From contig JANQXM010000039.1 of NCBI GenBank assembly GCA_030729385.1, forward strand, positions 1-64,000: 64,000 bases of DNA. Reading direction: 5' to 3'. The position numbers and the translations under genes were made by a program. Source of the DNA: Opitutales bacterium (GTDB lineage Bacteria > Verrucomicrobiota > Verrucomicrobiia > Opitutales > Coraliomargaritaceae). This document shows positions 1 through 64,000 of the stretch, piece after piece; positions within the stretch are counted from its first letter, which is position 1; every line of letters begins with the position of its first letter. The notes beneath the pieces are model-generated. The model did not search any database. It saw only the letters and a list, made by a program, of their open reading frames with translations, and was not told where the DNA came from.

Positions 1-371
1 GAGCAGACTAGAAAGGGGGCTCCAATTCCTGTTTCGAGCTGTGCTATTGCGGACATCTCTTTGGCATCAATCATGCCTTGCTCCGCTGTGGCTGCGTTGG
101 CATTACCACTGTTGGCGACAAATCCACTGACTTTAATGCCCGGGTGAGAAAGAATTTCTTTGCAGACGTGAACGGGTGCCGCGCAAACATCGTTGAGCGT
201 AAAGACGCCTGCGGCGGAGCAGGGCTTATCTGCGGTGACGATGGTGAGGTCTAGCCGTTCGTTGTCACCGGTTCCCCTAATGTCGCAGGCAACACCTGCG
301 GTCTTGTAGCCTGGGCAGTCCGCGATTCCACCCGGGTTATCGATAAGTTTGACTGTGATCGTATCGGACAT
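1..371 (-). CDS. argJ: Glutamate N-acetyltransferase/amino-acid acetyltransferase ArgJ, N-terminal part, truncated by window start
   Basis: Reverse-strand translation from ATG at 371: MSDTITVKLIDNPGGIADCPGYKTAGVACDIRG...SGFVANSGNANAATAEQGMIDA; the NSGNANA motif is typical of ArgJ; adjacent to argC. Absent from the ORF track because it is open at the edge. Confidence 0.85.
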   Translation of the reverse strand, partial: MSDTITVKLIDNPGGIADCPGYKTAGVACDIRGTGDNERLDLTIVTADKPCSAAGVFTLNDVCAAPVHVCKEILSHPGIKVSGFVANSGNANAATAEQGMIDAKEMSAIAQLETGIGAPFLVC

Positions 372-401
372 GGTGGGATAGTCGGTCGGTAGTGTGAAAG
401 A

Positions 402-1427
402 TTAGATAAGTCCGGCAGTTTCTTCGAAACCAGACTTTAGGTTTAAGATTTGCACGGCTTGTCCGCTGGCACCCTTGAGCAGGTTGTCGATGGCGGATGT
501 GATGATGAAGTTGTCCGTCCGTTTGTCGTAAACGGCAGAGATGTCTGCCCGATTACTTCCGGTTACGTATTTGGTATCTGGATACGTTCCTGATGGGAGC
601 ACACTTACAAATGGTTTGCCTTCGTAGGTTTTATTCCAAACGGAATAGAGCCTTTCGAGGGGCACGCCGTTGGATTTCGCTACGATAGTGGTCGAAATGC
701 CCCGCGACATGGGTGCGAGGTGTGGGTTGAATTGCACGATGACATCTGCGAAGGCAGCTTTTTCGAGTTGCTCTTCGATTTCGGAAAGGTGCCGATGCTT
801 TGGCATCCCGTAGCCCTTCATGCTCTCGTTCCGTTCGCAGTAAATAAAGTCTTCGGCGACTTTCCGTCCTGCGCCACTGACACCGCTGTAGCTGTTGATG
901 ACGATGCCGCTCGGTTTGATGAGCCCTGCTTTAAGCAGTGGGACGAGTGGCAGTTGGATGCTAGTGGGGTAGCACCCTGGGCATGCGATCAACGTGGCAG
1001 TTTTCCAAGAGTCGTCCGCCAGTTCGGGGATGACGTAGGGTGCGGCTTTGAGTAATTCCGGCGCAGGATGTGGGTGACCGTAGTAATTTTCGTAGGTCGA
1101 AGTGGAGTTGAGCCGGAAGTCGGCGCTCAAATCGATCACGGTTTTACCTGCCTTGTATAGTGGGTAGGCAAACTCGCTGGCGACACCGTGTGGGAGCGCG
1201 AGAAAGAACACGTCCAAGTCGTCCCGTTGCGCGAGTTCGGCAGGATCGGAGCTGGTAAACTCTAAGTCGCCGACTGTGTGCCGTAGGGCAGGCATGACAT
1301 CAGCTACTTTTTGCCCTGCGAGCGACCGTGAAGTCACGGCAGCCAGTTGCACATTCGGGTGCCTTGAGAGTAACCGAACTAATTCTTCTCCGGAATATCC
1401 GGATGCTCCTATGATGGCTGCGTTCAT
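402..1427 (-). CDS. argC: N-acetyl-gamma-glutamyl-phosphate reductase
   Basis: MNAAIIGASGYSGEELVRLLSRHPNV; catalytic ACPGCYPTS motif. Confidence 0.97.
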   Translation of the reverse strand: MNAAIIGASGYSGEELVRLLSRHPNVQLAAVTSRSLAGQKVADVMPALRHTVGDLEFTSSDPAELAQRDDLDVFFLALPHGVASEFAYPLYKAGKTVIDLSADFRLNSTSTYENYYGHPHPAPELLKAAPYVIPELADDSWKTATLIACPGCYPTSIQLPLVPLLKAGLIKPSGIVINSYSGVSGAGRKVAEDFIYCERNESMKGYGMPKHRHLSEIEEQLEKAAFADVIVQFNPHLAPMSRGISTTIVAKSNGVPLERLYSVWNKTYEGKPFVSVLPSGTYPDTKYVTGSNRADISAVYDKRTDNFIITSAIDNLLKGASGQAVQILNLKSGFEETAGLI

Positions 1428-1499
1428 GATTTAAAATGGCTGATAGCTAATGATTGATAGCTATTGAATAGTGGCTGATGGCGAAATGCTGAATGTCTA

Positions 1500-1548
1500 A
1501 AAAGAAAAACCCCCCAAAGCACGTGTGGACACGGCCATGGAGGGTTGC
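1500..1548 (-). terminator. Putative intrinsic terminator after rpsI
   Basis: Minus strand: AACCCTCC ... GGGGGGTTTTTCTTTTT, stem followed by T-rich tract. Confidence 0.55.
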
Positions 1549-1577
1549 AAAAAGATGCGTCCTTGCCGCTGTGCGGA

Positions 1578-1970
1578 TTAACGTTTGGAGAACTGGAAGC
1601 GCTTGCGTGCACCTGGTTGACCAGGTTTCTTACGCTCACGACTGCGAGGATCACGCTTCATGTGGCCTTCCGGCTTCAATGATGCGCGAAGATCGCCGTT
1701 CATTTTCTCAAGTGCACGTGCGATGCCGAGGCGAACCGCGCCGGCTTGGCCGTTGAGACCTCCGCCTTCTGCTTTAATCTTGATGTCGACTTGATCGAGC
1801 ATGTCGACGGTCTTCAGAGGGGAGAGTGCTGCGTTGGCAAACTCTTCAGTCTTGAAGTAAGCGCGGGGCTCACTGCCGTTGACTTCGATTTTACCAGTGC
1901 CGCGTGTCAGTCGGACACGTGCTCTTGCGGTCTTACGACGACCGACGGTGACAAATGTTTGTTCGCTCAT
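1578..1970 (-). CDS. rpsI: 30S ribosomal protein S9
   Basis: MSEQTFVTVGRRKTARARVRL...RSRERKKPGQPGARKRFQFSKR; internal ATG chosen within the ORF-track call. Confidence 0.97.
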   Translation of the reverse strand: MSEQTFVTVGRRKTARARVRLTRGTGKIEVNGSEPRAYFKTEEFANAALSPLKTVDMLDQVDIKIKAEGGGLNGQAGAVRLGIARALEKMNGDLRASLKPEGHMKRDPRSRERKKPGQPGARKRFQFSKR

Positions 1971-1989
1971 GTTATATAAAAGTCGGAAA

Positions 1990-2415
1990 TTAAACGAGAG
2001 GCTTTGGTTGTTGTGCCTCGTATGGATGTGAAGGTCCTGCATGGATCTTCAGCTTCTTGATCATTTGGCGACCAAGCTTGTTGCGAGGAAGCATGCCCTT
2101 GACGGCGTGTTCAATAATGAACTCAGGCTTCTTTTCGCGCATTTGAGCCATTGATACGTAACTTTCGCCACCCATCCAACCGGAATAGAACATATAGTTC
2201 TTATCACTGTTCTTCTTGCCGCTCACGCGGATCTTCTCGGCATTGATCACAACGACGAAGTCGCCGGTGTCAGCATGCGGCGTGTAAGTCGGCTTATGAC
2301 GGCCACGAAGCACGTTGGCAATTTTTACGGATACACGACCAAGGGTCTCCTCGGCAGCGTCAACCACATACCAAGATTTGGTGTGATCAGATTTAGTAGC
2401 TAAAGTCGTTTTCAT
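1990..2415 (-). CDS. rplM: 50S ribosomal protein L13
   Basis: MKTTLATKSDHTKSWYVVDAAEETLGRVSVKIANVLRGRHKPTYTPHADTGDFVVVINAEK. Confidence 0.97.
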   Translation of the reverse strand: MKTTLATKSDHTKSWYVVDAAEETLGRVSVKIANVLRGRHKPTYTPHADTGDFVVVINAEKIRVSGKKNSDKNYMFYSGWMGGESYVSMAQMREKKPEFIIEHAVKGMLPRNKLGRQMIKKLKIHAGPSHPYEAQQPKPLV

Positions 2416-2435
2416 GATTTTTGGAAAAGCGGTGA

Positions 2436-2464
2436 ACAGTAAAATCGGGAACCCTCCTGTCAAT
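2436..2464 (-). promoter_or_regulatory. Possible sigma70-type promoter for rplM-rpsI
   Basis: Minus strand TTGACA, 16-nt spacer, weak -10 TACTGT upstream of rplM. Confidence 0.3.
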
Positions 2465-2572
2465 GGGAATTTTAATGAATTTTCATAAGAATCCTGTTTT
2501 TTGTTGCAAAAGGGGTCTTCTGCGTCATTTTCCGCAGCTTTTCCAGATTCATCATAAGAAGGAGCTATAACT

Positions 2573-2785
2573 TTGAGAGACGATTATTTACAGGCCGCAC
2601 AATTGGTAATTCCTGATCCAATGATATTGATCAATGTGATTTCGCGTCGTGCGAAACAACTAAAAAGTGGTTACAAACCACTGGTTGAGTCACTTGAGCG
2701 CTTATCTGCTGAAGATTTGGCTTTGCGCGAAGTGATGGAAGGTAAGATCACTTACCAACTCGACGAAACAATTGAGCCTCAGTAA
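2573..2785 (+). CDS. rpoZ: DNA-directed RNA polymerase omega subunit (probable TTG start)
   Basis: RDDYLQAAQLVIPDPMILINVISRRAKQLKSGYKPLVES...LALREVMEGKITY, RpoZ-like. Confidence 0.8.
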   Translation: MRDDYLQAAQLVIPDPMILINVISRRAKQLKSGYKPLVESLERLSAEDLALREVMEGKITYQLDETIEPQ

Positions 2786-2864
2786 AGCGACTTTGTTGTT
2801 TTACGGGTTTCGTTTTTTCGTCCTGCGGCCATGAGCGTTTCCCTAATGAAGGGATTGATACCAC

Positions 2865-3341
2865 GTGTGTGCCAAAAAAAAATCACCCGAAGACCGCTTT
2901 AAAGAGGTCCGGAATGCGAAAGCCACCCACAATTATTTTGTGGGTGATCGTTTTGAGGCAGGTATTGCGCTTCAAGGCACTGAGGTAAAAGCCATCCGAG
3001 AGGGCAATGCTCAGATCGGGGATGCCTTTTGCCGCATGGAGAAGGGGCAAGTGTGGCTCTATAACTCGCATATAGGTGAGTATTCGTTTGGTAATTTTAA
3101 TAACCATCCACCACGCCGAAAGCGTAAGCTACTACTGCACCGCCGTGAGATCCATAAATTGATGGGTGCGGTTGATATGGGCGGTAAATCGCTCGTCCCT
3201 CTACGTATCTATTTAAAGCATGGCTTGATCAAAGTAGAGATCGCCTTGTGCACAGGTAAAAAGCTGCACGACAAGCGTGAGACGATGAAAAAGAAAATCA
3301 CTATGCGCGAAGCAGAGCGCGAAATGCGGCGTTATAAATAA
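2865..3341 (+). CDS. smpB: SsrA-binding protein
   Basis: NYFVGDRFEAGIALQGTEVKAIREGNAQIGDAFCR...GKKLHDKRETMKKK. Confidence 0.97.
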   Translation: MCAKKKSPEDRFKEVRNAKATHNYFVGDRFEAGIALQGTEVKAIREGNAQIGDAFCRMEKGQVWLYNSHIGEYSFGNFNNHPPRRKRKLLLHRREIHKLMGAVDMGGKSLVPLRIYLKHGLIKVEIALCTGKKLHDKRETMKKKITMREAEREMRRYK

Positions 3342-3353
3342 TTTATCGTAAAC

Positions 3354-4265
3354 ATGTCATCCGTTGCCTCCACTGTTCTCGTTCAAGTTCCCGCCAGCAC
3401 CTCGAATTGCGGCCCCGGATTTGATACGCTTAGTATCGCTTTAACTTTGTATAATTTCGTCCGCTTAACTGTGCGCGAAGATGATCAAATCGCACCTGTA
3501 GGTGAGGTTGGGGCAGGGACTCAAACGATGGTTGAAGAGGTGGCTTTGAGCTTTGCTCAAACCGCAGCGGTGGAAATCGGTGGCTTTGATTATGAAATAT
3601 GGGGTGAGGTGCCGATGGCGCGTGGCCTCGGTTCCAGTTCCACTGTTCGTGCCGGTGTGGTCGCTGGCTTGAATGCACTGTATGGCAAGCCGCTCGACCA
3701 TGAGGCGATGATTCGTTTAACGACTAAGTTGGACAATGCGCCTGACAATGCCTGTGCCGCTTTTGCTGGTGGGTTTTGTATCGCGCGGACGGAGCCCGCG
3801 ACATTTGCATATCGCGAGCATGTTCGTTTCCCGCTGCCTGATTCGTTGGTTTTTGTTGCTGTTTCGCCCAATTACGAGGTGCTGACAGAGAACTCGCGCC
3901 GTGTATTGCCCGATAGTATTCCGTTTGACGACGTGGTGCGCAGTGCGAACAGTTTGGCCTATTTGGTCGGGGTGCTGGTTTCAGGTGATTTTAAGCGTCT
4001 GGACGGAGCGGTGAATGATTACATCCACCAGCCATATCGTGAGCTGCTCAATCCATTTGGTCGCGAAAGTATCGAGGCAGGTTGCCATGCAGGTGCCTAT
4101 ACGGGCTGGCTGAGTGGTAGTGGGTCAACGGTGATGTGTGTGACTGATGCCGCCAATGCCCGTGCCGTGGGTGCAGCGATGCAGCAAGCATATGAGGTCA
4201 ATGGCACAAAGGCCCGCGTTTATCGCTTGAGTGCGGATAATGCTGGGTTGACGGTGACGGTGTAG
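3354..4265 (+). CDS. thrB: Homoserine kinase (GHMP family)
   Basis: VQVPASTSNCGPGFDTLSIAL; MARGLGSSSTVRAGVVAGLNAL. Confidence 0.9.
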   Translation: MSSVASTVLVQVPASTSNCGPGFDTLSIALTLYNFVRLTVREDDQIAPVGEVGAGTQTMVEEVALSFAQTAAVEIGGFDYEIWGEVPMARGLGSSSTVRAGVVAGLNALYGKPLDHEAMIRLTTKLDNAPDNACAAFAGGFCIARTEPATFAYREHVRFPLPDSLVFVAVSPNYEVLTENSRRVLPDSIPFDDVVRSANSLAYLVGVLVSGDFKRLDGAVNDYIHQPYRELLNPFGRESIEAGCHAGAYTGWLSGSGSTVMCVTDAANARAVGAAMQQAYEVNGTKARVYRLSADNAGLTVTV

Positions 4266-4266
4266 C

Positions 4267-5148
4267 TTATTCGACGTTCTGCACTTGCTCGCGGATGCGT
4301 TCGAGTGAGTTTTTGCCTTCGATGACTGCGCGGGTGATTTCGATCTGACTAGATTTGCTGCCAGTGGTGTTGAATTCTCGGTGAATTTCTTGGCAGAGGA
4401 AGTCCATCTTGCGCCCAGTGGCTTCTTCAGCAGCGAGGAATTCACGGAATTGTTTGAAGTGGCTTTTGAGGCGGGTCATTTCTTCGCTCACATCGCAACG
4501 GTCCGCGAAGATGGCGAGTTCTTTAAGGACACGCTCGTCGCTAGGATCGAGGTCGAGTTCTAGCTGCTTGAGGCGCTCAAGTAGGGCGTCTTTGTATTTG
4601 CCAACTGCGCCGGCGGCATGTGTCTCGATTTCAGTGCTGAGTTGGTCGAGTGCGTCGATACGTTCGAGCAAGTCTTTCTTGAGGGCATCACCTTCGGCGG
4701 TGCGCATCGAGTGTATGTCGGTCAAAGCCTGGTCGAATGCTGCCTTGATGCTTTCTTCGATGACGGACCAGTCGGGCAGACCTGAGCTGTCTTTCAACGA
4801 TTTAGCCAAGTCGACAAGTAGCGAGGTGTCAGGGTTGAACGGAAGCCCGCGGCTTTCTGAAAAAGCTTTAAGGCGATCGAGGGTTTCATCCATCGCACGG
4901 TTGTCCCAGGTAAGCCCGTATTGCTCGCCTGCGGTGGACTGCACTTTTATTTGCACATTGACCCGTCCGCGCTGGAAGCTGCCTTTGAGCCATTCTGTGC
5001 AGCGTTGATCGAGTCCACTCCACTCGCGTGGGGCAGAGACAAACGCATCGAGTGTCTTTCGATTCACCGAGGTGATTTCGATTTCAATTTGTAAACCATG
5101 CTCTGCCGCTTGTGCTGAGCCTGTGCCATAACCAGTCATACTACGCAT
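4267..5148 (-). CDS. yicC: YicC family protein
   Basis: [13 protein letters not shown]...NPHS-type N-terminus; C-term [41 protein letters not shown]. Confidence 0.93.
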
Positions 5149-5233
5149 CTCTTATAGATAGGCGGAGTTTAAATAGGATCGCGAACAAATATTTTGGATG
5201 CGGGATATGAGATCTGGGATGCGGGATACGAGA

Positions 5234-5896
5234 TTAGAGCTGGAGGGCAGATTTGAGCTCTTTGAGATTCTCAAAGGCGGCTTCAGCGCCGGTGGCTTTG
5301 AGTTCATCCACGCTGTGTGCGCCAGTGGCCACGCAATAGCAGGGGAGGCCTGCGTTGTGTGCGGTTTCAATGTCGGTGGGGGAGTCGCCGATCATGCAGG
5401 CACCTTCGGCGCTGGCATCGATCTGGTCGAGGACGTGGCGAGTGAGCTCCGCTTGAGGCTTGTGCCATTCTGTATCGGTATTACCAATACAGGTTGGGAC
5501 GTGCTTAGCGAACCCTGCGTATTTACTAACGCTGCGGGCGGTATCGCCGTGCTTGTTGGTGAAGATAGCTTGGGGGATGCGCGCTTTGTAAAAGGCTTCG
5601 ATGAGTTCGCTGCCACCTGCTAGAATGATAAGCCCTTCGAACATGATCTCTGGGAAGCGGGCGCGAAATGCTTTGGCTGCTTGGTCCTGTTGATCTTCTG
5701 GGATGAAGAGCGACATCGTGGATGCCATAGGACCGCCAAGGCTGCGGCGTATGACCTCGGCGTCCGGTTCGGGATAACCGAGCGTAGTGATGACGTCACA
5801 GTAGCAGCGCACAATGGCTGCTGTTTGATCGATCAGCGTGCCATCCATGTCCCAGAGCACGGCGCTGGGCAGGGGGAGCTTGATTGTATCAGGCAT
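5234..5896 (-). CDS. HAD family hydrolase (phosphoglycolate-phosphatase-like)
   Basis: AVLWDMDGTLIDQTAAI (DxDGT), FTNKHGDTAR, CMIGDSPTDIETAHNAGL. Confidence 0.88.
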   Translation of the reverse strand: MPDTIKLPLPSAVLWDMDGTLIDQTAAIVRCYCDVITTLGYPEPDAEVIRRSLGGPMASTMSLFIPEDQQDQAAKAFRARFPEIMFEGLIILAGGSELIEAFYKARIPQAIFTNKHGDTARSVSKYAGFAKHVPTCIGNTDTEWHKPQAELTRHVLDQIDASAEGACMIGDSPTDIETAHNAGLPCYCVATGAHSVDELKATGAEAAFENLKELKSALQL

Positions 5897-5931
5897 TGAC
5901 GAGACGAGGTGTTAGCCTCGGTCGTGGGTGA

Positions 5932-6258
5932 TTAGGCGTTCTTCGTTTCCGAAGTGCTGTCTTCAGTAGACGCTTCTTTATCTGCTTCGACTTCAGCAGC
6001 AACTGGCGCATCTGTTGCGGAAGCTTCGACTGACTTGCTGGCAGGCTTTGGAGTCTTCTTTACAGGCTCGTCAGCTTCCATGGCATTGCGGATGTCTTCT
6101 TCAATGCCGGATGTGGCAGACTTGAATTCCTTAACGGACTTGCCGAGTGATCGGAATAGCTCGGGCAGGCGTTTTGCTCCAAAAAAGAGGAGGACGACCA
6201 TAAAAATTAGGACGATTTCCCAGCTGCTGAGATTTTGTAGAAATGCAAGTGTGCTCAT
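5932..6258 (-). CDS. tatA: Twin-arginine translocase TatA/TatE subunit
   Basis: WEIVLIFMVVLLFFGAKRLPELFRSLGKSVKEFKSA. Confidence 0.9.
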   Translation of the reverse strand: MSTLAFLQNLSSWEIVLIFMVVLLFFGAKRLPELFRSLGKSVKEFKSATSGIEEDIRNAMEADEPVKKTPKPASKSVEASATDAPVAAEVEADKEASTEDSTSETKNA

Positions 6259-6303
6259 AATATAAAAGGTATATGTGTGTATGCTTTAGTGATTGTTCCG
6301 TCT

Positions 6304-6723
6304 TTACTCTGTATCGGCCTCGGCGTCACGATATATTTTAGCCAAGCGTTCACTTTCGGCGGCGCTGGCGGGTGTGATAGTGTTGTTGATCCGAGGCTCT
6401 CCTTCAAGGATATCGGCAGTGCGAAGACCAGTTGCGCGTTTTTCGCGTGCTTTGAGGATGGCTGTTTGAGTGCCGTCTGTGTTGGTCGCAACGAGGAAAG
6501 CGATCGGGAGATCGCGACCATTACGGATGGTGGCAATGCGTTCAAACATATCAACGTGAACGATAGTCGATGTATTCGAAGCGACGATAGTGCCTGGTTG
6601 GGCTCTGCCAATCTGTGTATCACCTTGGGTGACGCGGACGCCGGATGGACCGCCGCCGCAACCTGTGAGTATGAGTGCAAGGCAGATGCCGATGCAAAGA
6701 GGAGTGATTCGAGTCGAGCGCAT
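6304..6723 (-). CDS. Putative lipoprotein (YcfL-like character)
   Basis: MRSTRITPLCIGICLALILTGCGGG lipobox; short secreted protein. Confidence 0.6.
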   Translation of the reverse strand: MRSTRITPLCIGICLALILTGCGGGPSGVRVTQGDTQIGRAQPGTIVASNTSTIVHVDMFERIATIRNGRDLPIAFLVATNTDGTQTAILKAREKRATGLRTADILEGEPRINNTITPASAAESERLAKIYRDAEADTE

Positions 6724-6763
6724 GATTTTCGTAGGGACTTTGTTGTATCGTAGTGAGCGACTG

Positions 6764-8854
6764 TTATTTGTGTTTGGCATTTTCGCGTTTGATGCTGTCC
6801 ATACCAGGTTTTTCGAGATTGATATCGCCTTCAAAGAAACCGTGTAACTGGCGAATACGTGTTGGGTGACGCATCTTACGGAGTGCTTTGGCTTCAATTT
6901 GACGGATACGTTCGCGGGTGACTTTGAACTGGCGACCCACTTCTTCAAGTGTGCGTGAATAGCCGTCGGCTAGACCGAAACGGAGAGAGAGGACGCGGCG
7001 TTCGCGTTCAGTCAAACTATCGAGGACGTCGGTGATCTTCTCACGTAGAAGGCTGTAGGCCGTCATGTCGTAAGGGTTTTCAGCGCCTTTATCTTCGATG
7101 AAGTCACCGAAGTTGGTGTCGTCGGAATCACCGACGGGGCTCTGAAGGGAGATCGGTTGCTGTGCCATCTTCATGATGGACTGGACGCGCTCGATCGGAA
7201 GGTTCATCTCGTCGGCGACTTCTTCAGCGGTGGGTTCGTGCCCGAGTTCTTGAAGGAGTTGCTTTTGCACCTGCATAACCTTGTTCAAGGTCTCGATCAT
7301 GTGGACCGGAATACGAATGGTCCGAGCTTGGTCGGCAATCGAGCGGGTGATGGCCTGGCGAATCCACCATGTTGCGTAAGTTGAGAACTTATAGCCGCGG
7401 CGATATTCAAATTTTTCCACCGCTTTCATGAGGCCCATATTGCCTTCTTGAATTAGATCGAGGAAGGAAAGACCACGATTGGTGTATTTTTTGGCAATGG
7501 AGATCACGAGGCGTAAGTTGGCCTCGACCATTTCGGTTTTCGCTTTGTGTGCCTCGCGGATACCAGTGCGGACTTCACGGATGATTTCCATGAATTCGCG
7601 GGCATCGATTTTGAACTCAGCTTTGAGCTCTTCGAGACGCTTATTGGTTTTAGCGACATCGACTTTTGTCTTACGACGAGTAGACACCATGTCCGCAGCT
7701 TCGAGGTCTTCGTAAAGGCTGGTGATTTCGCGATACACTGGGGTGAGGTTCGTGAGGAAGTCCTCAAAGACCTTTAGCTTGAGGCAGTATTTACGAAGGA
7801 CGAGACGGAGCTCTCCTTCATAATTGATCATACGTGTGCGTGAGCGTTTAGCGTTGGATTCATTCGTCGCGGCGACATGGCTATCCCAAGCGGCATAAAT
7901 GCGCTCACCGAGCTTGTGTGCTTGTTCGAGCAGTTTAGGTAAACTGTTGAAATAGGCTTCACGGCTTTCAATTTTTTTGTCGAGGACGACGCGGTCGAAA
8001 CGTTCTTCGCGGTTGAGAAGTTTTTGAACGATGTCGTTCTGGAATTCTAGTGTCAGCGCGGTAGAGAAGAGGGCATCTTGAGCGCGTAGTTCGGCTTTTT
8101 CGATGCGCTTTGAAATGGCGACTTCTTCCTCGCGCGTCAGCAGGGGAACTTGTCCCATTTGTTTCAAATACATCCGGACAGGATCGTCTAGGATGTCATT
8201 CTGCGAGGTGCGGACTTCTTTCTCTTCAGTTTCTTCGATACGGGCCTTGTAGGCTTCTACCTCGTTGTCATCGAGGATTTCGACTTCGAGGTTTTGAAGT
8301 ATGGAAATGACGTTCTCGATTTCGTCAGGGTTATTGACGCTATCGGGAAGCGCTTTGTTGATATCCTTATAAGTGAGGAAGCCTTGCTCTTTGGAGAGGC
8401 GGATGAGGTTGCGAATGCGCTCGTTCAGCTTTTCTTGAGCTTTAGTGGAGAGGCGACGCTTCTTGGTGACCTGTTGGGTGGCTTCTTTGAGTGCGTCTTC
8501 GCTAACGACTTTGGCAGCTTTTGTAGCGGGCGCTTTTTTAGTGGGTGCCTTTGAAGCGGTTACTTTTTTTGGTGCCGCTTTTGTAGCGGGCGCCTTCTTA
8601 ACTTCTTTTTTGGTGGCCACCTTTTTAGCAGGTGCCTTTTTAGAAACAGCTTTCTTAGCAGGTGCCTTCTTCGCCGCCTTTGTCGTAGGCGCCTTTTTAG
8701 AAACCGCTTTTTTAGCAGGTGCTTTTTGGGTCGCAGTGTTCTTAGCCGCTACTTTTTTCGTAGCTTTTTTAGCAGGCGCTTTTTTAGCGGGTGCCTTCTT
8801 GGTTGCGGCTTTCTTGACTGTCTTTTTGGCGGTTTTCTTTTTCGCAGCTGACAT
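6764..8854 (-). CDS. rpoD: RNA polymerase primary sigma factor with long K/A/P-rich N-terminal tail
   Basis: [54 protein letters not shown]; region 4 RVLSLRFGL...[19 protein letters not shown]. Confidence 0.97.
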
Positions 8855-8881
8855 AATATTGATGGAATCTTTGTGGCTTGT

Positions 8882-10714
8882 CTAAAGTTGTAACTGTAGC
8901 GGTTTAGCTAATGTTTTGCGGATCTGGCTGACTTCACGCATGAGGCGCAATTGTTCCTCAGATGAAGTGTCAGCATTGGAAATTCTTTGTTCCAGTTCTT
9001 TTTTGCGGGCGTTTAAATAGTTGCGGTAAAGTGTTTGGAGGCAGGCTTCGATGTGTGTCTTTGGATCTTCAACTTCGAGGTCGCGGAGGTTAATCTCAGC
9101 TAATAATTGGCGGTCTTCAATAGTTTCGATTAAGTTTTCTGTCTGCGTGGCATTTTCGATGAGACCTTCTTTGATTTCTGCGAGGATGCGGTCGAGCAGG
9201 CGCCCCGCCGGAGAATTGGTATTAATCCATTCGTAATCAATTATTTCTGAGAGTTTTGTGCCGTATTCCGGATAATGTGAAACGAGCCAAAGTAGTTCCC
9301 AAGTCGCTTGTGTCAATAGCGGGTCTCTAGCGGCGGGCGGGGGAGTAGGAGCCTTTTGTCCCGGGCCTTGATATGTTGTCGGTTTAGGCGCTTTATTAAA
9401 ATCGCGGAGCGCGGCTACCGGATCGACATTAATGATCTTTGAGGCGATTTGAATGTAGTCCTCTCGAGCGACCTCGGATGGCACGTGTTGGAGGAGTTCG
9501 AAAACCGTCCGTAGGGCAGTGGTTTTGTCGTGCGTTGTGGGTGGACGGTCTTCGGGCAGACTATCGGCGATGGCGAGTTCGATGCCACTTTTGGCGACTG
9601 CTCGTATAGGTTCGAGCGCGGCAGCGCCATGTTGGCGTAGCAAGTCGTCGGGGTCGGCTTTTTCGGGGAGCAGGAGGAACTTGAATTCCAATCCTGCCTT
9701 GAAAGCGAGTGGGATGTATTTGATGGCTGCTTTGCGACCTGCGGAATCGCCATCGAGGAGGCATTCGACGTAGGCGGGGTCGTAGCGGCGTAGCAGGTGC
9801 ACTTGGTCTTCGGTCAAGGCAGTGCCTTGCGGGGCGACGGCGGTGTGGAGCCCGACCGACCAGCATCGGATGGCGTCGAGTTGGCCTTCGACCAGGAGGA
9901 AACCTTCCTTATCCTTGATGTGTGTGCGGGCGTGATCCATGCCGAACAGGATACGACCTTTATGGAAGATGGGTGTTTCCGGGGAGTTGACGTATTTGGC
10001 GTCACGCGCGGGGTCGTCTTCTGGGGTTTGCGGGAGTTGACGCGCGGTGAAGGCGACGACACGTCCTTGCACATCGCGAATCGGGATCATGAGGCGACCG
10101 CGGAAGCGAGATTTGAAGTATTCGTGGTTGCGCTCGTTGTCGCGTGCAAAAAACAGACCCGACTGGTGCATGGCGGCAGGCGAAACCTTGCGGTCGCGGC
10201 AGTAGAGTGCAAAGGCATTGCGAGCGGAGGGAGCATAACCGATTTTGACTTCGTCGGCGGTTTCCATCGAGAATCCACGTTGGTTCTGCCAATATTCTCG
10301 GACGGGCGCTGCTTCGTCGCTTTCGAGGAATTGCTGGTGATACCAAGTGGTTGCGATCTCGTGCAGCTCGTAGATTTGTTTACGAAGAGAGACTTCTTCC
10401 TTTGAGGGACCGCCTTCTTCGTATTCGAGTGTGATGTTGAACTTCTTGGCGATGAACTCGACGGCCTCGATAAACTCGAGGTTTTCTTGTTTCATCACGA
10501 AGGTGAAGACATCGCCGCCTTCGCCGGAGCTGAAGCATTTATAGAAACCACGGTCCGGATGGACGTAAAAAGAGGGCGTCTTTTCTTGGGTGAAGGGGCT
10601 TAAGCCCTTCCATGATTTTCCAGCGCGTTTGAGCTGCACGTAGGTCGAAACGACATCAACAAGGTTTACTTGATGTTTGAGCGATTCGATGGATCTTTGT
10701 GCAATTCTGGGCAC
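8882..10714 (-). CDS. dnaG: DNA primase with degenerate zinc-binding motif
   Basis: EKTPSFYVHPDRGFYKCFSSGEGGDVF; TOPRIM LVEGQLDAI...LLDGDSAGRKA; next to rpoD. Confidence 0.95.
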   Translation of the reverse strand: MPRIAQRSIESLKHQVNLVDVVSTYVQLKRAGKSWKGLSPFTQEKTPSFYVHPDRGFYKCFSSGEGGDVFTFVMKQENLEFIEAVEFIAKKFNITLEYEEGGPSKEEVSLRKQIYELHEIATTWYHQQFLESDEAAPVREYWQNQRGFSMETADEVKIGYAPSARNAFALYCRDRKVSPAAMHQSGLFFARDNERNHEYFKSRFRGRLMIPIRDVQGRVVAFTARQLPQTPEDDPARDAKYVNSPETPIFHKGRILFGMDHARTHIKDKEGFLLVEGQLDAIRCWSVGLHTAVAPQGTALTEDQVHLLRRYDPAYVECLLDGDSAGRKAAIKYIPLAFKAGLEFKFLLLPEKADPDDLLRQHGAAALEPIRAVAKSGIELAIADSLPEDRPPTTHDKTTALRTVFELLQHVPSEVAREDYIQIASKIINVDPVAALRDFNKAPKPTTYQGPGQKAPTPPPAARDPLLTQATWELLWLVSHYPEYGTKLSEIIDYEWINTNSPAGRLLDRILAEIKEGLIENATQTENLIETIEDRQLLAEINLRDLEVEDPKTHIEACLQTLYRNYLNARKKELEQRISNADTSSEEQLRLMREVSQIRKTLAKPLQLQL

Positions 10715-10799
10715 TTATATGAAACACGTAATACTTAAATGAGCCAAAAGGAGTGGTGTCAGGAAAGCGATTGAAACGGGCTCCTGACCAGAGAGTCTT

Positions 10800-12476
10800 T
10801 TATTGCAGACGGTCGATTGCAGTTTCCGCTTCTGGGCGGAGAGGATGGCCGGGGGCGAGCTCAATAAATTGGCGGTAAAGTGAAGCGGCTGCAACTGTAT
10901 CCTCGGCGATTCGCTCGTAGCCGCGGGCGAGTGACAGGGTCACTTCGGGACTGCGAGGGAAGCGGTCGTGTGCGGTTTTGAGCTCTGTTAGAAATTCGCT
11001 TGGAGTTTTGGAGCGCTGTGCGACACGTAGATAGGCGAGCGTGTATTTGATTTCTCTAGGTGCGATACGAATGGCTTCGAGCGCGGTGGTTTCGGCATTT
11101 TTGAATTGGCCGTCGATGAGGTATGCGCGTGAAAGCAGGTTCCAAATATCGTCGCGGTCGTTGGCGCTGCCGAGAACTTGCCAGTAGCTGGAAATCGCGA
11201 GTTTGTAATTGCGGTCAGCTGTGGCCTGATCGGCTGCTTGGATGAGCTCATCTATAGAAAGTGGTTTTCCCGCTGGGCGAACAGGGATGGGATCGATCGT
11301 TTCCTCTAAGGTAGTTTCTACGGGTGTCACATTGACTGTGTTGTCGACCATGTAGCTGGTTGGGACGCTGTTGTCCTGTTGATCGTAGGTGACGCCAACT
11401 GTGACATCTGGCTCGGCTGGTTCGATCACGATGGCGGGATTAAAAGTGATGGTCGTTTCTTCTGTGCTTTCTACTGTGGTATCGACCGACACGACTTCGA
11501 CTGCTGGTGTGTTGGCCATTGATTCGGCGGCTTCGAGGTCGGCGATGACTTGGGCTTTACCTTCGGTGTCGGTTTTCTCGCTAGTCGCGTTATCGCTTAT
11601 GGCGACGACGGTGGCTTTTTCTGCCTCAGCAGCAGCTTTGGCGGCAGCAGCTTCGGCGGCCTTTTTTACGGCTTCCGCCTTAGCGAGTTCGGCTTGCATG
11701 GTTTCTTGTGCCTCGCGCCAGCGCTTTAATTCGCTACGAGCAGATGCCCATTCGCTGGCATCGATGGCGCCTGGGAATTGTTTGTCCAAACGAGTGATGA
11801 CGCCTTCGGCACCTTTCCAATCTTTTTGGCTGAGTTTGATTTCTAAGAGTCCGAACAGAGCAGTGAGCGCGTCGGGGCTGTCATTGTCGACGGCCAGCTC
11901 AAACCAGCGTTCGGCTTGTGCGCCGTTATTAAGTTGCATGAATAGGCGACCAATCGAGGCCGCAATATCAGCGGGTGGGGTGCTTTTCTCGGGGTTGACT
12001 CCTTTCAGGTAGGCGTCGAGTGCGAGTTGTGTTTTGTTATCCTTTGCACGGGCTTTGCCTAGCTTGACCCAGAGCTCGTCGCTCATGGAGTCCGGCGCTT
12101 TAGTCGCCATCCGTTCCAGCAATTCAATGGTGGGTTGGTTGGCTGCCTCGAGGGCTTTGTATGTTTGAAAAAGGAGTTCGATGTCGTCCGGATTTTGCTC
12201 GTGCGCTTGCTCAATGAAGAAGGCCGCCATGGTGGTGTCATTCTCTTCACTAAAAATAGTGCCGATCTGTCTTAATATTGCAGGGTCGTTCGGGTGGTCG
12301 GCAGCCAGTCCTTCAAGAACGCTTAGGGCTTCTTCATTCTGCCCGTCAGCGCGCAGGTCGGCCACTTTTTCGAGGCTGGAAGCTTTCTTTTCTTCAGGTC
12401 CACTGCAACCGATGAGCCCGAAGAGGGTCAACGATAAGGAAATGAAGAATAGACGATTGAAGTTTGCTTTTGGCAT
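10800..12476 (-). CDS. Tetratricopeptide-repeat lipoprotein
   Basis: MPKANFNRLFFISLSLTLFGLIGCSGPEE lipobox; TPR-like repeats; Ala/Glu-rich central linker. Confidence 0.75.
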   Translation of the reverse strand: MPKANFNRLFFISLSLTLFGLIGCSGPEEKKASSLEKVADLRADGQNEEALSVLEGLAADHPNDPAILRQIGTIFSEENDTTMAAFFIEQAHEQNPDDIELLFQTYKALEAANQPTIELLERMATKAPDSMSDELWVKLGKARAKDNKTQLALDAYLKGVNPEKSTPPADIAASIGRLFMQLNNGAQAERWFELAVDNDSPDALTALFGLLEIKLSQKDWKGAEGVITRLDKQFPGAIDASEWASARSELKRWREAQETMQAELAKAEAVKKAAEAAAAKAAAEAEKATVVAISDNATSEKTDTEGKAQVIADLEAAESMANTPAVEVVSVDTTVESTEETTITFNPAIVIEPAEPDVTVGVTYDQQDNSVPTSYMVDNTVNVTPVETTLEETIDPIPVRPAGKPLSIDELIQAADQATADRNYKLAISSYWQVLGSANDRDDIWNLLSRAYLIDGQFKNAETTALEAIRIAPREIKYTLAYLRVAQRSKTPSEFLTELKTAHDRFPRSPEVTLSLARGYERIAEDTVAAASLYRQFIELAPGHPLRPEAETAIDRLQ

Positions 12477-12504
12477 ATGCCGGATTTGTGTTCGGAGTGT
12501 GTAT

Positions 12505-13674
12505 ATGTTACGAATAACGAAGACTATGTGTGATTTACTTTCGTTTCCCCGCTATATCTGTCAAGTGGATAGGTGCTGGCGCGGATTAAAGGGGCGTGTC
12601 AGCTTTCTACTGCTGTGCTTCTTTGGGTTAGTCGGGTCGCTTGTGGCGATACCGCAGAAGGCACCAGCTGGTTTGGTTTGGGAGGCTGAAATCGCGCCTG
12701 GTGCATTGTATTATGCTGAAGTGGAAGCTCTGCTATCCTATTACGAGCAAGTTGTCGGTGCCGAACTGAAACCTGCCGACCGCGGAAAGGTCGGATTAAA
12801 AGTGAACACTCGGGGCGGAAAGGGCTTGAGCACTTCGCTGCAATTACTGCGGGCGGTGATCGAGGCGCTGGAGTTGCGAGGTTACGCTCGTGAGAACATC
12901 ATGATTACCGATTATGCCGCCTATAATTTACGTCAGGCGGGTATTATGCCACCACTGAGTGACATGGGTGCTCAGTTCGAGGGTTGTCCTGTGGTTGCTC
13001 TGGATAGCGGGCAGTATTATGATGCGGACTGGTTTTATGATAGTCCGTTACCACCTGCGCTGCAGCAAGAACCACAATTGTTTGGTGCCTTCAGCCGTTC
13101 GCAGACGCTGGAGGAAGGGGTCGAGGAGCGAAAAAGTTTTCTCTCAAAACCGTTGTTATTAGAGGTGGATTTTTGGATCAACCTAGCAGTTGGGGTGGAC
13201 GGTCCAGCATTGGGTGTGGATGGCGTATTGGCCAATGCGACGCTTTGGAATGTGAGCAATAGTCAGCGTTTTTTAGTGAACCAAGCGACGGCCTCCGCAG
13301 CAGTGGCGGAAATTGCGGCGATTCCCGAGCTATCCGAACGAATGGTTCTGAATATGGTATCTTTGGAGTGCTATCAATTCATAGCGGGACCATTCTTTAA
13401 TTCTCTCTACTGTCGATCAGAGCCGAGATTATGGATGAGTAGTGACCCGGTTGCCATGGATCGGTTGCTGTTTGATCGGTTTAATTCACATCGCTTATTA
13501 GAAGGGTTTCCGGAGATTGATCCGATGCCGAGTCAGTTACTTTTCGCGTCAAGTTTGGGCTTGGGTGTGTTTGAGCGATCTAAGATTCGGATTGAACCAG
13601 TGGCGACGGTGGTCGGTCCAAAGTTGGAGCAGACCGAAATAATTGAGTCTTCTGATAAAAACACCTTGAACTAG
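12505..13674 (+). CDS. Secreted DUF362-like protein
   Basis: N-terminal hydrophobic segment; VGLKVNTRGGKGLSTSLQLLRAVIEALELRGYARENIMITDYAAYNLRQAGI resembles DUF362; in-frame ATG at 12505. Confidence 0.6.
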   Translation: MLRITKTMCDLLSFPRYICQVDRCWRGLKGRVSFLLLCFFGLVGSLVAIPQKAPAGLVWEAEIAPGALYYAEVEALLSYYEQVVGAELKPADRGKVGLKVNTRGGKGLSTSLQLLRAVIEALELRGYARENIMITDYAAYNLRQAGIMPPLSDMGAQFEGCPVVALDSGQYYDADWFYDSPLPPALQQEPQLFGAFSRSQTLEEGVEERKSFLSKPLLLEVDFWINLAVGVDGPALGVDGVLANATLWNVSNSQRFLVNQATASAAVAEIAAIPELSERMVLNMVSLECYQFIAGPFFNSLYCRSEPRLWMSSDPVAMDRLLFDRFNSHRLLEGFPEIDPMPSQLLFASSLGLGVFERSKIRIEPVATVVGPKLEQTEIIESSDKNTLN

Positions 13675-13701
13675 CCGAGAAAGCCGCCTTCTTTCTTTTG
13701 T

Positions 13702-14076
13702 ATGCAGATCGCGGACTATTATCCGATACTTGTTCAGTTTTCTATCGCAGCCGGAATTGGTGCGGTCGTTCTTGTCGCGTCTCATATTTTCGGCCAGCGC
13801 GGTTCGCGCGGCGCAATTAAAGATTCCCCTTACGAGTGCGGTATGTTGGCGCAAGGTTCGGGGCATGCGCGCTTCGCAGTGAAGTTCTATGTGACCGCGA
13901 TGTTGTTTATTCTTTTTGATATCGAAGTGGTTTTCTTGATCCCTTGGGTCTTGATATTTCGTGAATTTCTTGCCGCGCAGTTGCCCATCTTGCTCCCCGT
14001 TTTCTTCTTCCTCTTTGTTCTGGTTTTAGGACTGGTCTATGAGTTGAAGAAAGGCGCGATTGAGTGGGAGAAGTAG
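13702..14076 (+). CDS. nuoA: NADH-quinone oxidoreductase subunit A
   Basis: DSPYECGMLAQGSGHARFAVKFYVTAMLFILFDIEVVFLIPW. Confidence 0.95.
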   Translation: MQIADYYPILVQFSIAAGIGAVVLVASHIFGQRGSRGAIKDSPYECGMLAQGSGHARFAVKFYVTAMLFILFDIEVVFLIPWVLIFREFLAAQLPILLPVFFFLFVLVLGLVYELKKGAIEWEK

Positions 14077-14188
14077 TGCGCCGCTAAGTTGTTAATTGTT
14101 AGTTGCTTGTTGATCTTTCAGGATCGATGGCTATCAGTTGAGCAACACCTTTACAAATTAGCACCTTTCCCGACTTTATTCATCTTAT

Positions 14189-15547
14189 ATGCGCATAGAC
14201 CGTTACATTGCCCAACCACGTGTGGTCGATCTCGAAAGCACGGATTTCACGTCGGCATTGAGCGAGTTATTAAAGGTTTGTGACATTTCTAAAGAGCGAG
14301 GGCTGACGAAGAAAGGTCTACTCGCAGATCTGTTGGCGCGTGAGAAACAGATGACGACCTATCTGGGTAATGGCGTCTGCTTACCGCATGCGCGGGTGTC
14401 AATGAAACGACCTTATATGATTGCGATTGGTCGTTGCCCGCAGGGTCTTGTATATGATGGGCAGAAGGAGTATCGGGAGATCCGATACGTATTTCTTCTC
14501 TTGGCGTCCGAAAATGCGCGCAGCTATTTGTATGGATTGGCTTCCTTAGCGCGGGTCTTTCAAGACCAGGCGCAAATGGCGAAGTTGGACGCGGCGAAAT
14601 CATTGCCTGCATTTCGGCAAGAGCTGAAATCTGTTTTTGGCGGTGATGGCAACAAGCCCCGCAGGAAGCACAATCGTTTTAACAACTTGATCCTCAAGGA
14701 GGCGGCTAAGATCGCAAAAGGCGCAAACTGCACCTCGGTGCTGGTCTTTGGCGATACTTTTGGCGGTGGCGTAGAAATCGGCAAAGTTTTTAAAGGTTTT
14801 AAAACAGTCTTAATTGCCCACACGACATCTGATAGCATCACCGAACACTCCGATATCGATGCGGTGTTGCCGATTCGTTCTTACAGTAATCATCGTTTCT
14901 CTCAATTGCGCAGTGCGGTGTTGATTGGTCTGACTCGTGGCACATTTGGTAGCCATGATCGGCTTTGCTGTGTGGGTGGATTGCCGCAAAGCAATCAGTT
15001 CGACAGTATCACAGTGGTGGATGTGGAACGCGAATTCCGAACCATGCTCATGCAGAAGACAGATATGTTGCCTGCTAGCGTGAAGCCTGAGGTGATTGAG
15101 CGTGTTCTGGCCATTGCCACAGAGCTCGCGGTCGAAGGCCGTGAAGGGCATCCCGTTGGTTGCCTCTTTGCATTAGGTGATTCAGATAAAATTTCGGAAT
15201 ATACAAAACCGCTCATCTTGAATCCATTTTATGGATACAAAGACGAGGATCGCAACATTCTGAATCCATTCATGGATGAAACAGTGAAGGAGCTTTCGTC
15301 TATCGACGGAGCATTCATTATTCGAGGTGATGGTGTGCTGGTTTCCGCTGGTTCGTTGATTCATGCACCCGATTATACGCATAACCTGCCAAGCGGGTTG
15401 GGTAGTCGCCACGCGGCTGCGGCATCGATTTCTCAGGCGGTAGATTGCCTGTGTATCGTGGTTTCCGGTAGCACCGGGCAGGTCACGCTCTTCCGCCGTG
15501 GTGAAATGTTGCCACTCATTGAGAAGGCTTTAGTCCGAAATAGCTGA
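14189..15547 (+). CDS. Multidomain protein: PTS EIIA(type 2)-like domain, PK_C-like middle region, C-terminal DacZ-like diadenylate cyclase domain
   Basis: N-term LLAREKQMTTYLGNGVCLPHARV (EIIA active His); C-term LSSIDGAFIIRGDGVLVSAGSLIHAP...LPSGLGSRHAAAASISQAVDCLCIVVSGSTGQVTLFRRGEM (DAC DGA and RH motifs). Confidence 0.85.
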   Translation: MRIDRYIAQPRVVDLESTDFTSALSELLKVCDISKERGLTKKGLLADLLAREKQMTTYLGNGVCLPHARVSMKRPYMIAIGRCPQGLVYDGQKEYREIRYVFLLLASENARSYLYGLASLARVFQDQAQMAKLDAAKSLPAFRQELKSVFGGDGNKPRRKHNRFNNLILKEAAKIAKGANCTSVLVFGDTFGGGVEIGKVFKGFKTVLIAHTTSDSITEHSDIDAVLPIRSYSNHRFSQLRSAVLIGLTRGTFGSHDRLCCVGGLPQSNQFDSITVVDVEREFRTMLMQKTDMLPASVKPEVIERVLAIATELAVEGREGHPVGCLFALGDSDKISEYTKPLILNPFYGYKDEDRNILNPFMDETVKELSSIDGAFIIRGDGVLVSAGSLIHAPDYTHNLPSGLGSRHAAAASISQAVDCLCIVVSGSTGQVTLFRRGEMLPLIEKALVRNS

Positions 15548-15643
15548 TCACTTCGCGGTAAAAAGGTTTGAAGGTATTGAGGTCTTACTGCTGAGCCTAA
15601 TTTTAACCTTCCCACTTTTACACTTTCTGACCTTCATACATCT

Positions 15644-16453
15644 ATGAACCGTATCGAACAAGCCTTTGCTAAAGCCCGCTCAGAAAACCGCGCGGCCTTC
15701 GTCGCCTACCTCTGTGCCGGTGATCCAGACTTTGACACCTCTGTGGCGGCTTGCCGAGCGATCTTAGATGCCGGAGTGGACGTGTTGGAGCTTGGCGTGC
15801 CGTTTTCGGATCCATTAGCAGATGGTTTGACCAATCAACTCGCGGCCCAGCGTGCGCTTGAAAGCGGCATGACCAGCGAGCGTGTGCTCGAGCTCGTGCG
15901 TGCGGTGCGCAGTTTTAGTGATGTGCCGATTGTCTTTTACACTTACTATAATTTGGTCTTCGCGCAGGGGAGTGAGGCCTATGCCGAGAGAGCGAAAGCA
16001 GCCGGTGTGGACGGCATACTGACCCTCGACTTGCCACCCGAAGAAGCGGGCGAGCATTTGGCCGCCTGCGAAAAGCATGGCCTCGGCACGGTGTTCATCG
16101 TTGCGCCGACCACGCCGGATGAGCGCTTAGGGATTATCTGCGGTGCGACGAGTGGATTTGTTTACTATGTTTCCCGCGAAGGTGTGACTGGCGAGCAAGC
16201 TGCAATGTCAGACGGCATTCGTGCCAGTGTAGAAACCATTAAGAAGCACACCGATCTACCGGTCGTCGTCGGATTTGGGATTTCAAATGCCGATCATGTG
16301 CAGACCGTCGCGCAAGCAGCCGATGGTGTGGTGGTCGGCAGTGCGATTGTAAACTGTATCGCTGAGAATCTCGGCGATCCTGCTGCGATCACTGCTGCTT
16401 TGTCTGCGAAGATGGCCGCCTTGACCGCTGGTGGCGCTTTGCAAAAGCAGTAG
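15644..16453 (+). CDS. trpA: Tryptophan synthase alpha subunit
   Basis: AYLCAGDPDFDTS; DVLELGVPFSDPLADG; GFVYYVSREGVTG; VVVGFGIS. Confidence 0.97.
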   Translation: MNRIEQAFAKARSENRAAFVAYLCAGDPDFDTSVAACRAILDAGVDVLELGVPFSDPLADGLTNQLAAQRALESGMTSERVLELVRAVRSFSDVPIVFYTYYNLVFAQGSEAYAERAKAAGVDGILTLDLPPEEAGEHLAACEKHGLGTVFIVAPTTPDERLGIICGATSGFVYYVSREGVTGEQAAMSDGIRASVETIKKHTDLPVVVGFGISNADHVQTVAQAADGVVVGSAIVNCIAENLGDPAAITAALSAKMAALTAGGALQKQ

Positions 16454-16499
16454 CGTAGTTGGGGCCGTCCTCGGGGGTTCGGTGTTCCGTCTTATTCGC

Positions 16500-16910
16500 T
16501 TATTTGGTGTAGGTGTTCACTGACACAGTTGCAGTGAGTCCATTCTTAAACTTTGCGGCTGGCGGATGTGGTGCGCTGGAGTCGAATTTGAGCACTTGCG
16601 TCTCAAGTGGAAAGCCGTCCATCTCGGATTCCAGCGTCACTAGAATCATGCTTGGATCAGAGGCGTCGGTGCTCTGGCTAATCGTAACTTCTCTCTTGTC
16701 CGTCAGGGATATAATCTGCCCTGTGGACGGCGTCTTATTACTGATCGTGCCAAGTTCTTGGCGACGGGTCATCTCACCCCCTCCAGAAAACTGATTGGGA
16801 TGGGAGAATACAACTTTCGTCTCCACTATTGTAGCTTCCGTAGAGTTCTTATTACAGCCGGCAAAAATGAAGCAAAGCGCGGAAAGGATTGTGAGAAGTA
16901 TGGTTTTCAT
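16500..16910 (-). CDS. Putative lipoprotein, unknown function
   Basis: MKTILLTILSALCFIFAGCNKNS lipobox. Confidence 0.6.
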   Translation of the reverse strand: MKTILLTILSALCFIFAGCNKNSTEATIVETKVVFSHPNQFSGGGEMTRRQELGTISNKTPSTGQIISLTDKREVTISQSTDASDPSMILVTLESEMDGFPLETQVLKFDSSAPHPPAAKFKNGLTATVSVNTYTK

Positions 16911-16930
16911 TTTGATTCTTTTGCCGAACG

Positions 16931-17392
16931 TCAAGAGTGCGCACGGTCTTGCCGTTGCTCATCTCGTCCGATTGGATCTGGTTCGTGTGTGAGTGACGCT
17001 GTGACTAAGCCAACTGTAATTAGGGCGATCAACGGCCATACGGAATTCATAGAGCCACTGATCATGACTGCCATTGCAATGGCGAAAACGACTACAGTGA
17101 ATAGGACTGAAGCTTTAAAGACTAACTTTATTCGACTAGGTCCGATCCTTTCAGCCATTCGAGCATACCTATCGCTCTTTTTCTGAAGTTCATTCTCCTT
17201 TTCTTCTTTTGTTTTTGCTGACCGTAAGAAGTTACCTCCGACTATTATCAAAAGCCCTATCATAAAGAGCTCATGATGGTTCGAATTTTGAAGCCATGCG
17301 CTACCAGAGAAAACGATACCAATGCCAATTCCATTGAGAAGGAAACCAGCATTTCTGATCAGCTCCGTCTTTTTCTGTGACAATTGATTCAT
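16931..17392 (-). CDS. Small membrane protein, unknown function
   Basis: Several hydrophobic segments; no recognised family. Confidence 0.5.
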   Translation of the reverse strand: MNQLSQKKTELIRNAGFLLNGIGIGIVFSGSAWLQNSNHHELFMIGLLIIVGGNFLRSAKTKEEKENELQKKSDRYARMAERIGPSRIKLVFKASVLFTVVVFAIAMAVMISGSMNSVWPLIALITVGLVTASLTHEPDPIGRDEQRQDRAHS

Positions 17393-17465
17393 TTTTTCTT
17401 ATCGAACAGTGTTATCTGTATCGTTAAACGATGTATAACTCGGGTTTTGTTTTAAAGGACAAAGT

Positions 17466-17513
17466 CTATGCTGACGATCACGTCACAGAGTGAAGTGGCT
17501 ACACTTTACTAAA
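17466..17513 (-). repeat. 48-bp repeat copy without the 23-bp insertion, inverse orientation
   Basis: Reverse complement tttagtaaagtgtagccacttcactctgtgacgtgatcgtcagcatag matches 30121..30191 at 46 of 48 positions once 23 bp is removed from that copy. Confidence 0.75.
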
Positions 17514-17544
17514 CGTCATGAAACCATGATCGTGGACGAATCAG

Positions 17545-17610
17545 TTTTTTGCGCTTTTTGTGCCTTTTTGTGGCTATAAAAATCCGTGATTATCCGCGTC
17601 CATCCGTGGC
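17545..17610. repeat. Composite 10-bp-period repeat
   Basis: ttttttgcgc/tttttgtgcc/tttttgtggc then, after tataaa, aatccgtgat/tatccgcgtc/catccgtggc. Confidence 0.65.
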
Positions 17611-17662
17611 TAACCATACGTATGAATGGCTCGCACTTAGGCTGAGGAGTGGCTCCTTTGAC

Positions 17663-19516
17663 TTACGCGCTGATCAGCTCGGCTTCGTCTTTTTCGACCT
17701 TTAGGTTTTCGATGATGAACTCTTGGCGCTCGGGTGTGTTTTTACCCATGTAGAAAGTGAGCATATCTTTAATCGTCATGCCTTTTGGAATGATGACTGG
17801 ATCGAGGCGGATGTTTTTGCCGATGAAGTGTTGGAACTCGTCGGGTGAGATTTCACCGAGGCCCTTGAATCGTGTGATCTCGGGCTTAGGACCGCATTCT
17901 TCGATTGCTGCCACACGTTCTTCTTCGCTGTAGCAGTAGCGGGTGACCTTCTTATTGCGCACTCGGAAGAGTGGGGTTTGTAAAATGTGCAGGTGCCCTT
18001 GCTTGATGAGTTCTGGGAAGAACTGTAGGAAGAATGTAATCAACAGTAGGCGGATATGCATACCATCGACATCGGCATCGGTAGCGATGACGACGTTGTT
18101 GTAGCGTAAGTCGTCGAGACCGTTCTCGATATTGAGTGCGTCTTGGAGGAGATTGAACTCTTCGTTTTCGTAAACGACTTTTTTGGTCAGTCCAAAGGAG
18201 TTGAGTGGCTTGCCCTTGAGTGAGAAAACCGCCTGTGAATTGACGTCACGTGCCTTGGTGATCGAACCGGATGCGGAATCACCCTCGGTAATGAAGAGGG
18301 TAGAGTCGAGGCGACCGTCTTTTTTGGTGTCGAGGTGGATACGGCAGTCGCGTAGTTTCTTGTTGTGGAGCTTCGCTTTTTTCGCGCGCTCACGGGCGAG
18401 CTTTTGAATGCCTTTGAGCTCTTTGCGGTTGCGCTCCGAGTCTTGGATTTTTTTGCCAAGGATTTCGGCCGTCTCGGGATTGCGGTGGAGGTAGTTGTCG
18501 AGCGCTTGTTTGATGAAATTCATCATGAAGGTGCGCACCGTTGGACCTTTCGGTCCCATGTCTTGCGAGCCGAGCTTGGTCTTGGTTTGCGACTCGAAAA
18601 CGGGCTCTTCGACCTTGATGGCGACGGCGGCACAGATGGAGGTGCGGATGTCGACGGCATCGAAGTCTTTCTTGTAGAATTCCTTGATGGTCTTGGCGAG
18701 GGCTTCGCGGAAAGCGGCGAGGTGAGTGCCGCCCATCGTGGTGTGCTGACCGTTGACGAAGGAGTAGTAGTCTTCGCCGTAAGAGTCGTTGTGGGTGAAA
18801 GCGATCTCGATGTCGGTATCCTTGAGGTGGACGATCGGATACATGGGCGCACCATCGAGTTTGTTTTCAAGGAGGTCGTGGAGGCCTTTGTCGGACTTGA
18901 ATTTCTTGCCGTTGTAGACGATGGTCAGCCCGCTGTTGAGGTAGGCGTAATTCCAGAGCATGTCTTCGACGTAGTCATCGCGGAAGCGAACTTTACCGAA
19001 GATATCGGGGTCGGCGTCGAAGCGCAGAGCGGTGCCATTTCTGGCGTCTTTGGCTACCTTGTCCTTTTTGTCTTCCGAAATAACTTCGCCTTGAGAGAAA
19101 GAAACTGATCGGGTCATGCCTTCGCGGAAGGCTTGGATTTCGAATTCGGAGGAGAGGGCGTTGACCGCCTTGATGCCGACGCCATTTAGGCCGACGGATT
19201 TTTTGAAGGCTTCAGAGTCGTATTTGGCGCCAGTGTTGATCTTGGAGGCGCAGTCCTTGAGTTTGCCGAGGGGGATGCCGCGGCCGTAGTCGCGCACGGC
19301 AACGTGGGTGCCGTCGATGTTCACTTCGATGACCTTGCCATTGCCCATGACAAACTCGTCGATCGAGTTGTCGATGACCTCTTTTAGGAGGATGTAGATG
19401 CCGTCATCTGGGGAGGAGCCGTCACCGAGCTTACCAATATACATGCCAGGGCGCAGGCGGATGTGTTGTTTCCAGTCGAGGGATTTGATGCTATCTTCGG
19501 TGTAATCAGCAGACAT
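17663..19516 (-). CDS. parE: Type IIA topoisomerase B subunit, ParE/GyrB-like (second copy in the window)
   Basis: [70 protein letters not shown]. Confidence 0.85.
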
Positions 19517-19667
19517 GGAGGTTGTTTTGAACATCGAACATCGAACGCTCAACATTGAACTTCGAATATTTGTGAAATCGTCGTTTGTTGGAGGGATGTG
19601 CTAGCTAAATGGCTGTCGGATTTGCTTTACCCGCGGTGGGAATGTCTGTGTCCTTGCTGGTTCTGCT

Positions 19668-20927
19668 ATGAACTTGATTCTTATTACCTTTGTTTGCCTT
19701 TTAGTGCTGAAGCTCGTGACGGGCATCGTTTTGGACCTGATTAACATGCGCCATGCGCGTGCCGCATCGTCCGAAGTGCCTGAGAGCTTTCGTGATTTCA
19801 TCGATCTGCCGACCTATCAAAAATCGATTGAATATACGGTGGCGAAGACTCGGTTCGGTATCGTCACCGAGGTTTACGATACGCTTATTTTGGCAGTCGT
19901 GCTGTTGGCTGGATTTTTGCCGTGGCTCTATCATGCCTTGAGTGGAGTCTTAGGCTATGGAGTCTGGGGGCAGTCCGCGGTCTTATTTTTCGTCGGTGTG
20001 ATATTGGGTCTGCCAGGTCTGCCATTTGATTGGTGGGGCACTTTCCGCCTAGAGGAGCGTTTTGGTTTTAATAAGAGCACGGTTGGGCTATGGGTCGTGG
20101 ATAAGATCAAGGGCTTGATTTTGGGCTTTGTGATCGGATTTCCGTTGCTCGCTTTATTGATCTATTTGGTCAGTGCTGCGGGCACGCTTTGGTGGGTCTG
20201 GGGCTTCTCGGTCTTTTTCATCTTTCAACTGGTGATGGTGGTGGCTTACCCAATGTTTATCATGCCGCTCTTTAATAAGTTGGAGCCGATGGAAGAGGGC
20301 GCATTGAAGGACCGTCTGTTTGCTCTGGCGGATCGCACTGGATTTAAAGCGCAGACGATTTTGGTCATCGATGGCAGTAAACGCTCGGGGCATTCGAATG
20401 CTTTCTTCTCGGGCTTTGGTCGTTTTCGTCGAATAGTGCTTTATGATACCTTGATTGAGCAAATGGATGAGGTGGAACTAGAGGCGGTTTTGGCACACGA
20501 GATCGGCCATTACAAGCTGGGGCATATTCCTAAAATGATCGCGATGTCCGGTGTTTCGACCTTGGGGATGTTTGCGCTGCTAGGTTGGTTGGCCAATGGC
20601 ACATGGTTGGCAGAGGCTTTTTATTTTAGCGCAACGGATGCGGGGAATATTGTCCCGGTGCTTTTGTTGTTTATGCTGTTAAGCGGTTTGCTGACCTTTT
20701 GGTTGTCACCCTTGACGAGCCGTTTGTCGCGTAAGCATGAATACGAGGCCGATGCGTTTGCCCGCGATGCTATGGAAAGCTCTGCACCTCTGAGTAGTGC
20801 TTTGCGTAAGATGCATAAAGAAAATTTAAGTAACCTGACGCCACATCCGATCTATAGTGCGTTTTATTATTCGCACCCGACATTGCTCGAAAGAGAGGCT
20901 TCTTTAAAGACTTTCAAAAACAAGTGA
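19668..20927 (+). CDS. M48 family metallopeptidase, Ste24/CAAX protease 1-like
   Basis: [14 protein letters not shown] (HExxH); multi-TM; N-terminal Ste24-like region; HEYEADAFA. Confidence 0.9.
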
Positions 20928-20953
20928 GTTGGTTTTGATATTTGGCCCCCGTC

Positions 20954-21883
20954 ATGCGTTTAATCCGTAAATACAGCTCTGTTTTTTTGCTTTGCAGTCT
21001 TTGTGTCTCGACTGCGCTGGCGGAGACGGTGCGTATTGCGACTTACAATGTGCGCAATTATCTAGTGATGGATCGGCATGTGGGTGCGTTTTGGCGTCCT
21101 TCCTACCCGAAGCCAGAGAGCGAGAAGTCGATGGTGCGCGAGGTCATACGCGATATACGCCCAGATATTCTTGTTTTGCAGGAAATGGGATCTCTTGATT
21201 TCTTGGAAGAATTACGAGCGGATCTGAATCAAGACGGGGTGCACTATCCATATGCTATTCACATGGATGGACCGGATCCCGATCGGCACGTAGCCATCTT
21301 GTCAATGATCAGCCCAACGGATGTGAAGAAGCATACGCATTTAGATTTTAAATATTTAGAGGGACGGGAAGTCGTTAAGCGCGGACTTTTAGAAGTTAGT
21401 TTTCAATCTGAGAGTGGAGAATTGTTTCGGGTGTTCGGACTGCATTTAAAAAGTCGTTGGACTGTGGATAAGGCAGACCCTGAATCTGAATTGCGTCGAG
21501 TTCGTGAGGCGGAAGCCTGTCGGAGTCGAATCATCGAGCGCACCGCAAACATGGAAGAGGATCGATTTATTATCGCTGGGGACTTTAATGCACATCCGGG
21601 GAGTTCCGCGATGCGGCGCTTTTATAAACGTGGTAGTTTGGCTATTGGCTCATTGTTACCTGCTGCCGATTCTCGTGGCGAGGTGTGGACTTATTTTTAC
21701 GAGAAAGAAGCCCTCTATCAATCAGTTGATGGGTTTGTGCTGTCATCTGCGATGGCGCCATATGTTCGGACTGGTAAAGGGAAGATTGCAGATCAACCAG
21801 GCGTCTTGACAGGCAGTGATCACCGTATGGTTTACGCTGACTTTGTATTTGATTCAGTTCCACCTGCTGCAGAATCGAAGTAG
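20954..21883 (+). CDS. Endonuclease/exonuclease/phosphatase family protein, secreted
   Basis: Signal-like N-terminus; RIATYNVRNYL; DILVLQEM; IIAGDFNAHP; GSDHRMVYADF. Confidence 0.9.
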   Translation: MRLIRKYSSVFLLCSLCVSTALAETVRIATYNVRNYLVMDRHVGAFWRPSYPKPESEKSMVREVIRDIRPDILVLQEMGSLDFLEELRADLNQDGVHYPYAIHMDGPDPDRHVAILSMISPTDVKKHTHLDFKYLEGREVVKRGLLEVSFQSESGELFRVFGLHLKSRWTVDKADPESELRRVREAEACRSRIIERTANMEEDRFIIAGDFNAHPGSSAMRRFYKRGSLAIGSLLPAADSRGEVWTYFYEKEALYQSVDGFVLSSAMAPYVRTGKGKIADQPGVLTGSDHRMVYADFVFDSVPPAAESK

Positions 21884-21957
21884 ACGCTTCGAAAATTCTA
21901 TTAATCAGGCTTACTCTATTGCCAGCAGTCGATTGATTGCCAAATTTGGCGGGGATT

Positions 21958-22737
21958 ATGGAACTTGTATTTTTAGGCACTGGCACCTCTCAAGGTGTTC
22001 CGATGATTGCGCAACCTGAGGGTGGCTGCGATTTAGGCAACCCGATGAATTGGCGCACACGGACATCCATACATGTCGAGATGGGCGGACATTTCATTCA
22101 AGTCGATGCGGCTCCAGAGTTTCGCATGCAGTGTATTCAGAATGAGATTACACAAATCGATACCTTTATCCTGACGCACCCACATTCAGATCATATTTTA
22201 GGTATGGATGACTTGCGCCGTTTTTGTGATCTCAACGGGGGAGTGGCTTTGCCCGTTTATAGTAGCACTGAGGGGCTTCGACGGGTTCAGGAGATTTTCC
22301 CTTATGCCATTATGGATAAGCCTGTGGTCAAAGGGTATCCTGCCTTTAAGTTGAAAGAGATGCCCAAAGAGCTTGAGGTGCCTGGCGGTTTAATCGAATC
22401 GGTCGTATTGCCGCATGGCAAGATGGAGGTGCTGGGCTTGATCTTTACCGAGAAGGACACCGGTAAGAAGTTGGCTTATTTCACCGATTGTAAAGAGGTC
22501 GGCGAGGAAGCCCGCTTTTTAGCTGAAGAGGCTGACGTCGTGGTGCTCGATGGTTTACGCCCAGAGCCGCATCCGTCGCACATGACAGTCGATGAGGCCA
22601 CGCAAACTGCGATTGAAATGGGTGCGCAACTATCGTTTTTGACTCACATGACCTACATGGTCGACCATGAGACGACCGAGGCGAAGTTGCCGGACAACAT
22701 TCGACTTGCCTATGATGGCTTGCGGGTGAGCTGGTAG
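21958..22737 (+). CDS. MBL-fold metallohydrolase (PhnP-like)
   Basis: MELVFLGTGTSQGVP; ILTHPHSDHILGMDDLRRF; DGLRPEPHPSHMTVDEA. Confidence 0.88.
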   Translation: MELVFLGTGTSQGVPMIAQPEGGCDLGNPMNWRTRTSIHVEMGGHFIQVDAAPEFRMQCIQNEITQIDTFILTHPHSDHILGMDDLRRFCDLNGGVALPVYSSTEGLRRVQEIFPYAIMDKPVVKGYPAFKLKEMPKELEVPGGLIESVVLPHGKMEVLGLIFTEKDTGKKLAYFTDCKEVGEEARFLAEEADVVVLDGLRPEPHPSHMTVDEATQTAIEMGAQLSFLTHMTYMVDHETTEAKLPDNIRLAYDGLRVSW

Positions 22738-22796
22738 GGGCATTTGGTGCGCCTGTGTCGGCCAGTCGTTTCCACTTGTGATTGTATTATTTGAGA

Positions 22797-22889
22797 TGCA
22801 GCCACGTCACTCTGTGACGTTTGATATTCAGAGTGTTCAGTAGGTTAGATCGCATTGTAAAGAAACACGGCAGGGGACTGCCGTGGCTA
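22797..22889. repeat. MITE/REP-like element, 93 bp
   Basis: tgcagccacg...cgtggctaca near-perfect terminal inverted repeats; inner palindromes cacgtcac-tct-gtgacgt and cacggcag/ctgccgtg shared with 30131..30238. Confidence 0.65.
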
Positions 22890-23053
22890 CAGCTTGGTTA
22901 TATGGATGTTGCCACTTCATTCTGCAACCTGAGCCTGGCGTTCAATCGCAACCGCCGATGGGTCGATGTCCTTAGGCGTTTCTGCGGTAATGACGGAGCA
23001 TTGCCCTCCAAATTATACGTCCAAACATTTTAGGACAGCGGTCTGTCGAAGAC

Positions 23054-24019
23054 TTACGCTTCAGCAAAGATACCGAGGTTGCGGAACTTGTTGTAGCGAT
23101 CATCGAGTAGCTTCTTTAGGCTCTTCTTTTCCATTATGGAAAGAGAGTCCGTGATGGCTTCCTTTAGATTTTTGGCTGCTGCCTCGTGATCACGATGGGC
23201 ACCGCCGAGTGGCTCTTTGATGATGCGGTCGACGACTTTGAAAGTTTTCAGGTGCTCTGGGCTGAATCGAAGCGCGTCTGCAGCCTTTGGAGCCGCCGCG
23301 CGGTCTTTCCATAGAATCGCAGCACAACCTTCGGGGGAAATGACGGAATAGTAGCTGTTTTCCATGATCATGACTTCGTCGGCCACGGCCATACCAAGTG
23401 CACCACCAGAACCACCTTCGCCGATGACGATCGTGACGATGGGAACTTTAAGCGCGCTCATGTCGCGAATGTTGACAGCAATCGCTTCCGCGACGTGGCG
23501 CTCTTCGGCGCCGATGCCAGGATATGCACCCGGTGTGTCAATCAAGGTGATGACGGGCATTTTGAATTTTTCGGCCATCTCCATCAGGCGCATCGCCTTA
23601 CGATATCCTTCTGGGTGAGGGCAACCGAAGTTGCGTTTCAAATTATCGCGTGTGTTACGGCCTTTTTGCTGACCGATGACCATGACGGGTTTGCCATCTA
23701 AAAAGGCTGGGCCACCGACAATGGCAGCATCTTCACGGAAACGGCGGTCGCCATGAAGTTCTTCAAAATCCGTAAAAATCAGACCGATGTAATCGAGTGA
23801 GTAGGGGCGCTTTGGGTGACGCGAAAGTTGCACGCGCTGCCAAGCAGTAAGGTTTAAATATATTTCCGCTTTGGTGTTTTCGATTTTTTGCTCGATCGCA
23901 GCGATCTCATTGCTGACGTCGACTTTCGACTCGTCCGAGACGGTGCGTAATGTGATTAACTGTTTTTCCAGTTCACGTAGTGGTTTTTCAAATTCGAGGG
24001 TGTATGTAACATCTTCCAT
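23054..24019 (-). CDS. accA: Acetyl-CoA carboxylase carboxyltransferase subunit alpha
   Basis: AWQRVQLSRHPKRPYSLDYI; GRNTRDNLKRNFGCPHPEGYRKAMRLM; DTPGAYPGIGAEERHVAEAIA. Confidence 0.97.
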   Translation of the reverse strand: MEDVTYTLEFEKPLRELEKQLITLRTVSDESKVDVSNEIAAIEQKIENTKAEIYLNLTAWQRVQLSRHPKRPYSLDYIGLIFTDFEELHGDRRFREDAAIVGGPAFLDGKPVMVIGQQKGRNTRDNLKRNFGCPHPEGYRKAMRLMEMAEKFKMPVITLIDTPGAYPGIGAEERHVAEAIAVNIRDMSALKVPIVTIVIGEGGSGGALGMAVADEVMIMENSYYSVISPEGCAAILWKDRAAAPKAADALRFSPEHLKTFKVVDRIIKEPLGGAHRDHEAAAKNLKEAITDSLSIMEKKSLKKLLDDRYNKFRNLGIFAEA

Positions 24020-24176
24020 GTGCTGTAGATTTAGGAGGCGTGATTCCTGCCTGTCAATGCCGCGAATACCATCAGACGATGCGAATTCTGGTCACTTAGT
24101 GACTGCTGTTTTAGGGCGGGATGCTGCTTAAGTTGTTGGTAGTAAGTTTGTTAGTTTTTTTGGCAATGCTTTACCT

Positions 24177-24539
24177 CTAATCTAAGTCCGTTTTCGCCTC
24201 TGGCGGCGATTTGAGCTCATCTTTCCAGCCAAGCATACGTGCTTGAGCACCAAACTGTTCTGCTTGTGGTTTGTCACCTTTTTCCATCCAAATGCGGGAG
24301 AGGCTGGTGTTAATGTGGATGTCGTCTGGACTGAGCGCATGGGCTGCATTGCCGGCTTCTAGCGCAGCATCGTAGTCGCCTTCGGAGAAATAGACTTCGG
24401 TCAGTGCGTGCCATGCGGCAAAAGAATCGGGGTGTTGGGCTACAATAGCTTGCAGCTTTTCGATCGCTGCTGCGCTTTCGCCCAAGGTGAAGTCTAGTGT
24501 GGCGTCGTCGATTTGATCCTGCAGTGAAGTGTCGTTCAT
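24177..24539 (-). CDS. TPR-repeat protein
   Basis: AWHALTEVYFSEGDYDAALEAGNAAHALSPDDIHINTSLSRIW. Confidence 0.7.
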   Translation of the reverse strand: MNDTSLQDQIDDATLDFTLGESAAAIEKLQAIVAQHPDSFAAWHALTEVYFSEGDYDAALEAGNAAHALSPDDIHINTSLSRIWMEKGDKPQAEQFGAQARMLGWKDELKSPPEAKTDLD

Positions 24540-24600
24540 GGTTTCTTTTGTGTTGCTCTGTCTTGGAGTCGGTTTTGAGTGATATAGAGTTATCTCACTT

Positions 24601-25305
24601 ATGTCTGACCCGCAAATCGAAAAGCTTCTAATCGTCCAGGACCGCGACACATCGCTTCAAAAAATTGAGCAGGAGCTCACTCGCATTCCGAATGAGCGTG
24701 CTTCGATTGAAAAGCTGATTCAGCAGGAAGAGGCGAATGTCGAGGAGGCGCGGCACGCGCTTAAAGAGAAAGAGGTGCAACGCCATGAGTTGGATGTCGA
24801 TGTGAAGGCTAAGGAAGGCTCGATTCAGCGTTTTCGCACACAGCAGCTCGAAGTCAAAAAGAACGAGGAGTATCGCGCCTTGACCCATCAGATTGAGCAA
24901 CTGGAGACTGAAATCGGAGAGATGGAAGAAAAGGAGATCGAGCTCATGTTAGAGATCGATGAAACCAAAAAGATTTTTGAAGCAGAACGCGCAGTGATTG
25001 AAGCACGTATTGAAGCGCAACGCCGAGAAATTGTTCTGCTTGGAGAGCGTGAAGAAAATTTAAAAGCTTCGATTGATGATGCGAAGGCGGCGTTGGCTGA
25101 TTCGCGAACTGGAGTAGAGGCAAACTATCTGGAGCAGTATGACCGAGTGAAGAATTTGACGAGTCGCCCGCCTTATGTCGCGCCGATCGAAAACCATGTT
25201 TGTGGGGGTTGTCACCTTCGAGTCTCTAATGAAGTTTCCAAAGAAGCGATGAGCGCCGGTGAACCGCATTTCTGTGATCAGTGCGCTCGTATCGTATATG
25301 CCTAA
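24601..25305 (+). CDS. Coiled-coil protein with C4-type zinc ribbon
   Basis: Long coiled coil; C-terminal VCGGCHLRVSNEV...HFCDQCARI. Confidence 0.82.
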   Translation: MSDPQIEKLLIVQDRDTSLQKIEQELTRIPNERASIEKLIQQEEANVEEARHALKEKEVQRHELDVDVKAKEGSIQRFRTQQLEVKKNEEYRALTHQIEQLETEIGEMEEKEIELMLEIDETKKIFEAERAVIEARIEAQRREIVLLGEREENLKASIDDAKAALADSRTGVEANYLEQYDRVKNLTSRPPYVAPIENHVCGGCHLRVSNEVSKEAMSAGEPHFCDQCARIVYA

Positions 25306-25347
25306 TATATCGCTGCCATCGCGTTGAAGCATGGTTTTTTAATTTAG

Positions 25348-27678
25348 ATGAAAGTCGTTCTTGCGGAAAAGCCTTCGGTTGCACGGGACATCGCGAAGTA
25401 TCTCGGTGCGACGAGTCAGGGGAAGGGCTTCTTACGGAATGATGAGTGGACAGTTACTTGGGCCTTTGGGCACATGGTCGAGCTACAGGAACCGGAAGAA
25501 TATAACCCAAAGTGGAAATCTTGGCGGCTCAGTAATTTGCCGATCATTCCTCAGGACTTTAAACTACGGACGCGTAAAGACGGTTCGGCGCATGAGCAAT
25601 TAATGACGATTAAGGCACTCTTTGAAGAGGCCGATGAAATCGTTTGCGCGACTGACGCGGGTCGAGAGGGGGAGCTGATCTTTCGATATATTTTAACTTG
25701 GGCACAATGTGAGTCGAAGCCCTGCAAGCGGCTATGGATTAGCTCGCTGACAGAGTCGGCCATAGAGAAAGGTTTTCGTCAGTTGGCGCCGAGCGAATCA
25801 TACGATCGGCTGTATCAGGCAGCCAAGTGTCGGAGTGAGGCGGATTGGATTGTTGGGCTCAATGCGACTCGTTTTTTCACTGTGGAGTATGGGCAACGAA
25901 ATCTACTGCTCAGCTTAGGGCGTGTGCAGACACCCATTTTGGCGATGATTGTGAACCGCGACCTAGAGATCGATTTCTTTAAGCCGAAGGATTTTTGGGA
26001 AGTGCATACGCTGTGTTGTGGCGCGAAGTTTAAACACACCGATGGTAAGTTTGAGAATAAGACCAAGGCTGAGGCGATCATCGAGAAGGTCAGTGGGCAA
26101 CCGCTCGTGGTGCAGTCGATTTCCCAAAAGAACGAGAAGTCGAACCCGCCGCAGTTGTATGATCTCACCTCATTGCAGCAGGACATGAATAAGTGTTTTG
26201 GTTTTACTGCGGATCAGACGTTGAAATTGGCTCAGACCCTTTATGAAAGTAAGCACTTAACCTATCCGAGAACAGATAGCCGCTACCTTAGTAGCGACAT
26301 TGAGCCGACGATTCAGCCGCTGCTTGAAGCGTTGCGTCGACTCAAGCCGGATGAAGTAGCGGGATTAGATCTCGGGAAGCTCACCTTTACCAAACGGATC
26401 GTCGACGACAAGAAAGTGTCAGATCACCATGCCATCATACCGACCGAGGTATTGGGAGACCGACTTAGCGGGGATGAGCGTAAGTTGTATGATGCGGTTG
26501 TGACTCGTTTGATCGCGGTGTTTTATCCACCGTGTATTAAAGCCGTCACTGTGGTGGAAGCAGTCGCCGCGGAGGAGTATTTTCGTGCGCGTGGAAAAGT
26601 GCTGGTTGATGCAGGGTGGCAAGCACTCTACGCGAAGGACACTCCAGACAAGGCAGAAGAGTCTGAGGATGAAGGCACGCAGGACTTACCTGAATTTAAA
26701 GAGGGCGAGAGTCATCCGCATGAACCAGCCTTGCCGCAGTTTAAGACTTCTGCTCCGAAGCGGTTCAACGAGGCGACTTTGCTGCAGTTGATGGAGACCG
26801 CAGGTAAAATCGTTGACGACGAAGATTTGAAAGAAGCTCTGAAAGATAAAGGTGTGGGCACACCCGCGACGCGCGCATCGATCATTGAGGTTTTGATACA
26901 GCGCCAATACATCGAGCGTAAAGGTAAGAGCCTGTTGAGCACCGAGTCTGGGCGCGGCTTGATTTCATTGATCCAAGATGAGCGATTGAAATCGCCGGAG
27001 TTGACCGGTGACTGGGAGTTCCGGTTGAAGCAAGTCGAGCGCGGCGAATATGATCCGGCGCAATTTATGTCGGAAGTAGCTGATTACACGCGTGAAATTT
27101 TACAATGCACCGCAGACAAGACGATTGATTTGGCGAATCTTGGACCATGCCCGATTTGTAATGCACCAGTTATGAAGGGGCGCACGGCGTATGGTTGTTC
27201 GGATTGGAAGCAGGGGTGCAAGTTTGTTTTGGCTGCCGAAGTGTGGGGCTTGAAATTGTCGCCACAGCTCGCGCGCGAAATATTGACACATAAACGTAGT
27301 TTAACGCCGCATCCGATTACGGTGAAAAAGCAAAAGCACTTTGCCGCACTTCGCTTGGATAAGAAAGGTAAGTTACATTACGACGAAGCTGAAGTGGAGA
27401 AGAAGGAAGCTGCGCAAGATGCGCTAGGGACTTGTCCAACTTGTGGCGGCGATATCGTCATCGGTGCGAAGGCGTATGGCTGTTCCAACTGGCGCAATGG
27501 CTGTAAATTCGTCATCTGGAAAACGATCGCTCAGCGCGAAATATCGACAGAAACGGCACAGCAATTACTTGATTCTGGGACTACTGAATTGCTCAGTGGT
27601 TTTAAGTCGAAAGCAGGCAAGGATTTTGAAGCAAAGTTGAAAGTCGTCTCGGGAGAGGTGAAGTTCGATTTTGATTAG
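25348..27678 (+). CDS. topB: DNA topoisomerase III (type IA) with C-terminal zinc-ribbon repeats
   Basis: MKVVLAEKPSVARDIAKYLGA; TDAGREGELIFRYI; SLGRVQTPILAM; LTYPRTDSRYL; C-term CPICNAPVMKGRTAYGCSDW and CPTCGGDIVIGAKAYGCSNW. Confidence 0.96.
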   Translation: MKVVLAEKPSVARDIAKYLGATSQGKGFLRNDEWTVTWAFGHMVELQEPEEYNPKWKSWRLSNLPIIPQDFKLRTRKDGSAHEQLMTIKALFEEADEIVCATDAGREGELIFRYILTWAQCESKPCKRLWISSLTESAIEKGFRQLAPSESYDRLYQAAKCRSEADWIVGLNATRFFTVEYGQRNLLLSLGRVQTPILAMIVNRDLEIDFFKPKDFWEVHTLCCGAKFKHTDGKFENKTKAEAIIEKVSGQPLVVQSISQKNEKSNPPQLYDLTSLQQDMNKCFGFTADQTLKLAQTLYESKHLTYPRTDSRYLSSDIEPTIQPLLEALRRLKPDEVAGLDLGKLTFTKRIVDDKKVSDHHAIIPTEVLGDRLSGDERKLYDAVVTRLIAVFYPPCIKAVTVVEAVAAEEYFRARGKVLVDAGWQALYAKDTPDKAEESEDEGTQDLPEFKEGESHPHEPALPQFKTSAPKRFNEATLLQLMETAGKIVDDEDLKEALKDKGVGTPATRASIIEVLIQRQYIERKGKSLLSTESGRGLISLIQDERLKSPELTGDWEFRLKQVERGEYDPAQFMSEVADYTREILQCTADKTIDLANLGPCPICNAPVMKGRTAYGCSDWKQGCKFVLAAEVWGLKLSPQLAREILTHKRSLTPHPITVKKQKHFAALRLDKKGKLHYDEAEVEKKEAAQDALGTCPTCGGDIVIGAKAYGCSNWRNGCKFVIWKTIAQREISTETAQQLLDSGTTELLSGFKSKAGKDFEAKLKVVSGEVKFDFD

Positions 27679-27750
27679 ACTTAAGGAGCTATTTTTGAGT
27701 GGGAATCAAATGTAGTCTACGTTTGATCTTTGAGCTGAGCGGATCAAGCT

Positions 27751-28395
27751 GTGGATATGAAATTAGCTATCACTCTTCCCATTCTTTGCGTCGCCTTATT
27801 TCTTTCTGGGTGCCAGTCGGTTTACTACGCGTCGATGGAAAAGCTGGGCATCGAGAAGCGAGAGATTCTCTCAGATCGAGTCGAAGCAGCGCGCGACGAA
27901 CAGCAGGAAGCAAAAGAGACATTTGCAGATGCATTGGAAGCTTTCACGGCAGTCACCGAATATCAAGGCGGCGAACTTGAGTCAATTTATGATAAGTTGA
28001 ATGCCGCCTATAAAGACAGTCTAGCTGCTGCTGAACGTGTGACTGATCGAATTGATAATGTGCAGTCGGTGGGAGATGCGCTGTTCGAGGAATGGACTCG
28101 GGAACTCGATGCTTACAGTAGCGAAAGCTTACGACGTTCGAGTGAAGCCTCTCTACGCGAGACTAAAGCCGAGTATGGCGTGATGCTACGTAAGATGCGT
28201 GCCGCAGAGAAGAGTATGTCTCCGGTGTTGGAACTCTTTGAAGACCAAGTATTATACTTGAAGCACAATCTCAACGCCCGTGCCATCGCGGCGCTTGATG
28301 CCGAAGTCGCTAAGATCGAAGATCGCGTGAAGTCGCTAGTGAAAGAGATGGAAGTCTCTATCGCCGAGGCAGACTCGTTTATTCGGACGCTTTAA
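27751..28395 (+). CDS. DUF2959-like lipoprotein
   Basis: ILCVALFLSGCQSVYYASMEKLGIEKREILSDRVEAARDEQQEAKETFADALEAF. Confidence 0.85.
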   Translation: MDMKLAITLPILCVALFLSGCQSVYYASMEKLGIEKREILSDRVEAARDEQQEAKETFADALEAFTAVTEYQGGELESIYDKLNAAYKDSLAAAERVTDRIDNVQSVGDALFEEWTRELDAYSSESLRRSSEASLRETKAEYGVMLRKMRAAEKSMSPVLELFEDQVLYLKHNLNARAIAALDAEVAKIEDRVKSLVKEMEVSIAEADSFIRTL

Positions 28396-29231
28396 GTTCG
28401 GCTTTCTAGTAAGCGGATAAGCGAAACAAAGTCATCTTCGCCGTATCCGCTGTTCTCGGCTTTCTCTAGACGTTTACAAACTTCCTTTAAAATAGGGAGC
28501 TCTTGTTCGCTGCTCAACTGAGCCAGTCGCATATCTTTATGCATGTTCTTGATCGAGAACTGTGGCGTATAGTCGGCGTTACGAAGTTTGGGTTCTTTGA
28601 GCTCTGCTAATCCCGACCATGCGGCATTATATTTCATCACTTCGAAATAGGTGTCATCTGCAATGCCTGCACTGCGAGCCATGTGGATACTCTCGCTGAG
28701 TGCTTCGGTCATGGCAGCAAGTTGTAGGTTCATAGAAAGCTTGATGGTTGCCGCTTGTTTTGGCGTGCCGATTTCAAACTGCTGAGCTGAGATGTGGCGG
28801 AGCATCGGTTTTACCCGTGCTCGGACTGTCGGCTCACCACCCAAGAAGAACACGGTCTTTCGTTCTTCTGCCGCTGGCTTGCTTCCGGTAAAAGGAGCTT
28901 CGACATAGCTGGCTCCGGTAGCTTGCACACGCTTGGCAATGCGCTCTGCGCTGATGCTATCGATTGTGGATGATTGCATTACGCAGTGGCTAGCGTTGAG
29001 GAATGGCTCCAGTTGGTCGAGGACTGCTTCGACTGAAGCCGCATCGTAGAGACAAATTTGGAGTAGGGTGGCTTGTTGAGCGCACTTTTCTAAAGAGCAC
29101 TGCAAGAGATCGAGCTTTGGCTTTGCTGTCCGGTTCCAAGAGGCGACAAGGCAACCATCTGTTTTATAGTGGGCGGCCCATATCGAACCAATGAGTCCGA
29201 GGCCAATGACAGCTATTTTTTCTGAATCCAT
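28392..29231 (-). CDS. NAD(P)-dependent oxidoreductase (3-hydroxyisobutyrate dehydrogenase family)
   Basis: IAVIGLGLIGSIWAAHY Rossmann; YVEAPFTGSKPAAEERKTVFFLGG. Confidence 0.87.
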   Translation of the reverse strand: MDSEKIAVIGLGLIGSIWAAHYKTDGCLVASWNRTAKPKLDLLQCSLEKCAQQATLLQICLYDAASVEAVLDQLEPFLNASHCVMQSSTIDSISAERIAKRVQATGASYVEAPFTGSKPAAEERKTVFFLGGEPTVRARVKPMLRHISAQQFEIGTPKQAATIKLSMNLQLAAMTEALSESIHMARSAGIADDTYFEVMKYNAAWSGLAELKEPKLRNADYTPQFSIKNMHKDMRLAQLSSEQELPILKEVCKRLEKAENSGYGEDDFVSLIRLLESRT

Positions 29232-29322
29232 GCGCGTAGGATAGTTGGAATTGTATCTTTTTCCAGTGTTTTACCGAAATCAGATTGAATCGTGGCTTTT
29301 GAACGAGTGTGATTGGTCCTGT

Positions 29323-29970
29323 ATGAAAATATTATGCCCTAGCTGTAAGGCTGAGATCCCCGCAACTGACATTAACATCGGTAAGGGAATTGCTCACTGT
29401 AAGCCGTGTAATGAGATTGTGGACGTCACTTCTTTTCAGACAAGCGCTGAAGACATTGCGCTGGTCGAGAAACCTAGTTCGAGCCGCATTGAGTCTTTTG
29501 TGGATACAGATGATATGGGTGTGATTTTTCCTCCCTTAGGTTTTCGAGGAGTCACTTTATTTTTCTTAGTGTTCTCTTTGTTTTGGAATGCGATCAGTTG
29601 GATCGGGTTCATTAGCGCGTTGAAAGCGGGTGAGCTTGGAGGGATACTGTTCTTGATCCCATTTATAGCGATCGGCTTGATTACTTTCGGTGTGTTTCTC
29701 TATCTACTGAAGGTGGAAGTCGCTCTGCTGATTAACCGAGAAACGGTGACACTCTCGCGGACAATTTTCGGTAAATCATTTACGAAGGTCCGGACCTTTC
29801 AGGGCTTGAACAGAGTTGAAAGGGTAGAGTGTTATCGAAGTAATGATCGACCCGTTTACGGAGTCGGTTTGAACTTCACGGATGAAAAACCATTGAAGTT
29901 TGGCTCCAATTTAAAAGAGGAAGAGAAAGACTGGATCTTATCTGAGATCACTCGCTTCTGGAAAAGCTGA
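29323..29970 (+). CDS. Membrane protein with N-terminal zinc-ribbon-like motif, unknown function
   Basis: MKILCPSCKAEIP...AHCKPCNEIVDV; two hydrophobic segments. Confidence 0.6.
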   Translation: MKILCPSCKAEIPATDINIGKGIAHCKPCNEIVDVTSFQTSAEDIALVEKPSSSRIESFVDTDDMGVIFPPLGFRGVTLFFLVFSLFWNAISWIGFISALKAGELGGILFLIPFIAIGLITFGVFLYLLKVEVALLINRETVTLSRTIFGKSFTKVRTFQGLNRVERVECYRSNDRPVYGVGLNFTDEKPLKFGSNLKEEEKDWILSEITRFWKS

Positions 29971-30130
29971 GTTGATGAGACTCACCACGGAGGGCGAGCG
30001 ATTGTAGTGAATCCGATCTACATTACTGATACAGGTAGCGGCGGTCGCAGTGTCTCGGCATAGCCATCGGCGACGACGGATCCCGACCGCCATCCGTCAG
30101 AGACAGCCACAATCTTGTTATTTAGTATAG

Positions 30131-30238
30131 TGTAGCCACGTCACTCGCCCGACCTGAGCCGGTCGAAGGTGTGACGTGATCGTCAGCATAGTCCATGATA
30201 GCTAAAAACAGAACACGGCAGAGACTGCCGTGGCTACA
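30131..30238. repeat. MITE/REP-like element, 108 bp, perfect 10-bp terminal inverted repeats
   Basis: TGTAGCCACG ... CGTGGCTACA termini; internal palindromes; related to 22797..22889 and 17466..17513. Confidence 0.7.
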
Positions 30239-30411
30239 AAAGCAAGTCAGACTATGTGTTTCGCCTCTTAGTGGCCCAACGCTCCTCTCCTGAGGAAGCG
30301 TAGAAGCCTCTAATCTCTCCGACCATGCTGCTTATATCGTCGAAGCAGCACAAGTCGCGGTGAGGCAATAGATTTCGCTGGCGCTCATCTATCCCACATC
30401 TCCACGTTTTA

Positions 30412-30443
30412 CAAAAAAGGCCGCTCATTGCTGAGCGGCCTTT
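30412..30443 (-). terminator. Intrinsic terminator after gyrA
   Basis: Minus strand AAAGGCCGCTCA-GCAA-TGAGCGGCCTTTTTT. Confidence 0.9.
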
Positions 30444-30461
30444 GAAATTTATCGAAGCGGA

Positions 30462-32981
<2,520 letters not shown>

Positions 32982-33068
32982 GTTCTTTTGAAGGAGTTAG
33001 AAGCTAGGAGTAAGGTGTTAGTTACTTTGCTCTGCTTTCATTAATAATTAATATACGCGATTGATCGT

Positions 33069-35753
<2,685 letters not shown>

Positions 35754-35841
35754 TTATTAACACAGTCTTTGAGCGATTTCGGAGATCATTGGGCAAGCAA
35801 GCGAATTTGACCTGAAATGTGGTCGATTTTGGCTGTCAGAT

Positions 35842-37140
35842 TTATGCGCTACGGGCACAGATTTCGTCGACAATCCGTTGGCTACTGCCTCGGTTTGAGG
35901 CGTGCCATGAGCGTGCCGTTTCGCCCATCTGGGCTCTGGCGGCTTGATCGTTTGCTAATTCAAGAATGGCTGCTTCTAGGGCAGGGGCATCTGCGACTTG
36001 TCGTGCCGCGCCCACTTGGACTAGAGAACGGCTGAGATCCTTGAAATTGGCCATTTCGGGCCCCATTATACTAGGTATGCCGAGTCCAGCGGCTTCAATT
36101 GGGGTTTGACCGCCGTGATTGGGTGGAAGGCTTTTGCCGATGAAGGCGAGGTCAGCGACTTGGCTGAGGCGTGCTAGTTCTCCAGTGGTATCGGCCAAAT
36201 AGATAGATACGGGACCTGCTACGGGTGATTGCGTTGATCGCTGATGCCAAGTGCGTGATTGATCGTTGAGTAGGCGGACGATCTCAGGGGCACGCTCCGC
36301 GTGGCGGGGCACGAGGAGTAGTCGGCAGTCGATGCCTTTTGCAATTAAGCGATCTTGAGCGGCGATTAAAGCCGCTTCTTCGGCTGGCCATGTGGAAGAG
36401 CCCAGCAGGACGAAAGGCTTGGCCTCGTTCTGGGCTTGGAACCCAAGCTCGGCGAGGAGCTCGTTCTTCTGCTCGTTGGTTAGCTGGTCTGGAATCGAGA
36501 CATCGAATTTAATGCTGCCGTGCATCTTGATGTTCTCATTGGCTGCTCCGAGCGCTCCCAATCTCGATTGGTCGAGTGGGCTGGCAGCGAAAATTGCATC
36601 AAATTTACGCAGCATGCGGGCGGCAATAGTGGGCACTTTCTGATAACGTTCAAAGCTACGGTTAGAAATGCGCGCGTTGACTAAGTAGGCGGGGACTTTG
36701 TGTGCTTTGGCTTGATGCAGATGCTCAGGCCAGAGTTCGCTTTCAGTGAGTATGAGCATGTCGGGTTGAATGCGCTTCCATGCCTTGCGCGAGAATAACC
36801 AGAAGTCCAATGGGAAGACGCCAATCGCTAGCGTTTGATCGGCGTAGCGTTTACGTGCTTCGGCATAACCGGTGCTAGTCGTCGTGGTGAGCACAATTTC
36901 AAATTGATTTGTGCGCTGTAACGCTTCGATCAGGGGACCGATCGCCAACACCTCGCCGACACTGACTGCTTGTAGCCATACACGCTTACGGTCGGTGGCA
37001 GGTGGTGCCAGGCGGCGGAAACGACCGAGGCGATGCTGAAAGTCTTTTCCATAGCCACCGCGTCGCCACATTCGCAGGAGGTAGTAAGGGAGGGCGATTA
37101 ATAAGCCCGGGAGGAAAAGCAGTCGGTAGAACCAAATCAT
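35842..37140 (-). CDS. waaA: 3-deoxy-D-manno-octulosonic acid transferase
   Basis: VWLQAVSVGEVLAIGPLIEAL; TTTTSTGYAEARKRY; ILTESELWPEHLHQAK; FIGKSLPPNHGGQTPIEAAGLG. Confidence 0.94.
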   Translation of the reverse strand: MIWFYRLLFLPGLLIALPYYLLRMWRRGGYGKDFQHRLGRFRRLAPPATDRKRVWLQAVSVGEVLAIGPLIEALQRTNQFEIVLTTTTSTGYAEARKRYADQTLAIGVFPLDFWLFSRKAWKRIQPDMLILTESELWPEHLHQAKAHKVPAYLVNARISNRSFERYQKVPTIAARMLRKFDAIFAASPLDQSRLGALGAANENIKMHGSIKFDVSIPDQLTNEQKNELLAELGFQAQNEAKPFVLLGSSTWPAEEAALIAAQDRLIAKGIDCRLLLVPRHAERAPEIVRLLNDQSRTWHQRSTQSPVAGPVSIYLADTTGELARLSQVADLAFIGKSLPPNHGGQTPIEAAGLGIPSIMGPEMANFKDLSRSLVQVGAARQVADAPALEAAILELANDQAARAQMGETARSWHASNRGSSQRIVDEICARSA

Positions 37141-37232
37141 TCAAATATGATATGACGCGTCTTTGCCCGAGTTTTAAAGTATAAAAGTTGTTCTGAGTTG
37201 CGACCTTGCACTGATTGGGCAGTTTGCTGGAA

Positions 37233-38243
37233 ATGGATCCATTAACTCAAGCAAGCTTAGGGGCGGCTGCGGCAGCCTTGTTTAGCCGTGGTCGAAATGT
37301 TCGACGTGCTATACTTGTCGGCGCGACGGCAGGGGCGGCTCCTGATGTGGATGTCTTTATTCGTTCCGCAACGGATCCGTTGCTTGCTTTGGAGTATCAT
37401 CGTCATTTCACCCATGCCTTGCTTTTTGCTCCGGCCTTTGGGCTGTTGATTGCTGCTTTGTTTAAGGGACTCTTTTTTTGGAAGCGATGGTCGTATCGAG
37501 AATTGGCGTTGTTTGGTATTGTGGGGGCGCTGACGCATGGGCTGCTCGATGCCTGCACGAGTTATGGCACCTTGTTGTATTTGCCGATCTCATCGCATCG
37601 AGAGTCTTGGGATATCATTTCGATCATTGATCCTATTTTTACCCTACCTTTGTTTTTGCTGACAGTATGCGCTTTTGCGTGGAGACGACCTCAATTCGCC
37701 CGAGTGGTGTTTGGTTTCTGCATGTTGTATCTCTGCTTTGGGGTATATCAACGAGAGCGGGCGCAAAGCTTCGCAACAGGTTTAGCAGAGGAAAGAGGGC
37801 ACCGGCCACTGCAGCTTACGGCACGACCTTCTTTCGGTAATACAGTCCTTTGGCGTCTCGTTTATCGGGCGGGCGATCAATATTATGTGGATGCGGTTCG
37901 TATTTTGCCTTTCAGGCCAGCAATCCATTATCCAGGTGCATCGGTTCCGGTATTCAGGCTAGAGGATGCGCATGCACTGTTGCCTGCTGATTCAATACTA
38001 GCGCGGGATGTTGAGCGTTTTAGGTTTTTCTCGCAGGATTATCTTTATCAGGTGCCCGATGAACCTGTTGTTTCGGACCTGCGTTACTCGATGTTTCCCG
38101 ACTCGGTCGAGCCATTGTGGGGCATCACGGTGAACCCTCAAGAAACCGAGGCTCACGCGGAGATGGTCTATTATCGAGATCCTTCGCAGCGATCATTTGA
38201 TCGCATATGGAGAATGATCAAAGGCGAACCTGCAGAGTTTTAA
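37233..38243 (+). CDS. Membrane-bound metal-dependent hydrolase (YdjM/DUF457-like)
   Basis: MDPLTQASLGAAAAALFSRG...GAAPDVDVFI...YHRHFTHALLFAP...THGLLDACTSYGT. Confidence 0.88.
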   Translation: MDPLTQASLGAAAAALFSRGRNVRRAILVGATAGAAPDVDVFIRSATDPLLALEYHRHFTHALLFAPAFGLLIAALFKGLFFWKRWSYRELALFGIVGALTHGLLDACTSYGTLLYLPISSHRESWDIISIIDPIFTLPLFLLTVCAFAWRRPQFARVVFGFCMLYLCFGVYQRERAQSFATGLAEERGHRPLQLTARPSFGNTVLWRLVYRAGDQYYVDAVRILPFRPAIHYPGASVPVFRLEDAHALLPADSILARDVERFRFFSQDYLYQVPDEPVVSDLRYSMFPDSVEPLWGITVNPQETEAHAEMVYYRDPSQRSFDRIWRMIKGEPAEF

Positions 38244-38773
38244 TACTTCCAGGTGAGGCCGACTGTATGCATCTCGAGGCCGGGGTTCGGATCGTTGATG
38301 TCTGCATTAGAAGTGTGCTGGAATCGATAACTAATCGACCAGTTCTCGCACATGCGCCATTCTAGGCCGAGGCTGCTAGTGAAGTGGAAGTTGCCGCCCA
38401 TGTCGTATTGATCAAAGGTGTCTTCTGAGTAGAGGGAAGGACCAGAGCTCATTACTATACTGACTGGAAAATCTCCAAAAGAAATTTCAAGTGCAGGAGC
38501 GAAGCGGATGTAGCCAGCAGTTTCACCTTCACCTGTGAGTGCGCCTAGGGCGGCTTCGAAGTTTAGGTCCGCGGTGATGCTGTCGTTTAGTTCCCATGAC
38601 CAAGGTGAGTTGATCGTGCCAAAGAATTCGTAGCTGTTGAGGCTGACAGTGCTTTCTGCATCAAAACCAATACGAACGCCTGCTTCGCAAGAATTAAAAA
38701 AGCAATCTTCGGCTTGTAGTTGTGCGCCGCCAATTGTGAGCGCAATGAGTCCAAGTGTGGTAGAGGTCTTCAT
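38240..38773 (-). CDS. PagL-like lipid A 3-O-deacylase/acyloxyacyl hydrolase
   Basis: Signal peptide; C-terminal YRFQHTSNADINDPNPGLEMHTVGLTWKY matches the PagL H-x-S-x11-E signature. Confidence 0.75.
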   Translation of the reverse strand: MKTSTTLGLIALTIGGAQLQAEDCFFNSCEAGVRIGFDAESTVSLNSYEFFGTINSPWSWELNDSITADLNFEAALGALTGEGETAGYIRFAPALEISFGDFPVSIVMSSGPSLYSEDTFDQYDMGGNFHFTSSLGLEWRMCENWSISYRFQHTSNADINDPNPGLEMHTVGLTWKY

Positions 38774-38891
38774 GTCCGTATGCTATTGATGAATAGGTAA
38801 CGAAATTTAGCAATTCACGTTTACTCGTCAATAGTGCACTCGCGCTATCGTGCCGTGTGTCTATTTTCTGAATAGCCAAGTTGGTCTGAGC

Positions 38892-40022
38892 TTACTCGGC
38901 GCTAGCGCCGACCTTTTGAAGCACCGCTTCAACATCGAGGAAATCGTTGGTCTGGGTGGAGACTGTGATTTCGCCAAGCTGGAGTTGATTGACGAGTTCG
39001 AATGCGACAAAGTTTTGACCTCCAGGTGTATTGAGGGCTTTGGCTTTGAGGCTTTCACCTTCTGCATAGGCTTCTTTTTCAAGAAGGGTGCCTTTCGCTT
39101 CCAGTTCTGCTTTGTATAGATTTGCATCGGCTTTTAGCTTTGCTGCAGCAAGGCGGGCGTCCGCATTTAGCTGAGCGATCTGCTTGTCGGTTTCCGCTTT
39201 GATTGTGCGTTGATCCGCTTTTAATTCTTCTTGGATCACGTTGACCTTGGCTTCTGTTTCGGCGCCGATGCGATTGGTCTCGCCGCGCTTTTCTTCGGCG
39301 AGGGCACGTGATTTGTTGAGCTCGACGTCTTGGTCGGCAAGTTTCTTGTCGAGAATTTTGCGTTCGTATGCCTGATCAAATCCGATATCGCGGATCAAGA
39401 TTTGGATGAGTTCGATACTATTGGAAGTCAGCTCGGTTTCGAGTAGCTTAGTGGCTTCAGAGACCTTGAGGCGACGGACTTCGGGGTCATAAAATTGCTC
39501 GGTGCGCATAGTGCCAAAGGTGCCGCGAATGACTTGTTGGACTTGGTCTCGAACGATGCCTTTGTAGCGAGCCTGAGAACCAAGCTCTTGATAGAGCTTA
39601 TGCACTTCACCTGGCTGGATGCGGTATTTGACTGTGACGTCGAGGCGGACAGTGTAACCATCTTTCGATTTTAATTCCACTTGGCCGGGACCACCAACGG
39701 GAGCGGTGTCCAGATAGCTGCGAGAAACTAAGGAAAGAGATTTATAGATTTTATTGGTTTCCTGGCGTTCTTGCTCAGTTGTGAATTCGGTTGTTTGGAC
39801 TGTGGCATCGAAGACGTTCCATGTGTCGAGGAGCGGAAGGTTGCGGTGCCAACCTGGCCCGTAGTCTTCTGCGACGACACCTTTTTCACCAAGAAAAGCG
39901 TATTGTTGGGTGCGGACACCTGTTTGCCCGAGTTCAATTTTGATGAAGACAAACTGCGCGGCTAAGAAGACGCAAATCAGGGTGACGAGAATGATTCCAG
40001 AGAGAATTTTGAGAAATTTCAT
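38892..40022 (-). CDS. SPFH/band-7 domain membrane protein
   Basis: N-terminal TM; prohibitin-like core [29 protein letters not shown]; long coiled coil. Confidence 0.82.
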
Positions 40023-40069
40023 TTTAAAAAGTGGCTGTAGAAGTTGAGCGAAATGTGAATATTACAAGT

Positions 40070-41200
40070 TTAGTTCAATGTCTTCTTTTTGGTGACGGCT
40101 CCTTCGTCTTGATAGGTGAGGCGTTCAGTTTTACTTTCGATAGTGAAAGGCTGGCCTGTAATCTTCATGTCGCCGATTTTTTCAGCGTAGGCGCGCTTGA
40201 TCAAATTGACGCCACCGACACCTTCGTAGGCTTGGGCCATGACGGTGAGACCTTCGCCTTCGGCTTGCGCTTGGACCAAGATGGCTTGGGAGTTTTTATC
40301 GCGGCTATAAAAGTCAGCATCGGCACCGAGCTTGGTGTCGATGACATAGGCTTCTGCTTGTTTGATATCGCGCTCCGCGTTGGCAGTTGCTTCGACGATT
40401 AGCTTTTGCATTTCACCATCGAAGGTCGCTAGGAAGACTTCCTTTTTCTTGGTTGCTTCAACAACACGGAAAATCTGATTTTGGAGAGATGCTTTTGCCT
40501 TGGAGACTTGTTCTTCGACTTCTTGGTCGGCTAGCTTCTTGGCGCGGATACGTTCTTCGTATTCTGGGTGAAAGCTGAATTTTTCGGCGATCACACTGGA
40601 GACAACAAGGCCGTAGTCTTGGAGTAATTTATTGAGTTCAAGGCGTGCTTTTTCAGCTTTATCGTTACGAATGCTCGCATCATAGAATTCTTCTGTAGTC
40701 ATCTCGCCAAAAACAGAGCGGCAGACCGAGCGAGAATAGTCGCGCACCCATTTGTATTTGTAGGCGTCTTCGAGACCAGAGGTGGTGACGACTGCTTCGA
40801 CCATCGCTCGGTCGAGTTGGTAATTGATTGTGAGATCTAGAAAGACATCACTGCCATCGACTGTCTTGATGCGAAGGTCGTCGCGACCGCTGCGTTGACC
40901 GCGACCAGACTCGGAGACCATCTCGAGGCGCTGGACTGTCATGTCAAGAAGGTGAAAAGTATTGAGTAGACCATTATAAATATTGGTGCCCGACTCGGCG
41001 ATGACTTCAATGTTGCCAGTCACGTTGTTTACTTTGATGCCGACTTCAGTTCCTGAGACACGTTGGACTCGGAAAGTGACCATCAGGAAAACAGTGAGTG
41101 CAACGAGGGCGAGTAATAATAGGGCGAGTGAGCCTTTGAATCGTTCGAGAGCTGCAAGGATAGGAGGCTGGCTCCGTTGATTGGGAAAATTTAATGCCAT
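40070..41200 (-). CDS. SPFH/band-7 domain membrane protein (second, adjacent)
   Basis: N-terminal [20 protein letters not shown]...[23 protein letters not shown]; coiled coil. Confidence 0.82.
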
Positions 41201-41246
41201 GGTGACTTTATATTATGAGTGTGAAATTTATTGAGACTATTCGTAT

Positions 41247-42047
41247 TTAGACCGAGGGAAGTGGTTTCGGTGGTGCTTTAAGTATTCTAAAAAAGCTGAT
41301 TGCTGCTGCCGCTAAGCCTCCGAAAAAGACTAGAGGGAATGGAACTCTAGCGGTCACGGCTAGTAAGAAGCAGAAGATAAGGATTAGCAGTGACATGGAT
41401 AATCCTTTAAGCAAGCGAACTTCGACTTCTTCTTGTAAGGCACCGGGAAATTGGCGGATGAAGAGATCATTTCGCTTATAAACTGGCGTGGGATAACGGA
41501 GCGGGGGGAGTGTCCAAGCATTTATCTCCATACTATAATTTAAAATACCGTGGTCTTTGAGTTCGGTGAGACGTTTTTCCACTTTTTTGAATGAAATGCG
41601 CGAATGCCCTGCGATGTCGCTAGTGCTGGCGGGAGCAGGGAGATTGTTGGCTAAATATATCAACTCATGCTGCCACACCGCTTCCGCGGGCCAGATGTCG
41701 TGTTGTGCAGTGTGAGCTAGCTCAGTTTCAATCTTCTGGCGAGTCTCCGGCGAGAGCACGGTATATTCGAAATCATCCAGTGGCTCGTTTGAATAGACGC
41801 AATGACGAGGCGCGAACTTTTGAGCTGGTTTATTGAGTGACTCGACAAAAAGGTAAGTGGTGAGACCGTTCTGTGTTTCTTTTTGCACGCGATCGGATTC
41901 TGCGAGTTCATCGAGTGTTTGTTCAATGAGTCCGATGCTAACCGGAAGGTAGGGTAGTAGCTGTGCAGGATGGACCACGCCACCTTGCGAAGCTGATAAT
42001 TGCTCGGCTAGGTTTTCGGTCACAACTGGCCATATAGGATCACTCAT
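41247..42047 (-). CDS. Unknown protein, possible winged-helix segments plus C-terminal TM hairpin
   Basis: Helical DNA-binding-like segment STSDIAGHSRISFKKVEKRLTELKDHGIL; C-term LLILIFCFLLAVTARVPFPLVFFGGLAAAAISFF. Confidence 0.6.
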   Translation of the reverse strand: MSDPIWPVVTENLAEQLSASQGGVVHPAQLLPYLPVSIGLIEQTLDELAESDRVQKETQNGLTTYLFVESLNKPAQKFAPRHCVYSNEPLDDFEYTVLSPETRQKIETELAHTAQHDIWPAEAVWQHELIYLANNLPAPASTSDIAGHSRISFKKVEKRLTELKDHGILNYSMEINAWTLPPLRYPTPVYKRNDLFIRQFPGALQEEVEVRLLKGLSMSLLILIFCFLLAVTARVPFPLVFFGGLAAAAISFFRILKAPPKPLPSV

Positions 42048-42244
42048 AATTGGATAGCTTTATAGATTGGTGTAATTTTGTCAGTCGAAAACGCACTAAA
42101 TCGGTCGATTTATGGGTTTAACGGATTGTTATGGAATTAGGTGAATGCCTCAATGGGATTCGTGCAACTGGCGAATGGTTGATTCTTTCGGTTTTCTACA
42201 TTCTCGACTGGTCAATGACGACTGGCCTACCTTTATTCATATCA

Positions 42245-43258
42245 ATGTCCGACGCCATCAAACAACGCATACGCGACGAAGCCCGTTCGCTGGGCTTCCA
42301 TTCATTTGGTGTGACGCAGGTGCCCATTGAGCTAAGGGCTGCTTACTATGAGCAATGGATCGCTGATGGCAAACATGGCACTATGGCTTGGATGGCGAAC
42401 AATAATGATCGGCGCTTGGCTCCAGAGAGGCTCTTGCCCGAGGCGCGCTCGATTATTGTTTTGGCACTGAATTATTACCAGGAGGATCCAGAGCGTAACT
42501 ACCGTATCGCAAAATACGCGCTTGGGGACGATTATCACAACTTCATGTTACGCCGTCTAAAGCGGCTCTGCCGAATATTGCGGGAAGAGTATGGAGGTGC
42601 GCAACGCCCCTATGTGGACACCGGTCCCTTGCTCGAAAAACCGATTGCGGAATCTGCGGGCATAGGTTGGCAGGGCAAGAGCACGATCTTGATCGAACCG
42701 AAGCAGGGGACTTGGTCTTTTCTTGCTAATATTGTAACCACGCTGGACTTGCCCGCGGATGAAAAAGCCAAGGACCGATGTGGCACTTGCACGCGCTGTA
42801 TCGATGTTTGTCCGACACGTGCGATTACCGGTCCTTACCAATTGGATGCCTCCAAATGTATTTCCTATTTAACGATCGAGCATGATGGTTCGATACCTTT
42901 GGAATATCGCAGTGCGATCGGCGACCGACTTTATGGCTGCGATGAATGTCTCGACGTTTGTCCATGGAACAAATGGGCCACGCCGACAACTGAGCCGAAG
43001 TTTGCCCCGCGTTCGTTGCCCGACCTATCTGCAATGTTACATTGGGATGAGGCGACCTTTACGACTCAGATGCAGGGTTCGCCTATGCGGCGCCTCAAGT
43101 GGCATCGCTTTCGTAGGAATATTTGCGTGGTCTTGGGGAATGTCGGCGAGGTGGGCGATATACCTTCCCTGGAAACTGTAATAGGGGCGGGAGATCCGAT
43201 GGTTTCTGAGCATGCAGAATGGGCGATCACTGAGATTCGCCGGCGCGCAACCACATGA
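42245..43258 (+). CDS. queG: Epoxyqueuosine reductase
   Basis: CGTCTRCIDVCPTRAITGPYQLDASKCISYLTIEHDGSIP; CDECLDVCPWNKWA. Confidence 0.95.
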   Translation: MSDAIKQRIRDEARSLGFHSFGVTQVPIELRAAYYEQWIADGKHGTMAWMANNNDRRLAPERLLPEARSIIVLALNYYQEDPERNYRIAKYALGDDYHNFMLRRLKRLCRILREEYGGAQRPYVDTGPLLEKPIAESAGIGWQGKSTILIEPKQGTWSFLANIVTTLDLPADEKAKDRCGTCTRCIDVCPTRAITGPYQLDASKCISYLTIEHDGSIPLEYRSAIGDRLYGCDECLDVCPWNKWATPTTEPKFAPRSLPDLSAMLHWDEATFTTQMQGSPMRRLKWHRFRRNICVVLGNVGEVGDIPSLETVIGAGDPMVSEHAEWAITEIRRRATT

Positions 43259-43317
43259 CCCATTTTAGCATTCTGCCTTGCTACGCAATCTGGTTTCGGG
43301 CAAATCAAACACTCAAG

Positions 43318-44529
43318 ATGCGATCTTCAGCGAAAAATATTTTAGCGGCAGTATTGGTGCTATTTGTCATGTTCAGTAGCACTGGCTTATCTCAAGGCAC
43401 GGTGTTTGGTTATACTGAAGAATCGGCACAAGAGACTCTAGAAGCGCGAGTCGTGCGGCTTAAAAAAGAATTGGCTGAAGCGGAGCTAGCTTTGGCTGAA
43501 TTAGAAGGTGCTGGAAATGCCGGAGATGCCGGAGATGCCGGAGATGCCGAAGAAGAGGTTGCTCAGGTCAAACAGCCGCCGACTCAGAAAACGGAGATCC
43601 CTTCCGGTGCATTGGTTGTCATCGAGGGTGAAAATGGTTCAGGGTCCGGTTTTATTGCTAACATGAAGGGGCGTCCGTTTCTTGTTTCGAATATTCATGT
43701 GATGGGCGCTGCTCGAGGTGCACGCGTTACGACGGTAAATGGTGAGGAACTTAGTTTGGGGTCGACTGCTTACGTCAGCGAAGGGCGTGATATTGCTATT
43801 ATGCCTTTAACGTGGGGGGGCTCTACCTTGGAGCTCTCAGCGTCTTTGAATTTCGATAAAGTTGCCATTGGCGACGGTGTCATCGTAATGGGGAATTCCA
43901 GTGGTGCGAGTGTCGCGACTCGATTGAAAGGCGTTGTTAAAGGTCTTGGTCCAAAGGAAGTGGAAGTGTCCGCCAAGTTTGTGCCAGGTAATAGTGGTGG
44001 CCCGATTGTTCATGCAGAGCTTGGCACAGTCATTGCCGTGGCTTCACATTTGAAGGATTTCAGTTCTGATAGTAAATGGACCAAAGGCACTGGTTTGAAT
44101 GATATCCGCCGTTTCGGATATCGTCTAGACGGTGAAATTACTTGGGAGCAAATCGAGCTGTCGGATTTATACGAGCAAGGTGAAGCGTATCAGCGTTTCG
44201 AAGATAGAACTATTGCGATGTGGAACATTAGTTACCAACTCAGTCGTGAATCTCAGTTGCTCACTTCCTATCGGGATCACTCATCTCTTGGGTATCTATA
44301 TCGAGATATTACCAGTGATTTTAATTGGACCCGTGGCACCTCATCGTCGCATAACATCCAGATACTACGTCGCTTTATTGGCAGTATGATGAATGAGACC
44401 CAAAATGACATAGTGAATACGGATGACGTGATTACCCTGAGTTTCTATCAAAATCGATTTGATGAAATCAAAGGTTTTCGCGGTAAGATTCGAAATAACT
44501 TAACGCGCTTTTCGGATTCTCGATTGTAG
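43318..44529 (+). CDS. Secreted trypsin-like serine protease
   Basis: LVSNIHVMGA (His), GRDIAIMPL (Asp), VPGNSGGPIVH (Ser); signal peptide; N-terminal coiled coil. Confidence 0.85.
   Translation: MRSSAKNILAAVLVLFVMFSSTGLSQGTVFGYTEESAQETLEARVVRLKKELAEAELALAELEGAGNAGDAGDAGDAEEEVAQVKQPPTQKTEIPSGALVVIEGENGSGSGFIANMKGRPFLVSNIHVMGAARGARVTTVNGEELSLGSTAYVSEGRDIAIMPLTWGGSTLELSASLNFDKVAIGDGVIVMGNSSGASVATRLKGVVKGLGPKEVEVSAKFVPGNSGGPIVHAELGTVIAVASHLKDFSSDSKWTKGTGLNDIRRFGYRLDGEITWEQIELSDLYEQGEAYQRFEDRTIAMWNISYQLSRESQLLTSYRDHSSLGYLYRDITSDFNWTRGTSSSHNIQILRRFIGSMMNETQNDIVNTDDVITLSFYQNRFDEIKGFRGKIRNNLTRFSDSRL
43510..43545 (+). repeat. In-frame 9-bp tandem repeat (gccggagat x3 plus one degenerate unit)
   Basis: gctggaaat gccggagat gccggagat gccggagat, encoding AGN-AGD-AGD-AGD. 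Confidence 0.95.
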
Positions 44530-44635
44530 CGTTCGAAGCAGGCGGGACGCTGTCCCTCCAATGTGTGACAGTTTCTGGAGGGGCAACCTTTGGTTTGTCC
44601 TCCGACTTTCCATTCTCCTGTCGCATTTTGGAAAA

Positions 44636-44673
44636 AACAAAAGCCCCTCGGTTCAATGAACCGAGGGGCTTAA
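44636..44673 (-). terminator. Intrinsic terminator downstream of tRNA-Glu
   Basis: aagcccctcggttc-aat-gaaccgaggggctt hairpin with flanking A/T tracts. Confidence 0.9.
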
Positions 44674-44675
44674 AA

Positions 44676-44753
44676 TGGCCTCCCGTAGGGGATTCGAACC
44701 CCTGTTGCCTGGATGAAAACCAGGTGTCCTAGACCGGGCTAGACGAACGGGAG
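44676..44753 (-). tRNA. tRNA-Glu (anticodon UUC), CCA encoded
   Basis: Minus strand CTCCCGTTCGTCTAGCCCGGTCTAGGACACCTGGTTTTCATCCAGGCAACAGGGGTTCGAATCCCCTACGGGAGGCCA; acceptor CTCCCGT/ACGGGAG, T-loop GTTCGAATC. Confidence 0.96.
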
Positions 44754-44881
44754 GGAGGAGAAGTCACGGAAGCTATGTTTACAGAAGGGGGGGGCAAGTC
44801 TTTTTTTGAGAAAATCACACAAAATATTCTATTACTTAAGAAACCGTTTGCGCATGCGGGGTGGAAGGCTAATGAAAAGAT

Positions 44882-45793
44882 ATGACTTCTGAGACTTTGC
44901 CATTTCCACTGCCTGAAAAACCGCTTTTGAAAGTGGATAATCTGCCTTATCCATTGATCGCGTCCGGTAAGGTGCGTGAAGTGTATGACATGGGCGATGC
45001 CTTGCTCATGGTTGCGACAGACCGTGTATCTGCTTTTGATGTGATTATGACCGAAGGCTTGGCCGGTAAGGGCGTGCTCCTGACGCAAATCAGTCTTTAT
45101 TGGTTTGAGAGAGCTGCTGCACTCACACAGCACCACTTGGTTGACGATCACGCGGCTCGCATTGTTGAACTCGGTAAGACTCATCCCGGGTTGGAGCATC
45201 GCAGCATGATTGTGAAGAAGCTCAAGCCATTGCCGATCGAAGCGGTCGTGCGCGGCTACTTGTCTGGATCCGGTTGGAAGGCTTATCAACAGACGGGGCA
45301 ATTATTTGAATATACGCTCCCCAATGACCTTCAAGATAGCAGCCAGTTGCCGCAACCTGTGTTTACACCCACGACTAAAGTGGCATCGGGGCATGATATG
45401 CCGATTGATTGCGCAGATGCAGCCAAGTTGATTGGCGAGGAACTCTTCAAGAAAGTGCACGATCTGAGTATCGCTCTTTATAACATGGGAGTAGAGCGAG
45501 CAGATGCGGCTGATTTGATTCTTGCCGATACTAAGTTCGAGTTCGGCACAGATGAGGCAGGCGATCTTTACTTGATCGATGAAATTCTAACACCCGACTC
45601 CTCGCGCTACTGGCCGCGTGAAGGATATGCGCCCGGTGGGGCGCAGCCTTCTTTCGATAAGCAATTCGTGCGCGACTATTTAGAGTCGCTAGATTGGGAT
45701 AAAACACCACCGCCTCCATCACTTCCAGGAGATGTATTGAAGGGCACGCTCGATCGTTACATTCAAGCATACTTAACGATTGTGAATGGTTAA
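44882..45793 (+). CDS. purC: Phosphoribosylaminoimidazole-succinocarboxamide synthase
   Basis: GKVREVYDMGDALLMVATDRVSAFDVIM; VVRGYLSGSGWKAYQQTG; LIDEILTPDSSRYW. Confidence 0.97.
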   Translation: MTSETLPFPLPEKPLLKVDNLPYPLIASGKVREVYDMGDALLMVATDRVSAFDVIMTEGLAGKGVLLTQISLYWFERAAALTQHHLVDDHAARIVELGKTHPGLEHRSMIVKKLKPLPIEAVVRGYLSGSGWKAYQQTGQLFEYTLPNDLQDSSQLPQPVFTPTTKVASGHDMPIDCADAAKLIGEELFKKVHDLSIALYNMGVERADAADLILADTKFEFGTDEAGDLYLIDEILTPDSSRYWPREGYAPGGAQPSFDKQFVRDYLESLDWDKTPPPPSLPGDVLKGTLDRYIQAYLTIVNG

Positions 45794-45873
45794 GCCCAGT
45801 GGGTATACTGCGGACTCGCGGGAGCACGTCCCTCCACTTTTCACTCACACCTTCACTTTCTACTCCGCAGGTC

Positions 45874-46332
45874 ATGCCCATTTGGTTGATTGAATATTTC
45901 GGAGCGCGTGATCTGGAGCAGGTATTTCTTTTTATTGCGTTGATGACCGCACCTATTTGGATCGCGATGATTGCTTTTTCGAATGCAAAAGCAGTGCGCG
46001 CGGTTGCTCAGCCCTTTGTCGTGGCTCCGCTTTATTGCATTGTTCTGTTTGTGCTGCTTTGGAAAGCATACGAAGCTTCTATACTACCGGAACCCATCAT
46101 TGAGGCGACCTACCACTCGGCGCGCGACTTTGCCGAGCATCCGATTGCATTCCTTGTCTTGTTTTGCAATTATCAGATATTGAATTTGTTTCTAGGCACT
46201 ATGATTTATCAAAAAGCAATTAAGTGCGGTTTCCGTGCTCCTGTAGAGCTACTGCTGTGCGGGTGCTTCGGCGCGATTGCTTTGGTGCCTTTTAGTATTC
46301 GTTTAATCTTACGGAGACGAGTCACTCAATGA
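45874..46332 (+). CDS. ABA4-like (DUF4281) membrane protein
   Basis: Four hydrophobic segments; APIWIAMIAF, CNYQILNLFLGTMIY pattern. Confidence 0.6.
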   Translation: MPIWLIEYFGARDLEQVFLFIALMTAPIWIAMIAFSNAKAVRAVAQPFVVAPLYCIVLFVLLWKAYEASILPEPIIEATYHSARDFAEHPIAFLVLFCNYQILNLFLGTMIYQKAIKCGFRAPVELLLCGCFGAIALVPFSIRLILRRRVTQ

Positions 46333-47453
46333 GTCCGATTATGGAATTGGGGATGACGGATGTCGCTTCTCGCCCTAGGGGACGTGGTGCATGGAAGCTT
46401 GGCGGCATTGTCGGCTTGGTGCTTACGCTCTACGTGGTGGTTAGGAACTATCTCTTTATTCGAGCAGGCATGCTGCGACCGGACTTTGGGGTCATCCATG
46501 AAGCTTACCATTTCAACTTAGGCCAGTTGGGGTGGATTCTATGCGTGGTGGCGGTTGTATTTATTGGTCTCGCAGTGACTTGGCGAGGATTGCGCCGAAA
46601 CTTACTGTGGGTGGCGGCTTTGTATGCCTTTCTCGGATTCGATATTTTTGCACTGCGCTACTACGTCACAAATATAGAGCCGGAGCATCTGGTGGTGAAG
46701 CAGGTGCGTTTAGAAACGCCTAAGCTCACTGCACCCATTCGACTACTTCATATCTCGGATATACAGGCGGGATCGGTGGAAGACTACCAACTTGAAATCT
46801 TTAAACAGATTATAGCGCTCAAGCCTGATATTATCATCAACACGGGCGACTTCTTGCAGGTAGTCCCGCCGGCGACTTTCAATGAAGAGTGGGGGAAGTT
46901 GTTCGAGTTGATTCAATCAGCCAATCCACGCTACGGCACCTATGCGGTATATGGGGATACCGAGCGTGAACTTTATCGTTTAAGACCTGAAGCGATTGAA
47001 CCCTTGCGTATGCTGTCTTCGCGGTCTCAGCAAATCCCTGTGGACGGTGGCTCGCTCAGTTTGCACGGGCTCAGCCTATATCAATCCAAATCAAGTGACT
47101 GGGCGATGCGAACGGTCGACACGTGGCTACAAGAATCGCCAGAAAGTGATTTCAGAATATTGTTTGGGCATGCGCCTGATTACGCATTATCTGTCGGCGA
47201 GAAGTCCATCGACCTGTGTCTTGCTGGACACACTCATGGTGGGCAGATTCGACTCCCTTGGTATGGTCCACTTGTGATTGATAGTGAGGTGCCGAAGGAG
47301 TGGTCGCGTGGCTTTCGTCGTATCGGGATTCCTTATTTAAATGTCTCTGCGGGAGCTGGATCAAATCGTTTTAACGGCTTACCTCCGCTGAGGTTTAATT
47401 GTCCGACCGAAATGACGCTCATCGAACTGGTTCCGATTCGGCCGATTCGATGA
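46329..47453 (+). CDS. Membrane-anchored metallophosphoesterase
   Basis: IRLLHISDIQAGSVEDYQ; IINTGDFLQ; LAGHTHGGQIRLP. Confidence 0.9.
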   Translation: MSPIMELGMTDVASRPRGRGAWKLGGIVGLVLTLYVVVRNYLFIRAGMLRPDFGVIHEAYHFNLGQLGWILCVVAVVFIGLAVTWRGLRRNLLWVAALYAFLGFDIFALRYYVTNIEPEHLVVKQVRLETPKLTAPIRLLHISDIQAGSVEDYQLEIFKQIIALKPDIIINTGDFLQVVPPATFNEEWGKLFELIQSANPRYGTYAVYGDTERELYRLRPEAIEPLRMLSSRSQQIPVDGGSLSLHGLSLYQSKSSDWAMRTVDTWLQESPESDFRILFGHAPDYALSVGEKSIDLCLAGHTHGGQIRLPWYGPLVIDSEVPKEWSRGFRRIGIPYLNVSAGAGSNRFNGLPPLRFNCPTEMTLIELVPIRPIR

Positions 47454-47465
47454 ATTTGGCGGACA

Positions 47466-47499
47466 CAAAAAAAGCCCATCGCGTAAACGGTGGGCTTTT
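47466..47499. terminator. Bidirectional intrinsic terminator between convergent genes
   Basis: aaaaaaagcccatcg-cgtaaa-cggtgggctttt. Confidence 0.85.
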
Positions 47500-47521
47500 G
47501 TATTGAAGATTTAACTACGTC

Positions 47522-49507
47522 TTAGAGTAGTTCTTTGGCTACCTTGGCGACGTTGTCGGCTGTCATGCCGAGTTGCTCCATCACGGTGTCACCTGGAGCG
47601 GAGATCCCGAAGCGGTCGATGCAGACGGTCTTGCCGGCAAGGCCGACGTATTTGCCCCATGTTGCGGAAACGCCGGCTTCGACAGCTACGCGTTTTGTGC
47701 AGCTGCTTGGGAGGACGCTTTCGATGTATTCAGCAGATTGACGCTCGAAACGCTCAAAGCAGGGGAGAGATACCACGCGGATGCCATCACCGAGTTGCTC
47801 GGCAGCACCGAGTGCGTGTTGCACTTCAGAACCTGTGGCGAGGATGATGAGTTTCAAGTCGCCGGTTTCTTGCTTCGCGATGTAACCGCCCTTGATGGTG
47901 CCTTCGCGACGATCGGCAACACTGACGGCATCGTTGGCCGGAATGTTTTGACGAGTCAGGATGAGTGCAGTCGGGCCATCGTTGCGAAGTGTCGCGGCTG
48001 CAAATGCTGCTGCGGTTTCTTCGGCGTCGGATGGACGGATCACATCAAGATTTGGAATCACACGCAGTCCGCTAACTGTTTCGACTGGTTGGTGCGTGGG
48101 GCCGTCTTCGCCAACACCGACAGAGTCGTGTGTGAAGATGTAAGTGACGGGGAGCTTCGCGAGGGATGCGAGACGGATCGAGCCACGCATATAGTCGGCA
48201 AATACGAGGAAGGTCGCGCCACTGGGGCGGAAGATGCCGTCGTAAGCGATACCATTACAGATCGCACCCATGCCGTGTTCGCGGATACCGAACCAGATGT
48301 TGCGACCAGCGTAGTTATCTGCACCGAAGTCGCCGCCATCCTTAATGTAATTCTTCGTCGAACCGTAGAGGTCGGCGGAGCCTGAGATGAGCTGTGGCAC
48401 TTCTTTGGCGACGGCATTGATGACGACACCGCCGGAGGCGCGTGTTGCCGAGCCTGTGCCTGCGTCGAACTCAGGGATACGAGAAACTAGGTCGGCAGGA
48501 ATGTCGCCATTGACGCCAGCTTCAAGCTCAGCGGCTAGTTCTGGATTTGCGGTCTTCCATGCGGCGTATGTTGCGTCCCAGTTAGCTTTGCCAGCCTTGC
48601 CGCATTCTGCGACCTTGGTGAAGTATGCGCGCACTTCAGCGGAAACGTAGAAGAGTTCTTCTGGTAGGCCGAGACCCTTGCGGGCGCTTTCGGCAAACTT
48701 TGCGCCGCCTTCGCCGTGTCCAGCAGCAGTGCCTTCGACTTCGGGGATACCTTTACCGATGGTGGTCTTGGCGATGATAACGGTTGGTTTGCCGTTGTCG
48801 TTTTCTTTTGCAGTGGTGACGGCTTCGGAAACTGCCGCTAGGTCGTGACCATCGACTGTGATGGCATCCCATCCTTGTGATGCGAAGTATGCGGCAGCAT
48901 CTTCGCTTTGTGTGCGGTCTGCCATGGCGTCGAGTGTGACGTCGTTGGAATCGTAAATCAGGATGAGGTTATCGAGTTTGTTGTGTCCCGCGAAAGCGAT
49001 GGCTTCTTTGGCGACACCTTCCTGCAAGCAGCCATCACCGTGGAGGGCGAATACGTGCTGATCGAAAATGGTGTGTTCGGCAGTGTTAAATTTAGCGGCA
49101 GCGTGTTTGCCGGAAAGGGCGTAACCAACTGCGTTGCCGATACCTTGACCGAGTGGGCCTGTGGTGGCTTCGACGCCTACTGTGTCGCCGAACTCAGGGT
49201 GACCTGGGGTTTCGGAGCCGAGTTTACGGAAGCTCTTTACTTCTTCGAGTGAAAGATCGTAACCAGCAATGTGCAACCATGAGTAAATGAACATGGAGCC
49301 GTGACCACCAGAGAGGACGAAACGGTCGCGATTGAGCCACTTAGGTGATGTAGGATCGTAGCGGAGTCCACCGTTGCCAAATAGGACGGCGCCGATTTCG
49401 GCACAACCGAGAGGGAGTCCGAGGTGCCCGGAACTGCAGGCGTGGATGGCGTCGATTGCGAGGCCACGTGCTTGTGTGGCTGCTTGTGAGAGTATCTCTG
49501 TTTGCAT
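47522..49507 (-). CDS. tkt: Transketolase
   Basis: [69 protein letters not shown]. Confidence 0.97.
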
Positions 49508-49678
49508 AGCTTAGTGTCTAGTTTGCGCGATGATCGCGTCTGAGTGGATTGTTAAAACGAAGTAGGATGCTCTGCTGCGCCTGAATGAAAAGGAAAAATC
49601 CCGTTTTCGGATGAATTCTCCTCATTCATGGTATTCAAATCTCGACTCAGTGTCGTGCGGCGTCTTAGACCTTCACTT

Positions 49679-50104
49679 ATGACTCATGAAGAACTTGAAG
49701 AGGGCTCGGTCCTGAACCTTGATTTTACTAAATTACGCAAAGTTGCGAATTGTGGTGCCGATGTGCTACCCGCGATTGCGCAAGATGCGAGCACAGGGGA
49801 AGTCTTGATCGTCGGATATGCCAATCAGTTGGCATTGGACACCGCTCGTGAGTGCGGCATGGCTACATTTTGGAGCACGAGCCGTAACGAGCTTTGGATC
49901 AAAGGGAAGACCAGTGGTGATTACCTTAAGATCGAAGATATTCGGGTAAATTGTGAGCAAAACTCCATTCTCTATAAGGTCACACCTGCAGGGAAGGGTG
50001 CTTGCCACACAAAAAATCAAGCAGGTATTGCACGTTCGGGCTGCTACTATCGCATTGTGAAGACTGACGGCTCACTTGAGTTCGTCAATTCTAGCCAAGT
50101 GTAA
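49679..50104 (+). CDS. hisI: Phosphoribosyl-AMP cyclohydrolase
   Basis: FWSTSRNELWIKGKTSGDYLKIEDIRVNCEQNSILYKVTPAGKGACHTKN. Confidence 0.95.
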   Translation: MTHEELEEGSVLNLDFTKLRKVANCGADVLPAIAQDASTGEVLIVGYANQLALDTARECGMATFWSTSRNELWIKGKTSGDYLKIEDIRVNCEQNSILYKVTPAGKGACHTKNQAGIARSGCYYRIVKTDGSLEFVNSSQV

Positions 50105-50140
50105 CGCAACACCAGTGGTGTGCGTTCGATGCGCCTGCCT

Positions 50141-50773
50141 TTACTCGGTTTCGGTGGCGACTTCTTCGACTTCTGCTGCTTCTTCAGTTTCGGTCGCAAT
50201 TGGCTGAGACGCGTCAGTTTTGGCAGGCCATGGGCTGAGCACTTCGTCGGCGATTTGACGCGCGAGTCCACGTGTCAGGATCGGCATGCCGTCATACTCT
50301 GCTTTCACAAAGCCTGTAGGGTCTGTTGCGGCAGCTGTGTAGGGGTTCTGAATATACAAATTGTTGCGTTCTTTGAGTTGTCGATTCTGGAAGAGAAAGT
50401 TGCCTTGATTGGTGTCGTAAAGTGAAAGTTGGGCCACGAGGGTGGTGTTATAAGTGGCTGCGCTGACCGTATCGTCACGACGACGTGCTGCGGATTGACG
50501 AATGTAATCAGTAATGGTGACTTCGAGCACGATATCGGCTTCTTTCTCGTCACTGAGTACTTTTACACGGCCATCTCGGATGAAGGCTTGTCGTATATTC
50601 GCGCTCAGCAGTGCCTGTGCTTGCGGGGCGAAGCTTTCATTGCCAGCAGGTCGGATGTAAATCGATTCAAACGGCAATTCTGTTGGCGCACCAAGTTGGT
50701 AGGATGCACAGCCGTTGAACAATGAAAGTACAATTAGGCTGAGGCTGGCGAGGACTGTGCGTCGTGTTAGCAT
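50141..50773 (-). CDS. LptE-like LPS-assembly lipoprotein
   Basis: LNGCASYQLG lipobox; LPFESIYIRPAGNESFAPQAQALLSANIRQAFIRDGRVKV. Confidence 0.7.
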   Translation of the reverse strand: MLTRRTVLASLSLIVLSLFNGCASYQLGAPTELPFESIYIRPAGNESFAPQAQALLSANIRQAFIRDGRVKVLSDEKEADIVLEVTITDYIRQSAARRRDDTVSAATYNTTLVAQLSLYDTNQGNFLFQNRQLKERNNLYIQNPYTAAATDPTGFVKAEYDGMPILTRGLARQIADEVLSPWPAKTDASQPIATETEEAAEVEEVATETE

Positions 50774-50818
50774 AGAGCGAACGGTGTGTGAAGTAGTGAG
50801 TGGGCGCAACTTTATAGC

Positions 50819-51841
50819 TTAATCCATTAGGAACACTTTACGTAGCATTGTGGCGCCATTGATTGGGCGGACGCCTGCTTCGATGTCTTCAATTCGAGCG
50901 GTGGCTTCTTGGGCTGCTTCAGAGTCGGGTGCGATCGTGATGGCTTCGTTATAGAAGATCAGTGCTGCGGTGTTGTTGCTGCGGTATAAGTAGTAGAAGT
51001 CACCCAGATTGAGTCGGCTGGTCGCGAGTAAATTTTCCATGCCCTCTAGATTGGATTCTACTTCTCCAGTGTAGTTGCTGGTTGGGAAAAGGACGAGGAA
51101 GTCTTCGTAGTAGCTGATCGCTTGGCGGGTCGAGCCTTGGTCGTATTCACTTCCTTTAACTAGGTTCGAGTAGGTTGATGCCAAGTTGTAGTAGGCGTCG
51201 GGAGCGAGCATACTTTGTGGATAGTAGTTGATTAAGCGGTCGAGTGCATCAATCGCATCTTCAGGTTCTTCTTCTTGCTCCGCGACCAATGCGATATTCA
51301 TAAGCGCTAGTGGTGCATAGTCACTGTAGGGGGCATTGTTAACGATCTGCTCAAATTCCTCCATGGCTCTGTCGTATTGACGGAAGCCAGGGAATACCCA
51401 AAAGATGCGGCCACGCGCGCCTTCCATGTGGGCGGTCGCGCAATCAAACTGTGAGCCAATCACTTGGTTGAAATCTTTGTAATTGGGGTGCTTGTAAACA
51501 ATGACTTGAAGGGAGTCGAAAGCTTTATCCCAGCGCTCACGAGTCATCAAAATACGTGCACGAAGAAAGAGCGCTTCACCCGTAGCCTTGGCTGTTGGGT
51601 AGTTTTTAATGATCTTCTTGAATGTGCGGTTGGCGGAACCAGTATTGCCGGCTGCCAGTTTTTGACGACCCACTTCTAGCATACTGGTCGCAGCGGCTTC
51701 GTCGGATGCACTTGCGACCCACATATTGCTGGGTTCTTCATCGTCGCTAAACCATTTAATTGGATTGAGCGAGAAATCGGCGCAAAGCGTCGAAGTAAGT
51801 GAAAGCAATATGATGAAAAAATAAGTGAATGTGTGACGCAT
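50819..51841 (-). CDS. bamD: Outer membrane protein assembly factor BamD-like TPR protein
   Basis: [27 protein letters not shown]...[44 protein letters not shown]. Confidence 0.8.
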
Positions 51842-51849
51842 AAAAAGTG

Positions 51850-52848
51850 TTATTGCCATTTGATGAGTGCTGATGCCCAGGTCAAGCCTGCGCCGAAAGC
51901 GACCAATAGTAGTAAATCGCCGGATTGGATGCGTCCAGCGCGATACGCCTCATCGAGCGCGATCCCTACTGATGCGGCCGATGTGTTACCGTAACGATCC
52001 AAATTGTTATGGAATTTCTCCATCGGAATTTTCATGCGCTTCGCCAAGCTATCGATAATTCGCATGTTTGCTTGGTGTGGGATGACTAGATCGATCTCAC
52101 TAGAGTCAAAGCCTTGCTGTTCGAGGATGTCTGCACTGGCTTTGCCCATGACGCGCACGGCTTGCTTGAAAATTTCTTTACCGTTCATCTTCAAGAAATG
52201 CTGACGAGCGGCGAGAGACTCAGTTGATGATGGGATGGCGGAACCGCCGGCAGGTTGGTGCAATAGACTTGGGTCGGAACCATCTGAGCCACCCAAAGCT
52301 CCGAGGATACCAACATTGGGCACATCGCTACGTGATAGGACGACAGCGCCTGCGCCATCTCCGAAGAGGACGCAGGTGGTGCGGTCTTCGAAATCGAGAA
52401 TGGGGCTGGTTTTTTCGGCTCCGATGACGAGTGCTTTGTTGAAGTTGCCCGATAGAAGCATGGCGTTGGCAATACCCAAGGTATAGACAAATCCTGAGCA
52501 GGCAGCTTGCACGTCAAATGCACATACATTGGGGAGACCTAATTTGCTCTGTACGAGACAGGCGGTGGACGGAAAAGGCATGTCCGGTGTCATCGTGGCA
52601 ACGATGATAAGGTCGATTTCACTGCGGTCGATACCGGCGGCTTCAATCGCGCGTGCACCGGCGGCGCAGGCCAAGTCGCTGGTGGCTTCGTCGTCAGCGG
52701 CGAAACGGCGTTCTGAGATACCGGTTCGTGTGCGAATCCACTCGTCGGACGTATCAACGATTTTTGCCATGTCATCGTTGGTCACGATACGATCAGGAAC
52801 ATACGAACCCGTGCCGAGAACGATGACAGATGATGTTTGGCTAGACAT
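51850..52848 (-). CDS. fabH: 3-oxoacyl-ACP synthase III
   Basis: [79 protein letters not shown]. Confidence 0.98.
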
Positions 52849-52893
52849 GTATAGTGTAGGGCTTTCCTTGGAAATTATTCCTTAAAGCAGAAC

Positions 52894-53952
52894 TTATTCT
52901 GATTCTGCGGTTTCAATCAATGCATTAGCTTGATTGATGTCACTACGAATTGAGTCAATCATATCATGTTTGACTAGCTCCGATGCGATGCGCATGGCGT
53001 TGGCAATAGCAACGTAGTTTGAGGACCCGTGTGACTTTAAAATATTGCCTTGTAGACCTAGCAAAGGCGCACCCGAATGTTGGTCTGGGCTTAAGCGCAC
53101 TTTCATGTCCTTGAAGGCTGAAGCTGACAACGCGGCTCCGATTTTACGTTTTGTGTTTCGCAAGAGCTCTTCCTTGATCGTACTGCCGATGAAACCGAAC
53201 AGGGCTTCGCTGGACTTGAGCACGATATTGCCGACGAAACCATCGCAAACGACCACGTCGATATTACCGTCGAACAATTGAAAGCCTTCAATCGGACCGA
53301 CGTAATTGATCACGCCGTTGATTTTTTGAAGGTAGCCGTGGGTTTCATTGATCAGGCTATTACCTTTGCCTTCTTCGGTGCCAATCGTGAGTAAGCCTAC
53401 TCGGGGCTGGCTGATGCCTAAGGCAGCTTTTGCGTAATTCGAGCCCAGCGTTGCATTGTGGACGAGATTTAGAGCCGTGGATTCCGGGTTTGCGCCGACA
53501 TCGATGAGCACAAAGGGCTTCTTCCGGCTAGGCACGATGGTGGCTAGGGCGGGGCGATCGACGCCGGGGAGCGGGCGCATACGAAGCGTGCCACCAGCCA
53601 TCAATGCGCCAGTGTTGCCGCAACTGACGAGTGCTTGCGCTTTGCCATCCTTCAGCAAGCTTAGCGCTTGCACCATTGAGGAATCTTTTTTGCGCTTGAG
53701 CGCTTGGATGGGTTTTTCGTCCATCCCGATCACTTCGGTGGCATTATGTATGTGTATACGATCCGGATCGATCGTCAGCTTACGAACCTTTAGCAGGCGT
53801 CTTAAAAGCTTTTCTTTACCGACGAGGATGAATTCACCTTCGAGCTTGAGCTCTTCGACGGCATAAAAAAGCCCACGAATAAACTCCGCGGGACCTTTGT
53901 CTCCTCCCATGGTGTCGACTGCGATGGTGCAGTTGACAGCGCTTGCGCCCAT
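52894..53952 (-). CDS. plsX: Phosphate acyltransferase PlsX
   Basis: IAVDTMGGDKGPAEFIRG; ALVSCGNTGALMAGG; DGFVGNIVLKSSEA. Confidence 0.97.
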   Translation of the reverse strand: MGASAVNCTIAVDTMGGDKGPAEFIRGLFYAVEELKLEGEFILVGKEKLLRRLLKVRKLTIDPDRIHIHNATEVIGMDEKPIQALKRKKDSSMVQALSLLKDGKAQALVSCGNTGALMAGGTLRMRPLPGVDRPALATIVPSRKKPFVLIDVGANPESTALNLVHNATLGSNYAKAALGISQPRVGLLTIGTEEGKGNSLINETHGYLQKINGVINYVGPIEGFQLFDGNIDVVVCDGFVGNIVLKSSEALFGFIGSTIKEELLRNTKRKIGAALSASAFKDMKVRLSPDQHSGAPLLGLQGNILKSHGSSNYVAIANAMRIASELVKHDMIDSIRSDINQANALIETAESE

Positions 53953-53992
53953 AGAAAGCTAAAAATAATAGGGTGGCAGTAGGACGCTAGTT

Positions 53993-54172
53993 CTAGACTT
54001 CTACGTCAAGCACTTGGCGACCGCGATACATGCCATTGGCAGGATTGACGCGGTGTGCACGGAAGCGTGTGCCGTCCTGTGGGTCCTTAGCAAGCTGAGG
54101 AAGTGCGAATGTGACTGCACCGCGGCGCTTGCGGCTGCGTTGCTTAGATTGTTTGCGTTTTGGCTGTCCCAT
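53993..54172 (-). CDS. rpmF: 50S ribosomal protein L32
   Basis: Manual reverse translation: MGQPKRKQSKQRSRKRRGAVTFALPQLAKDPQDGTRFRAHRVNPANGMYRGRQVLDVEV*; 59 aa, below the ORF-track cutoff; upstream of plsX as is usual. Confidence 0.93.
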   Translation of the reverse strand: MGQPKRKQSKQRSRKRRGAVTFALPQLAKDPQDGTRFRAHRVNPANGMYRGRQVLDVEV

Positions 54173-54286
54173 AAAATTGTTTGGTTGGTTTTGGAAAAAT
54201 TAAGATGCGATATCTTGCAAAGTGCGCGGATTAAAGGGCGTTAAAGCTGTCCGTCAAGCAATGAATCAGCATTAATGCGCATTCTT

Positions 54287-54943
54287 TTAACACATTTTGA
54301 GCACGTCCTCGACCAACTGGTTGATTCCGCTTTCGGCTTCGAGTATATTTTGGGCGAGCATGTAGGCTGGGGTGCTGACGATTTTTAGGTCTTGATCGAC
54401 GATTGTCGCGCCTACCAAGCAGTTCACATGCTTTGCTCCCTTGGCTTCTATTGCGGCTGCGGTGTCGGGATCGTTCCCGATCGTGACTTTGACTCCTTTA
54501 TTACCGAGTGCGCGTGCCGCCAGAACCGGTGCAATGCACATAAACCCTTGGGGGCGTTTGGCTTCGCAGACATGTTGTATGAGATTCACCGTGGTGGGGT
54601 CGGCATCGTAGGTAGCGCCGTCAAATGCGAAGGTGGATAAGTTTTTAGCGGCACCATAGCCACCAACATAGATAAAGGCATCGAAGTTCGAAACTGTAAT
54701 TTGATCGAGCGGCTGGATCTCGCCGCGGGCAATACGAGCGGCTTCCTGAAGCACATTACGGTCTTCGTCTTCCATGATTGTGCCGGTGCTATGGTCGATC
54801 ACATGTTTTTGTGTGATGTCGGGCGCCACGCATGTAATCTCGGCACCCGCGCGTGAGAGTGCGAGCAAGGTCAAGACAGCTTCGTGGATTTCGGAGCCAT
54901 CATAGACTCCGCAACCTGAAAGAATGACGGCTACTTTTTTCAT
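54287..54943 (-). CDS. elbB: Isoprenoid biosynthesis glyoxalase ElbB (DJ-1/PfpI family)
   Basis: KKVAVILSGCGVYDGSEIHEAVLTLLALSRAGAEITCVAPD; KRPQGFMCIAPVLAAR. Confidence 0.94.
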   Translation of the reverse strand: MKKVAVILSGCGVYDGSEIHEAVLTLLALSRAGAEITCVAPDITQKHVIDHSTGTIMEDEDRNVLQEAARIARGEIQPLDQITVSNFDAFIYVGGYGAAKNLSTFAFDGATYDADPTTVNLIQHVCEAKRPQGFMCIAPVLAARALGNKGVKVTIGNDPDTAAAIEAKGAKHVNCLVGATIVDQDLKIVSTPAYMLAQNILEAESGINQLVEDVLKMC

Positions 54944-55034
54944 GCCACTGATAGAGGGTGTTTTTGCAAAAGATGCAATATCCATGCACCGAAACGCCTA
55001 AAATGATGTTTCAGATCAAGGATTTGGCGGTGGA

Positions 55035-56066
55035 TTAGGCAATCAGGTAAAAGACCGCGATCGCGAGGGCGATGCGATACCATGCGAATAGCGCCAAACC
55101 GTGACGGCTGAGGTAACCGACGAGCCATTTGACGGCAAGAGTCGCCGATATGAATGCAACTAGGCAGCCTACGAGCACTGGACCAACCTGTAGGGCGGCG
55201 AGCATATTACCCCCGTCACTGACGAATTTGTAACCGGATGCCGCGCTCAAGGTGATTAATCCAAGTAAAAAGCTAAATTCCGCGGCTTTCGCGGGAGAAA
55301 GGCCGGCGATATAACCGCCGACGATGGTGGCCATCGAGCGGCTGGTTCCAGGCCACATCGCAAAACATTGAATGAAACCGATCATGACTGCCTTGCGTAT
55401 TGTCAAAGTGTCGAGCCCGAGATCATTATCTATGCTGCTGGTATTCAGGTTTTTGCGTTTTCGCCAACGTTCAACGACCAGCATGACGATGGCACCCACG
55501 ACTAAAGCGCCTGCGACTGCATGGATATTGTCGCCTAACTTGCTTTCAATCCAGTCATCGAGCAGGAGCCCTATAACTGCTGCGGGTAAAAATGCGGCGA
55601 TTAGATTGATTGCCAGTTTGAAGCCTTTTGGGTCGCGTCCGAGACATCCCATGATTAAGGCGAGTATTGTCTGCCAATATAAATAGATCACCGCCACAAT
55701 TGCGCCGGCTTGTATAACGATCGTGTAGGCGTAAGCAGCTTCGCCAATTGTATAGGGGCGAGGTAGGCCGTTGTCATCGGTCACCATGATAGGTCGACCC
55801 TCACTATCCAACATCGCCTGATCGCCATTCAGACCGAGAAAGGCATTGGCTAAAATTAAATGACCCGTCGAAGAAACGGGTAGGTATTCGGTGATGCCTT
55901 CGACCAACCCGAGTATGACGGCATCTGTATAGCTTAGGTTGGAGTCTTCTTGTGTTGTTTCGATTACTGTGGTCGGTGTGACGTCAGCATGGGCGAGCTG
56001 GGCTGTGCTGATACAGAGCGAAAAGATGCAACATAGTAAGTAGAGGTATAGACGAATACGTGACAT
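55035..56066 (-). CDS. uppP: Undecaprenyl-diphosphatase
   Basis: AVILGLVEGITEYLPVSSTGHLILA; FAMWPGTSRSMATIVGGYIAGLSPAKAAEFSFLL. Confidence 0.97.
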   Translation of the reverse strand: MSRIRLYLYLLCCIFSLCISTAQLAHADVTPTTVIETTQEDSNLSYTDAVILGLVEGITEYLPVSSTGHLILANAFLGLNGDQAMLDSEGRPIMVTDDNGLPRPYTIGEAAYAYTIVIQAGAIVAVIYLYWQTILALIMGCLGRDPKGFKLAINLIAAFLPAAVIGLLLDDWIESKLGDNIHAVAGALVVGAIVMLVVERWRKRKNLNTSSIDNDLGLDTLTIRKAVMIGFIQCFAMWPGTSRSMATIVGGYIAGLSPAKAAEFSFLLGLITLSAASGYKFVSDGGNMLAALQVGPVLVGCLVAFISATLAVKWLVGYLSRHGLALFAWYRIALAIAVFYLIA

Positions 56067-56209
56067 ATCGCTCGCACCTTAGTTAAGAGGATTTCAATTG
56101 AAAGGCGTAAAATACGTTCAGCATTATTAACGCTGAGCGGTGGATCTCACATTTTTCTTGTGGTTGGGGAGTGAAAGCTTTGGTTGTCATGGTTTTACAT
56201 TTAGGAATT

Positions 56210-57265
56210 ATGATGCATTCGCTTGATTCACTCACTCTCCGTCTGGGCCAAGGGCAAGATTTGCCCGCCGCAGATATCACACTCGCCGCTCAAGCGCTAG
56301 TGGAGGCTTCGGTGGACCCGGAGCTGAAAAAACAGTTTTTGTTAGCCTTGGCACAGAAGGGTGAAAGTTCGGCTGAAGTCGCTGGCTTCGCCGCTGCATT
56401 TAGAAATTATGCGATCAATCCGGGTGTTGAGGCATGGGCAGATCGGGCCATTGATGTTTGCGGCACTGGTGGGGATGGTTCTGGCACCTTTAATATTTCG
56501 ACAGCGGTTTCCTTCCTCGTCGCTGCTGCCGGTGTGCCGGTATTTAAACACGGCAACCGCTCGATCACTTCCAAATGTGGTAGTGCCGATTTGATGGAAG
56601 CATTGGGCATACGTCTTGATGCGCCGCACGAGATGTTGCGCGAGTCTTTGGAGCAGTTGAATTTTTGTTTCTTTTTTGCGCCTGCTTTTCATCCCGCGTT
56701 CAAGGAGATTATGCCGGTGCGCAAGGCTTTGGCCGCAGAGGGTAAACGCACGATTTTCAATTTACTGGGCCCATTGATCAATCCAGGTCGTCCAGCCTGC
56801 CAGTTGCTGGGGGTCTTTTCAAAAGATTGGGTGCAACCGCTGGCTGACGCATTGGGGGCACTTGAATTGAAGGCTGGCATGGTGGCTCACGGCACACCAC
56901 GCGAAGGCGCAGCGCTGGATGAGTTGAGCTGTGCCGGAACAAACTATGTTGCCGGTTTTGGTGCGCTTGCGAATATCGAGAATGCCGTCACTGCGAGCAC
57001 CGCAAATTTACCCAGTTGCGATTTTGATGAATTGGCTGGCGGCGATGTCGCCGCCAATTTACAAACGATGGAGGCACTGCTTTCCGGAGCGTCCGACGCT
57101 GTTCCAGCAGGCTTGAGAAATAGCGTGTTGCTTAATGCAGGGGCTGCGCTTTGGATTGCCGAGCAGACTAATGATATGGCTTCAGGAGTGAAGCAGGCAG
57201 AGCAGATCTTGAGTAGTGGTCAGGTTGCGCGCTGGTTGGATCAGGTGCGAGCCTTCTATGCATAA
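56210..57265 (+). CDS. trpD: Anthranilate phosphoribosyltransferase
   Basis: DVCGTGGDGSGTFNISTAVSFLVAAAGVPVFKHGNRSITSKCGSADLMEALG. Confidence 0.97.
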   Translation: MMHSLDSLTLRLGQGQDLPAADITLAAQALVEASVDPELKKQFLLALAQKGESSAEVAGFAAAFRNYAINPGVEAWADRAIDVCGTGGDGSGTFNISTAVSFLVAAAGVPVFKHGNRSITSKCGSADLMEALGIRLDAPHEMLRESLEQLNFCFFFAPAFHPAFKEIMPVRKALAAEGKRTIFNLLGPLINPGRPACQLLGVFSKDWVQPLADALGALELKAGMVAHGTPREGAALDELSCAGTNYVAGFGALANIENAVTASTANLPSCDFDELAGGDVAANLQTMEALLSGASDAVPAGLRNSVLLNAGAALWIAEQTNDMASGVKQAEQILSSGQVARWLDQVRAFYA

Positions 57266-57287
57266 TTAAAATTTATCACTGATTATT

Positions 57288-58640
57288 ATGGGCAAATATT
57301 TTGGAACAGACGGTATACGTGGTAAATTTGGTGGAGAATTCATCAACCCGGATTTCGCGTATCGAGTGGGTTCAGCTTTGGGCTGTTTTCTAGCTCAGAA
57401 AAATTCTAGTGCGGGTTATAATGTGATCATCGGACGGGACACTCGTATTAGTGGATCTGAGATTTGTGATGCTTTAACACGAGGGTTGAATGCACATGGC
57501 GTCTTTGTTCATGATACGGGTATCGTGCCCACACCTGCGGTTGCGCAATCGGTGATTGAGCAACACGCTGACTTAGGTATTACGATTACAGCTTCGCATA
57601 ACCCCGCTTCTGATAACGGAATTAAGCTTTTCAATTCTAAGGGGCATAAGTATGACGATGCGGTGGAGGCTCAGATCGAAGCGTTGATCGATGCGGAGCC
57701 AAATCCTCCAAAGGAATTGCCGCTGCCGAAATCGTATCCATTGGATGGTGCTTCGTTTTATATCAATTATCTACGTTCGCTGATGGATCAGAACTGTATG
57801 CGTAGTTGGAGCATCGTATTGGACACGGCGAATGGAGCCACCTGCGAGACTTCGCCATCGGTCTTTAAGCGATGGGGCGCGACTCTACATCTGATCGGAG
57901 ACAATCCAGATGGTGAGAATATTAATTCCGGTGTAGGTAGTGAGTATCCTGTGGCATTGGGCGAATCAGTCCGTTCGCATGGTGCCAATATTGGTATTGC
58001 CCATGATGGCGACGGTGATCGTCTAGTTGTTTGCGACGAGAAGGGGGATGTCGTTGATGGAGATGTTTTACTCGGAATTTTTGGCTTACATGCGCTGCGT
58101 TCCGGTGCGCTGAAGCAGAATACTTTAGTGGCTACGATCCAGAGTAATTTGGGTTTGGATGACGCGATCCGCCAAGCAGGCGGGAAGGTCGAGCGTGTAG
58201 ATATTGGTGACCGAAATGTTGCCAGTAAAATGCGTGAGATCGGTTCGAATATCGGCGGCGAAAATTCGGGGCATATTATATTTTCTGATTTTGCTAGCAC
58301 GGGAGATGGGCTGTTGGCTGCCGTCAAGTTGATCGACTTGATGTGTAAAACTCACAAAACGCTCTCAGAGTTGACTCAAGAGATCACCTTATTCCCTCAA
58401 AAGACCCTTAACTTGAAGGTAGAAGAGAAGCTGCCATTGGAATCACTGCCTCAGCTGACAGCGGCGATTGAGCAGGTGGAGTCTGCATTCGGTGAAGAGG
58501 GGCGAGTGCTTGTCCGTTATTCCGGGACTGAGCCCAAGTTGCGTCTGTTGGTGGAAGGAAAGATCGAAAAAGATGTTCTGGAGGCACTTGCCCAGATTGA
58601 AAAAGCGGTTCGTCAGGATCTGACCGTAATTGATGATTGA
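57288..58640 (+). CDS. glmM: Phosphoglucosamine mutase
   Basis: MGKYFGTDGIRGKFGGEFINPDFAYRVG; TASHNPASDNGIKLF; HDGDGDRLVVCDEKG; VRYSGTEPKLRLLVEG. Confidence 0.97.
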   Translation: MGKYFGTDGIRGKFGGEFINPDFAYRVGSALGCFLAQKNSSAGYNVIIGRDTRISGSEICDALTRGLNAHGVFVHDTGIVPTPAVAQSVIEQHADLGITITASHNPASDNGIKLFNSKGHKYDDAVEAQIEALIDAEPNPPKELPLPKSYPLDGASFYINYLRSLMDQNCMRSWSIVLDTANGATCETSPSVFKRWGATLHLIGDNPDGENINSGVGSEYPVALGESVRSHGANIGIAHDGDGDRLVVCDEKGDVVDGDVLLGIFGLHALRSGALKQNTLVATIQSNLGLDDAIRQAGGKVERVDIGDRNVASKMREIGSNIGGENSGHIIFSDFASTGDGLLAAVKLIDLMCKTHKTLSELTQEITLFPQKTLNLKVEEKLPLESLPQLTAAIEQVESAFGEEGRVLVRYSGTEPKLRLLVEGKIEKDVLEALAQIEKAVRQDLTVIDD

Positions 58641-58694
58641 CCGATCAGCCTTCATTCAGCACCAATAGAGTCTTATCCCCTTTTATTTTTTATT

Positions 58695-60101
58695 ATGGAA
58701 GAAGTTGCCTTACAAGACCTCGATACTCGGCTCCAAAAGCAGATTGAAAATGCTCGCAAAGCCATCGACAAAAACCCGACATACGCGATTGATATTCTGA
58801 TCAATATCGTGGGTCGTAACCCTAATTGCCTAGATGCGCGCAAGTTTTTGCGTCAAGCGCAGCAGCGATCGAAACAAGGTAAGTCGAAGGGCTTAGGTAA
58901 ATTTATCACCAAGATGACGAGCATCCCATTCTCTATGGGAGGCGACTCGAAGGTGAAAAAAGATCCCGCGAAAGCGATGGAGTCTGCCGAGCAAATGTTG
59001 GGCGCCGACCCATACAATCCTGTAGCCCACCGACTCCTTGGAGCTGCTGCAGAAGCAATGGAATTGAGTGAAACTGCTGCTTTTGCCTATGAGGAATTGC
59101 GCAAGATCGAACCGGACAATTCAGAAAATGTGAAGGCACTGATGCGTGCCTACATTACTTTAGGTAAAAGTGATGAAGCCATCCGTATTGGTGATGCCGC
59201 TTATAAAAAGAACCCAGCTGACGACGAGATCCAAGGTCTCATCAAAAAAGCATCCGTTGAACAATCGATCAACAAGGGGAAGTGGGAAGATGATAAGGGC
59301 TTCCGCGATAAACTTAAGGACGAAGAAGAAGCCAACAAGCTTGAGCAAGCTGGCCGTGCGAAGACTGGCGATGCTGGTTTACGTTCAATGATTAGTGAAG
59401 TGCTTGAAGCGGTTGCTGATCAGCCAGACAACATGAACCATTATCGTGACCTTGCGAGTTACTACCGCAAGTTAAAGGAATTCGATAATGCACTCCTGTG
59501 GGTTGGTAAAGCTCGTCAATTGGATGCGGGTCGTGCCGACGTGAATTTGGAGCGTCTCACTGTATCACTCACACGTGAGAAAATGTCCACAGCCATCGAA
59601 GTCGTGCAGGCCACACTTGAGGCTGATCCCGAAAACGCTGCAGCTAAAGCAGAACTTGAAAAGCTTCAAACTGAGGAGCACGCTTTCCGTCGCGAGCAAT
59701 CCGAGAGCTTGGTTCAACGTTATCCGAATGAGTTTGGCTATCGTTTTGAACTCGGTGAACTATACTTCGAGGATGGTGAAATCGATAAGGCGATTAAGGA
59801 ACTTCAGTTGGCTCTGCGTAGCCCCAAGGTTCGTGTCAGTGCTTTGATTCTTCTTGGTAAAGCGTATCAACAGAAAAACTTCTTCGACCTCGCTGCGGAG
59901 CAACTCACTATTGCGAAGTCTGAAATTCCAGGCATGACCGACCAGAAGAAGGACGTCCTTTACTCACTCGGCACCTCATACGAGCAGCAGGGTGATATGG
60001 ATAAAGCCATGGCTGAATTCAAGGCCCTCTATGGAGCGGATATCAGCTATCGTGACGTCGCGCAAAAAATCGACGACTTCTACTCCAAGAAGAACGGTTA
60101 A
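58695..60101 (+). CDS. TPR-repeat protein
   Basis: Multiple TPR-like motifs, no signal peptide. Confidence 0.8.
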   Translation: MEEVALQDLDTRLQKQIENARKAIDKNPTYAIDILINIVGRNPNCLDARKFLRQAQQRSKQGKSKGLGKFITKMTSIPFSMGGDSKVKKDPAKAMESAEQMLGADPYNPVAHRLLGAAAEAMELSETAAFAYEELRKIEPDNSENVKALMRAYITLGKSDEAIRIGDAAYKKNPADDEIQGLIKKASVEQSINKGKWEDDKGFRDKLKDEEEANKLEQAGRAKTGDAGLRSMISEVLEAVADQPDNMNHYRDLASYYRKLKEFDNALLWVGKARQLDAGRADVNLERLTVSLTREKMSTAIEVVQATLEADPENAAAKAELEKLQTEEHAFRREQSESLVQRYPNEFGYRFELGELYFEDGEIDKAIKELQLALRSPKVRVSALILLGKAYQQKNFFDLAAEQLTIAKSEIPGMTDQKKDVLYSLGTSYEQQGDMDKAMAEFKALYGADISYRDVAQKIDDFYSKKNG

Positions 60102-60124
60102 GTTTTTTCAGATTATTATTTCTC

Positions 60125-60157
60125 AAAAGCACAGGTCATGCGACCTGTGCTTTTTTG
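60125..60157 (+). terminator. Intrinsic terminator
   Basis: aaaagcacaggtcatgcgacctgtgcttttttg. Confidence 0.88.
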
Positions 60158-60276
60158 TTTTAAGGTTATCGTCTAGCTGTCTCGATCAAGAGATCAGGGT
60201 TTCTAGCGCCATTTTACGCTCACTTATCGAATTCCGCTTGCAACTAACCTGAACTCGCCTAACTCATACAGGAAGT

Positions 60277-61530
60277 ATGAAAATCGTTCTCGCTTACTCT
60301 GGAGGTTTAGACACTTCCGTCCTCGTTAGCTGGCTCAAGGAGCATTATTCCGCTGAGATTATTACCTACGCCGCCGATGTCGGTCAGGAGGAAGAACTCG
60401 ACGGTCTTGCCGAAAAAGCCAAAGCCACTGGTGCTTCCGCGCACTACACACTCGATCTAGTCGACGAGTTTGCTCGTGACTTCATCTACCCGATGATGCG
60501 CGCCAACGCGATCTACGAGGGGCAGTATTTCCTCGGCACTTCGATTGCGCGTCCGCTCATCGGTAAAGCTCACGTTGAAATCGCCGAAAAAGAAGGCGCA
60601 GACGCTGTCGCACACGGCGCAACTGGCAAGGGCAACGACCAAGTTCGTTTCGAGTTGGCCTACGCAGCGCTGGCACCACAGCTTCAGATCATTTCCCCTT
60701 GGCGGATGAAGGAGTTCCGCAAGGCGTTCCCTGGTCGCACGGAAATGATTAATTACTGCCGTGAGCATAACATCGACGTTGAAGCCAGTGCTTCGAAGCC
60801 ATACTCGATGGACCGCAACTTACTCCACATTTCTTACGAAGCAGGTATCTTAGAGGATCCTTGGTTCGATCCGACTACTGAGGACAACAAAGGCATGTAT
60901 AAGCTCACAGTTGACCCTCAGGACGCACCTGATGAGGCACAATACATCGAGCTCGATTTCGAGCAGGGTGACTGTGTAGCTGTAGACGGTGTAGCGATGA
61001 TACCCTCACAAGTGATGAAGCATCTCAACAAGATCGCTGGTAAGCATGGTATTGGCCGAGTCGATATTATCGAGAATCGTTTCGTTGGCATGAAGAGCCG
61101 CGGCGTCTATGAGACACCGGGCGGCACCATCCTTATGCAAGGACACCGCAACATGGAGTCGCTTACAATGGACCGCGAGCTCATGCACTTGCGTGATAGC
61201 TTGATCCCACGCTACGCACAGCTTGTCTACAACGGTTTCTGGTATGCGCCAGAGCGTGAGGCGCTACAGGCATTTATCGACGATTCACAGAAGACAGTCA
61301 CCGGCACCGTGCGCTTGAAGCTATACAAGGGCAACGTCACCACAGTTGGGCGTAAGTCTCCACTTTCGCTTTATGATGAAAATATCGCTTCCATGGAAGG
61401 CGTCGATAGTGATTACAATCCAGACGATGCCAGCGGTTTCATCCGCCTCAACGCGCTTCGCCTCCGTCGTCGTGCCATTGCTCAAGGTGGCCCAGAAATC
61501 GCCTCTGAGAGCAAAGTAAAGCGCAGCTAA
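60277..61530 (+). CDS. argG: Argininosuccinate synthase
   Basis: [60 protein letters not shown]. Confidence 0.98.
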
Positions 61531-61550
61531 GCACTGTTCAGCTAATTTTC

Positions 61551-61587
61551 AAAAGCCCTGCCGGTTAATAACCAGCAGGGCTTTTTA
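61551..61587 (+). terminator. Intrinsic terminator after argG
   Basis: aaaagccctgc-cggttaataacca-gcagggcttttta. Confidence 0.88.
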
Positions 61588-61628
61588 GTTAAGAAAGTGA
61601 ATAGGCATTTAGCAGGAGCCGGTATGCA

Positions 61629-61663
61629 CAAAAAACGGCGAGGAGATAGACTCCACGCCGTTT
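61629..61663 (-). terminator. Intrinsic terminator after efp
   Basis: Minus strand AACGGCGTGGAG-TCTAT-CTCCTCGCCGTTTTTTG. Confidence 0.88.
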
Positions 61664-61688
61664 AGAAATGTTGATTTGTATGCGCTCT

Positions 61689-62246
61689 TTATGCGCGACC
61701 CATGTAGGAGCGGTCGGCAGTGCTGACTTTGAGCACATCGCCTTCTTTGATGAAGAGGGGCACCTGAATGGTGAGACCCGTCTCTAGAGTGGCTGGCTTT
61801 TGCACGTTACTGGCGGTGTCGCCTTTCACGCCTTCAGCGGACTCAATTACTTTCATCTCGATGGAAGCGGGGAGGTCGATTGAGATCGGTTTATCGTTCA
61901 CGTGGAGGATGCTGTAAACCTGCGTCTCAACGAGGAAATCCTTGGCATCTTCAACGAGTGCTTCGTCGAGGATGATGTCTTCAAAGGTTTCAGGCTCCAT
62001 GAAGTGATACTCGTTGCCATCGACGTAGCTGAACTCGAGCTTCACCATGTCGGTGTGCATGATCTCAACGGAGTCCGTGGTGCGGATCTTGGTGTTGGTG
62101 CTGGCGCCGGAACCTAGATTGCGCATCGTAACTTGCATGAAGCCGGCCTGGCGACCTTGTGTGCGGTGCTGCACGTCGAGCACGAGGTGCGGTGAACCTT
62201 GATAGTTGAGGACCTTGCCTTTGCGGACTTCTGTGGGTGATGCCAT
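61689..62246 (-). CDS. efp: Elongation factor P (Arg at tip position 32)
   Basis: KGKVLNYQGSPHLVLDVQHRTQGRQAGFMQVTMRNL; FSYVDGNEYHFMEPETFE; KPATLETGLTIQVPLFIKEGD. Confidence 0.94.
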   Translation of the reverse strand: MASPTEVRKGKVLNYQGSPHLVLDVQHRTQGRQAGFMQVTMRNLGSGASTNTKIRTTDSVEIMHTDMVKLEFSYVDGNEYHFMEPETFEDIILDEALVEDAKDFLVETQVYSILHVNDKPISIDLPASIEMKVIESAEGVKGDTASNVQKPATLETGLTIQVPLFIKEGDVLKVSTADRSYMGRA

Positions 62247-62357
62247 TGTTGTGTGTATGAATTAGAGGTTAAAAAGCTGTTCGATTTGTCAGTGTGTTGA
62301 AGGACTGTCAAGCTTGGCTGTTTTGGGAAGGCTTTTGTCTGCTGTGAAGTTGACTAC

Positions 62358-64000
62358 ATGATTGTCATTAGCGCTAAATCGGCTTTCGTTGGTGGCGTGG
62401 CTGATACCTCTACGATAACTTTTGATGCACTGGCATGTTCGACCGTAAACTCGGCTTGGGGTGCTTTGACGATGGAAGTCCTCACTCGTTTGGGAGTGGA
62501 GACAGTCGTGGTTTCACCAGGGTCGCGGTCAACACCGCTGACTGTGGCGGCGGCTCGCAATGCCAAGCTTGAGGCGATTCCTGTTTTGGATGAGCGCTCG
62601 GCAGGTTTCTTTGCGCTAGGTATCGCCAAGCGCACGCGCAAGCCAGTTGCTCTTGTGTGCACCTCTGGTTCAGCGGCGGCGAATTACTTTCCAGCTGTGG
62701 TGGAAGCTTCGATGAGCGGCACGCCGCTGTTGATTTTAACGGCTGATCGCCCACCGGAGCTGCGAGACTGTTCGTCTGGGCAGACGATTGATCAGTTTAA
62801 ACTCTATGGCGATTACGCACGGGCGTTTTTTGAAGTCGCGATTCCGGAAGTGCGGCCTGAGATGTTGGCATATTTACGGCAGACGCTCGTGCATGCGGTG
62901 AACCGTGCGCAGCATGATAATCCGGGGCCCGTGCAATTAAACTTTCCATTCCGTGATCCTTTGGCACCGGTTGCAGGTGCTGAGGTGGTCGAGGCTGCAA
63001 CGCTTGAGGCGGCTGCATCGGTCATTACCCGCCCATGTGAATCGGTGGCTTGTGGTGCTAGTTTCGATGCGGTGGCGATTGAGCGACTTGCCAGCCATGA
63101 ACGTGGTTTGATCGTGGTCGGTGGTATCAATCCGCGAGATGGGGATGAGTCCTTTGCCGATGCGGTGGCGATGCTATCGCAAAAGCTGGGTTGGCCGGTA
63201 TTCAGCGATGTGATCAATCCATTGCGTGGGCATGCGGGAGAGAACCCCGCGTTGGTGGCTCACTATGATGCGTTTTTGCGACGCCCCGACGCGGTGGCTT
63301 CAATGCAACCGACGGCGATCCTACAAATGGGTGCCTTGCCCACAAGTAAAGTGCTGCGTGCTTGGTTGAGTGATTTAGATGCGGTTTCGTTTTTGGTTTT
63401 GGATCGTCCTGTTAATTCTGACCCATTGCATCGTGTGGCGACTGTCTTGCGCGGAGAAGCACACACTTTGGCCGAGCTGTTGCCGCATCAACGAGTAGAT
63501 CCTGATTGGATCCCTAATTGGGCGCAGTTGGAACGCGAACAAGCTGCAATCATCGATGCTCGCCTTGAGGCTGAGGAGCGTATGTTTGAGGGTAAAGCGG
63601 CTTGGTTGCTCTCGCGGCATATTCCGGTAGGGACCTCTGTATTCCTCGCGAGTAGCATGAGCGTGCGCTATGCAGAGTATTTCTGGTGTGCGGGTAATCG
63701 TGCCTGTTCTGTTTTTGCCAATCGCGGAGCCAATGGCATTGATGGCACTTTAGGCACCGCAATGGGCGTGGCGCATGGTGGTGAACCTGCTGTGTTACTG
63801 ACTGGTGACTTGGCATTCTTGCACGATAGCAATGCGCTTTTAGCGGCTCGTGAATTGAAGGGCAGCTTGACTGTTGTCCTCATCAATAACAATGGCGGCG
63901 GTATTTTTGAGCATCTGCCAATTGCATCGATGGAGCCACCCTTTGAGGCCTATTTTGCGACGCCGCAGACGGTGAATCTTGAAACGCTATGTCAGGCGCA
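62358..64000 (+). CDS. menD: 2-succinyl-5-enolpyruvyl-6-hydroxy-3-cyclohexene-1-carboxylate synthase, truncated by window end
   Basis: Manual translation from ATG 62358: ...VVVSPGSRSTPLTVAAARNAKLEAIPVLDERSAGFFALGIAKRTRKPVALVCTSGSAAANYFPAVVEASMSGTPLLILTADRPPELRDCSSGQTIDQFKLYG; absent from the ORF track because it is open at the edge. Confidence 0.95.
   Translation, partial: MIVISAKSAFVGGVADTSTITFDALACSTVNSAWGALTMEVLTRLGVETVVVSPGSRSTPLTVAAARNAKLEAIPVLDERSAGFFALGIAKRTRKPVALVCTSGSAAANYFPAVVEASMSGTPLLILTADRPPELRDCSSGQTIDQFKLYGDYARAFFEVAIPEVRPEMLAYLRQTLVHAVNRAQHDNPGPVQLNFPFRDPLAPVAGAEVVEAATLEAAASVITRPCESVACGASFDAVAIERLASHERGLIVVGGINPRDGDESFADAVAMLSQKLGWPVFSDVINPLRGHAGENPALVAHYDAFLRRPDAVASMQPTAILQMGALPTSKVLRAWLSDLDAVSFLVLDRPVNSDPLHRVATVLRGEAHTLAELLPHQRVDPDWIPNWAQLEREQAAIIDARLEAEERMFEGKAAWLLSRHIPVGTSVFLASSMSVRYAEYFWCAGNRACSVFANRGANGIDGTLGTAMGVAHGGEPAVLLTGDLAFLHDSNALLAARELKGSLTVVLINNNGGGIFEHLPIASMEPPFEAYFATPQTVNLETLCQA

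Follow-up and report, generated by a model that had tools for sequence, protein, structure and literature searches.

REP-like repeats belong to the most common small repeats in bacterial genomes. In the 64,000-nucleotide stretch of Opitutales DNA analyzed here (the window), one such repeat carries a 23-bp palindromic insert in the loop of its hairpin, and we asked how this insert came to lie there. We propose that the 23-mer is probably a copy of a minimal non-autonomous palindromic element that entered the apex of a REP and was then copied together with it. The home genome (G000) is a 2.59 Mb draft of 73 contigs, 99.6% complete, with the window on contig C39, and its census is based on pattern searches and selected genome stretches.

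A 23-bp insert at the tip of a REP hairpin

The insert (GCCCGACCTGAGCCGGTCGAAGG, 30147..30169) interrupts the 3-nt loop of its host hairpin and is bordered by CACTC on the left and TGTGACG on the right. Of the 48 positions on its two sides (30121..30146 and 30170..30191), 46 agree with the reverse complement of 17466..17513, exactly as the first-pass annotation had claimed. The insert is absent from that copy and, again as claimed, from a further copy at 22.8 kb, whose uninterrupted loop reads CACTCTGTGACG (22808..22819). The features of the window are:

30131..30178, + strand: host GTAG-tagged REP, TGTAGCCAC-GTCAC-loop-GTGAC-GTG, with the insert in its apex
30147..30169, + strand: 23-bp insert GCCCGACCTGAGCCGGTCGAAGG, with the module core TGAGCNNGTCGAA at 30155-30167
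30214..30238, - strand: partner REP TGTAGCCACGGCAGTCTCTGCCGTG, empty loop TCT, forming an inverted pair with 30131-30178 (REPIN, GTAG ends outside)
17479..17503, - strand: empty paralog of the host REP, loop TCT, with the REPIN spacer start GATCGTCAGCATAG, as at the window host
22797..22819, + strand: second empty copy in the window (TGCAGCCACGTCACTCTGTGACG)
22866..22891, - strand: partner REP of the 22797 copy, GGCAG stem, loop TCCC

No target-site duplication is present at the insert. In sibling copies its ends can be placed only to within one base, the insert reading either TCTCGAC... or CTCGAC...GGT. The identical 23-mer was also found at C21:12421, and no Rfam family matched at the window locus. 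The proposal of a filled and an empty site, with insertion exactly at the hairpin apex, holds, except that the two are paralogous copies of a repeat and not orthologous sites, so the insertion event need not have occurred at the window locus. By eye, the insert locus lies just beyond the 3' end of a gyrA-like ORF (30462-32981, - strand), whose neighbor is gyrB-like (33069-35660, - strand); in addition to these two, a GyrB/ParE-like ORF was seen at 17663-19555 (- strand).

The host unit (TGTAGCCAC-GTCAC-TCT-GTGAC-GTG) is a GTAG-tagged REP, having an unpaired GTAG at one end, a 20-40-bp palindrome and many copies, with 105 pattern matches in the home genome vs 7 for a control pattern. Its stems occur as GTCAC/GTGAC, GGCAG/CTGCC, GGCAC/GTGCC and CCTCAC/GTGAGG, and TCT is the main short loop in every one of them. 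Most units are paired in inverted orientation with GTAG outside, giving about 30 REPINs (dimers in opposite orientation, 20-100 bp apart), and the window pair spans 30131..30238. As single-stranded DNA, the empty hairpin is a good folder with a z of -4.45, and the filled form retains the outer stem with a second hairpin stacked above it. A second REP family, GTAGCGCA-GCACCG-TCT-CGGTGC, has an empty copy at the end of L206 and one with the module in its loop at C11:6286. Elsewhere in the genome, four REPs of the same orientation stand in tandem with a period of ~42-44 bp and loops TCT, TCA and others (L197, C61:11134-11361).

The first-pass annotation had proposed that further copies of the insert be sought in the loops of other palindromes. 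The exact 17-mer CCTGAGCNNGTCGAAGG occurs seven times in the home genome vs 0 times for the control, and all seven copies lie in REP loops, in which a random point of the genome falls with a chance of ~1.6e-4. Relaxed searches allowing one changed base added loop-borne copies, with the host stems GTCAC, GGCAC and GGCAG. For TGAGCNNGTCGAA we found 25 sites vs 5 in the control; judged by eye, ~19 of these 25 lie in hairpins with compensatory flanks (CC/GG, CA/TG and GG/CC), and the remainder look like background. The insert can be described as a module, a hairpin with a conserved asymmetric 13-nt apical loop, TGAGCNNGTCGAA, on a variable, covarying short stem. Canonical copies carry a GTTC or (C/T)GTC tag ~4-9 nt ahead of the CTGAGC core, and the linkers that join stem and module vary between copies.

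Filled, empty and doubly filled copies in the home genome

Filled and empty paralogs with common flanks were found in two REPIN lineages. The lineage of the window copy, which shares the spacer GATCGTCAGCATAG, includes empty copies (C21:74610, C48:52030 and C39:17412, the last being window 17479..17503), filled copies (C39:30123, in the window, and C21:12421) and a doubly filled one (C71:12767). In the second lineage, a filled copy (C7:30280) and an empty one (C7:30486) lie ~200 bp apart. The census of the home genome gave ~88 short-loop units vs ~13 that bear the module, and empty copies exceed the filled ones by far in both number and diversity, which speaks against the filled form as the ancestral state, the outcome named earlier as contrary to insertion. 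In a tree built from the flanks only, filled copies fall among empty ones and copies with the same insert are not all grouped, with weak support from a short alignment; dating the insertion from this tree was dropped because the alignment is too short.

The doubly filled copy holds a 27-bp second insert inside the loop of the first (CCTG[TGATTCATCCTGAGCTGTGTCGAAGGG]AGC), and the identical second insert TGATTCATCCTGAGCTGTGTCGAAGGG was found at the same point of a different first-insert variant at C72:45753. A degenerate second insert occurs at C59:52195, and a different one of 24 bp, TGCCTGGCGTGAGCGAGTCGAACG, lies between CTGAGCTT and GTCGAAGG at C59:37723. As a separate observation, a repeat of the form CCAGYA.AGCTGGARACCGCTTAT.TYCGCTGATGGACGCTTATTT (L195, L212 and L221) adjoins module copies in this genome, at C59:52195, C59:49515 and, in part, C11:6911.

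The module in relatives

Within the same family, the genome G010, of another genus, has at least 151 exact copies of GTAGGGGCTTTNC vs 0 for the control. Its GTAG REP is unrelated to that of the home genome: most listed copies read GTAGGGGCTTTGC-TT-GCGAAGACCGCG, with loops of 2-4 nt, and six listed copies have the module at the REP loop, e.g. GCTT[GTCCTAGACCATGAGCTTGTCGAATTG]GCGAAG. GTAG hairpins of similar type that bear the module were also found in G011, G019 and G021. Since stem, tag-proximal sequence and linker change from host to host, we read this as a repeated association and not as one inherited loop. A different insert, CCTCCTTCGCCAAGGCTACGGCGGACAGG, was seen in the loop of one GTAGGGGCTTTGC REP (G010:C1:902792-902859), so REP loops may serve elements of more than one kind. 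In G019, the module also stands in a head-to-tail array at C12:125974-126092, repeated every 23 bp (GGCCTGAGCTTGTCGAAGCGCCC).

PF01797 (Y1_Tnp/RAYT) gave 13 matches in the congener G001, 6 in the congener G002 and none in the home genome, which at 99.6% completeness has ~105 REPs and no detectable Y1 transposase gene. At one locus of G001 (L242), a 205-aa ORF with one of these matches (RAYT-like) has empty REPs upstream (GTAGGGGTGYCAC-TT-GTGRCACCC) and a module-filled REP downstream (GTAGGTTGTCACTT[GCCGAAGGCTCTGAGCTTGTCGAAGGA]GTGGCAC). This is the only case of an exact module close to a RAYT gene among ~40 RAYT loci. Across the bacterial family, the Y1_Tnp count and the module count correlate with a rho of 0.60, and the correlation is gone after allowing for genome size. 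For an orthologous empty site in G001, no TGTAGCCAC REP was recognised among the matches listed.

Spread across phyla and self-nesting

To the extent that record titles identify the source, a scan of named genomes placed the core CTGAGCYTGTCGAAG in more than 10 phyla among the matches listed. These matches include Proteobacteria, Chloroflexi, Bacteroidetes, Actinobacteria, Cyanobacteria and Armatimonadetes, and also Eremiobacterota, Neomarinimicrobiota, Myxococcales, candidate phyla and others. Over 118 loci from many phyla, the two innermost stem positions are Watson-Crick paired in 106 (expected 47.8) and 98 (expected 40.9), and the covarying pairs outside the fixed core comprise C-G, G-C, T-A and A-T. 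Upstream of the module stands a tag, CCGTTC or TGTC, with TGTC at -7 in 15 of 117 loci and GTTC in 29; CGTC was found in the nested copies L079 and L089 but not in the window copy. GTAG shows no positional peak upstream of the module in this cross-phylum set, and in many phyla the module lies where there is no GTAG REP. GTAG REPs are therefore only one kind of host.

The module also lies within itself. The copies L079 (Bacteroidales) and L089 (Litorilinea) both read CTGAGCCTG[CGCCGTCCTGAGCYTGTCGAAGGG]TCGAAGG, and three related nested cases were found in G019; one strict nested pattern had no match in 388 genomes of the phylum. Among IMG/VR contigs chosen only for a doubled right half-module, the left half is often doubled too, a qualitative result in that the balance of halves was judged by eye and duplicate contigs were included. 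Balanced nests of depth 2, 3 and 4 occur on one contig. On IMGVR_UViG_3300033145_001097 (41.8 kb), four left and four right half-modules were seen at L285:614, and three and three at L282:295. The original claim of an insertion at a hairpin tip was thus correct but smaller than the data, which extend it to several REP families, several genomes and second-level nesting.

How the module may have reached hairpin tips

The loop position, the lack of a target duplication, the recurrence in unrelated hosts and the nesting are directly seen. From these observations, we infer that the element would enter GTAG-tagged REPs at their 2-4-nt apical loop, leaving no target duplication, and presumably while the hairpin is extruded and its DNA single-stranded. 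REP and insert together would then be copied as part of REPINs, which would place identical inserts at several loci. For the insertion step alone, the catalyst that we tentatively put first, at less than an even chance, is a Y1 (HUH) tyrosine transposase of RAYT type. We prefer it because RAYTs act on GTAG REPs, because Y1 transposition leaves no target duplication, and because the congeners are rich in Y1 genes, one of their RAYTs being flanked by empty and module-filled REPs; for insertion of the module this support is circumstantial. With no Y1 gene detectable in the home genome, its copies are probably immobile now.

Among the alternatives, we take most seriously, while regarding it as unlikely, a template switch or recombination event between hairpins, in which the polymerase, during replication, leaves the REP tip for a second hairpin, copies the tip of that hairpin and comes back, without any transposase. 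Such an event accounts for the apex location, the absent target duplication, the variable linkers and the nesting, and it requires no Y1 gene, which the home genome lacks. However, a defined element is suggested by the 27-bp second insert, which recurs unchanged and at one and the same position in two backgrounds, and by the tag and the covarying stem of the dispersed copies.

It is rather improbable that the short loops arose by loop deletion from an older, intrinsic form of the REP with a long self-complementary loop. Long self-complementary loops do stand beside short ones in enterobacterial GTAG-3, and loops of up to 27 bp are found in GTAG-14 of Bradyrhizobium (PMC3733652). Against this, TCT short loops dominate all stems and the second REP family in the home genome, with the long loop in the minority, and the unrelated REP of G010 repeats this picture, with short loops in most of its listed copies and the same module in a minority. 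The occurrence of the module in many phyla away from GTAG REPs, and second-level inserts that split the module itself, point the same way.

We find it very doubtful that the nests were made by local slippage with quasipalindrome correction, a process that would first give tandem copies of one half-module and then rebuild the palindrome by copying the other half too. Tandem half-modules with only left or only right halves do exist (L290, L291, L296 and L300; L323 and L306), so slippage contributes in some places, and the deepest nests reiterate one unit, TCGTACCCTGAGCCTG. Yet slippage cannot yield the inserts in REPs, whose sequence is unrelated to the REP, and is insufficient for the window copy; nor can it yield nests with differing inner and outer stems, as at L326 (AAGC/GCTT outside, CCC/GGG inside), L310 and C59:37723. 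An unbalanced, slippage-like case was also seen at L050 (Dehalococcoidia, 5264), where tandem left halves (CTGAGCTTGTCGTC repeated) precede one complete module. Chance or an assembly artefact deserves next to no weight: the home genome is a 73-contig draft, but the pattern recurs on many independent contigs and in several genomes, including a two-contig assembly, with control patterns near zero.

A wider reading may be considered, which we hold as a speculation with the odds somewhat against it. The module could represent a class of ~25-nt elements, spread over more than 10 phyla and recognised by the loop TGAGCNNGTCGAA, that targets any exposed hairpin tip including its own, with an enzyme (RAYT-like or other) that inserts into single-stranded loops. 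Such a class, building on its own tips, would produce nested hairpins of growing depth. Hairpin tips, the data suggest, serve as landing sites for mobile DNA that ranks among the smallest known.

Comparison with known systems

The cyanobacterial SDRs attributed to Elhai and colleagues (2008) are reportedly dispersed, ~21-27 bp long, thought to be mobile and found within other repeats; their sequence is said to be unrelated to the module, and they are said to be limited to cyanobacteria. In the open literature searched, the 15-mer was found in no paper and shorter strings gave only unrelated primers or sequences. No description of the CTGAGCYTGTCGAAG core or of its nesting was found in that collection, which misses most subscription journals.

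The host hairpin resembles the described GTAG REPs and REPINs (Di Nocera et al. 2013, PMC3733652; Bertels and Rainey 2011, PMC3116915) in its unpaired GTAG tag, its 20-40-bp palindrome with a mostly 3-nt loop, its many copies (~105 here), its inverted pairs with GTAG outside and its subfamilies with compensatory stem changes. It differs from them in that a minority of copies hold, in the loop, a dispersed module with a cross-phylum identity of its own, and in that no RAYT gene is detectable in the home genome.

The module itself shares with CGTC-tagged REPs a small palindrome and perhaps an unpaired 5' tag, which in some copies reads CGTC or TGTC (PMC3733652). CGTC-type repeats have no known dedicated transposase, and dimers of one CGTC family sit within other palindromes in H. 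neapolitanus (Di Nocera et al. 2013, PMC3733652). In contrast to the described CGTC families, which have 8-9-bp stems starting with AT and loops of 4-5 nt, the module's stem measures 2-4 bp (~2-3 bp of it covarying outside the fixed core), its conserved loop is 13 nt long, and its tag is often GTTC. A MITE (70-300 bp, with 15-30-bp terminal inverted repeats; PMC3733652) was rejected, the insert having 23-27 bp, no such termini and no target duplication.

REPs are specific insertion targets of IS elements (Tobes and Pareja 2006, PMC1525189; IS1397 cited in PMC3116915). These are full insertion sequences with a transposase, whereas the module is 23-27 bp, non-coding and occupies its own loop as well as those of several REP families; a REP-targeting insertion sequence was rejected for the window copy, as the 23-bp insert encodes no transposase. 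REPs as IS targets, REP dimers inside palindromes and REPs with long self-complementary loops have thus already been described (PMC1525189, PMC3733652). Beside them, the many paralogous filled and empty pairs and the three nesting levels in one genome provide substrates for testing loops as insertion targets, and the congener RAYT, with a filled REP on one side and an empty one on the other, offers a concrete one for loop insertion.
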